Source of the DNA: Candidatus Palauibacter poriticola
GTDB lineage: Bacteria; Gemmatimonadota; Gemmatimonadetes; Palauibacterales; Palauibacteraceae
NCBI GenBank assembly: GCA_012270965.1
Contig: JAAXHJ010000070.1
Coordinates: 1 to 64,000 of the forward strand
DNA length: 64,000 nt
Direction of reading: 5' to 3'
Of the stretch, positions 1 through 64,000 are shown piece after piece; positions within the stretch are counted from its first letter, which is position 1; every line of letters starts with the position of its first letter. The notes beneath the pieces were generated by a model. The model saw only the letters and a program-made list of their open reading frames with translations. It was not told the origin of the DNA and searched no databases. The translations under genes and the position numbers were made by a program.

Positions 1-141
1 GCAGAAGATGCACGTCGTATACATTCGTCTTGTCGATCTCGTCGCTGGGCAGCGGAGGGTTGAAGACCGCGAGATCCGGCCGCCGGTCCCCAATGTTGCG
101 GACCGGCTCGGTCGGGGGTACCCGCGACCGAGGCCACTTCA
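1..141 (-). CDS. Possible 3' part of an unidentified protein, cut by the left edge
   Basis: One minus-strand frame is open across this stretch and reads smoothly (it includes 'RNIGDRRPDLAVFNPP' and 'DEIDKTNVYDVHLL'), with G or C at most third codon positions, as in the clear genes of the window. The plus-strand frames here have a poorer third-position bias. I see no ATG or GTG start in this frame, and upstream lies the low-complexity 22-bp repeat, so the N-terminus cannot be placed. The family is not recognised. It could be the end of an exported repeat or propeller protein, but it may also be non-coding. Confidence 0.3.
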
Positions 142-150
142 GCGCCTCCC

Positions 151-259
151 GTGTCGCCCGCCGCCGCGCCCGTGTCGCCCCGCCGCCGCGCCCGTGTCGC
201 CCCGCCGCCGCGCCCGTGTCGCCCCGCCGCCGCGCCCGTGTCGCCCCGCCGCCGCAGCC
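151..259. repeat. 22-bp GC-rich tandem repeat, about 5 copies
   Basis: The phrase 'gtgtcgccccgccgccg' recurs at 151, 172, 194, 216 and 238, so the unit is 22 bp (the first copy is 21 bp). Degenerate copies with 'gtgacg', 'gtgattcc' and 'gagacgcc' continue to about 345. All six frames are open through it, which creates spurious Pro/Arg/Ala-rich frames. It lies between the left-edge fragment and the PadR promoter. Confidence 0.85.
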
Positions 260-379
260 CGTGACGCCCGCCGGCGCAGCCCGTGATTCCTGCCGCCGCG
301 CCCGAGACGCCCACCGGCGCAGCCCGTGCCGCCGCGCCCGCGACGCCCCGTCCGGGATCGTCTTCGTATACAGATTTGC

Positions 380-402
380 GATATAAAGACGATCTTTATA
401 TC
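380..402. promoter_or_regulatory. Perfect 23-bp palindrome, candidate PadR operator/promoter
   Basis: The arms 'gatataaaga' (380-389) and 'tctttatatc' (393-402) are exact reverse complements around a 3-bp centre 'cga'. This AT-rich island stands out in very GC-rich DNA and lies 52 bp before the padR start. PadR regulators bind dyad-symmetric sites and commonly control their own operon, so this is the expected operator; the TATA-like arms may also contain the -10 element. The binding is inferred. Confidence 0.7.
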
Positions 403-453
403 ATGCCTCGGCGGTCGGTTCGTGATGGACGTGGTCCCTTGACGTGGAGATGG

Positions 454-783
454 ATGGTGCGGGTCACGCTCTCGAAGCGAATCAACGAGCTGCTCGTGCT
501 CGCGGTCTTGGAGCGAGGACCCGCGCACGGCTACCAGATTGCGCTCTCCGTGGAGGAACGGACGGGGGGCGCCTTCTCGTTTCGACACGGGACGCTATAC
601 CCCATTCTGCACCGGCTCGAGACGGACGGGCACGTGCGCGGCAAGTGGGACGGGGAGGGCCGGCGGCGGAAGACGTACGAACTCACCGACGCTGGTCGAG
701 CCGAGTTGACGGCGGGGGCGGCGCAACTCGAGCGGCAGTTTCGCGTGCTGCTCGAACTCTTCGGGGGAACCCATGCGGCCTGA
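454..783 (+). CDS. PadR family transcriptional regulator
   Basis: This 109-residue protein is the usual size of a minimal PadR regulator. It has the winged-helix pattern of the family: 'INELLVLAVLERGPAHGY' as the first helices, then 'FSFRHGTLYPILHRLE' (the 'gtLYpiLhrLe' signature), then a wing with 'RRRKTYELTDAGR'. PadR proteins are mostly repressors that respond to small ligands or envelope stress. I chose the ATG at 454 because 'ggag' lies about 5 bp upstream and the homologous region starts here; an earlier in-frame ATG at 403 abuts the palindrome. The next gene overlaps the stop by 11 bp, so the two are translationally coupled. PadR genes next to small membrane proteins are common in Gemmatimonadota and Acidobacteriota (general knowledge). 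Confidence 0.92.
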   Translation: MVRVTLSKRINELLVLAVLERGPAHGYQIALSVEERTGGAFSFRHGTLYPILHRLETDGHVRGKWDGEGRRRKTYELTDAGRAELTAGAAQLERQFRVLLELFGGTHAA

Positions 784-1537
784 ACACCCCCTGGCCGGCC
801 TCGAACGGAATCTTACGGTGTCGCCGCGCCGCCGCCTCGATCTGCTGGAGGAAGTCGACGCCGACGCGGAGGCGCTGCAGGCGGAACTGGAGCGTCGCGG
901 ATACGGACCCGCGCAGGCGCGCCGCGCCGCCCTCCGCCGGATCGTCCCCGGCACGGAGACGCTTGCGCAGCTCGAAGCGCAGCATGGGCCCCCTCTGGGC
1001 CGCTGGGCGCGGGGAGCGGGGTGGATCGACCGGGCGGAACGTCTCGGCATCTTCGTGGCCACGGGCTTGGCCGGGGCGGTCGCGTGCATCGGGATCGCTG
1101 GGTCGGGCCCACTCGGCTCAGCGGCGGTCCTCGCTTGGCCCCAGGTCCTCGTGGTCGCCCTTCTCGCCGCGAACTGGACCCGAGCCGCCAAGCGTCTCTG
1201 GATCGATGGCGACCTGCGGCCGGAACCGCGACGCCGGTTGTGGGAGCGGCAGCTCGGGCTCATCGTGCTCGCCGTCGCCCTCGGGGCGCTGGGCGCCGCC
1301 CGGGAGGGATACGCCGCCTTCGGAGCGCTCGAAGCCGAAGGCTTCGCGGCGCCCGCCATGTGGGACGCCATTCGCCGCTTCGTTTCCTTCGCCGCGCTCG
1401 GGTTGAGTGCGGCCATCTTCGGACTCTTCGGCTGGCTCGCGATCACCCCGCGCCTGATCGACGACGAGACGATGGAGCACCGCATATCGGCCTTCTTCGC
1501 CTCGCGGCCCTCATCCACCTCACCAAGACGGAGGTAA
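773..1537 (+). CDS. PadR-linked integral membrane protein, hypothetical
   Basis: The 254-residue protein has a soluble N-terminal helical region of about 75 residues ('RRRLDLLEEVDADAEALQAE' and 'ARRAALRRIVPG'), resembling the short prefix domains often paired with PadR regulators. About four hydrophobic segments follow, at roughly residues 88-110, 113-135, 160-180 and 200-222. There is no catalytic motif. It overlaps the padR stop by 11 bp and is followed 2 bp later by a MotA/TolQ-like gene, so the three probably form one PadR-regulated operon. A role in envelope sensing or transport is a guess from context. Confidence 0.75.
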   Translation: MRPEHPLAGLERNLTVSPRRRLDLLEEVDADAEALQAELERRGYGPAQARRAALRRIVPGTETLAQLEAQHGPPLGRWARGAGWIDRAERLGIFVATGLAGAVACIGIAGSGPLGSAAVLAWPQVLVVALLAANWTRAAKRLWIDGDLRPEPRRRLWERQLGLIVLAVALGALGAAREGYAAFGALEAEGFAAPAMWDAIRRFVSFAALGLSAAIFGLFGWLAITPRLIDDETMEHRISAFFASRPSSTSPRRR

Positions 1538-1539
1538 CG

Positions 1540-1911
1540 ATGTCCTTCCTCGAATCACTCGGGTTCATCCAGTATCCGATCTGGATCGTCCTCATCCTGA
1601 TGCTCGTACAGATCGGGCGCGCGACGCTCGACCAGTTTCGGTCGGCCGGTGCGCCGGCGGCGGATCTGCGCATCCATTCCATCTTGGTTCTGGGTGCCCT
1701 AGCCGCGTGCCTCGGCGTCCTCGGATCGCTGGTCGGCGTCTGGGTGGCGGCGGAAGCCATCTCGCGGGCGGGGGAGGTAAACGCGGGGCTGGCGTGGGGC
1801 GGGATCCAAGTCGCCCTGGGCTCGTCCATCGTCGGTTTCCTGATCCTCGGCGTGGCGTCGATCGCCTGGCTCGCGCTGCAGTACGCGAGCGGCCGGCGGG
1901 ATGCGGCGTAA
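1540..1911 (+). CDS. Small MotA/TolQ/ExbB-like membrane protein
   Basis: The 123-residue protein has three hydrophobic segments: residues 9-26, about 48-70 ('LGALAACLGVLGSLVGVWVA') and about 85-112. The second and third resemble the paired helices of MotA/TolQ/ExbB proton-channel proteins, including the Gly-rich 'GSLVG' and 'GSSIVGFLILG' stretches. It is much shorter than usual and no ExbD/MotB partner is adjacent, so channel function is uncertain. The ATG follows a strong ribosome site ('ggaggtaacg'). It sits 2 bp after the PadR-linked membrane gene, and its stop overlaps the next start. Confidence 0.65.
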   Translation: MSFLESLGFIQYPIWIVLILMLVQIGRATLDQFRSAGAPAADLRIHSILVLGALAACLGVLGSLVGVWVAAEAISRAGEVNAGLAWGGIQVALGSSIVGFLILGVASIAWLALQYASGRRDAA

Positions 1912-4087
1912 CGCGCCCATGCGGCCTCCGACGCTCGTCGCCGCCGGTCTCCTCCTTGCGACCGGCGCCTGCGCCCCGGGGCCGGAGGAGGGTCTCGGGG
2001 GCCACTCGCCCCGCGACTCGGCAGGGGTGGCGATTTCCGACAACGAGTCCGCCGACGCGCCGTTCGCGGGCGGGGCGGTGCACATCGCCGATCTCACGAC
2101 CCCGGACAGCGCGCTCACGGCGCTCCCCTGGGGCGTGGTCGCGGATCCGGCGGCCGAACGCATCTACGTCGCGGACATGACGGGCGCGCGGGTCGCCGTG
2201 TTCGACGGCGCGGGGGCCTTCGTGGAGGCATTGGGACGGGCGGGAGAGGGTCCGGGCGAGTTTCGTGGGGTGTCCGCGCTGACGCTGGCGCCGGAGGGGA
2301 CGCTCGTGGCGCTCGACGCGAGACGGGGGGTGCTCAGCCGCTGGTCCCGGGACGGAGAGTTCGCGGGGGAGGAGCGGCTTCCGGCGAGCTACTGGGGACC
2401 CGGGTTCGCGGTCGGCGAGGGCGGGGCGGCGGAATGGTTCGCGACCGTGGGTTCGGCCACGGCGGACATGTCGATGGACCAAACGCTGGCGGTGCACACC
2501 TCGCGCGGAGCCGAACCGGTCCACGTCGTGCGGCGGGAACTGTCGCTCATGGAACTGCCGTGCGCGTCCATGCCCGCCCCGAAGGTGTTCGCGCCGGACG
2601 TGGTGTGGGCGAGCCGCGGCGACACGCTCTGGTTCGTGAACGGGGACGGGTTCCGGATCGACGGCTACGCGCGGGGAGCGGTCTTCGCCAGCGTGCGGCG
2701 TGCGGCGGCCCCGGCGATCCCCGTCACGCGTGAGATGGCGATGGCGTCGCTCTCGTTCGGCCCGGGCCCGTACGGGAGCCTCATGCGGCAGTGCGGAGTA
2801 ACGGCCGGGAAAGTGGTCGACGCCACCGGGTACGAGGAGGTGCTGTCGCCCATCGTCGGCTTCACGCCCGATCCGGAGGGAGGGAGGTGGGTGTCGCGGC
2901 GGACGGGTGGCCTTATTCCAGAGGTCATCGACGTGATGGGAGCCGGAGGCGGATACCAGGGGACGCTCGACATCCCCGCCATCCCCGTCGGATTCGCGTC
3001 GCCGTCGCGGCTGGTCGCGGTGCGGCCGGTGCTGGAGACGGGGGAGATCCGGGTGTCGCTCTATGAAGTCGGGACGGACGCGGCGGTGGCGGGCGGATCG
3101 GGTGGCCGCGACGGCCGCGGGCTCGCCGGGGGGAGCCCGCCCCCTCGGATCGGGTCGGTCCTGCGTGGCGGGTCCAGACAATCGTCCGCCGCCGCGGCGG
3201 CGGCCCCGCCCCGGCGTCCCCCGGAGCCCAACCCGGCGGGCCTGCGCGAGTTCAGTGACTGCGACCTCTGTCCCATCATGGTGGAAATGCCGCCGGGCGG
3301 GTTCGTGATGGGACGGGCCGAGGGCGAGGACCGGCGTCTGGGGCTGGACAGGGAGCCGGATCGGCCGGAGTTCAGCCGGGAGCGGGAGCGTCCCCGCGTG
3401 CAGATCGAGTTCGGACACCGGTTCGCCATCGGCAAGTACGAAGTGACGTTCGACGAGTGGGACCGCTGCGTGGCGGCCGGGGGATGCGACTACCGGCCCA
3501 CGGACAGGGGATGGGGACGGGGCGGCCGTCCCGTGATCCACGTCTCCTATCTCGACGCCGAGATGTACCTCGCCTGGCTGGCGGAGGTGACCGCCCGCCC
3601 GTACCGGCTGCCGAGCAGCGCCGAGTGGGAATACGCCGCCCGCGCCGGGACGACGACCGCCCGCTGGTGGGGAGACGAGGTCGGGCGCGGACACGCGGTG
3701 TGCGAGGAATGCGGACTCGAATGGGAGGTGGGGTCGACCGCGCCCGCGGGATCGCTGCCGCCGAATCCGTGGGGGTTGCACGACATGCTCGGCAACGTGT
3801 CCGAACTCGCGGCCGACTGCTGGACCGCTACCTACGAAGAGGTTCCTGCCGACGGCTCGCCGGTCCGCGAAGCGTCCCGTCACTGGAGCGAGGGCCGCTG
3901 CCTGCGCCCCACCTGGCGGGGCGGCGCGTTCAGCTACTTCCGCTGGACCGTGCGCTCGGCGTGGCGCAGCGGCGGCAGCATTCTGGCCACCGCCGAAGAG
4001 CGCCACGCCCACCCCCAGGTCGGCGGCGGCACAGGCTTCCGCGTCGCCCTCACCCTCGACGCGGCACCGCCGGGCGCCGCCCGTTAA
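1901..4087 (+). CDS. Lipoprotein with N-terminal six-bladed propeller fused to a C-terminal SUMF/FGE-type domain
   Basis: The 728-residue protein starts with a lipoprotein signal ('LLLATGACAPG'). Residues about 30-400 read as a six-bladed beta-propeller ('GVVADPAAERIYVADMTGAR', 'EGPGEFRGVSALTLAPEGTL'), of the type abundant in Gemmatimonadota. A low-complexity Gly/Ser/Pro/Ala linker (about 400-445) leads to a formylglycine-generating-enzyme fold: 'MPPGGFVMG', 'FAIGKYEVTFDEWDRCV', 'YRLPSSAEWEYAARAGTTT', 'WGLHDMLGNVSELAADCW', 'GGTGFRVAL'. The tail where true FGE carries its copper-binding cysteines reads 'RGGAFSYFRWTVRSAWRSGG' and has no cysteine, so formylglycine synthesis is unlikely; a binding role is more plausible. 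An in-frame ATG at 1919 is an alternative start. The fusion of the two domains is unusual. Confidence 0.85.
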   Translation: MRRNAPMRPPTLVAAGLLLATGACAPGPEEGLGGHSPRDSAGVAISDNESADAPFAGGAVHIADLTTPDSALTALPWGVVADPAAERIYVADMTGARVAVFDGAGAFVEALGRAGEGPGEFRGVSALTLAPEGTLVALDARRGVLSRWSRDGEFAGEERLPASYWGPGFAVGEGGAAEWFATVGSATADMSMDQTLAVHTSRGAEPVHVVRRELSLMELPCASMPAPKVFAPDVVWASRGDTLWFVNGDGFRIDGYARGAVFASVRRAAAPAIPVTREMAMASLSFGPGPYGSLMRQCGVTAGKVVDATGYEEVLSPIVGFTPDPEGGRWVSRRTGGLIPEVIDVMGAGGGYQGTLDIPAIPVGFASPSRLVAVRPVLETGEIRVSLYEVGTDAAVAGGSGGRDGRGLAGGSPPPRIGSVLRGGSRQSSAAAAAAPPRRPPEPNPAGLREFSDCDLCPIMVEMPPGGFVMGRAEGEDRRLGLDREPDRPEFSRERERPRVQIEFGHRFAIGKYEVTFDEWDRCVAAGGCDYRPTDRGWGRGGRPVIHVSYLDAEMYLAWLAEVTARPYRLPSSAEWEYAARAGTTTARWWGDEVGRGHAVCEECGLEWEVGSTAPAGSLPPNPWGLHDMLGNVSELAADCWTATYEEVPADGSPVREASRHWSEGRCLRPTWRGGAFSYFRWTVRSAWRSGGSILATAEERHAHPQVGGGTGFRVALTLDAAPPGAAR

Positions 4088-4236
4088 CCACTCCCTGCGA
4101 CTCCCGCACCCGGCCCTGTTGCCCCGGCCCCGCGGCCCGTTCTAGACTGAATCCCCCCGGCCGACGGGCGGCCGGATGAGTCCCGTTCCGGGAGCTCCGC
4201 CGGCGCCTCCGCCGGCACAGGATCAGGAGTGGCCGC

Positions 4237-4704
4237 ATGAAGCGCGTCTCCATGACCGTGAACGGCGTCCGACACGAAGCGGATGTCGAGTCCCGCACCC
4301 TCCTCGTTCATTTCATCCGCGAACAACTCGAGCTGACCGGCACCAACGTGGGCTGCGACACGTCCTCGTGCGGCGCCTGCACGATTCTGATGAACGGTCA
4401 GTCGGTGAAGTCGTGTACCGTGCTCGCCGTCCAGGCGGACGGGGCGGCCGTGACCACCGTCGAGGGGCTCGCGAGCAACGGCGACTGGCACCCGGTCCAG
4501 AAGGCGTTCCACGAGAACCACGGCCTGCAGTGCGGGTTCTGTACGCCGGGGATGATGATGGCCGCGGTGGGATACCTGGATGAGAACCCGGCCCCGACGG
4601 AGGAGGAGGTCCGGCTCGCGCTGGAGGGCAACCTCTGCCGGTGCACCGGCTACCACAACATCGTCAAGGCGGTGCTCGCGGCCGCCGACGACATGGGCTC
4701 TTAG
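4237..4704 (+). CDS. (2Fe-2S)-binding small subunit of a molybdenum hydroxylase
   Basis: The 155-residue size is typical. The N-terminal plant-type ferredoxin cluster is seen in '[15 protein letters not shown]' and 'KSC'. The C-terminal helical cluster is seen in '[10 protein letters not shown]' and '[12 protein letters not shown]'. It passes electrons from the molybdopterin subunit to the FAD subunit. It is the first gene of a small-large-medium operon whose large subunit starts 15 bp later. The ATG follows 'aggag' by 7 bp. A GC-rich hairpin (7-bp stem, 4199-4216) lies just upstream of the ribosome site and might affect translation, but this is only an observation. Confidence 0.95.
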
Positions 4705-4719
4705 GCGAGGAGAGAGAAC

Positions 4720-7086
4720 GTGGCGACGGCTGAGAAATACGTCGGCGGCGGGGTTCCCCGGAAAGAGGATCCCAAGCTTCTCACGGGGCAGGGCCAGTTT
4801 CTGGAAGGTCTCACGCTACCCGGCATGCTTCATGCGGCGCTCGTGCGGAGCCCGCACGGTTCGGCCCGCATCAACTCGGTGGATGTCTCCGCCGCCGCGG
4901 CCGCGGAGGGCGTCGTGGCCGCGCTCAGTGGGGCCGACCTCGCCGACGAATGGGCTGCGGGACTGCCCATGGCGTGGCCCGTGACCGACGACATCAGGAT
5001 CCCCGACCACTGGCCGGTGGCGCAGGATGTGGTGCGCTACGTGGGCGACGCGGTGGCGGTCGTGGTCGCGACGAGCCGCAACGCGGCGCTCGACGCGGCG
5101 GAGCTGGTGGAGGTCGACTACGAGGTGCTGGAGGCGGTCGTGGACGTGGAGGCGGCGCTGGCCGACGGCGCGCCGCGCGTGCACGAGTCGTTCGATGACA
5201 ACAAGAGCTACACTTGGGCGCTGACCAACGGTGACGTGGACGCGGCCTTTGCGAAGGCGGATGTCGTGGTCGCCGAGCGCTACACGCAGCCGCGGCTGAT
5301 CCCGAACGCGATGGAGCCGCGCGCCGTCGTCGCGCAGTCCGTCCCCTCGACGGGCGACTTCACGGTGTGGTCCACGACGCAGATCCCACATGTGGCGAAG
5401 GTCCTGTTCGCGCTCACCCTCGGCATCCCCGAGGGCCAGATCCGGGTCATTGCGCCTCCCGACGTGGGCGGCGGCTTCGGATCGAAGCTGAACGTGTACG
5501 CGGAAGAGGCACTCTGCATCGCCCTCGCGCGCCGCCTGGGCAAGCCGGTCAAATGGGTGGCGGGCCGGAGCGAGGGATACCTCGCCACGATCCACGGCCG
5601 GGACCAGGTCCAGGAGATCGAGATCGCGGCGACCTCCGACGGCAAGATTCTCGGATACCGCGTCCACATCCTCGCGGCCATGGGCGCCTACCTGCAGCTC
5701 GTGGCGCCGGGGGTCCCGCTCCTGGGCGCCTTCCTCTACTGCGGCTGCTACGGCGGAGAGGCGTATCACTTCGAGTGTACCGGCGTGTTCACGAACACGA
5801 CCCCGACGGACGCCTACCGGGGCGCCGGCCGGCCCGAGGCCACCTACGCCATCGAGCGGGTGATCGACGCGCTCGCGCGCGAAGTCGGCGTGGACGCGGC
5901 GGAGATTCGGCGCCGCAACTTCCTCCCGGCCGGTGACATGGTGCAGAGCCCGGGCGGCCTCGCCTTCGACTCGGCCGACTACGAGCCCGCGCTCGACCGG
6001 GCGCTGGAACTGCTGGACTACGACGGGTTCCGGAGCGACCAGGCGGAGCGCAGAGCCGGGGGTGGCCGCAGGCAGACCGGCGTCGGGTTCTCCTCCTACG
6101 TGGAGATCTGCGGACTCGCGCCCTCGCAGGTGCTCGCCTCGCTCAAGTACGGCGCCGGCGGCTGGGACGCGGCGACGGTGCGCATGCTGCCGACCGGTAA
6201 GGCGGAGGTCGTGACGGGCAGCTCGCCGCACGGGCAGGGGCACGTGACCTCCTGGTCGCAGATCGCGGCGGACGCCCTCGGGATTCCGTACGAGGACGTC
6301 ACGGTCCTCCACGGCGACACGCACGTGGCGCCGCACGGGATGAACACCTATGGGAGCCGCAGCCTCGCGGTGGCGGGCGTCGCGGTGCACAACGCGTGCG
6401 GCCGGGTCGTTGACAAGGCGAGAGGGCTCGCGGCGCACCTGCTCGAAGTGGCGCCGGAGGACTTGGAGTACGAGGCGGGGACCTTCTCGGTGAAGGGGGT
6501 GCCCGACCGCACGAAGTCGATGCCGGAACTCGCGTTCGCGGCGTGGACGGCCCACAGCCTGCCGGAGGACTCCGAGCCCGGGCTCGAGGCGAGCTGCGTG
6601 TACGATCCGCCGAACTTCACCTTCCCCTTCGGCACACACGTGGCCGTCGTCGAGGTGGATACGGAGACCGGTGCCGTGGATCTCGTCCGCTACATCGCGG
6701 TGGACGACTGCGGGCCAGTGATCAACCCCGTCATCGTGGACGGGCAGGTACACGGCGGCGTGGCGCAGGGGATTGCGGCGGCGCTGTACGAGGAGGCGAC
6801 GTATGCGGAGGACGGGACGCTGGAGACGGCGTCGATGGTCAACTATCTCGTGCCGTCCGCGGCGGAGTTCCCGTCGTTCGAGACGGATCGAACCGTGACC
6901 CCGAGCACCTCGAACCCCATGGGGGTGAAGGGGATCGGCGAGGCGGGCACGATCGGGTCGGCCCCGGCGGTGATCAACGCGATCGTGGATGCGCTCTCGC
7001 ACCTCGGCGTGACGGACGTCCCGATGCCGGCGAGTCCGGAGCGGGTCTGGCGAGCGATTCGGGCGGCCCAGGGAGGTGAGGAATGA
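4720..7086 (+). CDS. Molybdopterin-binding large subunit, form II CO dehydrogenase/xanthine dehydrogenase family
   Basis: The 788-residue protein has the family's N-terminal domain ('GGGVPRKEDPKLLTGQG'), the 'PDVGGGFGSKL' motif and, at residues 365-371, 'AYRGAGR'. That heptad is the active-site signature of form II enzymes; true CO-oxidising form I enzymes have 'AYxCSFR'. So CO need not be the substrate: aldehydes, purines or other heterocycles are as likely. The catalytic Glu is in 'GIGEAGTIG' at about residue 741. The GTG start follows 'gaggagagag'. The next gene overlaps by the 'ATGA' at 7083-7086, indicating coupled translation of the alpha-beta-gamma subunits. Confidence 0.93.
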   Translation: MATAEKYVGGGVPRKEDPKLLTGQGQFLEGLTLPGMLHAALVRSPHGSARINSVDVSAAAAAEGVVAALSGADLADEWAAGLPMAWPVTDDIRIPDHWPVAQDVVRYVGDAVAVVVATSRNAALDAAELVEVDYEVLEAVVDVEAALADGAPRVHESFDDNKSYTWALTNGDVDAAFAKADVVVAERYTQPRLIPNAMEPRAVVAQSVPSTGDFTVWSTTQIPHVAKVLFALTLGIPEGQIRVIAPPDVGGGFGSKLNVYAEEALCIALARRLGKPVKWVAGRSEGYLATIHGRDQVQEIEIAATSDGKILGYRVHILAAMGAYLQLVAPGVPLLGAFLYCGCYGGEAYHFECTGVFTNTTPTDAYRGAGRPEATYAIERVIDALAREVGVDAAEIRRRNFLPAGDMVQSPGGLAFDSADYEPALDRALELLDYDGFRSDQAERRAGGGRRQTGVGFSSYVEICGLAPSQVLASLKYGAGGWDAATVRMLPTGKAEVVTGSSPHGQGHVTSWSQIAADALGIPYEDVTVLHGDTHVAPHGMNTYGSRSLAVAGVAVHNACGRVVDKARGLAAHLLEVAPEDLEYEAGTFSVKGVPDRTKSMPELAFAAWTAHSLPEDSEPGLEASCVYDPPNFTFPFGTHVAVVEVDTETGAVDLVRYIAVDDCGPVINPVIVDGQVHGGVAQGIAAALYEEATYAEDGTLETASMVNYLVPSAAEFPSFETDRTVTPSTSNPMGVKGIGEAGTIGSAPAVINAIVDALSHLGVTDVPMPASPERVWRAIRAAQGGEE

Positions 7087-7952
7087 TTCCCGCGTCTTTC
7101 GACTACGAGCGCGCATCGTCTCTCGATGAGGCGCTGAGCCTGCTCGCCCAGGGCGGCGAGGACGCGCGGCCGCTTGCCGGCGGACACTCGCTGCTCCCGC
7201 TCATGCGGCTGCGACTCGCGCGGCCCTCGCTGCTCGTCGATATCGGCGGTCTCGAAGAGCTGCGCGGCGTGCGTTCGGATGGGGACTCGGTCGTCATCGG
7301 CGCCCTGACGACGCATCACGAAGTGGCCGGCGCGTCCGAACTCACAGGCGGCAGCGGCCTCCTCGCGACGGTGGCGGAGGGGATCGGCGATCCTCAGGTC
7401 CGGCACCGCGGCACGCTCGGCGGCTCCGTCGCGCACGCGGATCCGGCCTCGGATCTACCGGCGGCGCTGCTCGCGCTCGATGCCGAGGTCACCCTCGCCG
7501 GGCGCGATGGCGAGCGCTCGGTCGCGGCGGCGGACTTCTTCGTCGGCCCGTTCATGTCGGCTGCGGCGGATGGGGAGATCGTGACGGGCGTCCGGGTGCC
7601 GAAGCGGGAGGGCTGGGGCAGCGCCTACCGGAAGTTCCAGCGCCGCGCGCAGGACTGGGCCATCGTCGGCGTGGCCGCGGTCGTGAACTGGACCGAGGAC
7701 GGCATCGCGGGTGCCGTGATCGGACTCACGAACATGGGCGGCACGCCACTGCGGGCACCGGGCGTCGAAGCGGCCTTGGCCGGTGCGTCCGAGAAGGCGC
7801 AGATCCTCGCGGCCGCGTCGAAGGTGTCGGAACTGGAGACGCCTCCGGCGGATGAGAACGCGAGTTCAGAGTACCGCCTCCACCTCGCGCAGGTGCTGAT
7901 CGCGCGCGCCGTGGCGGAGGCCGCCGGCTGCCCCGGGATGCAGCGAGACTAG
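7083..7952 (+). CDS. FAD-binding medium subunit of the molybdenum hydroxylase
   Basis: The 289-residue protein carries the two FAD-binding loops of the CoxM/XDH medium chain family: 'PLAGGHSLLPLMRLR' near residues 34-48 and 'GDPQVRHRGTLGGSVAHAD' near 102-120. The C-terminal CO-dehydrogenase-flavoprotein domain is present ('LTNMGGTPLRAPGVEAAL'). It accepts electrons from the FeS subunit and passes them to an external acceptor. It overlaps the large-subunit stop by 4 bp. It closes the operon; a tandem repeat follows before a gene on the other strand. Confidence 0.95.
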   Translation: MIPASFDYERASSLDEALSLLAQGGEDARPLAGGHSLLPLMRLRLARPSLLVDIGGLEELRGVRSDGDSVVIGALTTHHEVAGASELTGGSGLLATVAEGIGDPQVRHRGTLGGSVAHADPASDLPAALLALDAEVTLAGRDGERSVAAADFFVGPFMSAAADGEIVTGVRVPKREGWGSAYRKFQRRAQDWAIVGVAAVVNWTEDGIAGAVIGLTNMGGTPLRAPGVEAALAGASEKAQILAAASKVSELETPPADENASSEYRLHLAQVLIARAVAEAAGCPGMQRD

Positions 7953-7958
7953 AGACCG

Positions 7959-8060
7959 GTCGGCCAGCCGGGAGAAGTCGGTTCGCCAGCCGGGAGAAGT
8001 CGGCCCGCCGGCCGGGAGAAGTCGGCCCGCCGGCCGGGAGAAGTCGGTTCGCCAGCCGAG
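7959..8060. repeat. 22-bp tandem repeat, about 4.5 copies
   Basis: 'ggagaagtcgg' begins at 7971, 7993, 8015 and 8037, giving a 22-bp period. The variable part alternates between 'ttcgccagcc' and 'cccgccggcc'. It fills the space between two convergent stops, so it may also serve as a structured transcription boundary, though there is no T-run. The period equals that of the repeat at 151-259, but the sequence is different. Confidence 0.85.
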
Positions 8061-8074
8061 CGCCGGGCCCCCGG

Positions 8075-9841
8075 CTAGTTTCGACCGCCCGTTGGCCCGG
8101 CCGGGCGGGGCGCGACGGCGGCGCCCTCCCAGTCGGGGTCGGCGGCCCCGACCCAGGTGCGCGTGGAGGCATCGTACTGCAGACCGTGGATGCGCCCGAA
8201 CGCGCCCTGCCGCGGCGTGGGCGTGATCTCGAATCCCATCTCCCGGAATTCCTCCACCGAGGTTCCGGACCAGCCGTCCTCGGGGCCCGCTTCCACGGAG
8301 AAGCCCGCGAGCCCGTCAGGCCCCATGTCGGGGTGCACCCGCGGCGCCGCGAGGGCGGCCGGTAGCGCCAGCCCGTCATCGACGACCCGGGTCACGGCTT
8401 GGACGACCGCCGAGATGATCCGGATGCCGCCGGCGGCGCCCAAGACGAGGAACGGCTCGCCGTCGTCGAGGACCATGAACGGCGTGATGCCGGACCGCGC
8501 GCGCTCGCCGGGCTCGCTGATCCCCAAGTAGCCGCCCAGCGTCACCGCGTAGAGGAAGCCGAGTCCGGGCGTGGCGACCTTCGCGCCCATGCCGGGGCCG
8601 ATGGTCTGCGTGAGCGCGATGGCCATGCCGTTTCCATCGGCGGCGGAAAGGTGCGTCGTGTGGCCGTCCTCCGACGGCAGCACCGGCGCTCGACCTCCGT
8701 CGCCGTACCACGAAGGCGCGGCGGCGGACCGTGAACCCGCGGCCGAGGCGGACCATGAACCCGAGGCCGCGGCCCCCCGGAACTTCGCGTCGGACTCCAT
8801 GGCGGCCTCCGCGGGCACCCTGACCTGCTCCGCCAACTGACGGGCGAAGGACTTCGACGTCACCCGCACGGCGGAGGAGTCCGAACTCGGACGACGGTAT
8901 TCCATCATGGCGAGGGCGAGCGATTGGGCGATGACGGAAGCCCACGCCTCGCCGCTCATGCTCTCGGGATCGAACCCCTCGGCGATCTGGAGGGCGAGAA
9001 TCGCGATCGCGCCGGAGGCCGGGATGTCGGAACCGACGATCTCGAACCCTCGGTAGGATCCGCGCACGATGCGCGAGTCCTCCGCCTCGTAGGCCGCCAG
9101 CGCGTCGCGCGTCAGGAAGCCGCCGTTCGCCGCCATGTCGTCGGCGATGCGGCCCGCAATCTCTCCCCGATAGAAGGCATCGCCGCCGCCGAGGGCAATC
9201 GCCCGCAGCGTCGCGGCCATGTCGGACTGCACGAGCCGGTCGCCGGGGAGATAGGGCGACCCGTCCGCCTTCAGGTAGTAGCGCCGGGCGCCTTCGGACT
9301 CCGCCACCTGGTCGCGCGATCCGGCCTGGCGCCGCGCTTCGCCGGGCAACAGCCGGAACCCGTGCGCCGCGTAATCGATCGCCGGGGCCATGATCGTGGT
9401 TAGCGGGAGGGACCCGTATTCCTCGTGCAGGCGCATGAGGCCGGCGACCGATCCGGGCACCCCGACGGTCGCGTAACCGTAGGCGGCGCGGGGCGCCGTG
9501 GCCGGGTCGTAGCCCAGCGGGACCGATGTCGTCCCATCGATGCCCGCGACCCCGCCGCCGGGTGTCCGAATGAGGATCTGGTTCCGTCCGCCGATGCTGT
9601 TCATGCTCGGTTCGACCACGGAGATCGCGAACGCGGCGGCAACGGCCGCATCCGCGGCGTTCCCTCCGAGTTCCAGCATCCGCGCGCCCGCGGTCGCGGC
9701 CAGAGGCTGCGCCGCGACGACGACCCCGTCCGCCGAGCGCGCGACCTGGGGCGCACTCTGCGCGCCCAGCCGAAGCGGAAGCACCGCGAACGCGAGTATC
9801 GCGAGAACGGTCGTGCCGTGCATCCGGATGCGTGGCCTCAT
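8075..9841 (-). CDS. ggt: Gamma-glutamyltransferase
   Basis: The 588-residue proenzyme has an N-terminal signal peptide ('ILAFAVLPLRLGAQS') for export to the periplasm, where the enzyme cleaves glutathione and gamma-glutamyl compounds. Family features include 'GGNAADAAVAAAFAISVVEP' near the N-terminus and the autoprocessing site 'GHTTHLSAAD', whose Thr395 becomes the N-terminal nucleophile of the small subunit. 'GAAGGIRII' forms the later conserved glycine loop. A poorly conserved Ala/Ser-rich insertion sits just before the processing site. The ATG at 9841 has 'ggagga' upstream; longer reading would cross the intergenic region. It is transcribed away from the tetR gene. Confidence 0.93.
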   Translation of the reverse strand: MRPRIRMHGTTVLAILAFAVLPLRLGAQSAPQVARSADGVVVAAQPLAATAGARMLELGGNAADAAVAAAFAISVVEPSMNSIGGRNQILIRTPGGGVAGIDGTTSVPLGYDPATAPRAAYGYATVGVPGSVAGLMRLHEEYGSLPLTTIMAPAIDYAAHGFRLLPGEARRQAGSRDQVAESEGARRYYLKADGSPYLPGDRLVQSDMAATLRAIALGGGDAFYRGEIAGRIADDMAANGGFLTRDALAAYEAEDSRIVRGSYRGFEIVGSDIPASGAIAILALQIAEGFDPESMSGEAWASVIAQSLALAMMEYRRPSSDSSAVRVTSKSFARQLAEQVRVPAEAAMESDAKFRGAAASGSWSASAAGSRSAAAPSWYGDGGRAPVLPSEDGHTTHLSAADGNGMAIALTQTIGPGMGAKVATPGLGFLYAVTLGGYLGISEPGERARSGITPFMVLDDGEPFLVLGAAGGIRIISAVVQAVTRVVDDGLALPAALAAPRVHPDMGPDGLAGFSVEAGPEDGWSGTSVEEFREMGFEITPTPRQGAFGRIHGLQYDASTRTWVGAADPDWEGAAVAPRPAGPTGGRN

Positions 9842-9986
9842 GGATCCTCCGTCGGTTTGCGGTCCCCAGCAGCCCGTGGGCAGGGGCCCTCGCCCGTAGC
9901 GAAGGCCCTGCCGTTCGAGTGGCGATGCATCCCGCCCGCAGGGAAACTTGCGCCCCCCGCGGGGCGTGACTAGGGTCCGAATCCTC

Positions 9987-10016
9987 TTGACAAGAATGTT
10001 AAACGATTTGGATAAG
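9987..10016 (+). promoter_or_regulatory. Candidate promoter and operator of the TetR/RND operon
   Basis: 'TTGACA' at 9987-9992 is a perfect -35 box, with a weak 'gataag' about 18 bp further on. The same -35 is the left arm of a near-dyad, ttgaca-agaa-tgttaa (9987-10002, 5 of 6 pairs), a size and place suited to TetR binding. It lies 27 bp before the tetR start, in an AT-rich pocket. The assignment is from sequence only. Confidence 0.5.
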
Positions 10017-10028
10017 GCGAGGATCGCG

Positions 10029-10700
10029 ATGGTACCGCAAGCTCCGGCCGCAGCCCGGCCCCCGGATACCGAACAGAGGATCTTCGACGCCGCGCTGACG
10101 GTGTTCGCCCGCAAGGGACGCGACGGCGCGCGCTTGCGGGAGATCGCGGACCACGCGGGGATCAATCGCGCCCTGCTGCACTACTATTTTCGCACCAAAG
10201 AGCAACTCTACGAGGCCGTGTTCGAGCACGGATGCCGGCAGTTCATGACCGGCCTCAGCCAGTCGCTGCGGGCGGAGGAGGGGGTTGAGGACAGCCTGCG
10301 CGCCTTCGTGTACGGCTACATCGACTACATCTACGAGCATCAAGACATGGCCCGCCTCATGCTGAACGAATGCCTGTGCGGCGGCGGCGTCCTGGAGCGA
10401 CACCTCGCCGCCGCCATCGAGGCGCGCGACGGGGTGCCGGGGCTCCTGCTCGAGGACCGGCTGCACGCGGCCGTCGAAGCGGGCGAGATCCGGGAGATCG
10501 ACCTCCGGCACACGCTGCTCACGATCGTGTCGGCCTGCCTGTTTCCCTTCGTCGCCCTCCCGACCGTGCGCCTCTTCCACTCCCGCGCCGTGGAGGACTT
10601 CGATCGCTTCCTGCGGGAACGGAAGGCGCACATCGTGGATCTCCTGCTGGCGGGTCTGAGGCCGGCCGAGGTGGGAGTCGGGCGGGGGGAACTCGCGTGA
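10029..10700 (+). CDS. TetR/AcrR family transcriptional regulator
   Basis: The 223-residue protein has a TetR helix-turn-helix in residues about 15-62 ('RIFDAALTVFARKGRDGARL', 'IADHAGINRALLHYYFRTKE', 'QLYEAVFEHG'). The C-terminal ligand-binding domain is variable, as usual. I chose the ATG at 10029 because 'gcgagg' lies 6 bp upstream; an in-frame ATG at 9999 lies inside the likely promoter. The outer-membrane-factor gene starts within its stop codon (GTGA), so the regulator is the first gene of the efflux operon it probably represses. Confidence 0.93.
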   Translation: MVPQAPAAARPPDTEQRIFDAALTVFARKGRDGARLREIADHAGINRALLHYYFRTKEQLYEAVFEHGCRQFMTGLSQSLRAEEGVEDSLRAFVYGYIDYIYEHQDMARLMLNECLCGGGVLERHLAAAIEARDGVPGLLLEDRLHAAVEAGEIREIDLRHTLLTIVSACLFPFVALPTVRLFHSRAVEDFDRFLRERKAHIVDLLLAGLRPAEVGVGRGELA

Positions 10701-12316
10701 GCGCCGCGACGGCGGTCTCCGGGATCGGCGCGCGCGGCTTCCCGCGAGCGCGCGGGCTATTTCCGCTCAGGGTGGTGCCCGGGCTTCTCCTGCTCAGGGT
10801 GGCGGGCGGACTTCTCCTGCTCACGGTGGCGGGCGCGTGTTCGTTCGCGCCGGGCCCCCGGCTCCCGGGTACGGTCGCCGAACTCCCCGCGGCGTACGAA
10901 GCGGAGACCCCCCCGGCCGACGCGGTGCGCGAGCCCCTCGACTGGTGGCGCGCGTTCGACGACGCGACGCTGGACCGCCTGATCGAGACGGCGCTCGTCG
11001 CCAACCTCGACCTGCACGAGGCCGTCGCGCGGCTCGAGGAATTGCGGCACCGTTACCGGATCGCGCGCGCGCCCCTCTTCCCGGCGCTGACGCTCGACGT
11101 GAACGCCAACCGGTCCAGCACCCCCGCCAATACGGGTCTGGGGTCGCAGTTCGGGGGCGACGGGGATGACGCCGGCGGACCGATCCCCGGGATCAGCTTC
11201 AACTTTCCCGACCGGTTCGAGTTCACGACCTACTCGGCTTCGCTCGGCTTCGCGTACGAACTCGATTTCTGGGGTCGGCTGCGCAACGAATCGGGGGCGG
11301 CGGTCCGCGACTTTCTGGCCTCCCGGGCGGACGCGGAGACCGTACGGCTCACGGTCATCGCCTCCACGATCTCGACGTATCTCGAAGTCGTCGCCGCGCG
11401 GGCGCAGCTCGCCATCGCCGAGGACAATGTCGATCTGCTCCGGGAGCGCGCCGAACTCACCCGGGAGCGGTATCAGGCAGGCGTGACGAACACCTTCGAA
11501 CTCTATGCGATCCGGCAGCAGTACCGGACCGCCGAGGCGAACCTGCCGGGCCTGCGCACGGCCGTGGACGACGCGGAGGGACGCCTGGCCCTCCTCGTGG
11601 GACGATACGCGGGAACGATCGAGGATCTGCTCCCGGCCGAACTCGCGCCGGCGGTCGATACGACGCCGATTCCCGGCGGGCTGCCGATGTCTCTGCTCGA
11701 GGACCGGCCCGACGTCGTGGCCGCGTTCGAACGCGTCGAGGCGGCCCGCCGCAGGGTGGGGGCCCGCCGGGCCGAACTGCTCCCCACGATTTCCCTGAAC
11801 GGGGCCGTGGGGCGCCAGGCGGGCGCACTCGAGGACCTGCGTTTCGTCGACCAGTGGTTCACGAACCTGATCGGCGGCCTCGTCGCGCCGATCTTCCAGG
11901 GCGGTCGCCTGCGCGCCAACGTCGGGGCGGCTTGGGCGCAGTACGACCAGGCGCTGATCGCCTATGCGCGCACGGTGCTCGACGCCTTCCGGGAAGTACG
12001 GACGAGCCTGCGGCAGTTCGAGAACGAGCGGGAGCGGTACGCGCATGTCGTGGAACAGGTTGCCGATGCCCGCACCTCGTTGGCGAACCAGTTGGAACGC
12101 TACCAGAGCGGGGTGGGGGACTACGTCGAGTACTTGGACGCGAGGGTCAACCTGAACGGTGCCGAAACCACCCAGGTGCTGGCCGAGCGCGGCATCGGAG
12201 AGGCGCGGCTCGCCGTGCACCGCGCCTTGGGCGGCGCGTGGGTGGCGGAGGCCCTCGAGGACGTCGAAACGAATGAAGGCAAGGGGGGCGCGGGGTCGCT
12301 TCCCGTTCGGAGATAG
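10697..12316 (+). CDS. Outer membrane efflux lipoprotein, NodT/TolC family
   Basis: The 539-residue protein has a lipoprotein signal ending in 'LLTVAGAC', then the OEP fold twice: 'WWRAFDDATLDRLIETALVA', 'ANLDLHEAVARLEELRHRYR' and 'RPDVVAAFERVEAARRRVGA', typical of NodT-type RND outer membrane factors. It forms the outer membrane exit duct for the pump encoded downstream. The GTG start overlaps the tetR stop. The signal peptide is oddly long and is built from 27-bp tandem repeats (see the repeat entry), so the true start could be internal. The fusion protein gene starts 8 bp later. Confidence 0.93.
   Translation: MSAATAVSGIGARGFPRARGLFPLRVVPGLLLLRVAGGLLLLTVAGACSFAPGPRLPGTVAELPAAYEAETPPADAVREPLDWWRAFDDATLDRLIETALVANLDLHEAVARLEELRHRYRIARAPLFPALTLDVNANRSSTPANTGLGSQFGGDGDDAGGPIPGISFNFPDRFEFTTYSASLGFAYELDFWGRLRNESGAAVRDFLASRADAETVRLTVIASTISTYLEVVAARAQLAIAEDNVDLLRERAELTRERYQAGVTNTFELYAIRQQYRTAEANLPGLRTAVDDAEGRLALLVGRYAGTIEDLLPAELAPAVDTTPIPGGLPMSLLEDRPDVVAAFERVEAARRRVGARRAELLPTISLNGAVGRQAGALEDLRFVDQWFTNLIGGLVAPIFQGGRLRANVGAAWAQYDQALIAYARTVLDAFREVRTSLRQFENERERYAHVVEQVADARTSLANQLERYQSGVGDYVEYLDARVNLNGAETTQVLAERGIGEARLAVHRALGGAWVAEALEDVETNEGKGGAGSLPVRR
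10766..10837 (+). repeat. 27-bp tandem repeat inside the signal peptide of the efflux lipoprotein
   Basis: The unit 'cttctcctgctcagggtgg' plus a Gly-rich end is present about 2.7 times. It encodes LLLLRVAGG then LLLLTVAGA, preceded by a shorter LRVVPG. The copies form the hydrophobic core of the signal just before the lipobox cysteine. Copy-number change would lengthen or shorten the h-region by nine residues without shifting frame. Confidence 0.8.
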
Positions 12317-12324
12317 GCGGAGCG

Positions 12325-13659
12325 ATGGAAGACGGAACGCGGCGGACGCCGCACGAGCCGGGAGACGCCGAGGCGTCCGTCGCCCGGCCGGGGTTCCTGA
12401 AGCGGTTGGTGCAGGGGGCGATCGTCATCGGCGTGGGAGTGGTCGGCTTCGCGCTGCTGTTCGGCATGCGCGCCGAACCGGCGGAAGTGGAGCCGCCGCG
12501 CGTGATCCCCACCGTGAGCACGGTGCCCGCCCGCGTGACGCGGGGCGCGATCAAGGTGCGGGGCGGCGGCACGGTCCGGCCCCGCGCGGAGGTCACGATC
12601 GCGTCGCAGGTCGGCGGGCGCGTGATCTGGACATCGCCCGCTCTCGTGAGCGGCGGGCGCTTTCTCGAGAACGAGCCCCTCCTGCGGGTGGACCCGGCCG
12701 ACTATGAGAACGCCGTCGAGGCCGCCGAGGCGGACGTCGCCCAGCGCGAGGTAGCCCTGCTGGAAGCCGAGGAGGACGCCCGGCTGGCACTCGACGAATG
12801 GAGGCGCCTCGCCGCCCGTGAGAACCTCGACCCGACGCCGCCGAACGCGCTCGTCGCGCGGCAGCCGCAACTCGATGCGGCCGAGGCGGCCCTCAGGAGC
12901 GCCAAGGCGAGGCTGGAAGATGCGCGGCTGGCGCTGGAACGGACTTGGATTCGGGCTCCGTTCAACGTAATCGTGCGCGAGGAAACGGTCGATCCGGGGC
13001 AGTTCGTCGCGGCCGGCCAGACCGTTGGCCGTCTGTACGCGACAGACGCGGTGGAGATCGTGGTGCCGCTGAGCGACAACGAGGCCGCGCTGATCGAACG
13101 CCTGTGGAGCGCGCGCGCGGGCGATGCGGCGACCCGCATTCCGGTCGACATCGTGTCCGAGTACGGCGGGATCGAGTACGCGTGGTCGGGATACGTGGAC
13201 CGGGCGGAGGCGGCGCTCGACGAGCAGACGAGAACGGTCGACGTGGTGGTGACGGTCCCCGAGCCGTTCACGCCCGCGGAGGGCGATCTCCGCCGCCCGC
13301 CGCTCCTGCTCGGCAGCTACGCGACGGTCGATATCGAAGGCACGAGCTTCGAGGAATACGCCGTCGTCCCGGCCGCCGCCGTCCGCGATGGCGATGTCCT
13401 CTGGACGGTGGCGGACGACACCCTGCTCGTCATGACCCCGGTCGAGCCGATCCAGGAGGTGGACGACGAAGCCATGGTGCTCGGACCGATCCCCGACGGA
13501 ACCCCGGTCATCGTTTCGATGCTCCTCTTCGTCACCGACAGCATGACGGTGCGGCCGGTGCAGTTGCTCGAGAGCGCCGGACCGCGGGGGGCGGGTGCCG
13601 GGCCCAGGGGGCGGGGCGCCGACCCTGACGCGGACGAGCGGGAAGGGGACGGCTCATGA
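12325..13659 (+). CDS. RND efflux periplasmic adaptor (membrane fusion protein)
   Basis: The 444-residue protein has a cytoplasmic N-terminal stretch and one transmembrane anchor at about residues 30-48 ('LVQGAIVIGVGVVGFALLFG'). The biotinyl-lipoyl-like half motifs are 'GTVRPRAEVTIASQVGGRV' and, after a coiled hairpin ('EAAEADVAQREVALLEAEED'), 'LERTWIRAPFNVIV'. These are hallmarks of the HlyD/AcrA family. It bridges the inner membrane pump to the outer membrane factor. It sits between the two in the operon and overlaps the pump start by 4 bp (ATGA). Confidence 0.94.
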   Translation: MEDGTRRTPHEPGDAEASVARPGFLKRLVQGAIVIGVGVVGFALLFGMRAEPAEVEPPRVIPTVSTVPARVTRGAIKVRGGGTVRPRAEVTIASQVGGRVIWTSPALVSGGRFLENEPLLRVDPADYENAVEAAEADVAQREVALLEAEEDARLALDEWRRLAARENLDPTPPNALVARQPQLDAAEAALRSAKARLEDARLALERTWIRAPFNVIVREETVDPGQFVAAGQTVGRLYATDAVEIVVPLSDNEAALIERLWSARAGDAATRIPVDIVSEYGGIEYAWSGYVDRAEAALDEQTRTVDVVVTVPEPFTPAEGDLRRPPLLLGSYATVDIEGTSFEEYAVVPAAAVRDGDVLWTVADDTLLVMTPVEPIQEVDDEAMVLGPIPDGTPVIVSMLLFVTDSMTVRPVQLLESAGPRGAGAGPRGRGADPDADEREGDGS

Positions 13660-16600
13660 GGCGGGCGATCGGGTGGATGGCCAGGCACGGCGTCGCCGCC
13701 AACCTACTCATGGTGCTGATCATTCTGGCGGGCTTGGTGAGCCTCATCAGTCTGCCCCAGGAGACGTTCCCGGAGATCTCCCTCGACACGATTCAGGTGC
13801 AGGTCCAGTACCCCGGCGCGTCGCCCGACGAAGTCGAGCAGGCGATCGTGCGCCGGATCGAGGAGCGGATCACGGGCATCCAGGGCGTCGACCGCGTGAC
13901 GAGCGCCGCCTCGGAGAACGTCGGCGTGGTGCTGGCCGAACTGTCGCTGGGCGCGGACCAGTCGAAGACGCTGGATGAGATCAAGTCCGCCGTGGACCGG
14001 ATCACGAGTTTCCCGGTCGATGCGGAGGAGCCGGAGGTGGTCGCGCTGACCGCGGAGGGCCGCGTCATGGAGATCGCGATCTTCGGCGACGTTCCAGAGC
14101 GGACCCTCAAGGAGATCGCGAACCGGGTCAAGGACGACCTCACCTCGCTGCCGACGATCTCCCTCGTCCGCGTGGCGGGGGTGCGGCAGTACGAGATCTC
14201 GATCGAAGTGTCGAAGGAAGCCCTGCGCGCCCACGGTCTGGCCCTCGACGAGGTGGCCGCGGCGGTGCGGCGCGGCAGCCTCGACCTTCCCGGCGGGAGC
14301 GTCGAGACCGACCGCGAGGAGATTCTCGTTCACATCCGGGGTCAGAACTACACCCGGGCGGACTTCGCGGACCTCGTCGTGCGGGCGAGCGTCGACGGGT
14401 CGATGCTCCGCCTTTCCGACATCGCGGACATCCAGGACGGTTTCGAGCACGTCGACCTCATCAACGCCTACAACGGACAGCCGACGGCCTTCGTCCAAGT
14501 GCTGCGCACGGGAGACGAGCGCATCCTTGAGATCGTCGATGAGGTGGATCGCTACCTGGAGGAAGAGCTGGCCGTCTCTCTGCCGCGGGGCGTCGACTAC
14601 GGCATCTGGCGCAGCGAGGCCGAATACCTGCAAAGCCGCATCGACCTCCTCATCAAGAACGGCCGGCTGGGCCTGATCCTGGTGCTCATAGCGCTCGCTC
14701 TCTTCCTCGACCTGCGCCTCGCGTTCTGGACCGCGGTCGGCATCTTCCTCTCCTTCGCCGGCGTGTTCGCGGTGATGGCGTGGGTCGGCATCTCCATCAA
14801 CATGATGACCCTGTTCGGCTTCATCCTCGCGATCGGGATCGTGGTGGACGACGCGATCGTGGTGGGGGAGAACATCTTCGCCGAACGGGAAAGGGGGGCG
14901 TCCAGGCTGCGAGCGGCCATAGAGGGGGCGAGACGCGTATCCGTACCGGTGATCTTCGCCGTGCTCACGACCGTTGCGGCGTTCACTCCGCTGCTCTTCG
15001 TGCCCGGTAGCCTCGGGAAGTTCCTCTACGTGATCCCCGCGATCGTGATCTCCGTGCTGCTGCTCTCGCTCGTCGAGGTCCTGTTCATCCTCCCCCACCA
15101 CCTCTCGCACCTGCCGGCGCCGGGCGCGGGTCGAGGCGGAGGAGGTCTGCTGAGGCCCGTCTACCGCCTGCAGGCGGGGGTACAGACGAATCTGCAACGC
15201 TTCATCGATGGTCCGCTGGAGCGTTCCGTGCGGTTCGCGGTGCGGCGCCCGGGGCTGACCGTGCTCGGGGCCGTCTCCTCCCTCTTGATCGTGGCGGGGC
15301 TGGTGGCGGGACGGCATCTCCGATTCAGCCTTCTGCCCGTGATCGAGGGCGAGGAAGTCGTCGCCTACATCGAGATGGCCGAGGGGACGACCAGCGAGCG
15401 CACCTTGGAAGTCGCGAGCTACGTGGAGGGACAGGGATACGCGGCGATCGCGGACCTGGAAGCGCAGTTGCCGGAGGACGAGCCGCCCCTGGTCGAAGCC
15501 ATCTTCACCAGCATCGGGCAGCGCCCCTCGCAGGCCGGAGGCCCCGGCATGAGCGCCGAAGCGACCTTCATCCGGTCCAACATCGCCGAGGTCAGCCTGC
15601 GATTGTCCGACCCGGAGATCCGGGACTTGCCGGCCATCGAAGTGGAGCGGGCCTGGCGGGAGCGCGTCGGGCCGGTCGCGGGCGCCCGGGAACTCACCTT
15701 CAGCTCCATGCTCATCGACCTGGGGTCGCCGGTGCAGGTGGAACTCTCCCACCCGGACACGGCCATGCTGACCGCGGCGGTCCCGGACTTCACCGACCGC
15801 CTGATGCGCATTGCGGGCGTGACGGAAGTCCGCGACGACCGGGGCCGGGGCAAGCGCGAGCTGGAGCTGGAACTCAAGCCCGCCGCCCGCACGCTCGGGA
15901 TCACACTCGACGACTTGGCGCGCCAGGTGCGCGGAGCGTTCTTCGGGAACGAGGTCTATCGCCTGCAGCGGGGCCGCGACGAGGTGCGCGTCTACGTCCG
16001 GCTGCCCGAGTCGGAGCGGAACACGCTCGCCGACCTGCAGGACTACCGGATCCGCACGCCGACCGGAGGGGAGGCGCCGCTGTCGGAGGTCGCCGACGTG
16101 TCCTTCGGGGTCGCCTCATCGACGATCAACCGGATCGACGGACGCCGCATCGTGACGGTCACGGCGGATGTCGACGCCGCCATCATCACGGGACAGGAAG
16201 TCAACACGGAGATCACGTCGGCGATCCTGCCGGATCTGCAGACCCGATACCCGGGCCTTCGCTACGGGTTCGGCGGAGAGCAGCGCCAGCAGACGCTGGC
16301 CTTCGAGGGGATCGCCCGCGGCTTCCTGCTTGCCCTGCTCGCGATCTACGCCCTTCTCGCCATCCCCTTCCGCTCGTACCTGCAGCCGCTGGTCGTCATG
16401 GCCTCGATCCCCCTGGGGCTCGTCGGCGCCGCGGTCGGGCACCTGATCATGGGACTCGACCTCGGCATGCTCTCCATGTTCGGGCTCGTGGGCCTGTCGG
16501 GCGTGGTCGTGAACGATTCGCTCGTGTTGATCGATTTCATCAACGAACGCCACCGGGCGGGGCTCCCCATGTCGGAAGCCATCGTGCAGGGGGCGAAGGT

Positions 16601-16895
16601 TCGCTTCCGTCCCATCATGCTGACCTCCGTGACCACCTTCCTCGGGGTGTCGCCGATCATCCTCGAGCGCAGCACGCAGGCGCAGTTCCTCTCCCCCATG
16701 GCGGTGAGTCTCGGGTTCGGGATCCTGTTCGCCACCTTCATCATCATGCTCGCGGTGCCGGCCCTGGCGATGATGAACCACACGCTCACGATGAGGTTGA
16801 AGCGCCGGGTCAGTCGCCTACCCACACAGTCTTCACGTTCACGAACTCGCGGATCGCGTGGGGGCCCAGTTCCCGCCCGTAGCCGGAGCGTTTGA
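13656..16895 (+). CDS. RND family efflux transporter permease
   Basis: The 1079-residue protein has the AcrB-type layout: TM1 near residues 12-30, a periplasmic loop, TM2-6 from about 330, and a repeat of the same pattern in the second half. The proton-relay aspartates are in 'GIVVDDAIVVGENIFAER'. The N-terminal 'ETFPEISLDTIQVQVQYPGA' is typical of the family. It exports hydrophobic compounds using the proton gradient with the two preceding gene products. Its last 86 bp overlap the 3' end of the convergent aldehyde dehydrogenase gene, and its last ~25 residues are a basic Ser/Arg/Gly-rich tail, suggesting that the original stop was lost and the frame now runs into the neighbour. Confidence 0.95.
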   Translation: MRRAIGWMARHGVAANLLMVLIILAGLVSLISLPQETFPEISLDTIQVQVQYPGASPDEVEQAIVRRIEERITGIQGVDRVTSAASENVGVVLAELSLGADQSKTLDEIKSAVDRITSFPVDAEEPEVVALTAEGRVMEIAIFGDVPERTLKEIANRVKDDLTSLPTISLVRVAGVRQYEISIEVSKEALRAHGLALDEVAAAVRRGSLDLPGGSVETDREEILVHIRGQNYTRADFADLVVRASVDGSMLRLSDIADIQDGFEHVDLINAYNGQPTAFVQVLRTGDERILEIVDEVDRYLEEELAVSLPRGVDYGIWRSEAEYLQSRIDLLIKNGRLGLILVLIALALFLDLRLAFWTAVGIFLSFAGVFAVMAWVGISINMMTLFGFILAIGIVVDDAIVVGENIFAERERGASRLRAAIEGARRVSVPVIFAVLTTVAAFTPLLFVPGSLGKFLYVIPAIVISVLLLSLVEVLFILPHHLSHLPAPGAGRGGGGLLRPVYRLQAGVQTNLQRFIDGPLERSVRFAVRRPGLTVLGAVSSLLIVAGLVAGRHLRFSLLPVIEGEEVVAYIEMAEGTTSERTLEVASYVEGQGYAAIADLEAQLPEDEPPLVEAIFTSIGQRPSQAGGPGMSAEATFIRSNIAEVSLRLSDPEIRDLPAIEVERAWRERVGPVAGARELTFSSMLIDLGSPVQVELSHPDTAMLTAAVPDFTDRLMRIAGVTEVRDDRGRGKRELELELKPAARTLGITLDDLARQVRGAFFGNEVYRLQRGRDEVRVYVRLPESERNTLADLQDYRIRTPTGGEAPLSEVADVSFGVASSTINRIDGRRIVTVTADVDAAIITGQEVNTEITSAILPDLQTRYPGLRYGFGGEQRQQTLAFEGIARGFLLALLAIYALLAIPFRSYLQPLVVMASIPLGLVGAAVGHLIMGLDLGMLSMFGLVGLSGVVVNDSLVLIDFINERHRAGLPMSEAIVQGAKVRFRPIMLTSVTTFLGVSPIILERSTQAQFLSPMAVSLGFGILFATFIIMLAVPALAMMNHTLTMRLKRRVSRLPTQSSRSRTRGSRGGPVPARSRSV

Positions 16896-18177
16896 TGCCG
16901 CCGAAGGGGACGCGGGGATCGGAAGCGGACATCCCGTTGATGAAGACGCCGCCGGCCTCCAGGTCGCGGACCGCCCGGGCCCGTTGCTCGGGATCGTTCG
17001 TCCAGATGGCGGAGCAGAGGCCGAACTCGGTCGCGTTCGCGCGCTCGATAGCCTCGTCCATGCCGGCGACCGGGAAAACGCTGGCCACCGGGCCGAAGAT
17101 CTCGTCATCCGTGGCCGGCGATCCGTCCGGGATGTCCGTGAGCACGGTCGGCTCGTAGAACCATCCGCGCCGGTCGGGCACGCGTCCACCGGTGGCTGGC
17201 CGCGCGCCGGCCGCCACGGTGGCCTCCACCTGCTCGGCGACCTTGTCCCTCAGGTCGCGGCGGGCCAGCGGTCCGATTTCAACGTCGGGCTCCTTCGGGT
17301 CGCCGACGCGGAGCGCCGACACGCGTTCGACGAGCCGCTGGGTGAACTCGTCGACGATCGAACTCTGGACGAGCATCCGCTTGGCGGCGATGCACGACTG
17401 GCCGTTGTTCCACATGCGGGCATCGACGGCCGTCGCGACGGCCCGCTCGAGGTCCGCGCTCTCCATGATGATGAAGGGGTCGCTGCCGCCGAGTTCGAGC
17501 ACGGTCGTCTTGATGCGGCGTCCCGCCTCGGCCGCGAGCGCGGAGCCGGCGGCGACGGAGCCCGTGAGAGAGGCGGCCTGCACCGCCGGGTCGTCGAGTA
17601 CGCGGGGGATGTCCTCGACCTCGACGAAGACGTTCTGGAATACGCCCTCGGGGAATCCTGCGCGCGAGAACAGTCCCTCGAGCGCGACCGCGCACTGCGG
17701 CACGTTCGGCGAGTGCTTGAGCAGGAAGACGTTGCCCGCCAGCACCGTCGGCACCGCGGAGCGCATGGCCTGCCAGAACGGGAAGTTCCACGGCATGATC
17801 CCGAGCACCGCGCCCAGCGGATGGTACTCGACCCAGCAGTGCGTGCCGGTGGACTCGAAGCGCTCCGGCGCCAGGTGCGCGGCTCCGTGCTCCGCGTAAT
17901 ATCGGCACACCCAGGCGCATTTCTCCGCCTCGGCGACCGCGCTGGCGAGCGGCTTGCCCATCTCGCGCGTCATCAGCAGACCGTACGCGGCCTTGCCCCG
18001 CTCGACGAGTTCCGCCAAGGCGAGAAGACGTTCGGCCCTCTCGGCCACCGGCACCCGCCTCCACGTCTCGAACGCGTCGCGCGCCCGCTCCAGCGCGGCG
18101 TCGATGCCGCTCCCGCCCAGAGCGGGAAACGCGGCGAGCCGTTCCTCCGTGGTCGGATCTATGCTTTCGAAGGGCAT
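16810..18177 (-). CDS. NAD(P)-dependent aldehyde dehydrogenase, succinate-semialdehyde type
   Basis: The 455-residue protein has the full aldehyde dehydrogenase core: 'GIMPWNFPFWQAMR', 'NVFLLKHSPNVP', 'SLTGSVAAG', the general base in 'LELGGSDPFI' and catalytic Cys262 in 'NNGQSCIAAKR'. The last motif and the 'EIFGPVASV' and 'PFGGIKRSGYGREL' segments resemble the succinate-semialdehyde dehydrogenase branch. It oxidises an aldehyde to the acid. I chose the ATG at 18177 because 'ggagagg' lies just upstream; a GTG at 18192 is an alternative. It is divergent from the hydratase-like gene, so the two may share a promoter region and a catabolic theme. Confidence 0.92.
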   Translation of the reverse strand: MPFESIDPTTEERLAAFPALGGSGIDAALERARDAFETWRRVPVAERAERLLALAELVERGKAAYGLLMTREMGKPLASAVAEAEKCAWVCRYYAEHGAAHLAPERFESTGTHCWVEYHPLGAVLGIMPWNFPFWQAMRSAVPTVLAGNVFLLKHSPNVPQCAVALEGLFSRAGFPEGVFQNVFVEVEDIPRVLDDPAVQAASLTGSVAAGSALAAEAGRRIKTTVLELGGSDPFIIMESADLERAVATAVDARMWNNGQSCIAAKRMLVQSSIVDEFTQRLVERVSALRVGDPKEPDVEIGPLARRDLRDKVAEQVEATVAAGARPATGGRVPDRRGWFYEPTVLTDIPDGSPATDDEIFGPVASVFPVAGMDEAIERANATEFGLCSAIWTNDPEQRARAVRDLEAGGVFINGMSASDPRVPFGGIKRSGYGRELGPHAIREFVNVKTVWVGD

Positions 18178-18293
18178 CTCGTCCTCTCCCACGAGACGTT
18201 ACCGTTGAGGGAACGTCATCACCATCAAGAAAATCGTCCGGTCTCGGAGCTTGAGCCGCAAGCCCCGGACGAACCTCGCGCGGTGGAGCGCCC

Positions 18294-19109
18294 GTGACTG
18301 CAGCCGACATCGCCCGCGACCTGCTTTCGGCGCGGGACGAGTGCCGCGCGACGACGCCCCCGACGCTGCGCGGGAGGGGATTCGGGCTCGACGAGGCGTA
18401 CCGCGTCGGGGCCGCGTTGGACCGCCGCCTGCGGGAACGGGGGCACCGGCTCGCGGGCTGGAAGGTCGGGTTCACGAACCAGGCTATCTGGCCGCGCCTG
18501 GGGTTGGGGGAACCGATTCTGGCCCCCGTCTACGACCGGACGCTGCATGCCGCGGCACCGGTGGCCGAGGTCTCGCTCGGGGGATTCTACGCCGCGCGTC
18601 TCGAAGTGGAGGTCGTGTTCGGCATCGAGCCGGATGCCGGGAGCGGCGAAGGGCGGCGGCCGGCCCGTCCCGCGTGGGCGGCGCTCGGGCTCGAGATCGT
18701 GGATTGTCATTATCCGGGCTGGCGGCTCACGCCTGCGGATGCCGTGGCGGACTTCGGGCTCCACGGCGCGCTCGTCATCGGCCCGCGGATCCACCGGACG
18801 GAGGCCCTCTTCAACGCCTGCCGCGACCGGCTCGACCGGCTCGAGGTCCGCCTCCTGCAGGACGAACGGCCCTCGGCCACGGGTTGCGGGCGCGACGTGC
18901 TCGGCCACCCGCTCGCGGCGCTCGACTTCGTGCCCCGGCTCCGGCCCCGGTTCGGCGAGACCGGCCTTCCCGCCGTTCCCTTCGTCGTGAGCACGGGTAC
19001 GATGATCGCGCCCCGGCCGCTCGCGGCGGGGGAGACCTGGCGCGTCGAGGCGGAGGGCGTGGAGCTGCCCGGTCTCGAACTCGTGGTGACGGACGAGCCG
19101 CGGGGCTGA
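18294..19109 (+). CDS. 2-keto-4-pentenoate hydratase/fumarylacetoacetase-family protein
   Basis: The 271-residue length fits MhpD/HpcG-like hydratases. Recognisable pieces are 'AYRVGAALDRRLRERG', 'GWKVGFTNQ', 'LEVEVVFGIEP' (the metal-binding E-x-E), 'LEIVDCHYPGWRLTPADAVA' and 'GAGRDVLGHPLAAL'-like 'GCGRDVLGHPLAALDFV'. Members hydrate or decarboxylate keto-acids from aromatic ring meta-cleavage. No other meta-cleavage genes are nearby, so the substrate is open. The GTG start lies 116 bp from the divergent aldehyde dehydrogenase start. The intergenic gap contains a weak dyad (gacgtt/aacgtc, 18195-18217). Confidence 0.85.
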   Translation: MTAADIARDLLSARDECRATTPPTLRGRGFGLDEAYRVGAALDRRLRERGHRLAGWKVGFTNQAIWPRLGLGEPILAPVYDRTLHAAAPVAEVSLGGFYAARLEVEVVFGIEPDAGSGEGRRPARPAWAALGLEIVDCHYPGWRLTPADAVADFGLHGALVIGPRIHRTEALFNACRDRLDRLEVRLLQDERPSATGCGRDVLGHPLAALDFVPRLRPRFGETGLPAVPFVVSTGTMIAPRPLAAGETWRVEAEGVELPGLELVVTDEPRG

Positions 19110-19288
19110 CGAACCGGCCTCGCCGCTGACGGACCGGCCGCGGGGTCGCCGGGCCTCATCGGACGGGGGACCGAGTGAGAACGGTGGCGTGTCGGCGTGG
19201 GTTCGCGAGCGATGGCCGATGCGGCTGCGGCGCATTATCTTGGCCGCCATGCCGCGCGTCCCGGCGCGGAGATGCGAGCGGGAGGCGG

Positions 19289-19621
19289 ATGCTCGTCCGC
19301 GGGCGAGACTTCCGGACGATCCTGCCATCCGCAACGGGATCCCCCCGGCCCGAGCGCGATCACTCCATCTACCGGGATCTCGTCATCGAGTCCGGCGAAG
19401 CGGGGCGGCCGGCCGGCGAGCCGAGGGCGTTCGCCGACATGGTGGCCGAGGCGGGGTTCACCGACCGCGAACTCGGCTGGCTGGCCTCGTCCGAAAGGGA
19501 ATCGAATGCGCTCGCGGAACTCGAGGATGCACGCGCAGACCGGCGCTCGCGCGGCCGGCTGCCGGTGCTCGCGTTCGGCTTGCTGTCCGTGGTCGTCATC
19601 GTGGTCGCCATCCGCTCGTAG
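19289..19621 (+). CDS. Small single-pass membrane protein, hypothetical
   Basis: This 110-residue frame has a charged N-terminal region ('RAFADMVAEAGFTDRELGWL') and ends in one transmembrane helix ('LPVLAFGLLSVVVIVVAI'), giving a tail-anchored topology. The ATG at 19289 has 'ggagg' 4 bp upstream. Two other frames are open here, but only this one ends in a coherent membrane segment. It lies 6 bp before the arginine deiminase gene and may be co-transcribed with it. The family is not recognised. Confidence 0.6.
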   Translation: MLVRGRDFRTILPSATGSPRPERDHSIYRDLVIESGEAGRPAGEPRAFADMVAEAGFTDRELGWLASSERESNALAELEDARADRRSRGRLPVLAFGLLSVVVIVVAIRS

Positions 19622-19627
19622 CGCTTG

Positions 19628-20920
19628 ATGGCGGGCCACACCCCGCACTCCAAGGCGGAGCCGGAGGGCGGACACGACGCTCGGGCGGCGGCGCGGGCAC
19701 CCGCGCCCCCGGTGGGCGTATATTCGGAAGTCGGGCGCCTCCGGCGGGTGCTGGTTCACCGTCCGGGTCTGGCGTTGCGCCGCCTCACGCCGTCCAACTG
19801 CCGTGATTTCCTTTTCGACGACGTGATGTGGGTGGACCGGGCGCGTGAGGACCATGACCGGTTTCGCAGCGTGCTTGAGCAGCACGGCGTGCAGGTCCAC
19901 CTCCTGCGGGATCTCGTGACCGACGTGCTGGAGTTGCCCGAGGGACGCCGGTGGCTGCTCCGCCGGCGCGTTACGGCGAACGCGCACGGCGTGTTCGCGG
20001 ACCGTCTTCGCGAGGCCCTCGAGGCGTTCGACTCCGCGAGCCTGGCCCGATACTTGGTCGGCGGAATGACGACCGGCGAACTCGGCTTCGACACCCGGGG
20101 ACTCGTGGCCGCCACGCTCTCGGAAGACGACTTCGTGCTTCAGCCCCTGCCGAACCACCTGTTCACGCGGGACTCCTCGTGCTGGATCTTCGGGGGCGTG
20201 TCGATCAATCCCATGGCGACGCGGGCGCGCTGGCGCGAAGCCACCAACCTTCGGGCCGTCTACCGCTTCCACCCCCTGTTCGGCCACCCGGCCTTCCCGG
20301 TCTGGCTCGGAGGAAGGGAGTCCTCCGCGGAGGAGGCGGCCTCGCTGGAGGGGGGTGATGTGCTGGTGCTCGGGGGCGGAACGGTGCTCATCGGACTGAG
20401 CGAGCGCACGACGGCCCGGGCGGTGGAGCTCCTGGCGCAGGCGCTGTTCAACGCGGGAGCGGTCGAGCGCGTCATCGCCGTGTCGCTGCCCAAGGGGCGG
20501 GCGACTATCCATCTGGATACGCTCATGACGATGATCGACCGGGACGCGTTCACCACCTTTCCCGGTTTCGCGGAGTCGGCGCGGTCGTGGACCATCTCGC
20601 CCGGGCGCGACGGCGGAGAGATGGCGGTGCGGGAGAACCCGGACTTCGTTCGCGCCGTCGGCGACGCGCTGGGTGTCGAGCGGCTGCGCCTCGTGAAGAC
20701 CGCGGGCGACCGATTCGAAAGGAGCCGCCAGCAATGGGACGACGGCAACAACGTCCTCGCGCTCGAGCCGGGAGTGGTGATCGCCTACGACAGGACGGTG
20801 GCGACCAACGACAAGCTGCGCCGCGCGGGGATCGAGGTGATCGAGGTGCCCGGCTCCGAACTGGGGCGCGGGCGGGGTGGCCCGAGGTGCATGAGCTGCC
20901 CCCTGCTGCGCGACCCCTGA
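19628..20920 (+). CDS. arcA: Arginine deiminase
   Basis: The 430-residue protein hydrolyses arginine to citrulline and ammonia. Family signatures in order are 'VGRLRRVLVHRPG' at the start of the fold, 'LPNHLFTRDSSCWI' (substrate-binding region), 'LEGGDVLVLG', 'TIHLDTLMTMID' with the catalytic His and Asp, and 'GGPRCMSCPL' with the nucleophile Cys421 close to the C-terminus. The residue after the usual 'CMS' is Cys rather than Met. The ATG at 19628 starts just after a TTG. No arcB, arcC or antiporter follows, so a full ATP-yielding deiminase pathway is not shown here; arginine use for nitrogen or acid tolerance is possible. Confidence 0.95.
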   Translation: MAGHTPHSKAEPEGGHDARAAARAPAPPVGVYSEVGRLRRVLVHRPGLALRRLTPSNCRDFLFDDVMWVDRAREDHDRFRSVLEQHGVQVHLLRDLVTDVLELPEGRRWLLRRRVTANAHGVFADRLREALEAFDSASLARYLVGGMTTGELGFDTRGLVAATLSEDDFVLQPLPNHLFTRDSSCWIFGGVSINPMATRARWREATNLRAVYRFHPLFGHPAFPVWLGGRESSAEEAASLEGGDVLVLGGGTVLIGLSERTTARAVELLAQALFNAGAVERVIAVSLPKGRATIHLDTLMTMIDRDAFTTFPGFAESARSWTISPGRDGGEMAVRENPDFVRAVGDALGVERLRLVKTAGDRFERSRQQWDDGNNVLALEPGVVIAYDRTVATNDKLRRAGIEVIEVPGSELGRGRGGPRCMSCPLLRDP

Positions 20921-21067
20921 CCGCCCGCCCCGACCCGCTCTCCACGGAGGCATCGAGCGTCGTGTCGCGGGATACTCCTCTCGTCACCGTGGATCTCAAC
21001 CTTTACCTTGCCGCGTCTGCGGCGAGCCCGTCGTCCGCCTTCAACTACCGCCATCTTCAAGCGCGGC

Positions 21068-22645
21068 ATGCCTGATCCAACTGATTCCAACCGCGCCCCG
21101 GCCCGCTGGGCGAAAGTCATCGATCACACGCGCTGTATCGGCTGCCACGCCTGCACGACGGCGTGCAAGTCGGAGAACGAGGTTCCGCTCGGCGTCACCC
21201 GTACCTACGTGAAGTACGCCGACGTGGGAACCTTCCCGGCCGCGCGACGCGCCTTCCAGGTCACGCGTTGCAACCAGTGCGACGACGCGCCGTGCACGAC
21301 CGCGTGCCCCACGCAGGCCATGTTCCGCCGTCCCGACGGGATCGTGGACTTTGACAAATCGATCTGCATCGGCTGCAAGGCGTGCATCGCCGCCTGTCCC
21401 TACGACGCCATCTTCATCAACCCCGACGACCATTCCGCGGAGAAGTGCAACTTCTGCGCTCACCGCATCGACATGGGGCTGGAGCCGGCCTGCGTCACGG
21501 TGTGCCCGACTGAGGCGATCATCGTCGGCGACCTCGACGACCCCGAATCGAAGGTCTCGCGGTACGTTGGGCGCGACTCGGTGAGCGTGCGGCGGCCGGA
21601 GAAGGAGACCCACCCGAAGCTGTTCTATAAGGGGGCGCACCAGGCGACGCTCGATCCGCTGGCCGCCGTCCGTCCCGGAGGCGGGCTGTACATGTGGAGC
21701 GAGCAGCCCGAGGGCCCGCACGAGGTCGGCTCGGGCCAGCCGCACCCGATGGGGACGGACGGACGGCACGGCCCGAACTCCTCGGCCGCCGCGATTCTCT
21801 CCTATGACGTGTCGCACTCCGCGCCGTGGGACTGGCGCGTGAGCCTGTACACGCTCACCAAGGGAATCTCGGCCGGCGTGTACCTCGCCGTGCTCCTCCT
21901 CTGCCTGCTGGGGGGGGTCGCGTGGCGGGACGGAACCTGGCTCACCCTCACGCCGCTCCTCGGTCTCGCCGCGCTCGCGCTCACCGGCGGACTGCTGATC
22001 TGGGACCTCGAGCACCCGAAGCGCTTCTTCCTCATCTTCACGAGGCCCCACATGAAGAGTTGGCTCGTGCGCGGCGCCTTCGTCATTGCGGGTTACGGCC
22101 TGGCCCTGACCGCGCACCTCGCGGCGGCGCTGATCGGCGGCGCCGGCGCCGCGGAGACGACGCGCTCTCTGGCGTGGGCGGGGGCGCCACTGGCCGGCAT
22201 GACCGCGGTCTACACGGCCTACCTCTTCGCGCAGGCCCGGGCGCGCGATCTGTGGCAGAATCCGCTCCTGCCGCCGCACTTTCTCGTACAGGCGGTGCTG
22301 GCCGGCGGTGCGGCGCTGATGCTCTTCCCGTCGCTCGGCGGCTCCGCCGCGCTGGGCCGGCTCGTGGGGCTCACGGCCGCCGCGCACCTCCTGCTCGTGC
22401 TCGCCGAACTCACGCTCACGCACGCGACGGCCCACGCCGCCCTCGCCGCCCGGAACATGGTGCGCGGCCGCTACGCGCCATGGTTCTGGAGCGGCATTCT
22501 GCTCGTGACGCTGGCGGGCACCCTGACGGTGAGTCCGCTCAGCGGCACCTGGGTTGCCCCGCTGATCGGCATTTCCGCCCTCGCGGGGCTCCTCGCGCAC
22601 GAGCACGCGTACGTCCAAGCAGGCCAGTCCGTGCCCCTCGCATGA
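21068..22645 (+). CDS. Fused 4Fe-4S ferredoxin and NrfD-type membrane subunit of a molybdopterin oxidoreductase
   Basis: The 525-residue protein joins two subunits that are usually separate. Residues about 10-190 are a DmsB/PsrB-like electron-transfer domain with four cluster motifs: 'CIGCHACTTAC', 'CNQCDDAPCTTACPT', 'CIGCKACIAACP' and 'CNFC...CVTVCPT'. After a linker ('EQPEGPHEVGSG'), residues about 255-520 hold eight or so membrane helices of the NrfD/PsrC type ('WDWRVSLYTLTKGISAGVYL'), which exchange electrons with quinones. The catalytic gene overlaps its stop by ATGA. The ATG start has only a weak ribosome site. A fused FeS-NrfD arrangement fits an ACIII- or Psr-like quinone-linked complex. 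Confidence 0.93.
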   Translation: MPDPTDSNRAPARWAKVIDHTRCIGCHACTTACKSENEVPLGVTRTYVKYADVGTFPAARRAFQVTRCNQCDDAPCTTACPTQAMFRRPDGIVDFDKSICIGCKACIAACPYDAIFINPDDHSAEKCNFCAHRIDMGLEPACVTVCPTEAIIVGDLDDPESKVSRYVGRDSVSVRRPEKETHPKLFYKGAHQATLDPLAAVRPGGGLYMWSEQPEGPHEVGSGQPHPMGTDGRHGPNSSAAAILSYDVSHSAPWDWRVSLYTLTKGISAGVYLAVLLLCLLGGVAWRDGTWLTLTPLLGLAALALTGGLLIWDLEHPKRFFLIFTRPHMKSWLVRGAFVIAGYGLALTAHLAAALIGGAGAAETTRSLAWAGAPLAGMTAVYTAYLFAQARARDLWQNPLLPPHFLVQAVLAGGAALMLFPSLGGSAALGRLVGLTAAAHLLLVLAELTLTHATAHAALAARNMVRGRYAPWFWSGILLVTLAGTLTVSPLSGTWVAPLIGISALAGLLAHEHAYVQAGQSVPLA

Positions 22646-25600
22646 GCGATCCACGCGGCCCCGGCCGCAACGGCTCCGGCGCAAGCCACGACGGCTCCGG
22701 CGCGGGCCACAACGGTTCCGGCGCGGGCCACAACAGCTCCGGCCCGGACGGCGTTTCAAGGCGGCTGCGGGCACTCAGCGAGCGCGTGAGCGCGGCGCGC
22801 TCCGAGACCGAGAGTCGCGGCGAGACCTTCTATCCGGGCCCCAGCCGCGCCCAACTCGCCGCCTTCCCCCCGCGGGAGCGCTGGGATGACTGGGTGGAAC
22901 TCGACTCGAAGGCGTGGCCGAAACGGCGCGAACGGCGTTACATGCTCGTGCCCACGACCTGCTTCAACTGCGAGTCCGCGTGCGGGCTCCTGGCCTACGT
23001 CGACCGCGACACCCTGCAGGTGCGGAAGTTCGAGGGGAACCCCGAGCATCCGGGCTCCCGCGGAAGAAACTGCGCCAAGGGCCCGGCCACGCTGAACCAG
23101 ATCGTCGACCCCGACCGCGTCCTCTATCCGCTCAAGCGCGCCGGCGAGCGCGGCGAGGGGAAGTGGGTGCGCGTCTCGTGGGAGGAGGCGCTCAACGACA
23201 TCTCGGCGCGGATCCGCAAGGCCATCGACGACGGTCGCCAGCGCGAGGTCATGTACCACGTGGGGCGTCCGGGCGAGGACGGGTTCACCGAGCGGCTGCT
23301 CGCGGCGTGGGGCGTCGACGGCCACAACTCGCACACGAACATCTGTTCCTCCAGCGCGCGCGCCGGCTACCAGTTCTGGCTCGGTATGGACCGTCCCAGC
23401 CCCGACCACGCCCGCGCGGACGTCATCCTCCTCGTGAGTTCGCACCTCGAGGCGGGGCACTACTTCAACCCCCACGCCCAGCGCATCCTGGACGGGGTCA
23501 AGAAGGGGGCGCGGCTCATCGTCTTCGATACGCGTCTCTCGAACACGGCGACGCACGCGGACCACTGGCTCCCCACCCAACCCGGCTCCGAGGCCGCCGT
23601 TCTTCTCGCGATCGCGAACCACCTGATCGCGACGGGCGCCTGGAACCGCGACTTCGTCCGGCGCTGGTTCAACTGGGAGGAGTACCTCGCCGCCGAAAAG
23701 CCGGATCTCCCGCGCACCTTCGAATCGTTCGAGGCCGCCCTCCGCGAGCTGTACGAGGCGTGCACCCTCGAGTGGGCGGCGGAGGAGTCGGGCGTGGATG
23801 CGGAGCAGATCCGCGAGGTCGCCGAACTCGTGGCCCGGGCCGGTTCGCGCCTCTCCACGCACAACTGGAGGAGCGCCGCATCGGGCAACGAAGGCGGCTG
23901 GCAGGTGGCTCGAACCCTCTTCTTCCTCAACGCCCTCACGGGCTCCGTGGCGACCCCCGGCGGCACCTATCCGAGCACGTGGAACAAGTTCATCCCGAAG
24001 CCGATCCGGATGCCCCGGCATCCCGAGCACTGGAACGAACTCACCTGGCCCGACGAGTTTCCGCTGGCGATGTACGAGGTCTCCTTTCTCCTCCCGCATC
24101 TCCTCAAGGAGGGGCGCGGCAAGCTCGACGTCTATTTCACCCGCGTGTACAACCCGGTGTGGACGAACCCGGACGGGTTCGCGTGGATCGAGGCCCTGAC
24201 GGATGAGGAGAAGGTCGGCCTCCACGTCGCGCTCACCCCGACCTGGAACGAGTCCGCCTACTTCGCGGACTACGTCCTTCCGATGGGACACGGGTCCGAG
24301 CGGCACGACCTCCACTCCTACGAGACGCACGACGGCCAGTGGATCGGCTTCCGGCAGCCCGTGCTGCGCTCCGCCCGCCAGCGTCTCGGCGAGCGCGTGG
24401 CGGACACGCGGCACACGAACCCGGGCGAAGTGTGGGAGGAGAACGAGTTCTGGCTCGAGCTTTCGTGGCGCATCGACCCGGACGGCAGCCGCGGGATCCG
24501 CCGCTTCGTGGAGTCGAGGGAGAAGCCCGGACGGCGCCTCACGGTGGACGAGTACTACGCTTGGATCTTCGAGCACTCCGTGCCCGGCCTGCCGGAGGCG
24601 GCTGCCGGGGAGGGACTCTCGCCGCTCGACTACATGCGCCGCTACGGCGCTTTCGAGGTCGCGCGCGACATCGGCCCACTTCACGAGCGGCCCGTGCCGG
24701 TCGAGGAACTCGAGGACGCTCGGGAAGACGAGTTCGGCCGCATTTATACGCGGGCACCCGGCCCCGCCGCGGTGAACCTCGCACCCATGGGTGCCCCCGA
24801 TCCGGATCCGGAGGGGCGGCGCGCGGTGGGCGTTCGCGTGGACGGCACGATTCGCCGCGGATTCCCGACCCCGAGCGGCAAGCTGGAGTTCTACTCCCCC
24901 ACGCTCGTCCGCTGGGGCTGGCCCGAGTACGCCACGCCCGCCTACATCAGGAGCCATGTGCATCCGGCCGCGATGGAGCCGGATCAGATGTGTCTCATCT
25001 CCACCTTCCGGCTCCCGGTGCAGATCCACACGCGTTCGGCCAACTCCAAGTGGCTGGATGAGATCGCCCACACGAACCCGCTCTGGCTCCACCCGTCCGA
25101 CGCGGCGCGGAAAGGGGTGGGGACGGGAGATCTCGTGCGAGTCGAGACCGAGATCGGGTACTTCGTCCTCAAGGCGTGGGTGACCGAGGGGATCAAGCCG
25201 GGCGTCGTCGCGTGCAGTCACCACATGGGGCGCTGGAAGCTGGCGGACGCCACCGGCTCCGGCCCGGGTGCGGGCGAAGACGGGTCCGCCGGCCGGGGCG
25301 CGCCGGAGCACGCGGCGGGCCAGCGGCAGCTCATGGCGACGGTCTCCCTCACGGGGAGAGATGGCGACTGGAAGCTGTCACGCAAACGGGGTGCCAGGCC
25401 GTACGAGACCGACGATCCGGACACGTCGCGGATCTGGTGGACGGATGTGGGCGTCCATCAGAACCTCACCTTCCCGGTGCACCCCGACCCGGTGTCCGGG
25501 ATGCACTGCTGGCACCAGGCGGTGCGCGTGGTCAAGGCGTCCAGGCGCGACCGTCACGGGGACATTCACGTCGACACGGAGCGGTCGCACGAGGTGTACC

Positions 25601-25764
25601 GGCGCTGGCTCGCCAAGACGCGCGGGGCCGTGCGGCATTCCCCCGACGGGACGCGCCGGCCGCACTGGCTCATCCGCCCCGTGCGACCCGCGCGCGCGGC
25701 CTACGACCTCCCGCAGCCGGACGGCCCGAAGTCGCCCCGGCCGGACCCCACGGAACCCCGATGA
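22642..25764 (+). CDS. Molybdopterin-dependent oxidoreductase catalytic subunit
   Basis: The 1040-residue protein belongs to the complex iron-sulfur molybdoenzyme family. The N-terminal 4Fe-4S site is 'CFNCESACGLL' with the fourth Cys in 'GRNCAKGP'. Molybdopterin-binding parts include 'VLYPLKRAGERGEGKWVRVS', 'NICSSSARAGYQFWLGMD' and the C-terminal dinucleotide domain ('LISTFRLPVQIHTRSANSKW', 'NPLWLHPSDA'). No twin-arginine signal is evident; the first ~40 residues are a Gly/Ser/Asn/His repeat, so the enzyme may face the cytoplasm. Together with the fused FeS/NrfD protein and the TorD-like chaperone it makes a quinone-linked reductase or dehydrogenase. The substrate (a sulfur, arsenic or nitrogen oxyanion) cannot be told from sequence. 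Confidence 0.93.
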   Translation: MSDPRGPGRNGSGASHDGSGAGHNGSGAGHNSSGPDGVSRRLRALSERVSAARSETESRGETFYPGPSRAQLAAFPPRERWDDWVELDSKAWPKRRERRYMLVPTTCFNCESACGLLAYVDRDTLQVRKFEGNPEHPGSRGRNCAKGPATLNQIVDPDRVLYPLKRAGERGEGKWVRVSWEEALNDISARIRKAIDDGRQREVMYHVGRPGEDGFTERLLAAWGVDGHNSHTNICSSSARAGYQFWLGMDRPSPDHARADVILLVSSHLEAGHYFNPHAQRILDGVKKGARLIVFDTRLSNTATHADHWLPTQPGSEAAVLLAIANHLIATGAWNRDFVRRWFNWEEYLAAEKPDLPRTFESFEAALRELYEACTLEWAAEESGVDAEQIREVAELVARAGSRLSTHNWRSAASGNEGGWQVARTLFFLNALTGSVATPGGTYPSTWNKFIPKPIRMPRHPEHWNELTWPDEFPLAMYEVSFLLPHLLKEGRGKLDVYFTRVYNPVWTNPDGFAWIEALTDEEKVGLHVALTPTWNESAYFADYVLPMGHGSERHDLHSYETHDGQWIGFRQPVLRSARQRLGERVADTRHTNPGEVWEENEFWLELSWRIDPDGSRGIRRFVESREKPGRRLTVDEYYAWIFEHSVPGLPEAAAGEGLSPLDYMRRYGAFEVARDIGPLHERPVPVEELEDAREDEFGRIYTRAPGPAAVNLAPMGAPDPDPEGRRAVGVRVDGTIRRGFPTPSGKLEFYSPTLVRWGWPEYATPAYIRSHVHPAAMEPDQMCLISTFRLPVQIHTRSANSKWLDEIAHTNPLWLHPSDAARKGVGTGDLVRVETEIGYFVLKAWVTEGIKPGVVACSHHMGRWKLADATGSGPGAGEDGSAGRGAPEHAAGQRQLMATVSLTGRDGDWKLSRKRGARPYETDDPDTSRIWWTDVGVHQNLTFPVHPDPVSGMHCWHQAVRVVKASRRDRHGDIHVDTERSHEVYRRWLAKTRGAVRHSPDGTRRPHWLIRPVRPARAAYDLPQPDGPKSPRPDPTEPR
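22669..22752 (+). repeat. 21-bp tandem repeat at the 5' end of the molybdopterin gene
   Basis: Four copies of a 21-bp unit ('aacggctccggcgc' plus 'gggccac' or a variant) encode seven-residue repeats NGSGASH, DGSGAGH, NGSGAGH and NSSGPDG. They form a flexible Gly/Ser/His-rich N-terminal extension before the conserved enzyme fold. Confidence 0.85.
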
Positions 25765-25855
25765 GCCGCAACTTGACAGAAAATAGAGGCCCCCATCTAC
25801 TACATCCCGTGAAGACACACGGTGCCGCACGCGCCGCCGGCGTGGGACATTAGAC

Positions 25856-26761
25856 ATGGAGCTGTTTCGCGCCCTCGGCGCGCTTCTCGATGGCCCGTGC
25901 GGGGAGAATCGGCTCCTTGGCCACCTCCTCGAACTGGGCCCGCTGCCGGACGAGCCCACGCACAACGACCTCTTTCTCTTCCAGCTTTATCCGTACGCCT
26001 CCGCCTTCCTGGGTACGGACGGGCGCATGGGCGGGGAGGCGCGCGACCGCGTCGCCGGCTTCTGGCGCGCGCTCGGGACGACTCCCCCGCAGGATCCGGA
26101 CCACTTGCGGGCCCTGCTGGGGGGCTACGCGTGGCTGGTGGAAGCGCAGCAAAGTGGGAACGGCCGGTCCGCCCAGGCCTGTCGCGACGCGCGGCACACC
26201 TTCCTGTGGGAGCACCTGCTCTCGTGGGTCCTTCCCTTTCTCACCAAGCTGCGGCAGATCGCGCCGCCGTTCTACCGGGAGTGGGCCGACACGCTCGAGG
26301 CCCTCCTGTTCAGCGAGTCGGCTCGCCTCGGGCCGCCGACGCGACGTCCGCTCGCGCTCCGCGAGGCAGCGCCGGTGCCCGACCCGCGCCGGGCCCAAGC
26401 GGACAGCTTCCTGAACGCCCTCCTGAGCCCGGTGCGCAGCGGGCTCGTCCTCACGCGCGCGGACCTCGCCAGAGCCGCGCGCGACCTCGACCTCGGTCTC
26501 CGCGTGGGCGAACGTGCCTACATCCTGCGGTCGATGATGTCGCAGGGGCCGCACGCGACCCTGGACTGGTTGGCGTGCGAGGCGCGGGATTGGGCGCACC
26601 TTCACGACCGCGGGGGGACCACGGCGCCGGAAGTCGCCGATTTCTGGACGCAGCGCGCGACCGCAACGGGTCGCCTCCTCAGCGACCTCGGCGCCGATCT
26701 CAACGCTGACCTCGGCACCGACATCGACTCCGGCCTCAGCGCCGACATACGCAATGGCTGA
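25856..26761 (+). CDS. TorD-family molybdoenzyme chaperone
   Basis: The 301-residue protein has the all-helical TorD/DmsD pattern: an N-terminal 'PTHNDLFLFQLYPYASAFLG' and the later 'TFLWEHLLSWVLPFLTKLRQ', followed by 'APPFYREWADTLEALL'. Such chaperones hold the apo-enzyme for cofactor insertion, and this one follows the catalytic gene by 91 bp. About 100 extra C-terminal residues are present, ending in an Asp/Leu/Gly-rich imperfect repeat ('SDLGADLNADLGTDIDSG'). Its end overlaps the AI-2E transporter start by 8 bp. Confidence 0.85.
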   Translation: MELFRALGALLDGPCGENRLLGHLLELGPLPDEPTHNDLFLFQLYPYASAFLGTDGRMGGEARDRVAGFWRALGTTPPQDPDHLRALLGGYAWLVEAQQSGNGRSAQACRDARHTFLWEHLLSWVLPFLTKLRQIAPPFYREWADTLEALLFSESARLGPPTRRPLALREAAPVPDPRRAQADSFLNALLSPVRSGLVLTRADLARAARDLDLGLRVGERAYILRSMMSQGPHATLDWLACEARDWAHLHDRGGTTAPEVADFWTQRATATGRLLSDLGADLNADLGTDIDSGLSADIRNG

Positions 26762-27965
26762 CACCGGCGGGAACCCGCCCCTGCATCCGGGGCGTTTCCG
26801 CGCCATCTTCCTTCTCCTTCTCGTCGCCGGGATCAGCCTCCTCTTCCTCGAGATGATCCGGACGTTCCTCACGGCGCTCTTCCTGGGGGCGATCCTCAGC
26901 GGCCTCATGTACCCGGCCTACCGGGCCCTCCGCCGCTGGTTCGGGGGAAGGGAGGGGCTGGCCTCCTTCGCCGCGGTCGGCCTGTTCGTGATCCTTCTCA
27001 TCGTGCCGGTGACGGCGTTCCTGGGCATCGTCGCGAACCAGGCCGTGCACGTCACGCAAACGGCGGGCCCCTGGATCGAAGACATGCAGGCTCAACTGGG
27101 GCGGCCGGGAGGGATCGACGAACTGCTCGACCGGATTCCCTGGCTGGATTCGCTGCGGCCGTATCAGGGGCAGCTCCTCCAGAAGCTGGGTGAGGTTGCG
27201 GGGTCCGTCGGCGGTTTCGCGGTCGACTGGCTCACCGGCGTCACGACGGCCACCGTGCGGGTCGTCTTCCTCCTGTTGCTGATGTTGTACGCCATGTTCT
27301 TCTTCCTGAAGGACGGGCGCGGCGTGTTGCGCAAGGTCCTCTACTACCTCCCGCTCTCCGACGAGGACGAACGCCGCATGCTCGACCGCTTCGTCTCCGT
27401 GACGCGGGCGATGGTGAAGGGAACGTTCCTCATCGGCATCGTGCAGGGCGCGCTGGCCGGACTCGCCTTCTGGGCGGTGGGGATTCCGTCCGCCGCCTTC
27501 TGGGGCACGGTCATGGCGGTACTTTCGATCGTCCCGGGGATCGGATCCGCGCTCGTGTGGCTGCCCGCCGCGATCTACCTCCTCGCAGCCGGCCAGATCG
27601 CCGCCGGCATCGGGCTGATCCTGTGGTGCGGCCTCGCGGTGGGGACGCTGGACAACCTCATGCGCCCCTGGCTCGTCGGGCGCGACACCCGGATGCCGGA
27701 TCTGATGATCCTGCTCGGCACCCTCGGCGGGCTCCTCGCCTTCGGCATGGCCGGCGTGCTCATCGGCCCGATCGTCGCGGCGCTCTTCATCACCGTGTGG
27801 GAACTCTACGGCGAGTCCTTCCGCGACATCCTGCCCGCCACCGCGTTCGGGACTCGGGCGGCGGCCGAACCCGACGCAGCGAGTCCGCCGACCGCCCCGC
27901 CGCCGCCGGCCGCCCGGAATCGCGTTGAGGGCGAGGCTGGTATCGAAGGGAACCCGCAGGACTGA
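26754..27965 (+). CDS. AI-2E family transporter (PF01594 type)
   Basis: The 403-residue protein has paired N-terminal helices ('IFLLLLVAGISLLFLEMI', 'FLTALFLGAILSGLMYPAYR'), a soluble middle region with 'MLYAMFFFLKDG', and C-terminal helices containing 'GIVQGALAGLAFWAVGIPSA' and 'LSIVPGIGSALVWLPAAIYL', with 'GTLDNLMRPWLVG' near the end. These are typical of the AI-2E/UPF0118 exporter family, whose substrates vary (AI-2, sodium/proton exchange). An Ala/Pro-rich C-terminal tail follows. Its stop TGA overlaps the ATG of zorA (TGATG). Confidence 0.93.
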   Translation: MADTGGNPPLHPGRFRAIFLLLLVAGISLLFLEMIRTFLTALFLGAILSGLMYPAYRALRRWFGGREGLASFAAVGLFVILLIVPVTAFLGIVANQAVHVTQTAGPWIEDMQAQLGRPGGIDELLDRIPWLDSLRPYQGQLLQKLGEVAGSVGGFAVDWLTGVTTATVRVVFLLLLMLYAMFFFLKDGRGVLRKVLYYLPLSDEDERRMLDRFVSVTRAMVKGTFLIGIVQGALAGLAFWAVGIPSAAFWGTVMAVLSIVPGIGSALVWLPAAIYLLAAGQIAAGIGLILWCGLAVGTLDNLMRPWLVGRDTRMPDLMILLGTLGGLLAFGMAGVLIGPIVAALFITVWELYGESFRDILPATAFGTRAAAEPDAASPPTAPPPPAARNRVEGEAGIEGNPQD

Positions 27966-29572
27966 TGGGCTTCGCGACGGAACCGGCCTTCGTCTGGTTT
28001 TATTCCTTCGCCATCGTCCTGTTCGCGGGCTACTGGGCGTTCAGGCTGCTCCGCAGAGTTCTCCACCTAGATCGTACGCTGACGGACCTCACGGACGCTA
28101 TCGAGGATTATGCTGACGAGGAGGCGTTCGCGGGGGGGTTTTCGGACTACGACAAGCGCGTGCGGGATCTCCTTCTCGACAAGGTGCCTTGGACGGAATT
28201 CGTCGAGTCGCTGATTGGGCCCGGTTCCGGTGAGTCAAGCGTCATCCGCAATACACGAGACGTATCAGAGTTTCTCAACGATGCGACGATCATCTTCCCC
28301 CGCCTCTCGAGGGATTTCTACCGGGCCTTGCCCAACCTGCTGACGGGCCTCGGGATTCTGGGGACTTTCCTCGGTCTGGCGGGAGGTGTCGGCGAAGCCA
28401 GCAGCGGCCTCGGATCAAGCCAGCTGGACGAGGTGACGGGGTCGATAAGCAGCCTTCTGGACGGAGCCTCCCTCGCTTTCTGGACGTCGATCGTGGGCAT
28501 CTCGTGCTCGATCGCGTTCGTCTTGCTTGATCGCTGGTGCACCCGCCGCGTGCGAGACACGCTGCGCCGCTGGGTTGACGGAATCGAGGAGCGGCTTGAA
28601 CGCCTGACCACGTCGCGGATCGCGCTGGACCAACTGAAGCAGGCTAGGCGGACGACAAGAGAGCTTGAGACGTTCAACACCGAACTCGTCTTCAGCATCC
28701 AAGCTGCGCTCGATGAGAAGATCGTAGGCGGACTGTCGCCGCTCTTGAAGGACATCCACAAGGCGGTGGACGATCTCCGCCGCGACCGTGCCACCGACAG
28801 CGCGACGGTGGTCGAAGATGCCGTGAAGAGCTTGGCGAGCCTTCTGGAACGTCAGACGGGCGAGCAGTTCGAGGAGATGAAAGAGACGATCGCCGAGCTG
28901 AATAGATCGTTGGCCGGCGGAATCGAATCGCTGCGTGACGGCGCGCAGGAACTCGCTCGGCAACTGGAGGACTCTGGAGATCGAGCCGCCAAGAGGTTGG
29001 ACGGGTCCACATCTGGACTGGCTGCGGGAGCGCAGAACCTGTCGGGCCTGATCACACAAGGCGAGCGGCTCGTCGAGAAGACAGCCACCATGATCCAAGG
29101 CTTCAGCAGCGTGCGGGAAGAGATCATCACGGCCGAGAACAGATTCAGGGAGGCGCAAGCTGCCCTTGTGGCTGCGGCCGAACCGCTTGCGGCGACGGGC
29201 AGGAATCTGGGGAAGACCGGAGACCGGGTCGTCGAAGCAACGGAGCAGGTCGGAGTCGCGGCGAAGCTGATTGCCGAGACGGTGACAGATTTGGAGCGCA
29301 CTCAGCGGGAAACGTCCCGCGCATGGGCAGAGTATCGGGAACGCTTCGCGGGCTTGGACGTGACGTTGGAAGGTGTGTTCGCCCGGCTGAAGGAGGGTCT
29401 GGAGGCGTACTCGAAGCAGGTCGGGGAGTTCATGCTAGGACTCGATGGCTCGGCCAGCCGCGTCACTGACTTGCTGGCAGGCGCGACGCAGGAATTGTCG
29501 GAAGCGGTCGAGGATCTTGACGGGACGCTGGACAAATACCTGAGACCTTTGCGGCTGAGATCACAGCCGTGA
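27965..29572 (+). CDS. zorA: Zorya anti-phage system protein ZorA (MotA/TolQ/ExbB-type motor with long tail)
   Basis: The 535-residue protein has TM1 at about residues 9-30. The MotA-like core follows: 'NLLTGLGILGTFLGLAGGV' (about 123-142) and 'ASLAFWTSIVGISCSIAFVL' (about 168-188). From about residue 200 to the end it is a long helical, coiled-coil-prone tail ('IEERLERLTTSRIALDQLKQ', 'EMKETIAELNRSLAGGIESL'). This is the ZorA layout: a pentameric inner-membrane stator whose tail reaches into the cytoplasm and is thought to signal phage attack to effectors. It is the first of four overlapping genes; its ATG shares a base with the AI-2E stop, and zorB starts within its stop (GTGA). Third codon positions are looser than in flanking genes, which suggests transfer. 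Confidence 0.95.
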   Translation: MGFATEPAFVWFYSFAIVLFAGYWAFRLLRRVLHLDRTLTDLTDAIEDYADEEAFAGGFSDYDKRVRDLLLDKVPWTEFVESLIGPGSGESSVIRNTRDVSEFLNDATIIFPRLSRDFYRALPNLLTGLGILGTFLGLAGGVGEASSGLGSSQLDEVTGSISSLLDGASLAFWTSIVGISCSIAFVLLDRWCTRRVRDTLRRWVDGIEERLERLTTSRIALDQLKQARRTTRELETFNTELVFSIQAALDEKIVGGLSPLLKDIHKAVDDLRRDRATDSATVVEDAVKSLASLLERQTGEQFEEMKETIAELNRSLAGGIESLRDGAQELARQLEDSGDRAAKRLDGSTSGLAAGAQNLSGLITQGERLVEKTATMIQGFSSVREEIITAENRFREAQAALVAAAEPLAATGRNLGKTGDRVVEATEQVGVAAKLIAETVTDLERTQRETSRAWAEYRERFAGLDVTLEGVFARLKEGLEAYSKQVGEFMLGLDGSASRVTDLLAGATQELSEAVEDLDGTLDKYLRPLRLRSQP

Positions 29573-30384
29573 GACGGGAACGGGCGCGCCAAGCTACGCC
29601 GCAGGCCGAGGGTGGAGACTATCTGTCGACGGTCAGCGATCTCGTGTCTGCCCTGATTTTCATATTTGTGATCCTGCTCGCCGTGTTTGCGTATCAGCTG
29701 GCCGGGTGGGGCGTGGCGGGGGAGGACACCGCGCTCGCGGAAGTGCTCCAGGAGATTGAGCGGCGGCTGGACAGCGCGGGTGTCGCGGTGATTATCGTCC
29801 CGGAACAGGGAGTGCTCCGCTTCTCGAATAACTCGATCAACTTCGATTTCGGTAGCGAGCAACCAGCAAGCATACATGATCGCAACATCGGGCGCTTGGC
29901 TTGGGCGCTTGCCCAAGTGCTGCCCGGCCGGGTTAATGGGCACGTGGAGCCAACGGGTTCGGCTTCGGTGGCACGACCCGGCTATTGTGAGCCGCCGGTG
30001 GATGCGATCCATTATTCGTCGAGAGATTCAGTACGCTGGCACGTCGAGACGTTGTTGATCGAGGGGCATACCGACAGTATTCCCGTGTCGGAAACGGGCA
30101 GCCAACGCTACCGTGACAACCTCGAACTCTCGTCCATGCGCGCCGCCTGGGTGCATCGCATGATCAGCGATTGCGAGTCGCGGTTGAACGGACTGCGCAA
30201 CTCCGATGGCTATCCGATCCTGAGTACCAGCGGTTACGGAGAGGCGCGACCCACCGGTTTTGGCGCGGCCGCCGACCGGCGGATCGACCTTCGCTTTCTG
30301 TTGGAGCCGTCCACCCGGCTCGGTGACGCGGATCCCGTCACGGAGGAGGTCGGGAGGCAGTACGACCGGAGAGGGGAGCGCTGA
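29569..30384 (+). CDS. zorB: Zorya anti-phage system protein ZorB (MotB/OmpA-like)
   Basis: The 271-residue protein has a single transmembrane helix at about residues 20-45. It begins with Asp24 in 'STVSDLVSALIFIFVILL'; this is the proton-carrying Asp expected of a MotB-type subunit. After 'LRFSNNSINFDFGSEQP' comes an OmpA-like peptidoglycan-binding domain with 'LLIEGHTDSIPVSETGSQRY', 'NLELSSMRAAWV' and 'STSGYGEARPTG'. ZorB dimers anchor the ZorA motor to the cell wall and gate proton flow. The GTG start lies in the zorA stop, and zorC begins at its stop (TGATG). Two extra cysteines (in 'PGYCEPP' and 'SDCESRL') could form a periplasmic disulfide; this is inference. Confidence 0.95.
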   Translation: MRRERARQATPQAEGGDYLSTVSDLVSALIFIFVILLAVFAYQLAGWGVAGEDTALAEVLQEIERRLDSAGVAVIIVPEQGVLRFSNNSINFDFGSEQPASIHDRNIGRLAWALAQVLPGRVNGHVEPTGSASVARPGYCEPPVDAIHYSSRDSVRWHVETLLIEGHTDSIPVSETGSQRYRDNLELSSMRAAWVHRMISDCESRLNGLRNSDGYPILSTSGYGEARPTGFGAAADRRIDLRFLLEPSTRLGDADPVTEEVGRQYDRRGER

Positions 30385-31793
30385 TGGAGAGAGCGGGGAA
30401 CCTGCGAGGAATCTTGGATTCTTGGCCTCCTATCATGCGACCCCCGTCCGGCTTCAGGCCCCGACGGATCGCGATCGTGGAGCGCACGGTCTCCAAGGAA
30501 CTTGGTCGGATCGAGGCTAGGCCCCCCACTTCGGTCGACTTGGACGCGCTGCGGCGGCGAACGCTGGCCGCATGGCGCCAGCATCCGCCTGCCCGGTTCA
30601 TGCGCGAACTCTCGCCGCGGGATCGGAAGCGGCTCCCGTGGGTCCTGTTTGGAGATCGTGATCCCCTGAGAGTCTATTTTGACCTCGTGTGCGCCTACCG
30701 CGACTGGCTCGCGGAAGCGCCGCCCTCCGCCCTCCGGACGCTGCTACATGTGCTGTTGCTGAAATACCCGATGGAAGAGCCGGCCGGCGACGTGCTGCGG
30801 GCGGAGCTGGCGAGAGTTTTGGCGCGAGCGGAAGGTCGGTCTCTCCAACGCTGGACGAAGCGGTGCAAGGAGTACGGCTTGCTCAGGGCCGATGGCCTTG
30901 GTCGGTTCGGGAAGTTGCTGCTCCAGGCGGCCGATCCGCACGAAGTACTTCAGGCGGCTGGCTTCGACGGGGGACTGTTGCGGTGCGAATTCCTGCGGCA
31001 TGTGGCCCATAGGGTTCTGGATGAAGCGGGCGTTCGACTGCGTGGCGAGGAGGTCGGGGCACTGCAAGAGCGGCTGTTCCGCTTCCTCGAACTTGATGGG
31101 CAGCTCCGCTTCAATGACCCCGAGACCCGGAGCCGGCTCGCGAAGGGACTGCTCGATCCCTACACGGCCCGCCCGCCGGAGGCGCCCGTCAGAAACGTCT
31201 TGTTTCCGTTCTTTCGCCGACACTTCGGGCATCCGCACCTCAATGCCGGCCGGTGGCACGGAATAGAGGATGACCTCAGAAAGGTTGCCCTCCGGTGGTG
31301 GATCGAAGAAACGCTGGAACTCTTCGTACAGGTGGTCAAGGAGTTCGCCCTCGACCGACATTGGAGGTATCGGGAGAGATTTTGGCGAGCGTTCCACGAC
31401 GCAGGGTTCATCGATGACGCTTGGTTCGTCTTCGGTCCGCGGGCGACGGGCATGATTCGATCGATCCCGGGGCACTCGGGCGAGGACGTCGGTGCGGTTC
31501 ATGCGCGGCTGACGGGCGCGGACAACAGCCAATCGGTACTACTGCTTCGCATGCCGGGCCTAACGATAGCCGAGTGGAGCCACAACGGGTCGTGCCGCAT
31601 CTGGCTCGACGGGCATGAAAACCAGCCACCACTACACAAACGGTCCTATGACGCGTCGATGCTCCGGGCCTCGGCCGACTTCACGCAACCGCATTTCTTG
31701 AGCGAGATGGGAAGGTGGCAGCGGCGCGTCGCATCGTACATCGAAGCGAACACGGGGGCGGCGGTGTCCCGCCGCAAGTACGCTTTCCTGTAA
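30384..31793 (+). CDS. zorC: Zorya anti-phage system protein ZorC (EH-signature domain)
   Basis: The 469-residue protein is mostly helical and has the C-terminal EH-signature found in ZorC: 'LTIAEWSHNGSCRIWLDGHE' followed by 'PPLHKRSYDAS' and 'FTQPHFLSEMGRWQRRVASY'. The family is specific to type I Zorya, where ZorC acts in the cytoplasm with ZorD and binds DNA. There is no signal peptide or membrane segment. It overlaps zorB by one base and zorD by three (TAATG). The N-terminal half ('FMRELSPRDRKRLPWVLFGD') shows no other known domain by eye. Confidence 0.93.
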   Translation: MERAGNLRGILDSWPPIMRPPSGFRPRRIAIVERTVSKELGRIEARPPTSVDLDALRRRTLAAWRQHPPARFMRELSPRDRKRLPWVLFGDRDPLRVYFDLVCAYRDWLAEAPPSALRTLLHVLLLKYPMEEPAGDVLRAELARVLARAEGRSLQRWTKRCKEYGLLRADGLGRFGKLLLQAADPHEVLQAAGFDGGLLRCEFLRHVAHRVLDEAGVRLRGEEVGALQERLFRFLELDGQLRFNDPETRSRLAKGLLDPYTARPPEAPVRNVLFPFFRRHFGHPHLNAGRWHGIEDDLRKVALRWWIEETLELFVQVVKEFALDRHWRYRERFWRAFHDAGFIDDAWFVFGPRATGMIRSIPGHSGEDVGAVHARLTGADNSQSVLLLRMPGLTIAEWSHNGSCRIWLDGHENQPPLHKRSYDASMLRASADFTQPHFLSEMGRWQRRVASYIEANTGAAVSRRKYAFL

Positions 31794-34700
31794 TGGACGC
31801 GCTTCAGTTCGAACCGCGATCCGAGCACCTTCTCGTTCGGCTAGCCGGCGCTGAGCCCGTCCCGGTGGCCGACTGGACCGCTCGGGAGGCAGCCCCCCCG
31901 GGAATCGAAGTGTTTCTTCGATTATGGTCCGACGGGGAGGCGGAGTACGCCGAGGATGGCTACGCCCTGAGTGTGCGCTGGCCCCGCCTAGCCGGCCTCG
32001 CCCCAAGGGAGCTGTCCTACGCCGGCCTACCTAACGCGGCACCATTCACGGTAGAAGTACGGGCGAACGGCGCAATCCATCATTCCGACTTTCAGATCAG
32101 CTATCGCTTTATTCGTCGTGGTCGACATGTGTGGGGTGTGCGTAGATTGGGGGCGTGGCTGAGTCACGGAGACGACGCGGAGTTCATCCTGCTGGAGCCG
32201 CTCTACTCCATCCTTGACGAGATCGACGCGTTCACAAACGCCGGGGAGTCGGACATCGAAGCGCGGATGCTTCATTGGGGACGGATAAGACTCCGGCTGC
32301 CCGTAGAATCCGTCGTCGACGACCATCTGCAATCGCTGCATATTTCCGTGGCGTCTAGTTTCCGCTTGCATCCGTTCATAAACCAGAACGGCGAGACCGA
32401 CTTCCATCCGATCCTCGGCCGCCGGGTCACGGAGGAGAGGGAAGACGACGAGACGCACGAGGTGTTTCGGGAAGTGCTACCCTCAGCCCGGCAAGACGAG
32501 TTCGCGCGACGCTTCAGAGGGCTGCCGGCAGTCCAGCCGCGATATGCTGTTGGCGGCGGCGCCTTCGTCATGCTTGCGAAGGGGATGAAGCGCTGCCTCG
32601 ACGTTGTGCACCGGGCTCAGCGAGGCACGGTCGAGGAGCGCCGCGACCTCCTCAAGAACGTGCATGGGTATCTCCAGGCGGCCCTCGCCTCGGACCCAGC
32701 GGTCGACGCTCCGTCCGTCACCGAGACCGAGTCCGGTCCGCCGGATGTAGTTCCCGAGATCGAATCCCAAGACCTCGACGCGATCTTCAGCGACGAGGGG
32801 CTCAGTGACCGAGTACGCGGGATCGGCTGCTGGTCCATTAGGGATCTTCCTTGGATTAAGATGCCGGGAATACCGTGGCTGCCCCCGGAAGAACTCGGCG
32901 TCGAGATAGGCGGTCAAGTTGTCTGGGTGCCGACGGAGGACCTTCCGTGCGTCATCGAGCAGGTCAAGGAGGCGCAGGCGGAGGGTGTCGAGTCCGTCGA
33001 AGTCAACGGTGCCCACCTACCGGTGACGCCCGAGGTTATTTCCACGCTCGAGGAATATGATCGGCGTGCGCGCCCCGCCCGGCCCGATACCAGTAAGACG
33101 GGCCCGCAAGGGTCTCGGCAGCGGGAACGGCGCGCCGATCAGGTCTTGGATGTCATCGATAATCTGACGGAGACTGCCTACCGGCAGCGCCGGAAACCGC
33201 GGGGGGTAGATCTCTCGGCAACGGGTCCGGCCCTCCGGTCAACGCTCATGCCCCACCAGCAGGAGGCGCTGCGCTGGCTGCGGGATCATTGGAGCGGCGG
33301 TAGCGCGGGCGTTCTGCTCGCCGACGACATGGGGCTGGGAAAGACCATCGAGGCGCTGGCGTTCATGTCATGTCTTGGGCAGATCATGGGAGAGGACCGG
33401 GTGCTGCCTCACAAACCCATGCTCATCGTGGCTCCGACCGGTCTGCTGAAGAACTGGCTGGACGAGCAAGAAAAGCACTTGTCGCGGCCGGGACTCGGAA
33501 AGATCGTCGAGGCCCACGGCCGGGAGCTGTCCAAGCTGCGGCGGAGGGCGGCCCCGATGGACAAGATCCGGGGCGAGTTGTCGGACGCCCTGCCGCAGCT
33601 TGACTTAGGAGAGCTCGGGCGGGCGGACTGCGTGCTCACGACCTATGAAACGCTACGCAACTACCAACACTCGTTCGGGCGGATTGAGTGGCGCGTGGCC
33701 GTGTTCGACGAAGCCCAGAAAATCAAGAATCCCGCTGCCCGTATCACGGACGCGGCACTCGCCATGAACATTGATTTCTGTCTGCTCATGACCGGGACGC
33801 CGGTCGAGAACCGGGTGGCGGACATTTGGACGTTGCTCGACCGGGCCGAGCCGGGGTTATTTGGCCCGCTGAAGGAGTTCAGCCGCCGCTACGAGTCCGA
33901 CGAGGGGAGCGGCCAAGCGCTGGAGGGACTCCACAGCAGATTGGTTGAGCCAAAGTCGAACGTCCCCGCGCTCATGCTACGGCGCCTGAAGGAAGACCAC
34001 ATCGATAATCTTCCACGCAAAGTGCTACACGTGGAGCACGTCACCATGCCCGCTCGGCAAGCCGAGGTCTATACCCGTGTCGTAAGCAACAGAGACGGGG
34101 GAAAGAGGATTCTTCAGACGCTGCACCGGCTGCGCAGCGTCTCGCTGCATCCGACATCGCCCGGCGATGCGAAGAGCTGGGAGGAGTACCGGGACGGATC
34201 AGCCCGGCTTTCCGAGACGTTTCGGATACTGAGGAGGATCCAGGCGGCTGGTGAGAAGGCGCTGCTCTTCGTCGAGCCGCGCGATATGCAGGCGTTCCTC
34301 ATCCGTGTGCTGCGGAGGGAGTTCGGGCTCTCGCAGGACCCACTGGTCATCAACGGTGCCGTATCCGGGGTGAAGCGCAAGCAACGCGTGGACGAGTTCC
34401 AGGAGCGGCAGGGGTTCGACGTTATGATCCTGTCGCCGCGTGCGGGCGGAGTGGGGCTCACGCTCACCGCCGCGAACCACGTCATCCACCTCACGCGGTG
34501 GTGGAACCCCGCCGTCGAGGATCAATGCACGGATCGCGCGTACCGAATCGGCCAGCGTCGGACGGTGCACGTGTACGTACCCATCGCGGTTCATCCCCTG
34601 TTCCGCGACGCCAGTTTCGACGTGAACCTCCATAACCTGATCATGAGGAAGCGCGATCTGAACCGTCAGGTATTGGCCCCGACCTCGGCCACCGGAGACG

Positions 34701-35170
34701 ACTTCAAGGAACTGTATCGCAACTCTATCGAGATTGGGGACAACGGAGGGAGGCGTGCGGATGCCGGCGGGAGCGAAGCCGCGAGGGACATCGACATCAT
34801 GGAGCCGGAGGCGTTTGAGGACTGGGTGCTCCATCAGCTGGCCCGCGCTGGATACAAGACGCACCGCACGCCGCCGACGCGTGATGCGGGAATAGACGGC
34901 CTCGCAGTGTCGCCCGAGAAGGATCACACGCTCGTGATCCAGTGCAAGCACACGCAACGCACGGGCTCCAATCGTGGGCCCGACGCGGTCGAGGAGGTGA
35001 TACGCGGCTCGGACGCCTACCGGCACTTAATCAAGGGACGAACCGTGCTGATGGTGGTGACCAACGCGATGGGCTTCTCGAAACCCTCGCGCCGAATGGC
35101 CAAGGCACACGACGTCGTCCTCATTGATCGAGCGGGGTTACGCGGTTTGTCCTCGTACCGGACGTCGTGA
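31793..35170 (+). CDS. zorD: Zorya anti-phage system protein ZorD (SNF2 helicase with Mrr-like nuclease domain)
   Basis: The 1125-residue protein has an N-terminal region of ~460 residues without a familiar motif, then a SNF2 ATPase. Walker A 'DDMGLGKTIEAL' has Lys517, Walker B 'DEAQ' is at 639-642, and later motifs include 'LLMTGTPVENR', 'LILRLKED'-like 'LMLRRLKEDHIDNLPRK', 'ILSPRAGGVGLTLTAANHVI' and 'RAYRIGQ'. The last ~110 residues form an Mrr-type nuclease domain: 'EDWVLHQLARAGY', 'RDAGIDG' (Asp1035) and 'LVIQCKH' (Gln1050, Lys1052). This D...QxK active site looks intact. ZorD is the DNA-degrading effector. The ATG at 31793 overlaps the zorC stop; its own stop overlaps a GTG that may start the next gene. 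Confidence 0.95.
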   Translation: MDALQFEPRSEHLLVRLAGAEPVPVADWTAREAAPPGIEVFLRLWSDGEAEYAEDGYALSVRWPRLAGLAPRELSYAGLPNAAPFTVEVRANGAIHHSDFQISYRFIRRGRHVWGVRRLGAWLSHGDDAEFILLEPLYSILDEIDAFTNAGESDIEARMLHWGRIRLRLPVESVVDDHLQSLHISVASSFRLHPFINQNGETDFHPILGRRVTEEREDDETHEVFREVLPSARQDEFARRFRGLPAVQPRYAVGGGAFVMLAKGMKRCLDVVHRAQRGTVEERRDLLKNVHGYLQAALASDPAVDAPSVTETESGPPDVVPEIESQDLDAIFSDEGLSDRVRGIGCWSIRDLPWIKMPGIPWLPPEELGVEIGGQVVWVPTEDLPCVIEQVKEAQAEGVESVEVNGAHLPVTPEVISTLEEYDRRARPARPDTSKTGPQGSRQRERRADQVLDVIDNLTETAYRQRRKPRGVDLSATGPALRSTLMPHQQEALRWLRDHWSGGSAGVLLADDMGLGKTIEALAFMSCLGQIMGEDRVLPHKPMLIVAPTGLLKNWLDEQEKHLSRPGLGKIVEAHGRELSKLRRRAAPMDKIRGELSDALPQLDLGELGRADCVLTTYETLRNYQHSFGRIEWRVAVFDEAQKIKNPAARITDAALAMNIDFCLLMTGTPVENRVADIWTLLDRAEPGLFGPLKEFSRRYESDEGSGQALEGLHSRLVEPKSNVPALMLRRLKEDHIDNLPRKVLHVEHVTMPARQAEVYTRVVSNRDGGKRILQTLHRLRSVSLHPTSPGDAKSWEEYRDGSARLSETFRILRRIQAAGEKALLFVEPRDMQAFLIRVLRREFGLSQDPLVINGAVSGVKRKQRVDEFQERQGFDVMILSPRAGGVGLTLTAANHVIHLTRWWNPAVEDQCTDRAYRIGQRRTVHVYVPIAVHPLFRDASFDVNLHNLIMRKRDLNRQVLAPTSATGDDFKELYRNSIEIGDNGGRRADAGGSEAARDIDIMEPEAFEDWVLHQLARAGYKTHRTPPTRDAGIDGLAVSPEKDHTLVIQCKHTQRTGSNRGPDAVEEVIRGSDAYRHLIKGRTVLMVVTNAMGFSKPSRRMAKAHDVVLIDRAGLRGLSSYRTS

Positions 35171-36651
35171 AGGGGTCAGCCCTCCTAATGCTCGACCGGC
35201 TACGCGAGGGTGGCGCGGCGCTGTCCCGCGTCACGGAACGCTGGGTGCCCGACGCGTGGGTGATCCTCATGTCGCTCACCGTGGTCGCGCTCCTCCTCGC
35301 GGTCACGGGCGGCGGCGCTTCGATGCCGGAGGCGGGGCTGGCGTGGGGCGCGGGCGTGTGGACGCTGCTCGAACTCGCGATGCAGTTCTCCATCGCCATG
35401 GTCGCCGCCCACGCTTGCGCCTCGTCGCCTCCGGTCTACCGGCTGCTCGATCGCCTCGCGCGCTGCCCGAACCCGGAGCGCCCGGTCCAGGCGGTCGCCT
35501 TGGCCGCCGGGTTCTCCATGGCCGTCGGCTACCTCAACTGGGCGTTCGGGCTCGTCGGGTCCGCGCTCTTCGTCCCGTTCATCCTCAAGCGCAACCCGCG
35601 CGCCGACGTGCGCCTCGTCGTCGCCGCGGCCTACATGGGCATCGGGACCGTGTGGCAGTCCGGCCTCTCCAGCTCCGCTCCGCTCATCATGGCCACCCCC
35701 GGCAACCCCCTGCTCGAACCGGGGACCGGCGCGCCCGTCGTGGACCGTCTCTATCCGGTTACCGAGACACTGTTTCATCCGTTCAACCTCGGGTATGCCG
35801 CCGCCATGCTGCTCGTCGGTCTCGTCGCCGCCATGGCGCTCCACCCGCACCGCGGCGCCGTCACCCTCACCGAGGCGGAGGTCGACGAGATCCTCCCCGC
35901 GCCCCCGCCGCGCGCCGAGACCGCGACGACGCCCGCCGAGCGGCTCGACCGCTTCCGAGGCTGGTCGCTCCTCGCCGCCCTCCTGTTCGCGTACCCGCTC
36001 GCGCACTCGATCGTCACGCGGGGATTCGGGGCGAGCTGGACGATCAACGCCTACAACACCGTGTTTCTCGTCCTCGCCATCGTCCTGCACGGCCGCCCGA
36101 CCTCGTTCCTGCGCGCCTGCCGCGACGGCGTGGGCGCCGCGTGGGGGATCATCCTCCAGTTCCCCTTCTACGCGGGCATCTTCGGCCTCATCCAGAATAC
36201 GAATCTCGGCGGCTGGCTCGGCGAGCAGTTCGCCGCGGTCGCCACGACGCGGCTCTACCCGCTCGTGGTCTACGTCTATTCGGGGATCATGAGCATGTTC
36301 ATTCCCTCGGCGGGCTCCAAGTGGATGATCGAGGCTCCGTACGTGATCCCCGCCGGAGAGGTCCTCGACGTGTCCGTCATGACCGTGCTCCTCGCCTACG
36401 CGTACGGGGACTCCGCCTTCAACCTCATCCCACCCGTTCTGGGCGCTCCCCATCCTTGCCGTGACGCGGCGCCGCTTCGGGGAGATCTTTGGGTACGCCT
36501 TCCTCCTCTGGCTGGCGACGATCCTCCTCGGAGTCGCGACCATGCTCGTGATCCCGATTCGTTGGTGACACTCGTGAAGACCGTGACACTCGTGAAGACC
36601 GTGACGCTCATGAATGAAGACTGTGACGCCATGAAGCCGGTGACGCCATGA
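35167..36651 (+). CDS. AtoE/short-chain fatty acid transporter-family protein, frameshifted near the 3' end
   Basis: About 420 residues match the AtoE/TIGR00366-type transporters for short-chain fatty acids: many membrane helices with 'SIAMVAAHACASSPPVYRLL', 'GSALFVPFILKR', 'AAYMGIGTVWQSGLSSSAPL' and 'MSMFIPSAGSKWMIEAPYV'. After 'YGDSAFNLIPP' (about 36432) the expected 'PFWALPILAVTRRRFGEIFG' and 'FLLWLATILLG' helix lie in the next frame, which ends at 36568. One extra base near 36430-36437 explains this. As read, the frame instead continues into the 18-bp repeats to 36651. The start is GTG at 35167 (overlapping zorD) or ATG at 35188. This is either a real recent mutation or a sequencing indel in a C-rich run. 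Confidence 0.8.
   Translation: MKGSALLMLDRLREGGAALSRVTERWVPDAWVILMSLTVVALLLAVTGGGASMPEAGLAWGAGVWTLLELAMQFSIAMVAAHACASSPPVYRLLDRLARCPNPERPVQAVALAAGFSMAVGYLNWAFGLVGSALFVPFILKRNPRADVRLVVAAAYMGIGTVWQSGLSSSAPLIMATPGNPLLEPGTGAPVVDRLYPVTETLFHPFNLGYAAAMLLVGLVAAMALHPHRGAVTLTEAEVDEILPAPPPRAETATTPAERLDRFRGWSLLAALLFAYPLAHSIVTRGFGASWTINAYNTVFLVLAIVLHGRPTSFLRACRDGVGAAWGIILQFPFYAGIFGLIQNTNLGGWLGEQFAAVATTRLYPLVVYVYSGIMSMFIPSAGSKWMIEAPYVIPAGEVLDVSVMTVLLAYAYGDSAFNLIPPVLGAPHPCRDAAPLRGDLWVRLPPLAGDDPPRSRDHARDPDSLVTLVKTVTLVKTVTLMNEDCDAMKPVTP
36565..36618 (+). repeat. 18-bp tandem repeat just upstream of the phosphatase gene
   Basis: 'gtgacactcgtgaagacc' occurs at 36565-36582 and 36583-36600, with a diverged third copy 'gtgacgctcatgaatgaag' from 36601. 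The following 'gacgccatgaag' pieces at about 36627-36655 echo the beginning of the next gene ('gtgacgccatgaagacgctg'). The array looks built from partial duplications of that start region. Confidence 0.75.
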
Positions 36652-37139
36652 AGACGCTGCTCATCCTCCGGCACGCGAAGTCCTCCTGGGACCATCCCGG
36701 GCTCCGCGACCACGACCGCCCCCTCAATCCCCGCGGCCGCCGCGACGCCCCCCGAATGGGACGGTTCCTCGTGGAACGGGATCTCGTGCCCGGCCGCATC
36801 GTGAGTTCGACCGCCGTCCGCGCGCGCACCACGGCGGAACTCGCGTCGGCGGAGTTCGACCGGGAGGTGGAGATCGAGACGACGAGCGACCTCTATCACG
36901 CGTCCCCGGACGGCTACATCGAAGTCGCGGAGGCGATGGGGGGAGGAGCGGAGCGCCTCATGGTCGTGGGGCACAACCCGGGCGTCACCTCCCTCGTCCG
37001 GCAGTTGACGGGCGCGGGCGAGTACATGCCGACCGCCGCCCTCGCCGCCGTGGAACTGGATATCGACGACTGGTGGGACCTGGGTTCGGCCCCCCGCGGC
37101 CGCCTGATCGGCCTCTGGCGCCCCAAGGCGCTTGCTTAG
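36648..37139 (+). CDS. sixA: SixA-type histidine phosphatase
   Basis: The 163-residue protein has the RHG-type motif 'LLILRHAKSSW' with catalytic His8, then 'DHDRPLNPRGRRDAPRMG', 'SSTAVRARTTAEL' and the second catalytic His in 'LMVVGHNPGVTSLVRQL'. This matches SixA-like phosphohistidine phosphatases, which dephosphorylate His on histidine-containing phosphotransfer proteins. Two near-copies of the start context lie just upstream (see repeat), so translation could begin from more than one place, but ATG 36648 starts the conserved fold exactly. Confidence 0.9.
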   Translation: MKTLLILRHAKSSWDHPGLRDHDRPLNPRGRRDAPRMGRFLVERDLVPGRIVSSTAVRARTTAELASAEFDREVEIETTSDLYHASPDGYIEVAEAMGGGAERLMVVGHNPGVTSLVRQLTGAGEYMPTAALAAVELDIDDWWDLGSAPRGRLIGLWRPKALA

Positions 37140-37334
37140 CCATAGCTCTTCGCGTGCGCCGCGTGCTGGCCCGCCTGAGAGCTGCTCCTAATCTACAGAA
37201 TGTCCTTCAGGTGCAGTTGTCCCGTATCTCGAATCAGCCGGAGTTTCGACGAGCCAAACCACCTCGTCCATTGAAGAGTAGTGAAACGACACTTGTGTCA
37301 ACAACGACCGCAACGTGGCTGTCTTCGACGACGG

Positions 37335-38111
37335 TCATGCGTCGCGGGCCCGGTGGATGGTCTGGATGAAACTCTCGACGTCGAACGTATCGCCGGCGAT
37401 GACGATCTCGTCACCCACGAAAGGCTTCGGGTCCGACTGGTGTCGGATATCATCCAAGTTATCCGGCCGCCGCCAAGACCGGGTGCTGCTGATGGTCTGC
37501 ACGGTAAGGGATCGCCAAGTGCCGTCGGCGTCAAATCTGCCTTCGCCTTCCACGCGGACGTATTGCGTGGCGAACTCACGCATGACGTCTGCGTGACGGG
37601 CATCGAAGAGAAGGTGGATATGCCGATTACCGTACCGATGCAGCTGTGCCGTTCCCTGATCCCAATTTATCTCTAGAAGCCGTCCCTCGGCGATGGCCGT
37701 CTCGGGATGTGCTGGGGGGGCATGTGAGATGGGGCGGGGGACGGGTATCGCAACGACGCGTGTGCGAGTAGAATCGTGCAGTTGAATGGAGCTGCTCTCG
37801 GCTGAAACGTCAGAAGCGATCGCCGACAGCTCGGCGGTGACATCGGTGGGCAATGACGTCTCGTCATCGGGGTGCCAGCCGAGCAGCGCGTCGCGGGCCG
37901 CACGACCATGGTCTTGAAGGTCGAGTTGTTCGTCCGCCCCGGCGGAGCAGGCGAGTTCAAGGACCATGGATCCAGGGGATGTTCGGATCAGGCGCAACGC
38001 GCTCGCGCGACGGAGCCAATCGGTAGGACGCCCGGTGCTGGACGGAACTCCGGCGATGTGCCGCACCATGAGTCGCAGGGCCCTTTGCAGGTGCCGCAGG
38101 ATCTTATCCAA
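37335..38111 (-). CDS. Hypothetical protein, likely frameshifted at its N-terminus
   Basis: The frame gives 258 residues from a TTG start right after a stop codon. The sequence includes 'RHLQRALRLMVRHIAGVPSS', 'RRASALRLIRTSPGSMVLEL' and 'FVGDEIVIAGDTFDVESFIQ'. Upstream, in a different minus-strand frame, a coherent stretch reads 'LHVRFGGITPDKGVSLDDW' and leads straight into this frame at about 38095-38105. Joining them needs one extra base, giving a continuous 'SLDDWIR-ILRHLQRALRL'. So the original gene probably began near 38170. I know similar uncharacterised proteins only by general look and can give no function. It runs opposite to its left neighbour and with its right neighbours. Confidence 0.65.
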   Translation of the reverse strand: MDKILRHLQRALRLMVRHIAGVPSSTGRPTDWLRRASALRLIRTSPGSMVLELACSAGADEQLDLQDHGRAARDALLGWHPDDETSLPTDVTAELSAIASDVSAESSSIQLHDSTRTRVVAIPVPRPISHAPPAHPETAIAEGRLLEINWDQGTAQLHRYGNRHIHLLFDARHADVMREFATQYVRVEGEGRFDADGTWRSLTVQTISSTRSWRRPDNLDDIRHQSDPKPFVGDEIVIAGDTFDVESFIQTIHRARDA

Positions 38112-38295
38112 TCATCAAGGGACACGCCCTTATCGGGTGTGATCCCCCCGAAGCGAACATGTAGCCGAGAGCCAGTCGGGCAACACCTCCGCTGTAATGG
38201 GGGCCAGTCTGGAGCTTCTCGAGAACGTCGCTGAAACCACCGAAGGGTCGGTGGCCGACCGGTGCCGCGCAAGCGGAGGTCCCGGGCCCGTGATC

Positions 38296-39003
38296 CTATC
38301 GCGACTGCCGATTTGTCGCTTGATCGGCGGGGGTCGGGGCCAGTTGCAGGGCCCGGGTGTACACGAGGTCGTCCAGGGGGGAGTCGTCCCCGCCCCCGGA
38401 GTTCGCCGCTAGGTGGAGCACGATCGGTGCCTCCGCCTCGGGGGCGCGCCATTCGAACGTCCACTGCGCGACGCCGCCCGCCACCGCGGAGCCGGCACGG
38501 GTGTGCTGTACGTACTCGGTGCCGCCGTCCTCCCCGCGGGCGACGGTGACCCGGTCGTCGAGCGAACGGACCTCGCCGGCGCCGGTGCCGCGCCGACCCC
38601 CGTCTTGGAAGCGGAATGATCCCTGGAAGCCGGCGGCGAGCATGTCGAAGCTCTCGAAACGGATCGTCACCGGGTGGCGCTGGCCGGGGCGGTAGCCGTT
38701 GTCGAGGCCGACCACCTCCAGCGCGGACCCCGGTTCGTTGAGCGGAGCGCCGAAGTGACAGGTGGCGCAGGTCGGCTCCCCGAAGCCCCCCGTGTGGCCC
38801 GGGGGAGGCCCCTCGATGTGCGGTGGCGCATGCCCCCCGGTGCCGGAGTTCAGCACGCCCGCCGCTGCCACGCCTGCCACGGCGCGCGGCCCGGTGCCGG
38901 AGTTTGCCGCGCCCGTCGCGGCCCACACGCCTGCCTCGCCTGGGGCGACCATCGCGAAGAGGCCCGCGGCGCACAGCGCGACTGCGGTCCCGGGAAGGGA
39001 CAT
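38296..39003 (-). CDS. Exported Reeler/choice-of-anchor-type protein with a CxxCH motif
   Basis: The 235-residue protein has an N-terminal signal sequence ('VALCAAGLFAMVAPGEAG') and a heme-like 'CATCHFGAPLNEPGS' at about residue 73. A beta-rich domain follows ('YRPGQRHPVTIRFES', 'GFQGSFRFQDGG', 'VAQWTFEWRAP', 'VVLHLAANSGGGDDSPLDD'-type ending) that resembles Reeler-like domains. One CxxCH could bind a c-type heme, but it may also be structural. Low-complexity Ala/Gly-rich sequence ('GAANSGTG', 'GVLNSGTG') precedes it. The ATG shares one base with the stop of the upstream propeller gene, so both belong to one operon. Confidence 0.75.
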   Translation of the reverse strand: MSLPGTAVALCAAGLFAMVAPGEAGVWAATGAANSGTGPRAVAGVAAAGVLNSGTGGHAPPHIEGPPPGHTGGFGEPTCATCHFGAPLNEPGSALEVVGLDNGYRPGQRHPVTIRFESFDMLAAGFQGSFRFQDGGRRGTGAGEVRSLDDRVTVARGEDGGTEYVQHTRAGSAVAGGVAQWTFEWRAPEAEAPIVLHLAANSGGGDDSPLDDLVYTRALQLAPTPADQATNRQSR

Positions 39004-40079
39004 CAGCGCGAGCGCGGCGAGACCACCGCCCGCCCGACCGTGTTCACGTCCGCCCCGAACCAGATCGAGTCCGTGTCCGGATCGTAGTACATGTGCCGGA
39101 TCGTGCCGCCCCCGCTCGGCACGTCGAGCGTGCCCACGAACTCCTCCGTGCCGGTGTCGAAGCCGACGAACCGGTTCGGCTGGATCCCCGTCTCCACGAG
39201 CCACACGACGTCGTACTTGTCGATCGCCACGCCGTAGGGGCGGGACTCCTCGGCCGCCGGCAGGTCGTATTCCCGCTGGAACCCGCCGCCCTCGACGACG
39301 AGACCGATCTTCCCCCGGCTGTAGTCGACGTACCAGATCCGGTCCTTCGAGTCGATTACGAGTCGGCGCGCCCGCGCGCCCTCGGGCAGGTCGTAGCCGA
39401 TGAGTTCGAACGAGGACGGCTCCACCATCCCGATCAGGTTCGTGTTGAAGTGTGCGATCCAGGGCCGGTTCTCCGAGTCCAGCTTGACCCCGTATGGACG
39501 GCTCGAGCCCATGCCGCGGCGCGTCTCGACCTCGGGCGCCTCCACCAGCCGCACCTCCCTCGACTCCTTGTCGAGGAAACCGATCAGGTTCCCGCCCTGC
39601 ACGGAGAACCAGATGTCCCCGTTGTCGTCCCAGATCAGCGTGTGCGGATCGCGCGCCCGCTCGTCCGGCATCATGATCTTGTCGATCTCGCCCGTGGCCG
39701 GATCGATGATCCCGATGTGGTTCGCCCGGTTGCCGGCGTAGTAGACCATCCCGTCGTCGTCGACGATCAGGTTGTGGGGCCCCGTGCCGTCGTCCATGTC
39801 GTAGCGCCTGAACTCGCCGGTGGCCGGGTCCAGCACGGCGGCGTAGTGCGCGGCCTGTCCCACGAACCAGACGCGCCCGTCCGGTCCGACGAACGGGTCG
39901 CGCGGACGGCTGTCGGGGTAGGGCACCGTCCATTCCTCGATGGTGAGAACGTCGGTCGTCGCCGTATGGTCCTGCGCCGCCGCCTCCGCGGAACCGACGA
40001 GCAACAACGCCGCCGCGAACCCCGCCGCCGCCGCGAGCCCCGCCGCCGCAAGCGTCGCGACCCGAATTCGATGAATCAT
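39003..40079 (-). CDS. Secreted Vgb/streptogramin-lyase-like beta-propeller
   Basis: The 358-residue protein has a long Ala-rich signal peptide ending near 'SAEAAAQ', then six or seven repeats of the type 'GPHNLIVDDDGMVYYAGN' and 'DPHTLIWDDNGDIWFSVQ', each built around 'DxxGxxWf'. This is the virginiamycin B lyase fold. Most such bacterial proteins are not antibiotic lyases but bind ligands or partner domains. It is followed directly by the CxxCH protein, and the pair recalls exported oxidoreductase or carbohydrate-binding modules. Its start lies 4 bp inside the upstream membrane-protein gene. Confidence 0.85.
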   Translation of the reverse strand: MIHRIRVATLAAAGLAAAAGFAAALLLVGSAEAAAQDHTATTDVLTIEEWTVPYPDSRPRDPFVGPDGRVWFVGQAAHYAAVLDPATGEFRRYDMDDGTGPHNLIVDDDGMVYYAGNRANHIGIIDPATGEIDKIMMPDERARDPHTLIWDDNGDIWFSVQGGNLIGFLDKESREVRLVEAPEVETRRGMGSSRPYGVKLDSENRPWIAHFNTNLIGMVEPSSFELIGYDLPEGARARRLVIDSKDRIWYVDYSRGKIGLVVEGGGFQREYDLPAAEESRPYGVAIDKYDVVWLVETGIQPNRFVGFDTGTEEFVGTLDVPSGGGTIRHMYYDPDTDSIWFGADVNTVGRAVVSPRSR

Positions 40080-41536
40080 GTCCGTACCTCCTCGATCGCC
40101 GTTGCGGCTCCATGCCTCGCCGCCCGCACCCTGGGCGTCAGATAGATATTGGCGGTCAGACGGCCGAACAGAAAGCCGGTGAAGGCGGCCGTCGCGCCGG
40201 CCCAGCCCAGCCCCCAGCCGACCGCGACGAACACGCCGGCCACGGCCGTGATCTCCGCTGCGGTCCCCACGATGATCGGACCCGTCGTTCGGTGCCGGAT
40301 CAGCGTGCCCCGCTGGAGCGAGAGGAGGACGCCGAGGAAGGGGACGGGGGTGAGTACGCGGGCGGCCGGAATCGCGAAGGAGGCGAGTTCCGGCGTGAGG
40401 CCGGACACGTGGACGAACCAGAGTTGGGAGAGCGGGGTGAACGCGAGGAGCGCGAGGATGCCGGAGAGCGTCGCGCCGAGACCGATCGCGAAGCGGCGGA
40501 TCTCCTCGTAGCCCTCGTTCCCCCGGCCCAGGAGCGCGATGACCGCGTCCTGAAAGCTGAGACCCACGGAACGGAAGATGAACCCGAGCGAGTGCACGAC
40601 GGGGAACACGGCGAGCGACTCGACCGGCGACGCGGCGCGGCCCATGAAAAAGGTGAGCATCGGCTGAATCGCGATCCCGATCAGCGACGTGAGCATCAGG
40701 GGCACGTAGAAGCGGCCGATTTCACCGAAGCGCAGTTCGCCGCCCTCCGTCCCCGCGCCCGGCCCCGGGTCGGCGGTCGAGACGCCAACGCGGCCGATCT
40801 CCGCGATGTCGTGGGGGTCCGCCGCAACCGTCACGGGGTCGGGCGCGCCCGCCCGGCGGGGGGCCGGGCCGAGCAGGGCGCGAATGGCGTCCCGGGCCAT
40901 CCAGCGCGCGACCGCCGCCTCCGTCACGACGCCGAAGGAGAGCGCGGAGGCCCCGACCGCGGCGCCGGGGAGGTCCGTGGCGATGGCGAAGGTGAGCGCG
41001 GCGACCGACATCGAGACGAGCCGCACGACCGTCCCGCCCGCCACGAGCCTCGTTCGCCCGGCCCGGATGAGCACGCCCTGCCAGAAGCGCCGGTAGCCGA
41101 TGGCGGCCGGCCAAGGCAGGAAGCACCACAGCGCTCCGTACGTCAGGCGCGCCAGGTCCTCCGGCAGTCCGAGCACCCCCAGCATGAGCCCGCGGTGCAC
41201 CGGAGGCACGAGCACGAAGAGGAGCAGCAGCGTGGAGAAGGCGTTCAGACCGTGCGCGAACGTCCGCAGCCGCCGGTACGAAACGGCGTCCTCCACGAGG
41301 GCCGTGGAGGCGCTCAGCAGCATGATGACCGGCGCCTCCATCAGCACGGCGAGCGCGATCGCCACGCCGTAGGCCGCCAGCCCCAGCGTGGGATCCGGCA
41401 GCCGCGCCACAACCGCCGCCAGATAGGGCCCCTCGACCGCCATCATCAACCACGTGGCGGCCAGCGGGGCCCAGAAGGCGACGATCCGGCGTGCGGAATG
41501 GTCGGTCGTCGAGCGGGCCGCGGAGTCGGAAGGCAT
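40076..41536 (-). CDS. MATE/ANKH-like multi-pass membrane transporter
   Basis: The 486-residue protein has about 12 membrane helices. The opening 'AFWAPLAATWLMMAVEGPYL' and 'AYGVAIALAVLMEAPVIMLL', with 'ALWCFLPWPAAIGYRRFWQG', are typical of bacterial relatives of the progressive ankylosis protein and MatE transporters. A Gly/Pro-rich loop splits the two halves near residues 220-260. Substrate is unknown. It is the first of three overlapping genes (membrane protein, propeller, CxxCH protein) and overlaps the next start by 4 bp. Confidence 0.8.
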   Translation of the reverse strand: MPSDSAARSTTDHSARRIVAFWAPLAATWLMMAVEGPYLAAVVARLPDPTLGLAAYGVAIALAVLMEAPVIMLLSASTALVEDAVSYRRLRTFAHGLNAFSTLLLLFVLVPPVHRGLMLGVLGLPEDLARLTYGALWCFLPWPAAIGYRRFWQGVLIRAGRTRLVAGGTVVRLVSMSVAALTFAIATDLPGAAVGASALSFGVVTEAAVARWMARDAIRALLGPAPRRAGAPDPVTVAADPHDIAEIGRVGVSTADPGPGAGTEGGELRFGEIGRFYVPLMLTSLIGIAIQPMLTFFMGRAASPVESLAVFPVVHSLGFIFRSVGLSFQDAVIALLGRGNEGYEEIRRFAIGLGATLSGILALLAFTPLSQLWFVHVSGLTPELASFAIPAARVLTPVPFLGVLLSLQRGTLIRHRTTGPIIVGTAAEITAVAGVFVAVGWGLGWAGATAAFTGFLFGRLTANIYLTPRVRAARHGAATAIEEVRT

Positions 41537-41560
41537 GCGGCGGTGCGTTCTCCCGGAAGC

Positions 41561-42001
41561 TCAGCCGAACAGGGCTTCCAAGCGCTCCAGCGACCATGTC
41601 CACCCAAGGCGGTGTCCCTCCGCCGCCCCCGCGGCGGGGAAGCCTTCATGCGCGAGAATGACCTCGGTCGACGCTTCGCCGGCCACGAACTCGACGGTGA
41701 CGAGCGTCTCGCCCACCGCGGTTTCCGGCTCCCGCCAGTCCCAGGTATACACAAGCCGGTTCGGAGGGCGGATCTCGCGGTACACGCCGAACGCCGTATG
41801 GAGCGTCCCCTCCTCCGCCTCGATGACAAGGCGGTACGATCCCCCGGGCGCGAGGTCGACCTGCGAGTCGCGGATCGTCGCGCCCGGAGGGCAGGACCAC
41901 CGCCGGATCAGATCCGGTTCGGTCCAGGCGCGGAATACCGCCTCGGGAGACGCGGGAATCACTCTCCGGACGCGGCAGCGTCGGTCTGCGGAAGCGGCCA
42001 T
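41561..42001 (-). CDS. AHSA1/SRPBCC-family protein
   Basis: The 146-residue protein has the START-like/AHSA1 pattern: 'RVIPASPEAVFRAWTEPDLI', 'RRWSCPPGATIRDSQVDLAP', 'GGSYRLVIE', 'LVYTWDWREPETAVGETLVT' and the C-terminal helix 'RLGWTWSLERLEALFG'. Such proteins bind hydrophobic ligands in a helix-grip cavity. The ATG at 42001 has 'ggagga' 8 bp upstream. It lies upstream of the transporter gene on the same strand with a 24-bp gap, so co-transcription is likely. It is divergent from the exported protein gene. Confidence 0.92.
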   Translation of the reverse strand: MAASADRRCRVRRVIPASPEAVFRAWTEPDLIRRWSCPPGATIRDSQVDLAPGGSYRLVIEAEEGTLHTAFGVYREIRPPNRLVYTWDWREPETAVGETLVTVEFVAGEASTEVILAHEGFPAAGAAEGHRLGWTWSLERLEALFG

Positions 42002-42173
42002 CTGGATTCTCCTCCGAGCTTGGGGGGGATGCCGGGCGGAATCGCGTGTGGAGCGCGGCCCTGAGATTCTGCGCCGAATCTGGCGCAAGGGGAACCGGCG
42101 GGATCAGGTTGTCCATTCGTAGATGGTTGGCGACCCGTCGGACAAGGACCCCCCCTTGGATCGTGAATCGATC

Positions 42174-42749
42174 GTGATTCCCCGCAAGCTGCTCGTTCCA
42201 GCCGTCGTCTTCGGCCTGTGTTTGCCGGCCGGGGCGGCCGCCCAGGGATCTCCCTCGAACCGAGACCGGTTCGCCCTCTTTACCGGCTGCGGTCCCGTCC
42301 CGGTGGAGGTCTTCGTCACCAACTCGGGCGGGCCGGCCAACATCACGACGCCGTTCGTGGAGAGCATGGCGGCGAGCCGGCTGCGGGCGGCCGGGATCGA
42401 CGCCCCCGCCGGCCGGCCAGGCGGGTCCACGCTCCAGTTGTCCGTCTTCGTCAGTGCACAGAGGATCACCGCAAACGCCGTCGTAACGGTCCACGTCATC
42501 CGTCTACGCCTCCTGAAGCTCGTCTACGACCGCCAGAGCGATCCCCGGATGGGAGGGGCCGGGCGCCGCTCGGAGGACTCCCCCGGCGCCGCGCCGGAAT
42601 GGCTGAATTGGGCCCCGACGTGGGAAACCCCGCAACAGGGAATCGGCTTCTATCTCGGGCGCGACGGGGATCCCGTCACGAATCTGGTCGGCAGGATGCT
42701 GGACGAATTCGCGCGCGAGTACCTGCGCGTCAACGCGGAGGCGTGCTAG
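42174..42749 (+). CDS. Exported hypothetical protein
   Basis: From the GTG at 42174 the 191-residue product begins with a clean signal peptide ('KLLVPAVVFGLCLPAGAAAQ'). An ATG at 42123 in the same frame would add 17 polar residues before it. The mature part has a Cys-containing start ('FALFTGCGPVPVEVF'), a beta-strand-rich middle ('LQLSVFVSAQRITANAVVTV') and a C-terminus 'DEFAREYLRVNAEAC' ending in Cys, so the two cysteines may pair. No family is recognised. It stands alone between a divergent AHSA1 gene and a radical SAM gene 163 bp downstream. Confidence 0.7.
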   Translation: MIPRKLLVPAVVFGLCLPAGAAAQGSPSNRDRFALFTGCGPVPVEVFVTNSGGPANITTPFVESMAASRLRAAGIDAPAGRPGGSTLQLSVFVSAQRITANAVVTVHVIRLRLLKLVYDRQSDPRMGGAGRRSEDSPGAAPEWLNWAPTWETPQQGIGFYLGRDGDPVTNLVGRMLDEFAREYLRVNAEAC

Positions 42750-42912
42750 CGGGCGGGCCCTGGCCCACCGGGCGCTCACCGCTCTCGGCGCCAAGGCGGG
42801 GTGCGCCGCGGCCCGCCGCCCGATTGCCGCCGGGTGCGGCCCGTGCCTAGGTTGCTCGATTCCGCGGTGCGCCAACCCGGCTACGCGTGCACCCATTCCG
42901 AGAGGATCGCCG

Positions 42913-44481
42913 TTGCGCAAGCTCCGCGTAGGTATCGTGGACCTTGTCTCGAAGGGACCCACGAAGGCCCTGTACGCCAAGGTGATGCACGCGAATCTCG
43001 CGAGCATCATGCCGCAGGTCCTCGGCTCGTGGTGCGAGGAAGCCGGGCACGACGTGAGCCTCGTGTGCTACACCGGTCTCGAGGACCTCGTCGACGACCT
43101 CCCGCGGGATATCGACCTGCTCTTCGTGAGCGCCTTCTCGCAGGGCGCCCAGCTCTCCTACGCGATCAGCGAGCTGTTCCGCCGGCGGGGCGCGGTGACC
43201 TGTATCGGCGGCCCGCACGCCCGCTGCTATCCCCAGGACGCGCGGAAGTACTTCGACTACGTGTTCGGCTTTACCGACCAAGCGGTGCTGAACGAAGTTC
43301 TGGACGAGTGCCTCTCCCACCGTCCGCTCGGCCGCCACGTCACCGCCGAGACGCAGCCGCTCTCCCTGCCCGGGGTGCGCGCCCGCTGGAAGTTCATCGA
43401 GCCGACGCTCCGGAAGGCGCCGCTCTTCAAGATCGTCCCCATGCTCGGCAGCCTCGGGTGCCCGTACACGTGCAGCTTCTGCATCGATTCGGTCATTCCC
43501 TACCAACCGCTCGATTTCGACGAGATGCGGGACGACCTCCGCTTCCTCGCAAACAAGATGAGGAGACCGATCGTCGGTTGGCACGATCCCAACTTCGGCG
43601 TCCGGTTCGACGACGTGCTCGGGGCCATCGAGGCGGCCGTCCCTCCCGGGACGATCGAGTTCATCGCGGAGAGCAGCCTCTCCCTCCTCGCCGAGCCGCG
43701 CCTCAAGCGCCTCGCGAAGGCCGGGTTCCGGGCGCTCCTGCCCGGCGTCGAGTCCTGGTACACGCTGGGGAACAAGTCGAAGTCCCGGAACCGTCACGGG
43801 ATCGAGAAGGTCCGCCAGGTGTCGGACCATTCCAACCTCATCACGAGCTACATCCCCTATCTCCAGACCAACTTCGTGATGGGTCTCGATTGCGACGAGG
43901 GTCCCGAGCCCTTCGAGCTGACGAAGAGGTTCCTCGATGCCTCGCCCGCCGCCTTCCCCGGCTACTCCCTGCTCACGTCGTTCGGGGAAGCGGCCCCGCT
44001 CAACCTCGAATACCAGCAGGAAGGACGGGTGCTCGGCTTCCCGTTCCACTTCCTCAACAACAACCACGCGATGAACCTCAAGCCGAAGAACTACGAGTGG
44101 ATCGAGTTCTACGACCGCGTCATCGACCTCACGCGGTACAGCTTCTCGAAGCGGGCGGTGTGGCGTCGCCTGAGGGCCAACCGCGGCGGTATCCCGAGGC
44201 TCCTGAACGCCGTGCGCGCCCTCTCCTCGGAGGGGAACGGGAGGATCGCGTACTACACGACCGTGCGCGACAAGCTCAGGACGGACAGGAAGTTTCGGGA
44301 CTACTTCGAGGGCGAGACGAAGGCGTTGCCGCAGTTCTACATCGACCGGGTGAAACACGATCTCGGGCCGCTGTGGGAGTTCCTGCCCGAGGGCGCGATC
44401 GAGCACGACCCCTACGCGTACCTCAAGAGCACCGGGGGCACGACGCCGGCGCGGGCCCGGGCCGGGGCGGTCGTCCACTGA
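42913..44481 (+). CDS. B12-binding-type radical SAM protein
   Basis: The 522-residue protein has an N-terminal Rossmann-like domain like that of B12-binding radical SAM enzymes ('IDLLFVSAFSQGAQLSYAIS', 'FRRRGAVTCIGGPHARCYP'). The radical SAM barrel carries the cluster motif 'CPYTCSFC' (Cys183, Cys187, Cys190). 'RPIVGWHDPNFGVRFDDVL', 'FIAESSLSLLAEPRLKRLAK' and 'QTNFVMGLDCDEGPEP' are typical of the barrel. The C-terminal ~130 residues are family-specific. The DxHxxG cobalamin motif is not evident, so cobalamin binding is doubtful. The start is TTG with 'gagagg' 8 bp upstream. The substrate is unknown. Confidence 0.88.
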   Translation: MRKLRVGIVDLVSKGPTKALYAKVMHANLASIMPQVLGSWCEEAGHDVSLVCYTGLEDLVDDLPRDIDLLFVSAFSQGAQLSYAISELFRRRGAVTCIGGPHARCYPQDARKYFDYVFGFTDQAVLNEVLDECLSHRPLGRHVTAETQPLSLPGVRARWKFIEPTLRKAPLFKIVPMLGSLGCPYTCSFCIDSVIPYQPLDFDEMRDDLRFLANKMRRPIVGWHDPNFGVRFDDVLGAIEAAVPPGTIEFIAESSLSLLAEPRLKRLAKAGFRALLPGVESWYTLGNKSKSRNRHGIEKVRQVSDHSNLITSYIPYLQTNFVMGLDCDEGPEPFELTKRFLDASPAAFPGYSLLTSFGEAAPLNLEYQQEGRVLGFPFHFLNNNHAMNLKPKNYEWIEFYDRVIDLTRYSFSKRAVWRRLRANRGGIPRLLNAVRALSSEGNGRIAYYTTVRDKLRTDRKFRDYFEGETKALPQFYIDRVKHDLGPLWEFLPEGAIEHDPYAYLKSTGGTTPARARAGAVVH

Positions 44482-44551
44482 TCGAGGGGCGGACCCGGCA
44501 GCCGGGGACCGGTCCCGGGTCGGAGCCGCCCTCGAAGCCAACCACTTCACC

Positions 44552-44848
44552 ATGTCACGAGCTTTCGTCAACGAGGACGCGACCCACGAACCCGAGCCGC
44601 GCTACATCCTTCCCCCGCGCGAGTCGCCGCGCTTCGAGGCGGCCGCGGCGCGAGTCCTGCTCGAAGGCGCCCACATCGGCAACACGAGGAGCGCCGAGAC
44701 CGCGACCGGCCACGCTTGGGGCGACCTCGCACTCGTCCCGCACATCGAGGATCTGATCCGCGAAGCGGAGGGACTCGGCGACGAACGCATGGCCCGCCTC
44801 GGCCGCCGCTACCTCCAGACTGCGGCCCGCAACGAGCAAAGCCGCTGA
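44552..44848 (+). CDS. Small conserved hypothetical protein
   Basis: This is 98 residues, acidic and soluble. It contains 'RYILPPRESPRFEAAAARVL', 'LEGAHIGNTRSAETATGHAW' and 'PHIEDLIREAEGLGDERMAR'. It has no membrane segment or catalytic motif. It follows the radical SAM gene by 70 bp on the same strand. Third-position G/C is high and the frame is coherent, so it is probably a real gene, but I cannot name the family. Confidence 0.65.
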   Translation: MSRAFVNEDATHEPEPRYILPPRESPRFEAAAARVLLEGAHIGNTRSAETATGHAWGDLALVPHIEDLIREAEGLGDERMARLGRRYLQTAARNEQSR

Positions 44849-45255
44849 GAACGCCGGTAGATGATCGTACGCTGTGGGATCGACCCCCTGAACCGGTGGA
44901 TCTCATGGCCTCCAAGCCTCACGCACCGTACTCCGTACTCCCTCCTCCTCGAAGTCGAGGCGATTCAGGGGAGACCGAGAAAGCGTACCCGAGTCGGCGA
45001 CCACAGCCCATCGCGGCTCAGTCCCTGTCCCTCGAGATGCTTCGGATGGTCTGAAAGGCCCGTATCCAATGAGCGTCGCGGAGTCTTGATGCGGGGTGTG
45101 GGGATGCGCCTGCACGTCCGCCCGTACTCGGCGTATGTTGTCCGGTGATCGCCCACTGCGATGTGGATGTGGTAGCGTGTCCTCTCGACGGTCTCCGGAT
45201 GTCGCCGCGTGCACGGAACGTAGAAAGACACGACGAACGGGGGGAAGGGAACACC
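44849..45255. other. Intergenic stretch without a recognised gene
   Basis: About 400 bp between the small hypothetical gene and the PHP remnant. G/C bias at third positions is lost in every frame, and no tRNA, repeat or promoter of note is visible. It marks the start of the decayed accessory region. Confidence 0.6.
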
Positions 45256-45894
45256 GTGACAGCCAGCAGCAAAGAAAACGCCACGCAGTCCATTCCGGCC
45301 GGTGCCGTCTTCCACCGGTGCGCGCTCCAGGTGAACCCGGTTGCGTACGCGAAGAAGTTTCGCGGCAAGAAGGCCGGTGGGGACGGGCGCGCTCACGCCG
45401 ACGCCATCGTGTCGAAGGCGGTCGAACTTGGCGTGTCCGTTCTGGCCATCACGAATCACAACGAGGTAAGTGGGCTCTCGGATTTTCGGGCTGCGGTCGC
45501 GGGACGAGGAATCACCGTGTTCCCCGGCTTTGAACTCACGTCGTCCGAAGGAATCCACGTGTTATGCATGTACGAATCTAACACGGACAAGAGCCGGTTG
45601 GAGCGTTTCCTCGGCGAGTTCGGAATTCACGAGCCCGGATCTTCGTCGAGCCTGTCCAACCAATCCTTCCAGGAGATCCTGGCGACGGTCCGGCGGCAGG
45701 ATGGAATCACGATCGCCGCGCATGTAACCAGCGATAACGGCTTGTTGAAAGTGTTACAAGGGCAGTCAAGGATCACCCGTGGTGAGAACGGTGGATGGCG
45801 AGGTCTCGAACTTGTCGCCAGAAGACATCCTTCCCCGGGTCGAGGTATACGGTCAGCACGAGATTGCCGAACTCACGCGGAGCCGTACTATATA
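45256..45894 (+). pseudogene. Truncated PHP-domain/SMC-like ATPase gene (TrlF type), interrupted
   Basis: A GTG at 45256 with 'ggaaggga' upstream starts a PHP-type domain: 'AVFHRCALQVNPVAYAKKF', 'HADAIVSKAVELGVSVLAIT', 'NHNEV', 'ITVFPGFELTSSEGIHVLCM' and 'IAAHVTSDNGLLKVLQGQSR'. These match the N-terminal domain of TrlF-like AAA/SMC-type proteins. The frame then breaks near 45770. A later piece of the same kind of protein, 'LSPEDILPRVEVYGQHEIAE', lies in another frame and stops at about 45894, where an IS end begins. So there is an internal deletion plus loss of most of the ATPase. Full-length relatives exceed 900 residues. Confidence 0.75.
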
Positions 45895-45895
45895 G

Positions 45896-46155
45896 TGCCC
45901 CCGATTTCTCTGGACAGTAGTTTAGCAACCCTTCCGGGGTCCAAGAGAGAGGAGGCACTCAATGTCTCGGAGTACGGAAGAGCAGGATTCGGCGAAGAGC
46001 CGCGGGCGGCCGGAAGGCCTGCCGAAGCGGTGGAGCGCGCAGCGGAAGGCCGAGGTGGTGTTGCGGCTGCTGCGGGGCGAGGACATTGGCGAGGTGAGCC
46101 GAGAGATCCGGGTTGCGCCGCCGGAGCTGGAGCGGTGGCGGCGGGTGTTCCTGGA
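45896..46155 (+). mobile_element. Remnant of an insertion sequence (left end and start of an IS3-like orfA)
   Basis: The stretch begins at the broken end of the PHP pseudogene with 'tgcccccgatttctctgg', which looks like an IS terminal repeat. A ribosome site 'gaggaggcactca' follows, with the first ~60 codons of an IS3/IS911-type OrfA: 'RWSAQRKAEVVLRLLRGEDI', 'GEVSREIRVAPPELERWRRV'. The right part of the element and its other end are missing. The family call is by general resemblance of the helix-turn-helix region. Confidence 0.65.
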
Positions 46156-46822
46156 TTTTTCGACGGTAACAGCCGGACGCACGGCACCCACGGTTGATGG
46201 GACACTCCTGTTCGGAAAGAACCCGAAACGAGCCCTTCCCCAGTCGGGAATCCGGGCTCTTTGCCATCCGGGCGAAGAACCCGACTACGCGACTCGTGCC
46301 GACGAGGACCTGAGAGGGCCCTTGGTTCCGCTCCTCAACGAGGGAGGGGCCATCGTGGAAGCCGGCTTGGTTGACCAAGCTTGGGATTTCGTGCGACGCA
46401 ATACGACGCCCTCCGCCCACCTGAGGGGCACGCGGCGCGTTGACTGTTGGGAATATCCGGAGAGCGTGATCCGGGAAGCCGTGGGCAACGCACTCGTTCA
46501 CCGCGACTACAGCATCACCGGCACGGACGTCACGCTCGCCATCTATTCGAACCGCCTTGAAGTCGTGAGCCCGGGTCGCTTGCCCAACACCGTGACCCCC
46601 GATGGGATGAAGTCGGGCATGCGCTATGCGCGCAACCAGAATCTGGTCAACGTCATGCGCGACTACGGATACGTCGACGCACGCGGCATGGGAGTTCGGA
46701 ACCAGATCATTCCAGGGATGCGGGCCCACAACGGAACCGAACCGGAGCTGCTGGAGGAAGAGCATCGCTTCGCGGTGCGGCTGTGGAATACGGGCGAGTC
46801 AAAGCCGGAGGACCATGACTAA
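45962..46822 (+). CDS. Chimeric frame: transposase N-terminus fused to a C-terminal ATP-binding (AlbA_2/HATPase type) domain
   Basis: A 286-residue open frame. Residues 1 to about 63 are the OrfA-like helix-turn-helix of the IS remnant. From about residue 70 the sequence is the C-terminal part of a 'putative DNA-binding/ATP-binding' regulator: 'DGTLLFGKNPKRALPQSGIR', 'DCWEYPESVIREAVGNALVH' (N-box of the HATPase_c_4 fold), 'RDYSITGTDVTLAIYSNRLE', 'VVSPGRLPNTV' and 'VDARGMGVRNQII'. The normal N-terminal AlbA_2 domain is lost. The IS end has supplied a start and ribosome site, so a hybrid DNA-binding/ATP-binding protein could be made; whether it is functional is unknown. Confidence 0.7.
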   Translation: MSRSTEEQDSAKSRGRPEGLPKRWSAQRKAEVVLRLLRGEDIGEVSREIRVAPPELERWRRVFLDFSTVTAGRTAPTVDGTLLFGKNPKRALPQSGIRALCHPGEEPDYATRADEDLRGPLVPLLNEGGAIVEAGLVDQAWDFVRRNTTPSAHLRGTRRVDCWEYPESVIREAVGNALVHRDYSITGTDVTLAIYSNRLEVVSPGRLPNTVTPDGMKSGMRYARNQNLVNVMRDYGYVDARGMGVRNQIIPGMRAHNGTEPELLEEEHRFAVRLWNTGESKPEDHD

Positions 46823-46830
46823 GCCGAAGG

Positions 46831-47184
46831 CTAGTCGAGATGGACGAGGGAGACGTCCATCGCCTCGGCGGCGCGCAGCATCCGGACATCGTAACTTGCA
46901 AGCCGCACCGGGTGCCCACGGCCTCTAAGGAACTCCAAGGCCGCCAAGTGCAGGGCATCGAGGGTCCGAATGGGGACGGGGAACTTCTCGACGGCTCGTG
47001 CGAGCACGGGCGGCGCCAACTCCAGCAATGAGATCCGAGCGATCAACTCGTGCGCGGCCTCCAGTTGCGGCGTCGCCGCCTCCCGGGCATGGAGGCGCGC
47101 CCATATCTCGTATTCCAGCAGGCGGCTCGAGACCAGAGTCTCAGTCCAGAACGAGGTCGGCGGACGGCGGTCTTCGGACAACAA
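46831..47184 (-). CDS. PIN-domain (VapC-like) protein with an unclear start
   Basis: The recognised part reads 'TLVSSRLLEYEIWARLHARE', 'VPIRTLDALHLAALEFLRGR' and 'RLASYDVRMLRAAEAMDVSL', the acidic pocket of a VapC RNase ('TLDALHL', 'SYDVRM'). The first canonical start in frame is the TTG at 47184. But the conserved beginning 'VDVDTSVALAHL', with the first catalytic Asp, is encoded just upstream (47188-47217) with no start codon before it. The upstream gene's stop lies at 47222. Either a rare start is used or the gene has lost its ATG and antitoxin. No antitoxin gene is adjacent. Confidence 0.75.
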   Translation of the reverse strand: MLSEDRRPPTSFWTETLVSSRLLEYEIWARLHAREAATPQLEAAHELIARISLLELAPPVLARAVEKFPVPIRTLDALHLAALEFLRGRGHPVRLASYDVRMLRAAEAMDVSLVHLD

Positions 47185-47221
47185 GTGCGCGAGGGCGACT
47201 GACGTGTCGACGTCTACATCG

Positions 47222-47761
47222 TCAAGGGCGTGGCCGGCCGGACTCGCCGATCCGCTCCAGGCGCGCGGCTTGCCAGACGGTGGCCACCGCGGCCGCGCTG
47301 GCGAGGAGGTGCAGGGCGAGGCCGATCTCCTCGGCGGACTCCAGGGCGCCGGCGCGATCGAGGAGGAGGCGCCAGTCGTGCGGGTGGTCTCCGATCAGAG
47401 GGAGGGCGAGGCGGTTCGCGTCGGCCAGGTATTCCGCCGTGTACATGAGGCTTTCGGCGGACCACAGGGCGCTGACCGCCGCCGGGACGGCCTCGCCCCG
47501 CCGCCACAGCCGGAAGGTGAGATAGGGGGGCACGGCGAGTTGAAGCGCGGGCCCGGCCAGCACGGCGAGCGTTTCTCCGCCGGCCGAGACCCGGGCGAGC
47601 GGCCGGAAGATGAGGTGGCCCGCCTCGTGGATGAGGAGGTTGATTCCGTCCACCCAGTGGTAGCGGTAGAAGAAGACGAGCCACGCCGCGTACACGCACA
47701 TGACGACGAGCCCCACCCGCCGCGGCCCGACCGTCTTCCAGAGCCACGAAAAGATCTTCAC
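47222..47761 (-). CDS. M50-type membrane metallopeptidase-like protein
   Basis: The 179-residue protein has the zinc motif 'HEAGH' at residues 45-49, in 'VDGINLLIHEAGHLIFRPLA'. It lies after a first membrane helix (about 16-32) and is followed by 'ETLAVLAGPALQLAVPPYL'. This is like small site-2-protease-fold proteins. The third zinc ligand (usually Asp in 'NxxPxxxLDGG') is not obvious, so it may be an inactive relative. A second helix runs from 'IGLALHLLASAAAVATVW'. It ends 4 bp before the PIN region and is 104 bp downstream of the VPS10-like gene's stop on the same strand. Confidence 0.8.
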   Translation of the reverse strand: MKIFSWLWKTVGPRRVGLVVMCVYAAWLVFFYRYHWVDGINLLIHEAGHLIFRPLARVSAGGETLAVLAGPALQLAVPPYLTFRLWRRGEAVPAAVSALWSAESLMYTAEYLADANRLALPLIGDHPHDWRLLLDRAGALESAEEIGLALHLLASAAAVATVWQAARLERIGESGRPRP

Positions 47762-47865
47762 GCGGGAAGGCTCCCACTCCGACTATGGCGGCGCACCCGG
47801 AGGCCGGGGCGGAGCCGCGGCCCGCCACCGGTCCGGGCCCGGCCCCCGCGTGCGAAGGCCGGCAC

Positions 47866-50800
47866 CTACCCGTTCGGCGGCCAGGCGGGTAGGGCGCGGC
47901 CCGTCGTCCACGGTACGCCGGCCTCCTCCAGCCGCGCCTCCAGCGCCGGCAGGTCGGTCTCGACCAGTTGCCGCATGCCGGGGTAGAGCGCGGTGAAGGC
48001 GTCGTTCGCGATCCGGTACTGCTCACGGTGCGTTTGCGTCGGGCCGTGCAGGCCGCTCCAGTGGCCGCGCACGACCTGGTTCACGCGGGCCACGATCCCC
48101 GGCATGTCGGGCTCGGCGCGGGAGGCCCGCGTGCGCGAGCCGTTCAGCGTCTCCTGCAGGTCGAGGAGCCGCAGCTCGAGCGCGCGGGCCTCCTGCCGGA
48201 GGGCCGGATCGGCCGCCGGCCAGCGGTCCAAGGCCTGCTTCATGGCCGAGATGCGCGCCATCGCGGCCGCCGCCACACGCTGCGTCCCGGAGACGGCGCG
48301 CAGCAGCTCCCCGGTCTGTCGCTGGAAGGCGAGCACGGCCGCCCGGTCCTGGGGCGGGATCGCCGAGCCCCCTATGGGCGCGATCTCGAACGGCACCGGC
48401 CCGGCCAGCTCGGTCACCTCGCCGTCCACGCGCTGCGAGAGCGACACCGTATAGCTCCCCGGGAGCGCCATGGGCCCGTTGCCGCCGCCGCCCCCGAATC
48501 CGCCGAAGCCGCCCCCGCCACCACCGCCGCCGACCACCGGGTTGTAGCCCGGGTACCGGTAGTTCCAGGTTGCCCGGCGCATGCCCCGCGAGGTGGATCC
48601 GTTCACCGTGTTCACGATGTTCCCGTCCGCATCCCGGATCGTGAGAAACACCCGCGGATCCTCCTCCCGGTCCTCCGCCTCGAGTTCCTCCCACGTCGGG
48701 TACGGCGTATCCTCCCCCCGCCGCTGCAGCCGCCGCTCCTCGGCCCGCCGCGCCGCCTCGCGCGTGCGCAGCGTCTCGGCCACGTAGTAGGTGAACGTGA
48801 CCCCGAACGACGGATTGTCCGCCGTGTAGAAGTCCGACCCGCTCGTCCCCCCGGGGCTCCAGCGCAGGAACATCTCCCCGTCTTTCACCTCGAAGATGTG
48901 CCCCTCCAAGGCGAGAATCTCGTCCGAACGCGCCGCCAGCTCACGCAGCGGCGTGTAGTCGTCGACCACGTAGAAGCTGCGCCCGAACGTCGCCGCGACG
49001 AGATCACCCTCCCGCTTCTGGATCTCCAGCTCCCGCACCGGGATCGTCGGCAGTCCGGTCCCGATTTCGAGCCACGACTCGCCCCCGTTCACCGACGTGA
49101 AGGCCGAGAATTCCGTCCCCAGGAAGAGGAGATCCGGCTCCACGTGGTCCTGCACGATCGAGAACGCGGGCCCGTTCTCCGGCAGATCCCCCGAAATCGA
49201 GCTCCACGTCCCGCCCCGGTCCGTCGACTTCAGCACGTAGGGCCGGAAGTCGCCCCGCTTGAAGTTGTTGATGACGGCGAACACGGTGTTCGGGTCGTGC
49301 AGCGACGCCTCCACGTCGTGTACGAAGCTCGTGTCCGGCACCCCCGGGAAGCTCTCCACCGCGCGCCAGGTCGCGCCCCCGTCCTCCGTCACCTGCACGA
49401 GCCCGTCGTCCGTGCCCACGTAGATGAGCCCCTCCACGAACGGGGACTCGGAAATCGACACGATGTGCCCGTACACCGAGGTCGAGCGGTTCTTGCCCAC
49501 CGCGTCCACGCTCCACACCCGGCCCATCACCTCGAGCTGGTTGCGGTCGAGGTTCCGCGTGAGGTCGCCCGAGATCGGCCGCCAAGTCGAGGCCTGGTCG
49601 TCCGACTGGAAGAGGATCTGGGCCCCGTAGTAGAGACGGTGGTTGTCGTGCGGAGACATGTGGAGTCCCGCGTCCCAGTACCAGCGGAGCGGGGGACCGT
49701 CCGCATCCTCCTGCGGCTGGATGTCGAGCCGTTCCCTCGAGACGCGGTCGAAGCGCGACAGCACGCCGTTCTGCAGCTGCGAGTAGATGATGTCCGGATT
49801 CTCGGGGTCGATGACGGGGTCGAAGCCGTCGCCCCCCAGCGTCACGTACCAGTCCGAGTTCCGGATCCCCGCGTTGTCGGCCGTCTGCGAGGGGCCGCCG
49901 AGCGTGTTGTTGTCCTGCGTTCCCCCGTACACGTAGTAGAACGGCTCGTCGTTCGAGGTCGCGACCTTGTAGAACTGGGTGAGCGGCAGGTTGCTGAAGA
50001 AGTTCCAGCTCTCCCCGAAGTCCCACGTCTCGTACAGCCCCCCGTCGTTGCCGAGGATGATGTGCTCCGGGTCGTCCGGGTCGAACGCGATCGCGTGGTG
50101 GTCGACGTGGACGCCCTGCGTGGGGAGCCGCCCCCACGTCTCCCCGCCGTCGTCCGACATCTGCACGAAGGTGTCGAGCGAGTAGATGCGGTCGAAGCGG
50201 TGCGGGTCCGCGTACAGCTCGTGGTAGTACATGGCCGCGCCCGACTGGTAGCTGGAGGTCCGCGACCAGTTCTCCCCCATGTTCTCCGAGCGGAAGGTGC
50301 CGCCGGCGTCGCCGCCCGCCTCCACGATCGCGTACAGAACGTCCGGGTTCTGGGGCGAGATCGCGAACCCAATGCGGCCCTTGTCTCCCGAGGGGAGGCC
50401 GCGGTTGATCTCGCGCCACGTGTTCCCGCCGTCCGTCGACTTGTGGATTCCCGAGCCCGGCCCGCCGTCGATCATCGTCCACTGGTGGCGCCGCCGCTGC
50501 CACGAGGTCGCGTACATCACGTCCGGGTTTCGCGGGTCGAAGTAGACCTCGTTCACCCCCGTGTGCTCGTCGATCTCGAGCACGAGTTCCCAGCTCTCGC
50601 CGCCGTCCAGCGTCCGGTACAGCCCGCGCTCGCCGCCCGCGTTCCACAGCGGCCCCTGCGCCGCCACGAAGACGACGTCGGAATCGTCCGGATGTACTTG
50701 GATCTTCCCGATGTGCTCGGAGGTCTCGAGTCCCACGTTGCGGAACGAGCGCCCGCCGTCGATCGACTTGTACACGCCGTCCCCGTACCCGACCGAGCGC

Positions 50801-51252
50801 TGCCCGTTGTTCTCCCCCGTCCCCACCCAGAGCGTGAGATGGTCGTTGGGGTCGAGCGCGATGGCCCCGATGGAATAGGACCCGTAGCTGTCAAAGATCG
50901 GCGTCCACGTCGTCCCCGCGTTCGTCGTCTTCCACACGTTCCCGGAGGAGGCCGCCACGTACCACACGCTCCGGTCCGTGGGATCAACCGCGATGTCCGC
51001 GATCCGCCCGGAGGCCGAGGCGGGCCCGATGCTCCGCCACCGGATGCCGGAGATGAACCCCGCGTTCAGTTCGGGCGGGCCGTCCTCGTCGCCCTCGCCT
51101 ACCTGGGCGGCGAGCGCCCCTGGACCGCCCGGCAGACCGGGACCGCCGAGAGCGCCGAGGGTCGCCATCCCCGCGAGGAGGAGGGCGGGGAAGCGGAAGA
51201 TGACGCCGCGGCGGGCGCCCGGGTTCGCGTGGAACCGTTCAGAATCGATCAT
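47866..51252 (-). CDS. Secreted sortilin/VPS10-type beta-propeller protein
   Basis: From the ATG at 51252 the 1128-residue protein has a signal peptide ('ALLLAGMATLGALGGPG' to 'ALAAQ'). It then shows many Asp-box repeats typical of sialidase/VPS10-like propellers: 'STDGGNTWREINRGL', 'SDDGGETWGRLP', 'TEDGGATWRAVESFPG', 'SVNGGESWLEIGTGLP'. The two propeller halves are followed by a Gly-rich stretch ('VVGGGGGGGGFGGFGGGG') and a C-terminal helical region. Proteins of this size and kind are common in Gemmatimonadota and Bacteroidota; annotation as glycosyl hydrolase is conventional, and catalytic residues are not evident. 'aaggtg' lies 5 bp before the ATG. The frame stays open upstream to 51750. 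Confidence 0.9.
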   Translation of the reverse strand: MIDSERFHANPGARRGVIFRFPALLLAGMATLGALGGPGLPGGPGALAAQVGEGDEDGPPELNAGFISGIRWRSIGPASASGRIADIAVDPTDRSVWYVAASSGNVWKTTNAGTTWTPIFDSYGSYSIGAIALDPNDHLTLWVGTGENNGQRSVGYGDGVYKSIDGGRSFRNVGLETSEHIGKIQVHPDDSDVVFVAAQGPLWNAGGERGLYRTLDGGESWELVLEIDEHTGVNEVYFDPRNPDVMYATSWQRRRHQWTMIDGGPGSGIHKSTDGGNTWREINRGLPSGDKGRIGFAISPQNPDVLYAIVEAGGDAGGTFRSENMGENWSRTSSYQSGAAMYYHELYADPHRFDRIYSLDTFVQMSDDGGETWGRLPTQGVHVDHHAIAFDPDDPEHIILGNDGGLYETWDFGESWNFFSNLPLTQFYKVATSNDEPFYYVYGGTQDNNTLGGPSQTADNAGIRNSDWYVTLGGDGFDPVIDPENPDIIYSQLQNGVLSRFDRVSRERLDIQPQEDADGPPLRWYWDAGLHMSPHDNHRLYYGAQILFQSDDQASTWRPISGDLTRNLDRNQLEVMGRVWSVDAVGKNRSTSVYGHIVSISESPFVEGLIYVGTDDGLVQVTEDGGATWRAVESFPGVPDTSFVHDVEASLHDPNTVFAVINNFKRGDFRPYVLKSTDRGGTWSSISGDLPENGPAFSIVQDHVEPDLLFLGTEFSAFTSVNGGESWLEIGTGLPTIPVRELEIQKREGDLVAATFGRSFYVVDDYTPLRELAARSDEILALEGHIFEVKDGEMFLRWSPGGTSGSDFYTADNPSFGVTFTYYVAETLRTREAARRAEERRLQRRGEDTPYPTWEELEAEDREEDPRVFLTIRDADGNIVNTVNGSTSRGMRRATWNYRYPGYNPVVGGGGGGGGFGGFGGGGGNGPMALPGSYTVSLSQRVDGEVTELAGPVPFEIAPIGGSAIPPQDRAAVLAFQRQTGELLRAVSGTQRVAAAAMARISAMKQALDRWPAADPALRQEARALELRLLDLQETLNGSRTRASRAEPDMPGIVARVNQVVRGHWSGLHGPTQTHREQYRIANDAFTALYPGMRQLVETDLPALEARLEEAGVPWTTGRALPAWPPNG

Positions 51253-51387
51253 GATCGCACCTTGTGAGCGTTGGCCGTGGCGTTGAACCCTCGCCGCCGG
51301 GAGATTCGCGGCTTGGGAAAGTCGGTCGGGGGGCGGGAGGCGGGCAACCCACTCGGAATCGGTCCCGATCGCACGTTGCGAGAGTCG
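51242..51387. repeat. Imperfect 33-bp direct repeat around the start of the VPS10-type gene
   Basis: 'gaatcgatcatgatcgcacc' (51242-51274 region) and 'gaatcggtcccgatcgcac' (51355-51387 region) match at about 26 of 33 positions, 113 bp apart. On the minus strand they encode SQGAIMIDSERF (containing the start Met) and SQRAIGTDSEW. The second copy suggests duplication of the gene's 5' end. Confidence 0.55.
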
Positions 51388-51981
51388 GCTCCCGTATTCT
51401 TGGTCGCCTCGACCCGCCCATGAGGCTTCGAGCCGTCGGGAGCCCGCGGCGTCGCTGCGGCCGCCGAGACGCCGCTCCAGCTTCTCGAATTCACGCCGGA
51501 TCTCGTGGCGAAGTTCGTACCGCCAGGTCTTGGACTTGGCGCTGGAGTCTTGGCATCTCTCGTCGATCCTCGCCTCGAATTCCCGATGCCTGCGCTTACG
51601 GTCGCGAAGCTTCCCGTCGCGCGAGATGGACCCCACGGTGTAGTCCGCGTTGCTGGAGTTCGTCGAGCGCCGCCCCTGGCCACGCACCGTCCACACGATC
51701 GCCGCTCCGCTGACGGAAACGGCGATCCCGACCCACTCGGACAGGTCCACACCCTCCCCTTACATCGTCATGCCGTGGGCCCGTCCCGCGACATCGCCCC
51801 GGGGTGCCCCCAGCCCCGCGAACGAAACTCCAACGCGCGTCCCCGCCGCGACGGCACCAAGCGTCAACGAGGCGGTCCCGGAGTGCCGTCCGCGCATGGC
51901 GGCCTCGCGTTCTCACGGCTATCGTTTCGCCGTCATCCCCGGTAATCCGAGTCGCGAAGGAAGCGAGGTGGTACGCACTTC
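51253..51981. other. Gene-poor stretch with an open minus-strand frame
   Basis: The minus-strand frame from about 51750 to 51252 is open and in frame with the VPS10 gene. It begins 'MDLSEWVGIAVSVSGAAIVW', a possible membrane helix, followed by a charged helical stretch ('HEIRREFEKLERRLGG'). It could be a small tail-anchored protein whose stop was lost, or an unused extension. 51751-51981 shows no coding signal apart from the approach to the DUF433 gene. Confidence 0.4.
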
Positions 51982-52623
51982 ATGCATGGTGATATCCGAG
52001 ACGCCCCCGCCTACGGGATTTCCGAGGCGGCACGGTTCATCCGCGTACCAAGGGCCACGCTCGCGTACTGGACTGGCGGGCCCAATCCGCTGATCGGAAC
52101 GCCTCCGTCCGGCGGGGGTCTGTCGTTCAACACCCTCGTCGAGGCTCACGTTCTCCGCGCTCTGCGGAAGGTCCACGGCGCTCGAATGGCGAACGTGCGG
52201 TCGGCACTTCTGTACGCGGAGAAGCAGTTGGGGATCTCTCGCCTGCTTCTGCACGACGAACTCCTCACCAACGGGGGCGAGCTGTTCCTGGAGCACCTTG
52301 ATCAACTGATCAACCTGTCGCGATCGGGCCAACTCGCGCTTCGAAAGCTGCTGGAGAACTGCCTTGACCGGGTAGAGCGCGACGAGCAGCGGCTCCCGTT
52401 CCGGTTCTTTCCCGTGCTTCCACGGGAGTCGGCGAACGAGAGAGCTATTTCGATCAACCCGAGAGTCTCGTTCGGTCGTCCCGTGCTGGCTGGATCCGGC
52501 GTGTCCACTCGCGCCGTCGTGGACCGTATCGACGCCGGCGAGGAGATGGCCGAGGTCGCACGCGACTACGATCTGACCAAGATCCAGATTCAGGACGCCG
52601 TCCTCTACGAGGCGGCCGCGTAG
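51982..52623 (+). CDS. DUF433 antitoxin with N-terminal MerR-like helix-turn-helix
   Basis: The 213-residue protein has a MerR-type DNA-binding start ('YGISEAARFIRVPRATLAYW', then 'SFNTLVEAHVLRALRKVHG'). The C-terminal DUF433 domain reads 'NPRVSFGRPVLAGSGVSTRA', 'VVDRIDAGEEMAEVARDYDL', 'TKIQIQDAVLYE'. This pair of domains is typical of VapB45-like antitoxins that repress their own promoter and bind a PIN-like toxin encoded directly downstream. The downstream gene exists but appears to have lost its start (next entry). Confidence 0.9.
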   Translation: MHGDIRDAPAYGISEAARFIRVPRATLAYWTGGPNPLIGTPPSGGGLSFNTLVEAHVLRALRKVHGARMANVRSALLYAEKQLGISRLLLHDELLTNGGELFLEHLDQLINLSRSGQLALRKLLENCLDRVERDEQRLPFRFFPVLPRESANERAISINPRVSFGRPVLAGSGVSTRAVVDRIDAGEEMAEVARDYDLTKIQIQDAVLYEAAA

Positions 52624-52627
52624 GCCA

Positions 52628-53137
52628 ATACCTACCTACTTCGTCGACCGCGACCTCGGCCGTTACGTCTTCGCGGGCGTTCTCCGAGAGGCGGGCCTCG
52701 ATGTCGAGGTCCACGACGACCACTTTGCGCCGGATACGCCCGATGAGGATTGGCTCCGGGCGGTCGCGTCGTGCGGCTGGGTCATCGTTACGGGCGACAG
52801 GGCGATCCTGCGAACCAGACTTGAGATGGCTGCCATCCGCGAGTCCCAAGCAGTGGTTCTCGTCGTGATCGGCACTGCGTATATCCGGCCCGGCGCCAAG
52901 TGGCGTCTTCGCATCCTCCGTCAAGGGACCGGACCACGAAAGACCTCTCTTCGGTGCCATCCAACGAAATCGGCGGCGGGTGCCATGGTTGGTGCCTGCG
53001 GACGCCGAATCCGGCTGCCGGAGAAGTCAACGAGCGATCCGGTCGTCTCACCCCGCACGTCGTGCGAGATGAGCACGGTGAAGCCCGTACCTTTCCGTTC
53101 CTCCAGACCCAGTGCCCCGGCGTCGAAGGACTTGTGA
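52628..53137 (+). pseudogene. PIN-like toxin (DUF5615/VapC45 type) without a normal start codon
   Basis: In the frame 5 bp after the DUF433 stop the sequence reads 'PTYFVDRDLGRYVFAGVLRE', 'AGLDVEVHDDHFAPDTPDED', 'WLRAVASCGWVIVTGDRAIL'. These are the conserved acidic sites of PIN-like toxins ('FVDRDLG', 'DEDWL', 'VTGDRAI'). Where homologues start with Met-Pro-Thr-Tyr-Phe, the codon here is ATA (52628-52630), and no ATG, GTG or TTG lies in frame between the antitoxin stop and this point. The C-terminus after 'VVLVVIGTAYIRPG' loses resemblance and runs over the convergent HNH gene to 53137. The toxin is therefore probably silenced. Confidence 0.7.
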
Positions 53138-53692
53138 TGCAGGAGGCAGAGAGCCAGGCCGTTCGTCACGTCATCGGGCCCCCCATGCGAATGCCACCGG
53201 ATATGAGCGGCCTCGACGCCGAGTACCCGGTCCCCGAGCCGGATGTCGAGATCACAGACCGAGCAGCGTTCGCCGTACGCGTCGAGCACTCTCTTGCGGA
53301 ACAGGGGGTTGCGTCGGCGTCGGCGTGCGAGGAACGAGTAGATCGTCGGCGGGGCGTCGTCCCGCTCGAGGACCCTCGCCGCTCGCGTTCTTGCGGAGGT
53401 CCGAGTATCGAGGAATCTGCCAGAGTCCATCGCTGAGCAACCACCGGAAGGGATACTGGGGACGGACCGTACTCCTCGGCGACCCGAAACTCCGCATCAG
53501 TTGGCCGACTTGGCGGTCCACTTCCGCGTAGGGCACCAGCCGGTCGCGATCGCGCAGCAGGCGGCCGAGCGCGAAGAGGAGGAGCAACGGCTTATGCGGT
53601 GCCCGTGTGCCGCGATGCTCGTGCGTGCGGAGCCCGGCGAGCCGAGCGAGGAATTCGCTGGACGTCACTGCGCCACTCGATCTCTCCTCCAC
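52921..53692 (-). pseudogene. Frameshifted SBD-HNH restriction endonuclease (phosphorothioate-binding type)
   Basis: Two minus-strand frames make one gene. From GTG 53692: 'RAPHKPLLLLFALGRLLRDR', 'LVPYAEVDRQVGQLMRSFG', 'PQYPFRWLLSDGLWQIPRY', which is the sulfur-binding (SBD) domain of type IV enzymes that cut phosphorothioated DNA. The second frame, open to 52921, gives 'NPLFRKRVLDAYGERCSVCD', 'EAAHIRWHSHGGPDDVTNGL', 'ALCLLHHKSFDAGAL', an HNH nuclease with H-N-H residues in place, and ends 'FVGWHRREVFRGPVP'. The switch lies at about 53380-53420, and the linker between the domains looks shorter than usual. No dnd genes are in the window. The break makes it inactive unless it is a sequencing error. 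Confidence 0.8.
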
Positions 53693-53701
53693 CGCCCCAT
53701 C

Positions 53702-54000
53702 CTATGCTTCAACCCGGAAGACCTGCTCCCGATGATACGACAGGAAGTGCGGGTGCGGACGGTGCGACGGCATGTCCGGCACCTTCAAGCGCCGGTCGTC
53801 GTTGATGATGCGGAAGAGAAATTGCCGGGAATGGCCCTCTCCCTGAACAGTAGGGTGTCATCGGCGACTGAGATGAGGCCGCAGTCGAACATCCAATGCG
53901 CGGTTCCGCACAGCGCCAGACCGTTGCGCATGCTGGTCATTGTTCTCTCCGCCGTGGTTGTTGAATCGTTTGAGCGCCTCTCAAGGCAACCTCGGTTGAG
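53702..54000 (-). pseudogene. Remnant of a second HNH endonuclease gene
   Basis: The C-terminus of an HNH protein is readable in pieces: 'RFNNHGGENNDQHA' in one frame, 'NGLALCGTAHWMFDCGLISV' and 'ADDTLLFRERAIPGN' in a second, and 'FRIINDDRRLKVPDMPSHRP', 'HPHFLSYHREQVFRVEA' in a third, ending with a stop at 53702. That requires at least two frameshifts. It lies 10 bp upstream of the SBD-HNH gene on the same strand, so the two were tandem nuclease genes. The N-terminus is not found. Confidence 0.65.
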
Positions 54001-54219
54001 GCCGGGTGGCCACCGTCCCCGTTGTCGGGGGCGCCTGTCAGGGGAATACCCTATCAGCGGAGACGTCCTTCGCCATAGCTTCGCTGGACCACGTCCGGAA
54101 CCTCGAGGCGGCGGGCGAGGGGGGGGGAAGATCCGAAATGGAAGCGTGTCGATTTCTCCGGCCATGTATTCGATCATGGTCGCAAGGCTGACGCGCGCCC
54201 GGTCGAGCCAACCTCAACG

Positions 54220-55429
54220 GTGGAAGGGGGGTGGCCAGCCGATCCGATCCTCGTGCAGGAACACGCAGCGGCCTTCGTCGTCGGGCCGGTAGATCGCCAC
54301 CATCTCCGGGAGACCGCCGCACTCCCGGTCGTCGCCCTGCTGGGGGCACGGCAGGTGGGGAAGACCACGCTCGCCCGGCAGCTGGCGGCGGCGTACTTCG
54401 AGCCCGTGGCTTGGTTCGACCTGGAGGATCCCGCCGATCTCGCACGGTTGGATGATCCGGGACTGGAGCTGCGGCCGCTCGAGGGTCTCGTGGTTCTGGA
54501 TGAGATCCACCGCCTGCCCGATATCTTCCAGCTCCTGCGCGTCCTCGCGGATCGCCCCGGTCCTCCGGCGCGTTTCCTCGTGCTAGGGAGCGCGTCACCC
54601 GCACTCCTGCGGCAGACGTCGGAGTCGCTCGCCGGACGCGTTGCGTTCCACGAACTCGACGGCTTCGGCCTCACCGAGCTGGACGACTTGGAACGGCTCT
54701 GGCTCCGCGGTGGGTTCCCGCGCTCGTACCTGGCTCGATCGGAACCCGCAAGCCGTCGGTGGCGCGACGGGTTCATCCGCACGCTACTGGCGCGGGACCT
54801 CCCGGAACTCGGGAGCACCATCCCGTCGGCGACGCTCCGCCGCTTCTGGGCGATGCTCGCTCACTGGCACGGACAGATCTGGAGCGGCGCCGAGTTCGCC
54901 CGCGCCTTTGGCGTCTCCCACGCAACGGTCCGGCGGTATCTCGACCTGCTGACCTCCGTCCTCGTGGTGCGGCAGCTCCAGCACTGGTTCGAAAACATCA
55001 GCAAACGCCAAGTGCGCTCGCCGAAGGTCTACATCGGCGACTCGGGCATCCTGCACGCGCTGCTCGGGCTCACCAAGCGGACGGATGTTGTGTCGCATCC
55101 CAAGGTGGGGGCTTCGTGGGAAGGGTTCGTCGTCCAACAGATCGTTCATCTGCTGCGCGCCCCCTCGGAGCAGTGCTTCCACTGGTCCACGCACACGGGT
55201 GCGAGGCTCGACCTTCTCGTGATGGACGGAGCGCGGCGATACGGCTTCGAGGTCAAGCGTTCGGAGGCGCCCCGCCTCACGCGATCCACGCGTTCGGCGG
55301 TGGAGACCCTGACTCGACCGCCTCGACGTGGTCCACGCCGGCCCGAAACGCTACCGGCTCGCCGATGATGTTCGCGCACTCCCCGCCGCCGAACTCGCAG
55401 ACACGATGGATCCCTTGCCCGGCAGCTGA
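54220..55429 (+). CDS. DUF4143-type AAA ATPase with a frameshifted C-terminus
   Basis: From the GTG at 54220 the frame gives an ATPase with Walker A 'LLGARQVGKTTLARQL', Walker B 'GLVVLDEIHRLPD', a winged region ('GAEFARAFGVSHATVRRYLD', 'LLTSVLVVRQLQHW') and the DUF4143 PD-(D/E)xK-like end 'VYIGDSGILHALLGL', 'GASWEGFVVQQIVHLL', 'YGFEVKRSEAPRLT'. As read it stops at 55368 with a Pro/Arg tail. From about 55312 the expected C-terminus 'DRLDVVHAGPKRYRLADDV' lies in the next frame and ends at 55429. One base change accounts for this. Such ATPases often sit in mobile or defence regions; their role is unclear. Confidence 0.8.
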
Positions 55430-55489
55430 AGGGGACACTCGATGCTACAGCAGTTTGACGAGCGGAACCCGGGTCCGGTCCTCCGCCCC

Positions 55490-55690
55490 CGCGCTCGCCT
55501 TCGCGGAGATCCGCCGGACGCTCGCCGCCAACCGCATGCGCGACGGGGTGCACATCCGGCTCACGCCGACGCGGGGCGTGAAGTTCACCAGCGGCATGGA
55601 TCCGCGCCTCAACCGGTTGGGTCCCACGCTCATCGTGCTCGCCGAGCACAAGGCGCCGGCCTACGAGCGCTCGGGCCTCAAGCGGACGGG
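55490..55690 (+). pseudogene. Fragment of a class IV aminotransferase gene
   Basis: About 65 codons read 'FAEIRRTLAANRMRDGVHIR', 'LTPTRGVKFTSGMDPRLNRL', 'GPTLIVLAEHKAPAYERSGL', which matches the middle of branched-chain/D-amino-acid type class IV aminotransferases. The N-terminal third and the lysine-containing C-terminal half are missing. The next stretch to ~55830 has a different open frame ('RLGDLYWALAAQEGVVVVGR', 'EPSTRRAVTRRLAIVDADTL') that I cannot assign. The piece sits between the DUF4143 ATPase and the convergent VapC gene. Confidence 0.6.
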
Positions 55691-55928
55691 TCGCCGGGGC
55701 CGCTCACGAAGCGGCTCGGAGACCTCTATTGGGCTCTGGCCGCGCAAGAAGGGGTCGTCGTGGTCGGCCGCGAGCCATCGACCCGGCGGGCGGTCACGCG
55801 TCGTCTCGCCATCGTCGACGCGGACACATTAGCACGGACCTCCACCCGAACGGCGCCATCGGATGCCTCGCACACGATGACCCCGCCGCCGTCAAGACCC
55901 GTTCCGGTTTCTCCCATCGTTCTCCTCC

Positions 55929-56477
55929 TCACCTCGTCAGTATGCGGTCCAGCCGGTCCAGCGCCTCGCGGACATCCCGCAAGGCGGACTCGGCGATGGA
56001 CTCGGGAGGGCGAACTCCGTACGGTTCCGCCAGCTCCCGCACCGTCGTCGGCTCCGGGCCCTCCAGCTCGATGATCGTGAACGGCACATGGCGGTAACCG
56101 CGCCTCATGCGGTATACGGAGAAGTGCCGCCGATCGAACGTGAACACCCGGTCGATCCCGAAGCGCTCTCCTACACAGACCAGAGAGGCGTCCGCAAAAT
56201 CCATCGGCGTATCCGCGTACCGGACGATGAGGTCGAAGCAGCGTTGCAGATCCCCGTCCTCCAACCGGGACACGGCGAGCGGGCCGTCCAGCACCAGGTC
56301 CATGAGGCCTCGGCACGCCCGCTGACGGCGCGCCAACAAGTGGAAGGCCTCCGTGAGCGCCGGCGTCGTCGTGACGGCCTCATCGCGCAGAGCCGAGAGG
56401 GTCCGGCCGCACGCGACATGCCCGGGCTCGGACGGATCGAACGCGGCCACCAGGGGCCCCGTGTCGATCAGGATCAC
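55929..56477 (-). CDS. PIN-domain toxin, VapC family
   Basis: The 182-residue protein has the PIN acidic residues in 'MILIDTGPLVAAFD' (Asp5), 'TPALTEAFHLLARR', 'DFADASLVCVGERFG' and 'RVFTFDRRHFSVY'. VapC toxins are Mg-dependent RNases held in check by an antitoxin. A C-terminal extension of ~40 residues ('LEGPEPTTVRELAEPYGVRP' and on) exceeds the usual ~130-residue length. The start overlaps the antitoxin stop by ATGA, the standard VapBC arrangement. Unlike most of its neighbours it appears intact. Confidence 0.92.
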   Translation of the reverse strand: MILIDTGPLVAAFDPSEPGHVACGRTLSALRDEAVTTTPALTEAFHLLARRQRACRGLMDLVLDGPLAVSRLEDGDLQRCFDLIVRYADTPMDFADASLVCVGERFGIDRVFTFDRRHFSVYRMRRGYRHVPFTIIELEGPEPTTVRELAEPYGVRPPESIAESALRDVREALDRLDRILTR

Positions 56478-56779
56478 CGGCTGTGTCTCTCCCGGATGAT
56501 CTCCGCCACGGCTTCCTTGTGCCGTCGACGCGGCATGGGCGCGGATTCGGCCTCGTCCGGAGCCCCGGTCGGCCCGTCGTCGTATCGCCGCATGATACGC
56601 TGGTAGGCTTCGCCGATCGTCTCGTCCCTCCTGCCGCCCAGCCGGATGCCGTTCACGTACGTGTCGTAGGACCGGAGACCCCGCTTCAACACCTCCGAGA
56701 TCGAGTGACCGGTCTTTTTCCGGAGATCCTCGAGGATCTCCTCTTCTTCTTCATTGAGTCGTACGGTCCGCAGGCCCAT
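56474..56779 (-). CDS. Ribbon-helix-helix antitoxin, VapB/CopG type
   Basis: The 101-residue protein starts with a ribbon-helix-helix: 'LRTVRLNEEEEEILEDLRKK', then 'TGHSISEVLKRGLRSYDTYV'. The rest is charged and disordered-looking ('RRDETIGEAYQRIMRRYDDG', then an Arg/His-rich end), as in antitoxins whose tail wraps the toxin. It lies directly upstream of the VapC gene with a 4-bp overlap. A dyad 34-57 bp before the ATG is a candidate autoregulatory operator. Confidence 0.88.
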   Translation of the reverse strand: MGLRTVRLNEEEEEILEDLRKKTGHSISEVLKRGLRSYDTYVNGIRLGGRRDETIGEAYQRIMRRYDDGPTGAPDEAESAPMPRRRHKEAVAEIIRERHSR

Positions 56780-56812
56780 CGGCCTTCCCCCGGCTCTCGT
56801 GTAGCGTGACTG

Positions 56813-56836
56813 GTTGTAGTACACGGGTAATACAAC
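56813..56836. promoter_or_regulatory. Inverted repeat, candidate antitoxin operator
   Basis: 'gttgta' (56813-56818) and 'tacaac' (56831-56836) are exact reverse complements with 12 bp between them. The AT-rich stretch includes possible promoter boxes for both the leftward vapBC pair and the rightward VWA operon. Ribbon-helix-helix antitoxins bind such dyads. The assignment is inferred from position and symmetry only. Confidence 0.45.
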
Positions 56837-57034
56837 GTGTCGGCGACCACAAACGTGACGAGGCCGGCCGATGGGCAACGATCGTCCGGCGGGCCTTGTT
56901 TCTAAGAGGGACACCCAACTCGTACGTTGAAGCCGCCGACGCGGGCGGGGCGAGGCCCTCCGGTGCCGCTCGGTTCCGACGACCCGGGAAGTCGTCACGG
57001 AGACCGCGTTCGGAAGGGAAGGGTCAGCGACCGC

Positions 57035-59500
57035 GTGTTCGAGTTTCTCTTCAAATACCGTCCCGTCGTGTTCGAACGCGGCGATCTCTCCCTCGCCGTC
57101 CCTTGGTGGGCCGTGATGCTCGTCTTCCTCGGGGTCGGCGCCGTCGTCTGGTTCGCGCTCGAATACCGCCGGCAGGGACCCACGGTGGAGGCGCGGGACC
57201 GGTGGGTGCTCATGGGACTGCGGGCGGCCGCGCTGGGAGTCCTCGCCTTCCTCCTGATGCGACCCGTGCTCCTCGTCTCGACGGTCGTCCCGCGGCGGAA
57301 CTTCGTGGCGGTCCTGCTCGACGACTCGCGCAGCATGCGCGTGGCGGATGAGAACGGAGAAACGCGCGCGCAACGGATGCTCGACCTCTTCGGTGGGGAG
57401 GAGGAGGGTCCGGCGGGCGGGACGGCCGATCCGCCGGCCGATCCGCTGGTCGAGTCGCCGGCCGACCCGCTGGCCGCCGACCCCGGCGTTTCGGGTTCCG
57501 CGGCGATGGATCCCGCGACTGGGGATCCCGCCGCCGGGCAGGCGTTCGCGACGCGGAGGGGGGACGGCGCGCTCCGCAAGGCGCTCGAGGAGCGTTTCCG
57601 CCTGAGGATGTACGGGTTCGACTCCGACGCGAGCCGGATCGGCGGGGGGGGGGAGATGGCCTTCGCCGGCCCGCGCACGAACCTCGCCGCGGGGCTCGCC
57701 CGCGTGCAGCAGGAGATGGCCGGACTCCCGCTCTCCGGGATCGTCGTCGTCTCCGACGGCGCGGACAACGATGACGAGGCGACCCCGCCGCTCTCCGAGG
57801 CGCTGCTGTCGGCGCGCGCGGCGGGGATCCCGGTGTACACGATCGGCTTGGGCTCGGAACGGATCGCCCCGGATGTCGAGGTGCGTCGCGTGGAGGTGCC
57901 TCGCGCGGCGCTCGAGGGGACGACGATCGTGGCCGACGTCATCGTCTCGCACGCGGGATTGGCCGGCCGCACGGTGCGGCTCGACGTGGAGGACGAGGGG
58001 CGCATCGTGGGCACGCGCGAGCTCACCCTCGGGCCGGACGGCGAGGAGGCGGTGCAGCTCCAATTTACGCTGGAGGAGGCGGGGCCCCGCGCCATCCGCT
58101 TCTTCGTGGATCCGCAGGAGGGAGAGGCCCTGACCGGCAACAACGAGCGCCGGGTGTTGGTGGAGGTCGGCGACACGCGCCGCAGGATCCTCTACTTCGA
58201 GGGCTCGCCGCGCCCGGAGAACAAGTTCATCCGCCGCGCCGTGGCGGACGACGAGAACCTGGACGTCGTCACGCTCCTGAGGACGGCCGACGAAAAATAT
58301 CTCCGCCTCGACGTGGAGGGGCCGGGCGAACTCGCCGGCGGATTCCCGGACACGCGCGAGGAGCTGTACGAGTACGACGGGCTGATCCTGGGGAGCGTGG
58401 AGGCGAGCTTCTTCACGCACGACCAGTTGCAGATGATGGCGGATTTCGTGGCACGGCGCGGGGGCGGACTCCTCGTGTTGGGCGGGCGGAGGTCGCTCGG
58501 CGAGGGCGGCTATACGGGGACGCCCCTGGCCGACGCCCTGCCGGTGGTGCTCGGGGGAGCCGGCGAGCCGGATGTGCTCGAGGTGTCCGCTGAACTCACC
58601 CTGGCCGGCCGCCGACACGCGGCGATGAGGATCGCGGAGGCGGCCGAGTCTTCCACCGAGCGCTGGACGGAGCTTCCGCCCCTCACCTCCGTGAACCGGG
58701 TCTTCGAGCTGAAACCGGGCGCGGTCGACCTCCTCCGGGGCGTGCCCGCCGAGGGCGAGCCGCGCATGCTCCTCGCGCACCAGAGGTACGGACGCGGAAC
58801 GTCGATCGTGTTCGCCGCCCAAGACTCGTGGCTGTGGCAGATGCACGCGGACATCCCCCTGGAGGACGAGACGCACGAGACGTTGTGGCGGCAGTTGCTC
58901 CGCTGGCTCGTGCACGATACGCCCGGGCGCGTCCGTCTCGACTCGGGCGAGGATGTGGTCCCGATGGGGGAGCCGCTGCGGATCCGGGCCGAGGTGGAGG
59001 ACGAACGATACCTGCGCGTGAACGGGGCGGACGTCGTCGCCACGGTGACGGGGCCGGGGGGCGTCGCGTCGGAAGTCCGGCTCGATTGGACGGTCGAGCG
59101 CGACGGCGAGTATGAGGGACGGTTTGTGCCGCGGGAGCGGGGGTTGTACAGCGTGCGGGTGCGCGCGGCGGGAGCCCGGACCGGAGGTCCGGGGGCCGGA
59201 GCAGAGACGAGCCGCGACATCGCCGAGGAAATGAGCTTCTTCCGGGCGGGGACGCCCCGGATCGAGGAGTTCGGCGCGGGCCGCCGCACGGAACTGCTGC
59301 GCCGGATCGCCGACGAGACGGGGGGCCGGTTCTACACGGCCGATGACGCGCCGGTGCTGGCCGACGAGATCCGCTACACGGAGAGCGGGGACACCGTGTA
59401 CGAGGAGCGCTCGCTGTGGGACATGCCCATCCTCTTCCTCCTCCTGGCGGGTCTGCTGGGCGGGGAGTGGGCGTACCGGCGGCGGAAGGATCTCGCGTGA
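57035..59500 (+). CDS. Membrane protein with VWA and glutamine-amidotransferase-like domains
   Basis: The 821-residue protein has two N-terminal helices ('AVPWWAVMLVFLGVGAVVWF', 'GLRAAALGVLAFLLMRPVLL'). A von Willebrand A domain carries the MIDAS pattern 'VLLDDSRSMRVAD', interrupted by a Pro/Ala/Asp-rich low-complexity insert (57390-57550 region). The later part has the class-I-amidotransferase-like fold common in these proteins ('KFIRRAVADDENLDVVTLLR', 'GLLVLGGRRSLGEGGYTGTP') and a final helix 'PILFLLLAGLLGGEWAYRRR'. Such proteins belong to operons with DUF4159, MoxR or DUF58 genes thought to handle envelope stress. I chose the GTG at 57035; a TTG at 56927 is possible. The next gene overlaps by GTGA. 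Confidence 0.88.
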   Translation: MFEFLFKYRPVVFERGDLSLAVPWWAVMLVFLGVGAVVWFALEYRRQGPTVEARDRWVLMGLRAAALGVLAFLLMRPVLLVSTVVPRRNFVAVLLDDSRSMRVADENGETRAQRMLDLFGGEEEGPAGGTADPPADPLVESPADPLAADPGVSGSAAMDPATGDPAAGQAFATRRGDGALRKALEERFRLRMYGFDSDASRIGGGGEMAFAGPRTNLAAGLARVQQEMAGLPLSGIVVVSDGADNDDEATPPLSEALLSARAAGIPVYTIGLGSERIAPDVEVRRVEVPRAALEGTTIVADVIVSHAGLAGRTVRLDVEDEGRIVGTRELTLGPDGEEAVQLQFTLEEAGPRAIRFFVDPQEGEALTGNNERRVLVEVGDTRRRILYFEGSPRPENKFIRRAVADDENLDVVTLLRTADEKYLRLDVEGPGELAGGFPDTREELYEYDGLILGSVEASFFTHDQLQMMADFVARRGGGLLVLGGRRSLGEGGYTGTPLADALPVVLGGAGEPDVLEVSAELTLAGRRHAAMRIAEAAESSTERWTELPPLTSVNRVFELKPGAVDLLRGVPAEGEPRMLLAHQRYGRGTSIVFAAQDSWLWQMHADIPLEDETHETLWRQLLRWLVHDTPGRVRLDSGEDVVPMGEPLRIRAEVEDERYLRVNGADVVATVTGPGGVASEVRLDWTVERDGEYEGRFVPRERGLYSVRVRAAGARTGGPGAGAETSRDIAEEMSFFRAGTPRIEEFGAGRRTELLRRIADETGGRFYTADDAPVLADEIRYTESGDTVYEERSLWDMPILFLLLAGLLGGEWAYRRRKDLA

Positions 59501-60606
59501 TCCGCGGCGCGCGATCCGTCGCGCTCGCCGCAGCGCCGATTCCCGGGCCACTGATTCCCGGGGCGCTGTTTCTCGTGGCACTGGTTCCCGCCGCCTTGAT
59601 TCCGGCCCCCCTTTTCGGCGCCGGCGGCGTCGCGGGCCTCTCGGCCACGGCCCAGGCGGCACCCGCCTCGCCGCGCACCCATGTGCTCATCGTCACCGGC
59701 CTAGGGGGCGCGCCGCAGTACTCCGAGCAGTTCCGGGAGGAAGCCGAGGCGCTGCTCGACGCGCTCGACAGCCGGCTCGGCGTGCGCGAGACCGTCGCGT
59801 GGCTCGCGGAGGACGAGGCGCTGTCCCCCCGCGTGGTGGGCCGGGCCACCCTGGAGGCCGTCGAGGGGGAAGTGCGCGCCATGGCGGAGCGGGCGGGGCC
59901 CTCGGACGTGGCGCTCATCCTCCTGCTCGGCCACGGGAGCGGCGGCGGCCAGGAGTCGCGCTTTAGCTTGCCCGGCCCGGACCTGTCGGGGGAGACGCTC
60001 TCGATGTGGCTCCGCGCGTTCCCGACGCAGACCGTGGCGGTCGTAAACGCGGCGAGCGCCAGCGGCGGGTTCGTGCCCGCGGTCGCCGGCGAGCGGCGCA
60101 TCGTCGTGACGGCCACGCGGTCGGCGCGCGAACGCGAGCGCACCCACTTCGGCGGCTTCTTCGTCGATGCCTTCGCTCTCGACGAGGCCGATGTGGACAA
60201 GGATGAACGAGTGTCGCTGCTCGAGGCGTTCCGCTACGCGACCGGCGAGGTCCGCCGCCGGTACGAGCGGGACAACGAGATGCTGACCGAACACGCCCTG
60301 CTCGACGATGATGGAGACGGCGAGGGATCGCTGGAGCCGAGTCCGGACGGACCCGACGGGACTCTCGCGAACCGGTTCTTCCTCGCCCAGGCGCCGGCCG
60401 CGCTCGCGGAGGCGGCGGCGGACGACCCGGCCGTGGCCGCGCTCCTGGCGCGGAAACGCGAGGTGGAGGACGGGATCGCCGCCCTCCGCGCTCGCCGCGC
60501 CGAGATGGAGGAGGAGGAATACGACGCGCAGCTCGAGACGCTCCTCGTCGAACTTGCCCGCCTCAACCGCGCCATCCGCGAGGGTGGGAGCGTCCGGTGC
60601 GCCTGA
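59497..60606 (+). CDS. Exported C13/caspase-like fold protein lacking the catalytic Cys
   Basis: The 369-residue protein has a long Pro/Ala-rich hydrophobic leader ('PGALFLVALVPAALIPAPLF' and on to 'LSATAQA'). The C13/caspase-like domain begins 'RTHVLIVTGLGGAPQYSEQF', with the His region 'LILLLGHGSGGGQESRFSLP' and, where the nucleophile would be ('DTCxSG'), 'VVNAASASGGFVPAVAGERR'. So the catalytic Cys is replaced, and protease activity is unlikely; it may be a pseudoenzyme scaffold. The C-terminus is a charged helix ('RKREVEDGIAALRARRAEME') of coiled-coil type. It is coupled by overlaps to the VWA gene before and the TPR gene after it. Confidence 0.8.
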   Translation: MIRGARSVALAAAPIPGPLIPGALFLVALVPAALIPAPLFGAGGVAGLSATAQAAPASPRTHVLIVTGLGGAPQYSEQFREEAEALLDALDSRLGVRETVAWLAEDEALSPRVVGRATLEAVEGEVRAMAERAGPSDVALILLLGHGSGGGQESRFSLPGPDLSGETLSMWLRAFPTQTVAVVNAASASGGFVPAVAGERRIVVTATRSARERERTHFGGFFVDAFALDEADVDKDERVSLLEAFRYATGEVRRRYERDNEMLTEHALLDDDGDGEGSLEPSPDGPDGTLANRFFLAQAPAALAEAAADDPAVAALLARKREVEDGIAALRARRAEMEEEEYDAQLETLLVELARLNRAIREGGSVRCA

Positions 60607-63368
60607 CCGTGCGTCCGGCCGCGCGCTTGGCCCCGCGCCCGCCCGGCCGCCTAACCCCGCGCCCGCCCGTCCGGTTGACGGGGCACCCAATGCGGGTCGC
60701 GCTCCCGGCACCCGCGCCGGCGCTCGGGTCCGCGCTGGCGCTCGGGCTCGGGCTGGCGCTCGGGCTCGCGTCGCCGCCGCCGGGGCATGCGCAGGAGTCG
60801 GCGGGCGCGGGCGGGCGCTCCGGACCCCTGGCGGCCGCAATTGAATCGCACCAGACCGGCGACTACGGGCGAGCGGTCGCGGCGTACCGGTCGGCGGCCC
60901 GTGCCGGGCGCGAGTTTCCGGCCTCGGCGCGGGGGTGGGCGCGCGCGCTCGCCGCGACCGGAGAGTACGAGTCCGCGCTCGAAGCCCTCGACGGGGCCGC
61001 CGCGCGCGCCCCGGACGGAGCGGACGCCGACACCGAACTCGCCCGTGCGCGCGGGCGTCTGCTGTACGCGCTCGGACGCCTCGACGAGGCCGAGGCGAAC
61101 TTCCGCCGGGCCATCGAGGGCCGTGCCGGCGATGCCCAACTTGCGCGGCTCGACTTGGGCCGCCTCCTCTTCGACCGCGGGGCGCGCGAGGAAGCCCTCG
61201 CCCTGTTCGACGGCTTCATCGATTTCTACAACCGCGGCGCCCGCCGCCTCGGCACCGGGGAACTGCGCGCCGTCGGCACCGCCCTCACCTACCTTGGAGC
61301 CCGCGACCCCGATCTCTTCCACGACGCGGTACGCGCCTTCGAGGAGGCCATCGAAGCGGACCCCGGCGACCCCGAGCCGCGCATCGACCTCGGTCTCCTC
61401 TTTCTTGACAAGTACGACAGCTTCGAGGCGGGGCCGCTGATCGAGGAGGCGCTGGCCCGCAACCCGGCCCACGCGCGCGCCCTCTTGGCGAAGGCGCGCC
61501 GCGCGAAGTTCGAGGGCTCCTCCGAGGCGCTCGAACTCGCCGAGCGGGCGCTGGAGACGAACCCGCGTCTCACCGAAGCCCGGGCTTTCCTGGCGCGGCT
61601 ATTTCTCGAACTCGAGGATGTGGACGAGGCCGAGGCGGAAGCCCGGCGCGCGTTGGAAACGAACCCCGTCTCCCTATCCGCGTGGACGGAGATCGCGGCC
61701 GCCGCCCACCTGCGGGGGGACGCGGCCGCCTTCGCCGAGGCGCGCGACCGCGTACTGCGGTTGGATCCATGGCACGCCGATCTCTACGTCGCCCTCGCCC
61801 AGGTCGCCTACCGCACGCACCGCTACGCCGATGCGGTCGAGTTCGCGCGGCAGGCCGTGGCCCTCGATCCCCTGTCCTGGTCCGGCATGTCGGAACTCGG
61901 CCTCAACCAGCTCCGCGTCGGCGACCTGGAGGTGGGGCGCGCGACGCTCGAGGCCTCCTTCGCGGGCGATCCCTTTAACGTCTGGGTGTTCAATACGCTG
62001 GACCTGCTCGAGGAACTGGCCGGGTTCGAGACGGTGGAGAGTCCGCGCTTCGTGTTCTCCATGCACCCGAGGGAGGCCGGCGCGCTCTCCATCTACGCCA
62101 CGGCGCTCGCGGAGGAAGCCTTCGACGCCATGCGCGCCCGCTACGGGTTCGATCCGCCGGCGCCGATCTCGGTCGAGGTGTACGACCGGCACGCGGACTT
62201 TTCCGTGCGCACGGTCGGACTCGCCGGCATCGGCGCGCTCGGCGTGAGCTTCGGCTCCATCCTCGCCATGGACTCCCCCGGCGCGCGCCCCGGGGGCGCG
62301 TTCAACTGGGGCTCGACGCTGTGGCACGAGATCTCGCACGCGTTCACGCTCGGTTACACCGAGCACCGCATCCCCCGCTGGCTCTCCGAGGGGCTCGCGG
62401 TCCTCGACGAACGGCACGCGCGCGAGGGGTGGGGGTCCGACGTCGACCCCGGCTTCCTCGCCGCCTTCCGGGACAAGCGGCTACCCTCGCTCGAGCGCTT
62501 CAACTACGGCTTCGTGCGGCCCGCCTACCCCGGGCAGGTGCAGCACGCCTACTACATGGCCTCCCTCCTGTGCGAGATGATCGAGACGACGCGCGGCTTT
62601 GACGCCGTGCTCGCCATGCTCGCCGGGTATCGCGACGGACTGGAGACGCCGGAGGTCGTGGAACGGGCGCTGGGGACGACGCTCCCGGCCCTCGACCGCG
62701 AGTTGCGCGACTACATCGAGGCCCGCTTCGGCCCGACGCTGAAGGCGCTTGGCGACCCCGAAGCCGGGGCAACGCCCGGCCCCGACACCTTCGCCGGACT
62801 GCTCACGGCGGCGGCGGAGGCACGGCGGGCGGGCCGGACGGAGGAGGCGATGCGGGCGCTGGAGAGGGCGCATGAGGTCTTCCCCGAGTACGCGGGACGC
62901 GACGCGCCGATTCTCATTCTCGGCCAACTCCGGCGCGAAGCCGGCGATCTCGCGCCCGCGGCGGAGGCGTACCGGACGTACACCGCCCTCAACGAGAACC
63001 ACTTCGAAGCGCACCTCGCGCTCGCGGACCTCGAACAGGCGCTCGGCAACGATGCGGCCGCCCGCGAAGCGCTGGAGCGCGCGATCTGGATCGACCCGTT
63101 TCACCTAGATCTGCACGCGCGGCTCGCCTCCGGCTACGAGGCCGCCGAACTCTGGCCCCAGGCGGCGCGGGAGCGGCGGGCGCTGCTGGCGCTGTCGCCG
63201 GCGGATCCGGCGGAAGCCCACTACCGGCTCGCCCTCGCGCTGCACCGGGGCGGAGACGCGGGCGGCGCCCGGAGCGCGGTCCTCGATGCCCTTGAGATCG
63301 CCCCCAACTTCGAGGCCGCGCTCGATCTCCTGCTCGAGATCCGCGGCGACCCGGAGGGCCCGCGTTGA
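60597..63368 (+). CDS. TPR protein with peptidase MA-type (HExxH) domain
   Basis: The frame gives 923 residues from GTG 60597, which overlaps the preceding stop. ATG 60690 would remove 31 basic residues (8-residue repeats 'RLAPRPPG', 'RLTPRPPV') and start at a clean signal peptide ending 'SPPPGHAQE'. N- and C-terminal TPR repeats ('RARGRLLYALGRLDEAEANF', 'AAAEAYRTYTALNENHFEAH') flank a metallopeptidase region with 'STLWHEISHAFTLGY' (HExxH) and 'RIPRWLSEGLAVLDERHARE', whose Glu is the third zinc ligand of gluzincins. The enzyme likely acts on envelope proteins and uses the TPRs to recruit partners of the same operon. Confidence 0.85.
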   Translation: MRLTVRPAARLAPRPPGRLTPRPPVRLTGHPMRVALPAPAPALGSALALGLGLALGLASPPPGHAQESAGAGGRSGPLAAAIESHQTGDYGRAVAAYRSAARAGREFPASARGWARALAATGEYESALEALDGAAARAPDGADADTELARARGRLLYALGRLDEAEANFRRAIEGRAGDAQLARLDLGRLLFDRGAREEALALFDGFIDFYNRGARRLGTGELRAVGTALTYLGARDPDLFHDAVRAFEEAIEADPGDPEPRIDLGLLFLDKYDSFEAGPLIEEALARNPAHARALLAKARRAKFEGSSEALELAERALETNPRLTEARAFLARLFLELEDVDEAEAEARRALETNPVSLSAWTEIAAAAHLRGDAAAFAEARDRVLRLDPWHADLYVALAQVAYRTHRYADAVEFARQAVALDPLSWSGMSELGLNQLRVGDLEVGRATLEASFAGDPFNVWVFNTLDLLEELAGFETVESPRFVFSMHPREAGALSIYATALAEEAFDAMRARYGFDPPAPISVEVYDRHADFSVRTVGLAGIGALGVSFGSILAMDSPGARPGGAFNWGSTLWHEISHAFTLGYTEHRIPRWLSEGLAVLDERHAREGWGSDVDPGFLAAFRDKRLPSLERFNYGFVRPAYPGQVQHAYYMASLLCEMIETTRGFDAVLAMLAGYRDGLETPEVVERALGTTLPALDRELRDYIEARFGPTLKALGDPEAGATPGPDTFAGLLTAAAEARRAGRTEEAMRALERAHEVFPEYAGRDAPILILGQLRREAGDLAPAAEAYRTYTALNENHFEAHLALADLEQALGNDAAAREALERAIWIDPFHLDLHARLASGYEAAELWPQAARERRALLALSPADPAEAHYRLALALHRGGDAGGARSAVLDALEIAPNFEAALDLLLEIRGDPEGPR

Positions 63369-64000
63369 CCACGCGGACCCGACGCCCCGCGCCCCGATGT
63401 CTCAAGGCCCGACGCCTCCCACGGCTCAACGCCTCAACGGCCCGACGCCTCGCGCCCCGACAGCCAACGGCCCGACGTCTCGCGGCCGGCTGCCTAGCCG
63501 CGCTGATCACGCTGCTCGCGGTTGCCGACCTCGACGGCCAGCGCCGGCGGGGACGCGGAGGAGGCGGGTTCGGGAACGACCTCGCCGCCTATCAGGAGTA
63601 CAACACGCCCTATACGGGCGAGTTCACCTTCGTGCGCCTCTATTACCACGGCGGGTGGGGCTGGAACCCCGGCTGGTCGCACGACTGGCCCGTAGCCGAG
63701 CGCAACTTCGCCGAGATCATGGACGCGCTCACCACCATTGGCCCGCGCAAGGGCGGCGGCAACGTCCTCGCCATGGACGACCCCGACCTGTTCAAGTTCC
63801 CCGTCGCGTACCTCTCGGAACCCGGCGGCTGGACCATGAACCAAGTGGAGGCCGACAACCTGAGCAACTATCTGCGCAAGGGCGGGTTCCTCATCATCGA
63901 CGACATGGGCGGCGAGCGGGACTTGGACAGGACGAGGCAGGGGCTTCACATCCTGCTTCCGGGACTCCGGCTCGTGCGGCTCGACGACAGCCACCCGATC
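63365..64000 (+). CDS. DUF4159 domain protein, cut by the right edge
   Basis: The TTG start overlaps the stop of the TPR gene. The first ~45 residues are Arg/Pro/Ala-rich and encoded by degenerate 'cggcccgacgcct' type repeats, followed by a signal-like segment ('LAAGCLAALITLLAVADLDG'). The DUF4159 domain follows: 'YNTPYTGEFTFVRLYYHGGW', 'SEPGGWTMNQVEADNLSNYL', 'RKGGFLIIDDMGGER'. DUF4159 has a class-I amidotransferase-like fold and is usually found with VWA and MoxR genes. At least 212 residues are present; the C-terminus lies beyond the window. Confidence 0.88.
   Translation, partial: MTTRTRRPAPRCLKARRLPRLNASTARRLAPRQPTARRLAAGCLAALITLLAVADLDGQRRRGRGGGGFGNDLAAYQEYNTPYTGEFTFVRLYYHGGWGWNPGWSHDWPVAERNFAEIMDALTTIGPRKGGGNVLAMDDPDLFKFPVAYLSEPGGWTMNQVEADNLSNYLRKGGFLIIDDMGGERDLDRTRQGLHILLPGLRLVRLDDSHPI

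Follow-up and report, generated by a model that had tools for sequence, protein, structure and literature searches.

A putatively non-catalytic relative of peptidase family C13 encoded in a conserved MoxR/VWA operon of Gemmatimonadota

Background on clan CD, to which the caspase-like peptidases belong, can be found in the accessible part of PMC4357240. According to the available sections of PMC6426788, pseudo-orthocaspases are C14-type proteins, mostly with a Tyr-Ser pair, that occur mainly in Alphaproteobacteria and Cyanobacteria and are absent from RCII-bearing Gemmatimonadetes; the trypanosome proteins TbMC1 and TbMC4 are there assigned to the HS and YS types. Inactive caspases are also found in MoxR-vWA conflict systems, where ∼70% of the caspase domains in the effector position are inactive (PMC7159879, accessible text). 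MoxR genes are further part of the Bat (aerotolerance) or MoxR-DUF58-BatA operons; deletion of Bat in Leptospira biflexa led to no oxidative phenotype, and the function of Bat is described as unsettled in the available part of PMC3557215.

Here we describe a C13-like protein encoded in the window, i.e. the first 64 kb (64,000 nucleotides) of a 76.6-kb contig of the 3.56-Mb genome of Candidatus Palauibacter poriticola (Table 1). Its operon resembles the Bat operons in having MoxR, DUF58 and BatA genes in order, but adds as a block the genes for a VWA/GATase1-like protein, the C13-like protein, a TPR-metallopeptidase, a DUF4159 protein and a DUF4175-like protein. With the ternary MoxR-vWA systems it shares MoxR, VWA and an apparently inactive protein of the caspase superfamily; however, Pfam scans of the operon proteins found no VMAP, iSTAND, FtsH or beta-propeller, the gene order is fixed and the set is of the DUF58/BatA type, so that the conflict systems, as the accessible text of PMC7159879 presents them, differ in both partners and variability. 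The pseudo-orthocaspases and TbMC1/TbMC4 are likewise p20/caspase-like proteins with a changed Cys (often Ser) that are presumed inactive; but the pseudo-orthocaspases of PMC6426788, in the part available, are C14-type and keep the acidic pocket, whereas the family described here is C13-type, pairs His with Ser or Thr and has lost the acid. The homology to peptidase family C13 itself (legumain-like, PF01650; including the C13 protein of plasmid CP109682.1) runs through the His and nucleophile motifs, but the catalytic Cys is replaced in every informative sequence, nearly always by Ser or Thr; unlike the C13 protein of plasmid CP109682.1, the family lies in a MoxR operon and has no MORN repeats. 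Among open-licence papers we found none on the C13-like family and none for DUF4159. The initial annotation had considered the arrangement undescribed: this stands for the C13-like family in the literature searched, but not for the association of inactive caspases with MoxR-vWA, which is known (PMC7159879, accessible text).

Table 1. Genes and motifs of the operon in the window (positions of the window; the strand is that of the contig).
Feature	Coordinates	Strand	Basis
VWA/GATase1_like (PF07090) membrane-anchored protein; hydrophobic N- and C-terminal stretches	57035..59500	+	GTG start, ORF + Pfam
C13-like protein, Cys-to-Ser swap, apparently secreted; predicted C-terminal helices	59497..60606	+	GTG start
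GHG catalytic-His motif	59929..59937	+	alignment
S-A-S-G; first Ser in nucleophile Cys column	60055..60066	+	alignment
EF-hand-like loop D-V-D-K-D-E-R-V-S-L-L-E; family-conserved, putative calcium binding	60190..60225	+	alignment
TPR protein that includes a gluzincin-type metallopeptidase domain	60597..63368	+	GTG start
zinc-site motif, from HEISH (62325-62339) to the Glu of WLSEG (62388-62390)	62325..62390	+	
DUF4159 protein, TTG start; runs past the window to contig position 64249	63365..64000	+	ORF + Pfam

The four genes overlap on the same strand by 4 nt (GTGA, VWA stop/C13-like start), 10 nt (C13-like/TPR-HExxH) and 4 nt (TTGA, TPR-HExxH/DUF4159), which bears out the four-gene coupled operon that had been proposed for this stretch. 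A start codon at −3 of the VWA stop recurs in 37 of the 44 loci with data, the 10-nt overlap is common to the six relatives of the genus, and all four genus relatives whose sequence extends to the DUF4159 start have ATG in that position (all three counted by eye); the coupling is therefore no accident, and the unusual TTG start of DUF4159 is supported by the ATG found in its place. Pfam assigns GATase1_like and a weak VWA match to the first protein, TPRs and a weak Peptidase_MA_2 match to the third, and DUF4159 to the fourth. The VWA protein contains a DDSRS motif, which we take to be MIDAS-like. Past the window follow, in order, genes for MoxR (AAA_3, 6.6e-61), DUF58, BatA, a DUF4175-like protein of 1201 residues and a TauE-type permease. 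Upstream, the operon is preceded by an AAA_14/DUF4143 ATPase gene (54220-55368, + strand) and, closer to it and on the opposite strand, by a gene for a PIN-domain protein (55929-56782, − strand) beside a weak ribbon-helix-helix match; the two resemble a VapBC-type toxin-antitoxin pair.

Gene order was compared over 48 operon loci (eight close, 40 picked for spread), with counts restricted to loci with sufficient flank. The VWA gene is directly upstream of the C13-like gene in all 45 loci; downstream are found the TPR-peptidase (44/47), DUF4159 (34/40) and MoxR (38/40) and, further on, DUF58 (31/33) and BatA (28/30), with MoxR, DUF58 and BatA adjacent to one another. The conservation of gene order, whose absence the initial annotation had set as a refuting observation, and the downstream co-occurrence of MoxR and DUF58, which it had named as a check, are thus found. 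There are exceptions: the downstream genes deviate throughout in L075 and L078, where no TPR-peptidase closely follows the C13-like gene, in L079 the TPR-peptidase and DUF4159 lie at a greater distance because of an insertion, and DUF4159 is missing from its usual place in L084, L086 and L102.

The search for relatives covered 394 genomes within the phylum and, beyond the phylum, plasmids. The C13-like family is found in 152 of the 298 genomes of the phylum sample (four of them weak matches), and the gene is nearly always single-copy. In the class sample, 63 of the 119 genomes strongly match the VWA protein and 65 the metallopeptidase, the latter being the same 63 plus G026 and G097; by-eye comparison places the C13-like gene in 62 of the 63, the exception being G134, where the VWA match begins right at the contig edge (base 2). 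The BatA protein of the operon has no strong match in any of the 21 tested genomes without a C13-like gene (E-values no better than 1e-16, whereas the three genomes with the gene reach at least 1e-78). Since BatA has no strong match where the C13-like gene is missing, the whole operon seems to be gained or lost as one, and in Gemmatimonadota it seems to be present or absent as a block. A VWA-C13-TPR cassette placed on a common MoxR core is unsupported, as BatA too lacks a strong match in those 21 genomes. DUF4159 is useless as a marker because it is present in 18 of the 21. The plasmid search returned Gemmatirosa and one Pseudomonas C13 protein; in Gemmatirosa kalamazoonensis the gene is on a 1.1-Mb replicon (NZ_CP007129.1). 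No relative of the C13-like protein was found in the viral contigs and phages searched.

The C13-like family is homologous to peptidase family C13. Its orthologue L028 shares 34% identity with the Pseudomonas C13 protein (BLASTP, E-value 9e-15), and the pairing is gap-free through the motif (AASASGGFI against SACYSGGFI). In PF01650 the Pseudomonas C13 yardstick scores 136.9 bits, orthologue L086 exceeds the cut-off (26.5 against 22.8) and the protein of the window, with 11.1 bits, is under it; 10 of the 17 A1 members match PF01650 at E-values up to 1, the best being 1.4e-7. A comparison by hhalign with 18 C14 sequences of the phylum gave a probability of 97.9 (E-value 4.6e-13). A search of G000 with PF00656 (Peptidase_C14) gave no match to the C13-like family, PF00656 is absent from the family matches listed for the 17 A1 members, and NCBIfam named nothing useful for the protein. 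The structure model of the protein is weak, with a mean pLDDT of 53; with this model metacaspases were at the top of the Foldseek results (E-value 4.7e-4), and its VIA Z values were 10.3 for metacaspase, 10.0 for legumain and ∼9 for unrelated VWA rows.

We collected 150 distinct family sequences (matches with E-values of 1e-20 or better), excluding the weak matches G115, G219, G303 and G307, which are probably other caspases, as well as G213, G244 and G273; three of the 150 have no nucleophile column, leaving 147 informative. This column holds Ser (122), Thr (21), Pro (3) or Asp (1) and never Cys, so a hydroxyl residue is present in 143 sequences and the catalytic Cys in A-C-x-S-G, as required of an active C13 peptidase, in none. 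The first Ser of SASG pairs gap-free with the catalytic Cys of legumain, of the C14 caspases of the phylum and of bacterial C13; the nucleophile has therefore been swapped from Cys to Ser, and a simply absent nucleophile is ruled out by the Ser or Thr in these alignments. The initial annotation had reported GHGS and NAASASGG in a cysteine-less protein without a nucleophile: both motifs are there, with Ser standing in the Cys column, and the domain does lack Cys, though the full chain has one near its C-terminus. The missing Cys, whose presence in orthologues had been set beforehand as a refuting observation, is conserved as missing throughout. The complete absence of Cys likewise rules out a recent loss. 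Cys-bearing caspase homologues with intact DACxSG-type motifs exist in the same phylum, so the loss is specific to the C13-like family and does not extend to the caspases of the phylum generally.

At the catalytic-His position 147 of 148 sequences carry His and one carries Gln, the second Ser of SxSG is invariant (147/147), and the nucleophile column itself ranks only 67th of 309 by conservation. Where most C14 caspases have an Asp, presumably part of their acidic specificity pocket, the aligned residue is Thr in 67 sequences, Ala in 56, Leu in 17 and another in seven, but never Asp or Glu. In the EF-hand-like loop the first Asp and the last Glu are invariant (149/149), while the second Asp is kept in 142 (Asn in seven) and the third in 140 (Asn in nine); the loop may bind calcium. 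A FastTree tree was made from 146 rows with the nucleophile column left out; the fewest changes that it requires at this column are eight for all states, five between Ser and Thr and three between hydroxyl and none. The sole member with Gln at the His column (L210, G292) also has Pro at the nucleophile column, and in L036 (G026) a run of undetermined residues makes the motif unreadable. Outside the C13-like family, the C14-like protein L122 (G117), from the same phylum, shows GLG instead of GHG and DTSHRG instead of DACxSG and is a further degenerate caspase. L111 (G051, contig C81), whose genome lacks the operon, is C13-like and has the Cys (NHGS, EQCYSG); its DANSNGRISAREAF loop is similar, and it may be an active relative.

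The TPR protein carries the gluzincin (MA-type) motif, HExxH plus a downstream Glu, and this is kept in all 47 TPR-peptidase sequences long enough (one more HExxH sequence, outside the 47, ends at its locus edge), although Peptidase_MA_2 scores 22.2 bits against a cut-off of 32.4. The earlier description of an apparently active metallopeptidase agrees with this conservation. The N-terminus is hydrophobic in 35 of the 37 C13-like orthologues with a start found (threshold 1.6; L087, with an unreliable start, and L110, marginally under, are the two below), and the C13-like protein is thus probably secreted and located outside the inner membrane. VWA and BatA have hydrophobic stretches at the N- and C-terminus, and none was found in the parts of MoxR that were scored.

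We give a probability of roughly 55% to the reading that the C13-like protein is secreted, has no catalytic activity and serves as the C13 subunit of a MoxR/VWA envelope machine, with the partner and function that we infer as follows. Catalysis as a Cys-peptidase would have been lost before the class diversified, with Ser, or Thr in some lineages, replacing the nucleophile Cys; the acidic substrate pocket has gone, and the His, the SG turn and the calcium-binding-like loop have been retained. The protein would then act as a binding subunit without catalytic function, perhaps stabilised by calcium, in an inner-membrane machine. MoxR (AAA+) and DUF58 would be cytosolic, BatA and the VWA/GATase1-like protein would sit in the membrane, and DUF4159, the C13-like protein and the TPR-metallopeptidase would be found on its outer side. 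The coupling points to the C13-like protein being made together with the VWA protein and the metallopeptidase, so its most likely role would be to form a complex in which a client is held or presented to the active metallopeptidase. The initial annotation had proposed a pseudoprotease serving as scaffold of an envelope complex; this proposal is supported in part, by the conserved lack of Cys, the gene order, the metallopeptidase motif and the downstream MoxR and DUF58, with the scaffold role, the contact with the metallopeptidase and the inactivity being putative. The loci L075 and L078 (and L079, by its insertion), which have no close TPR-peptidase, and the weak structure model are points against this explanation.

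It is unlikely, but conceivable, that the protein has nothing to do with the metallopeptidase and instead binds a non-protein ligand or a peptide signal outside the membrane, which it reports to VWA/MoxR. The near-invariant His and the invariant Ser of the SG turn, kept without the Cys, suggest a retained binding cleft, and the VWA adjacency is the strictest link of the operon; however, the genes for the TPR-metallopeptidase and the VWA protein are inherited together, being shared by 63 of the 65 genomes with strong matches. The hydroxyl residues and the near-invariant His also count against inactivity, since chemistry could persist: Ser or Thr could be a working nucleophile paired with the kept His, making the protein a serine/threonine-type hydrolase or transferase of the clan CD fold. 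The excess of Ser/Thr changes over gains and losses of the hydroxyl, and the Pro found in the only His-less sequence, are in line with this, but three of the four sequences with Pro or Asp retain His, the nucleophile column is far from the best conserved, and the available text of PMC12445089 describes the MEROPS clan CD as eight cysteine-peptidase families with a His-Cys dyad or triad. As the acid of the pocket has been lost (mostly Thr, Ala or Leu) and four sequences have Pro or Asp, we weigh a loss of peptidase activity, which the motif changes suggest, above such an enzyme, which appears rather improbable; its more specific form, a serine/threonine-type clan CD enzyme outside the inner membrane, in the MoxR/VWA machine beside the metallopeptidase, is slightly less probable still.

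The combination of MoxR, VWA and an inactive caspase-like protein is the theme of the ternary systems in the accessible text of PMC7159879, and the operon might accordingly serve in conflict (defence), as a MoxR-vWA system whose effector is an inactive caspase. We consider this very unlikely, given the absence from the Pfam scans of the domains named above, the fixed gene order with nearly always one copy per genome and the apparent secretion of the C13-like protein. A recent mutation or a pseudogene in the source genome has hardly any probability left, as Cys is lacking throughout the family and there are no internal stops among the matches listed.

The C13-like protein belongs to a fixed, co-inherited block that joins a MoxR/DUF58/Bat operon, a type whose role is unsettled, to a Cys-less C13 protein and a metallopeptidase that appears live, and this block supplies a defined set of partners for testing the role of MoxR/DUF58/Bat. 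The results also suggest that surveys of pseudo-caspases based on Peptidase_C14 miss pseudopeptidases of the C13 type. Finally, the family poses a clean test of whether the clan CD fold can work with Ser or Thr.
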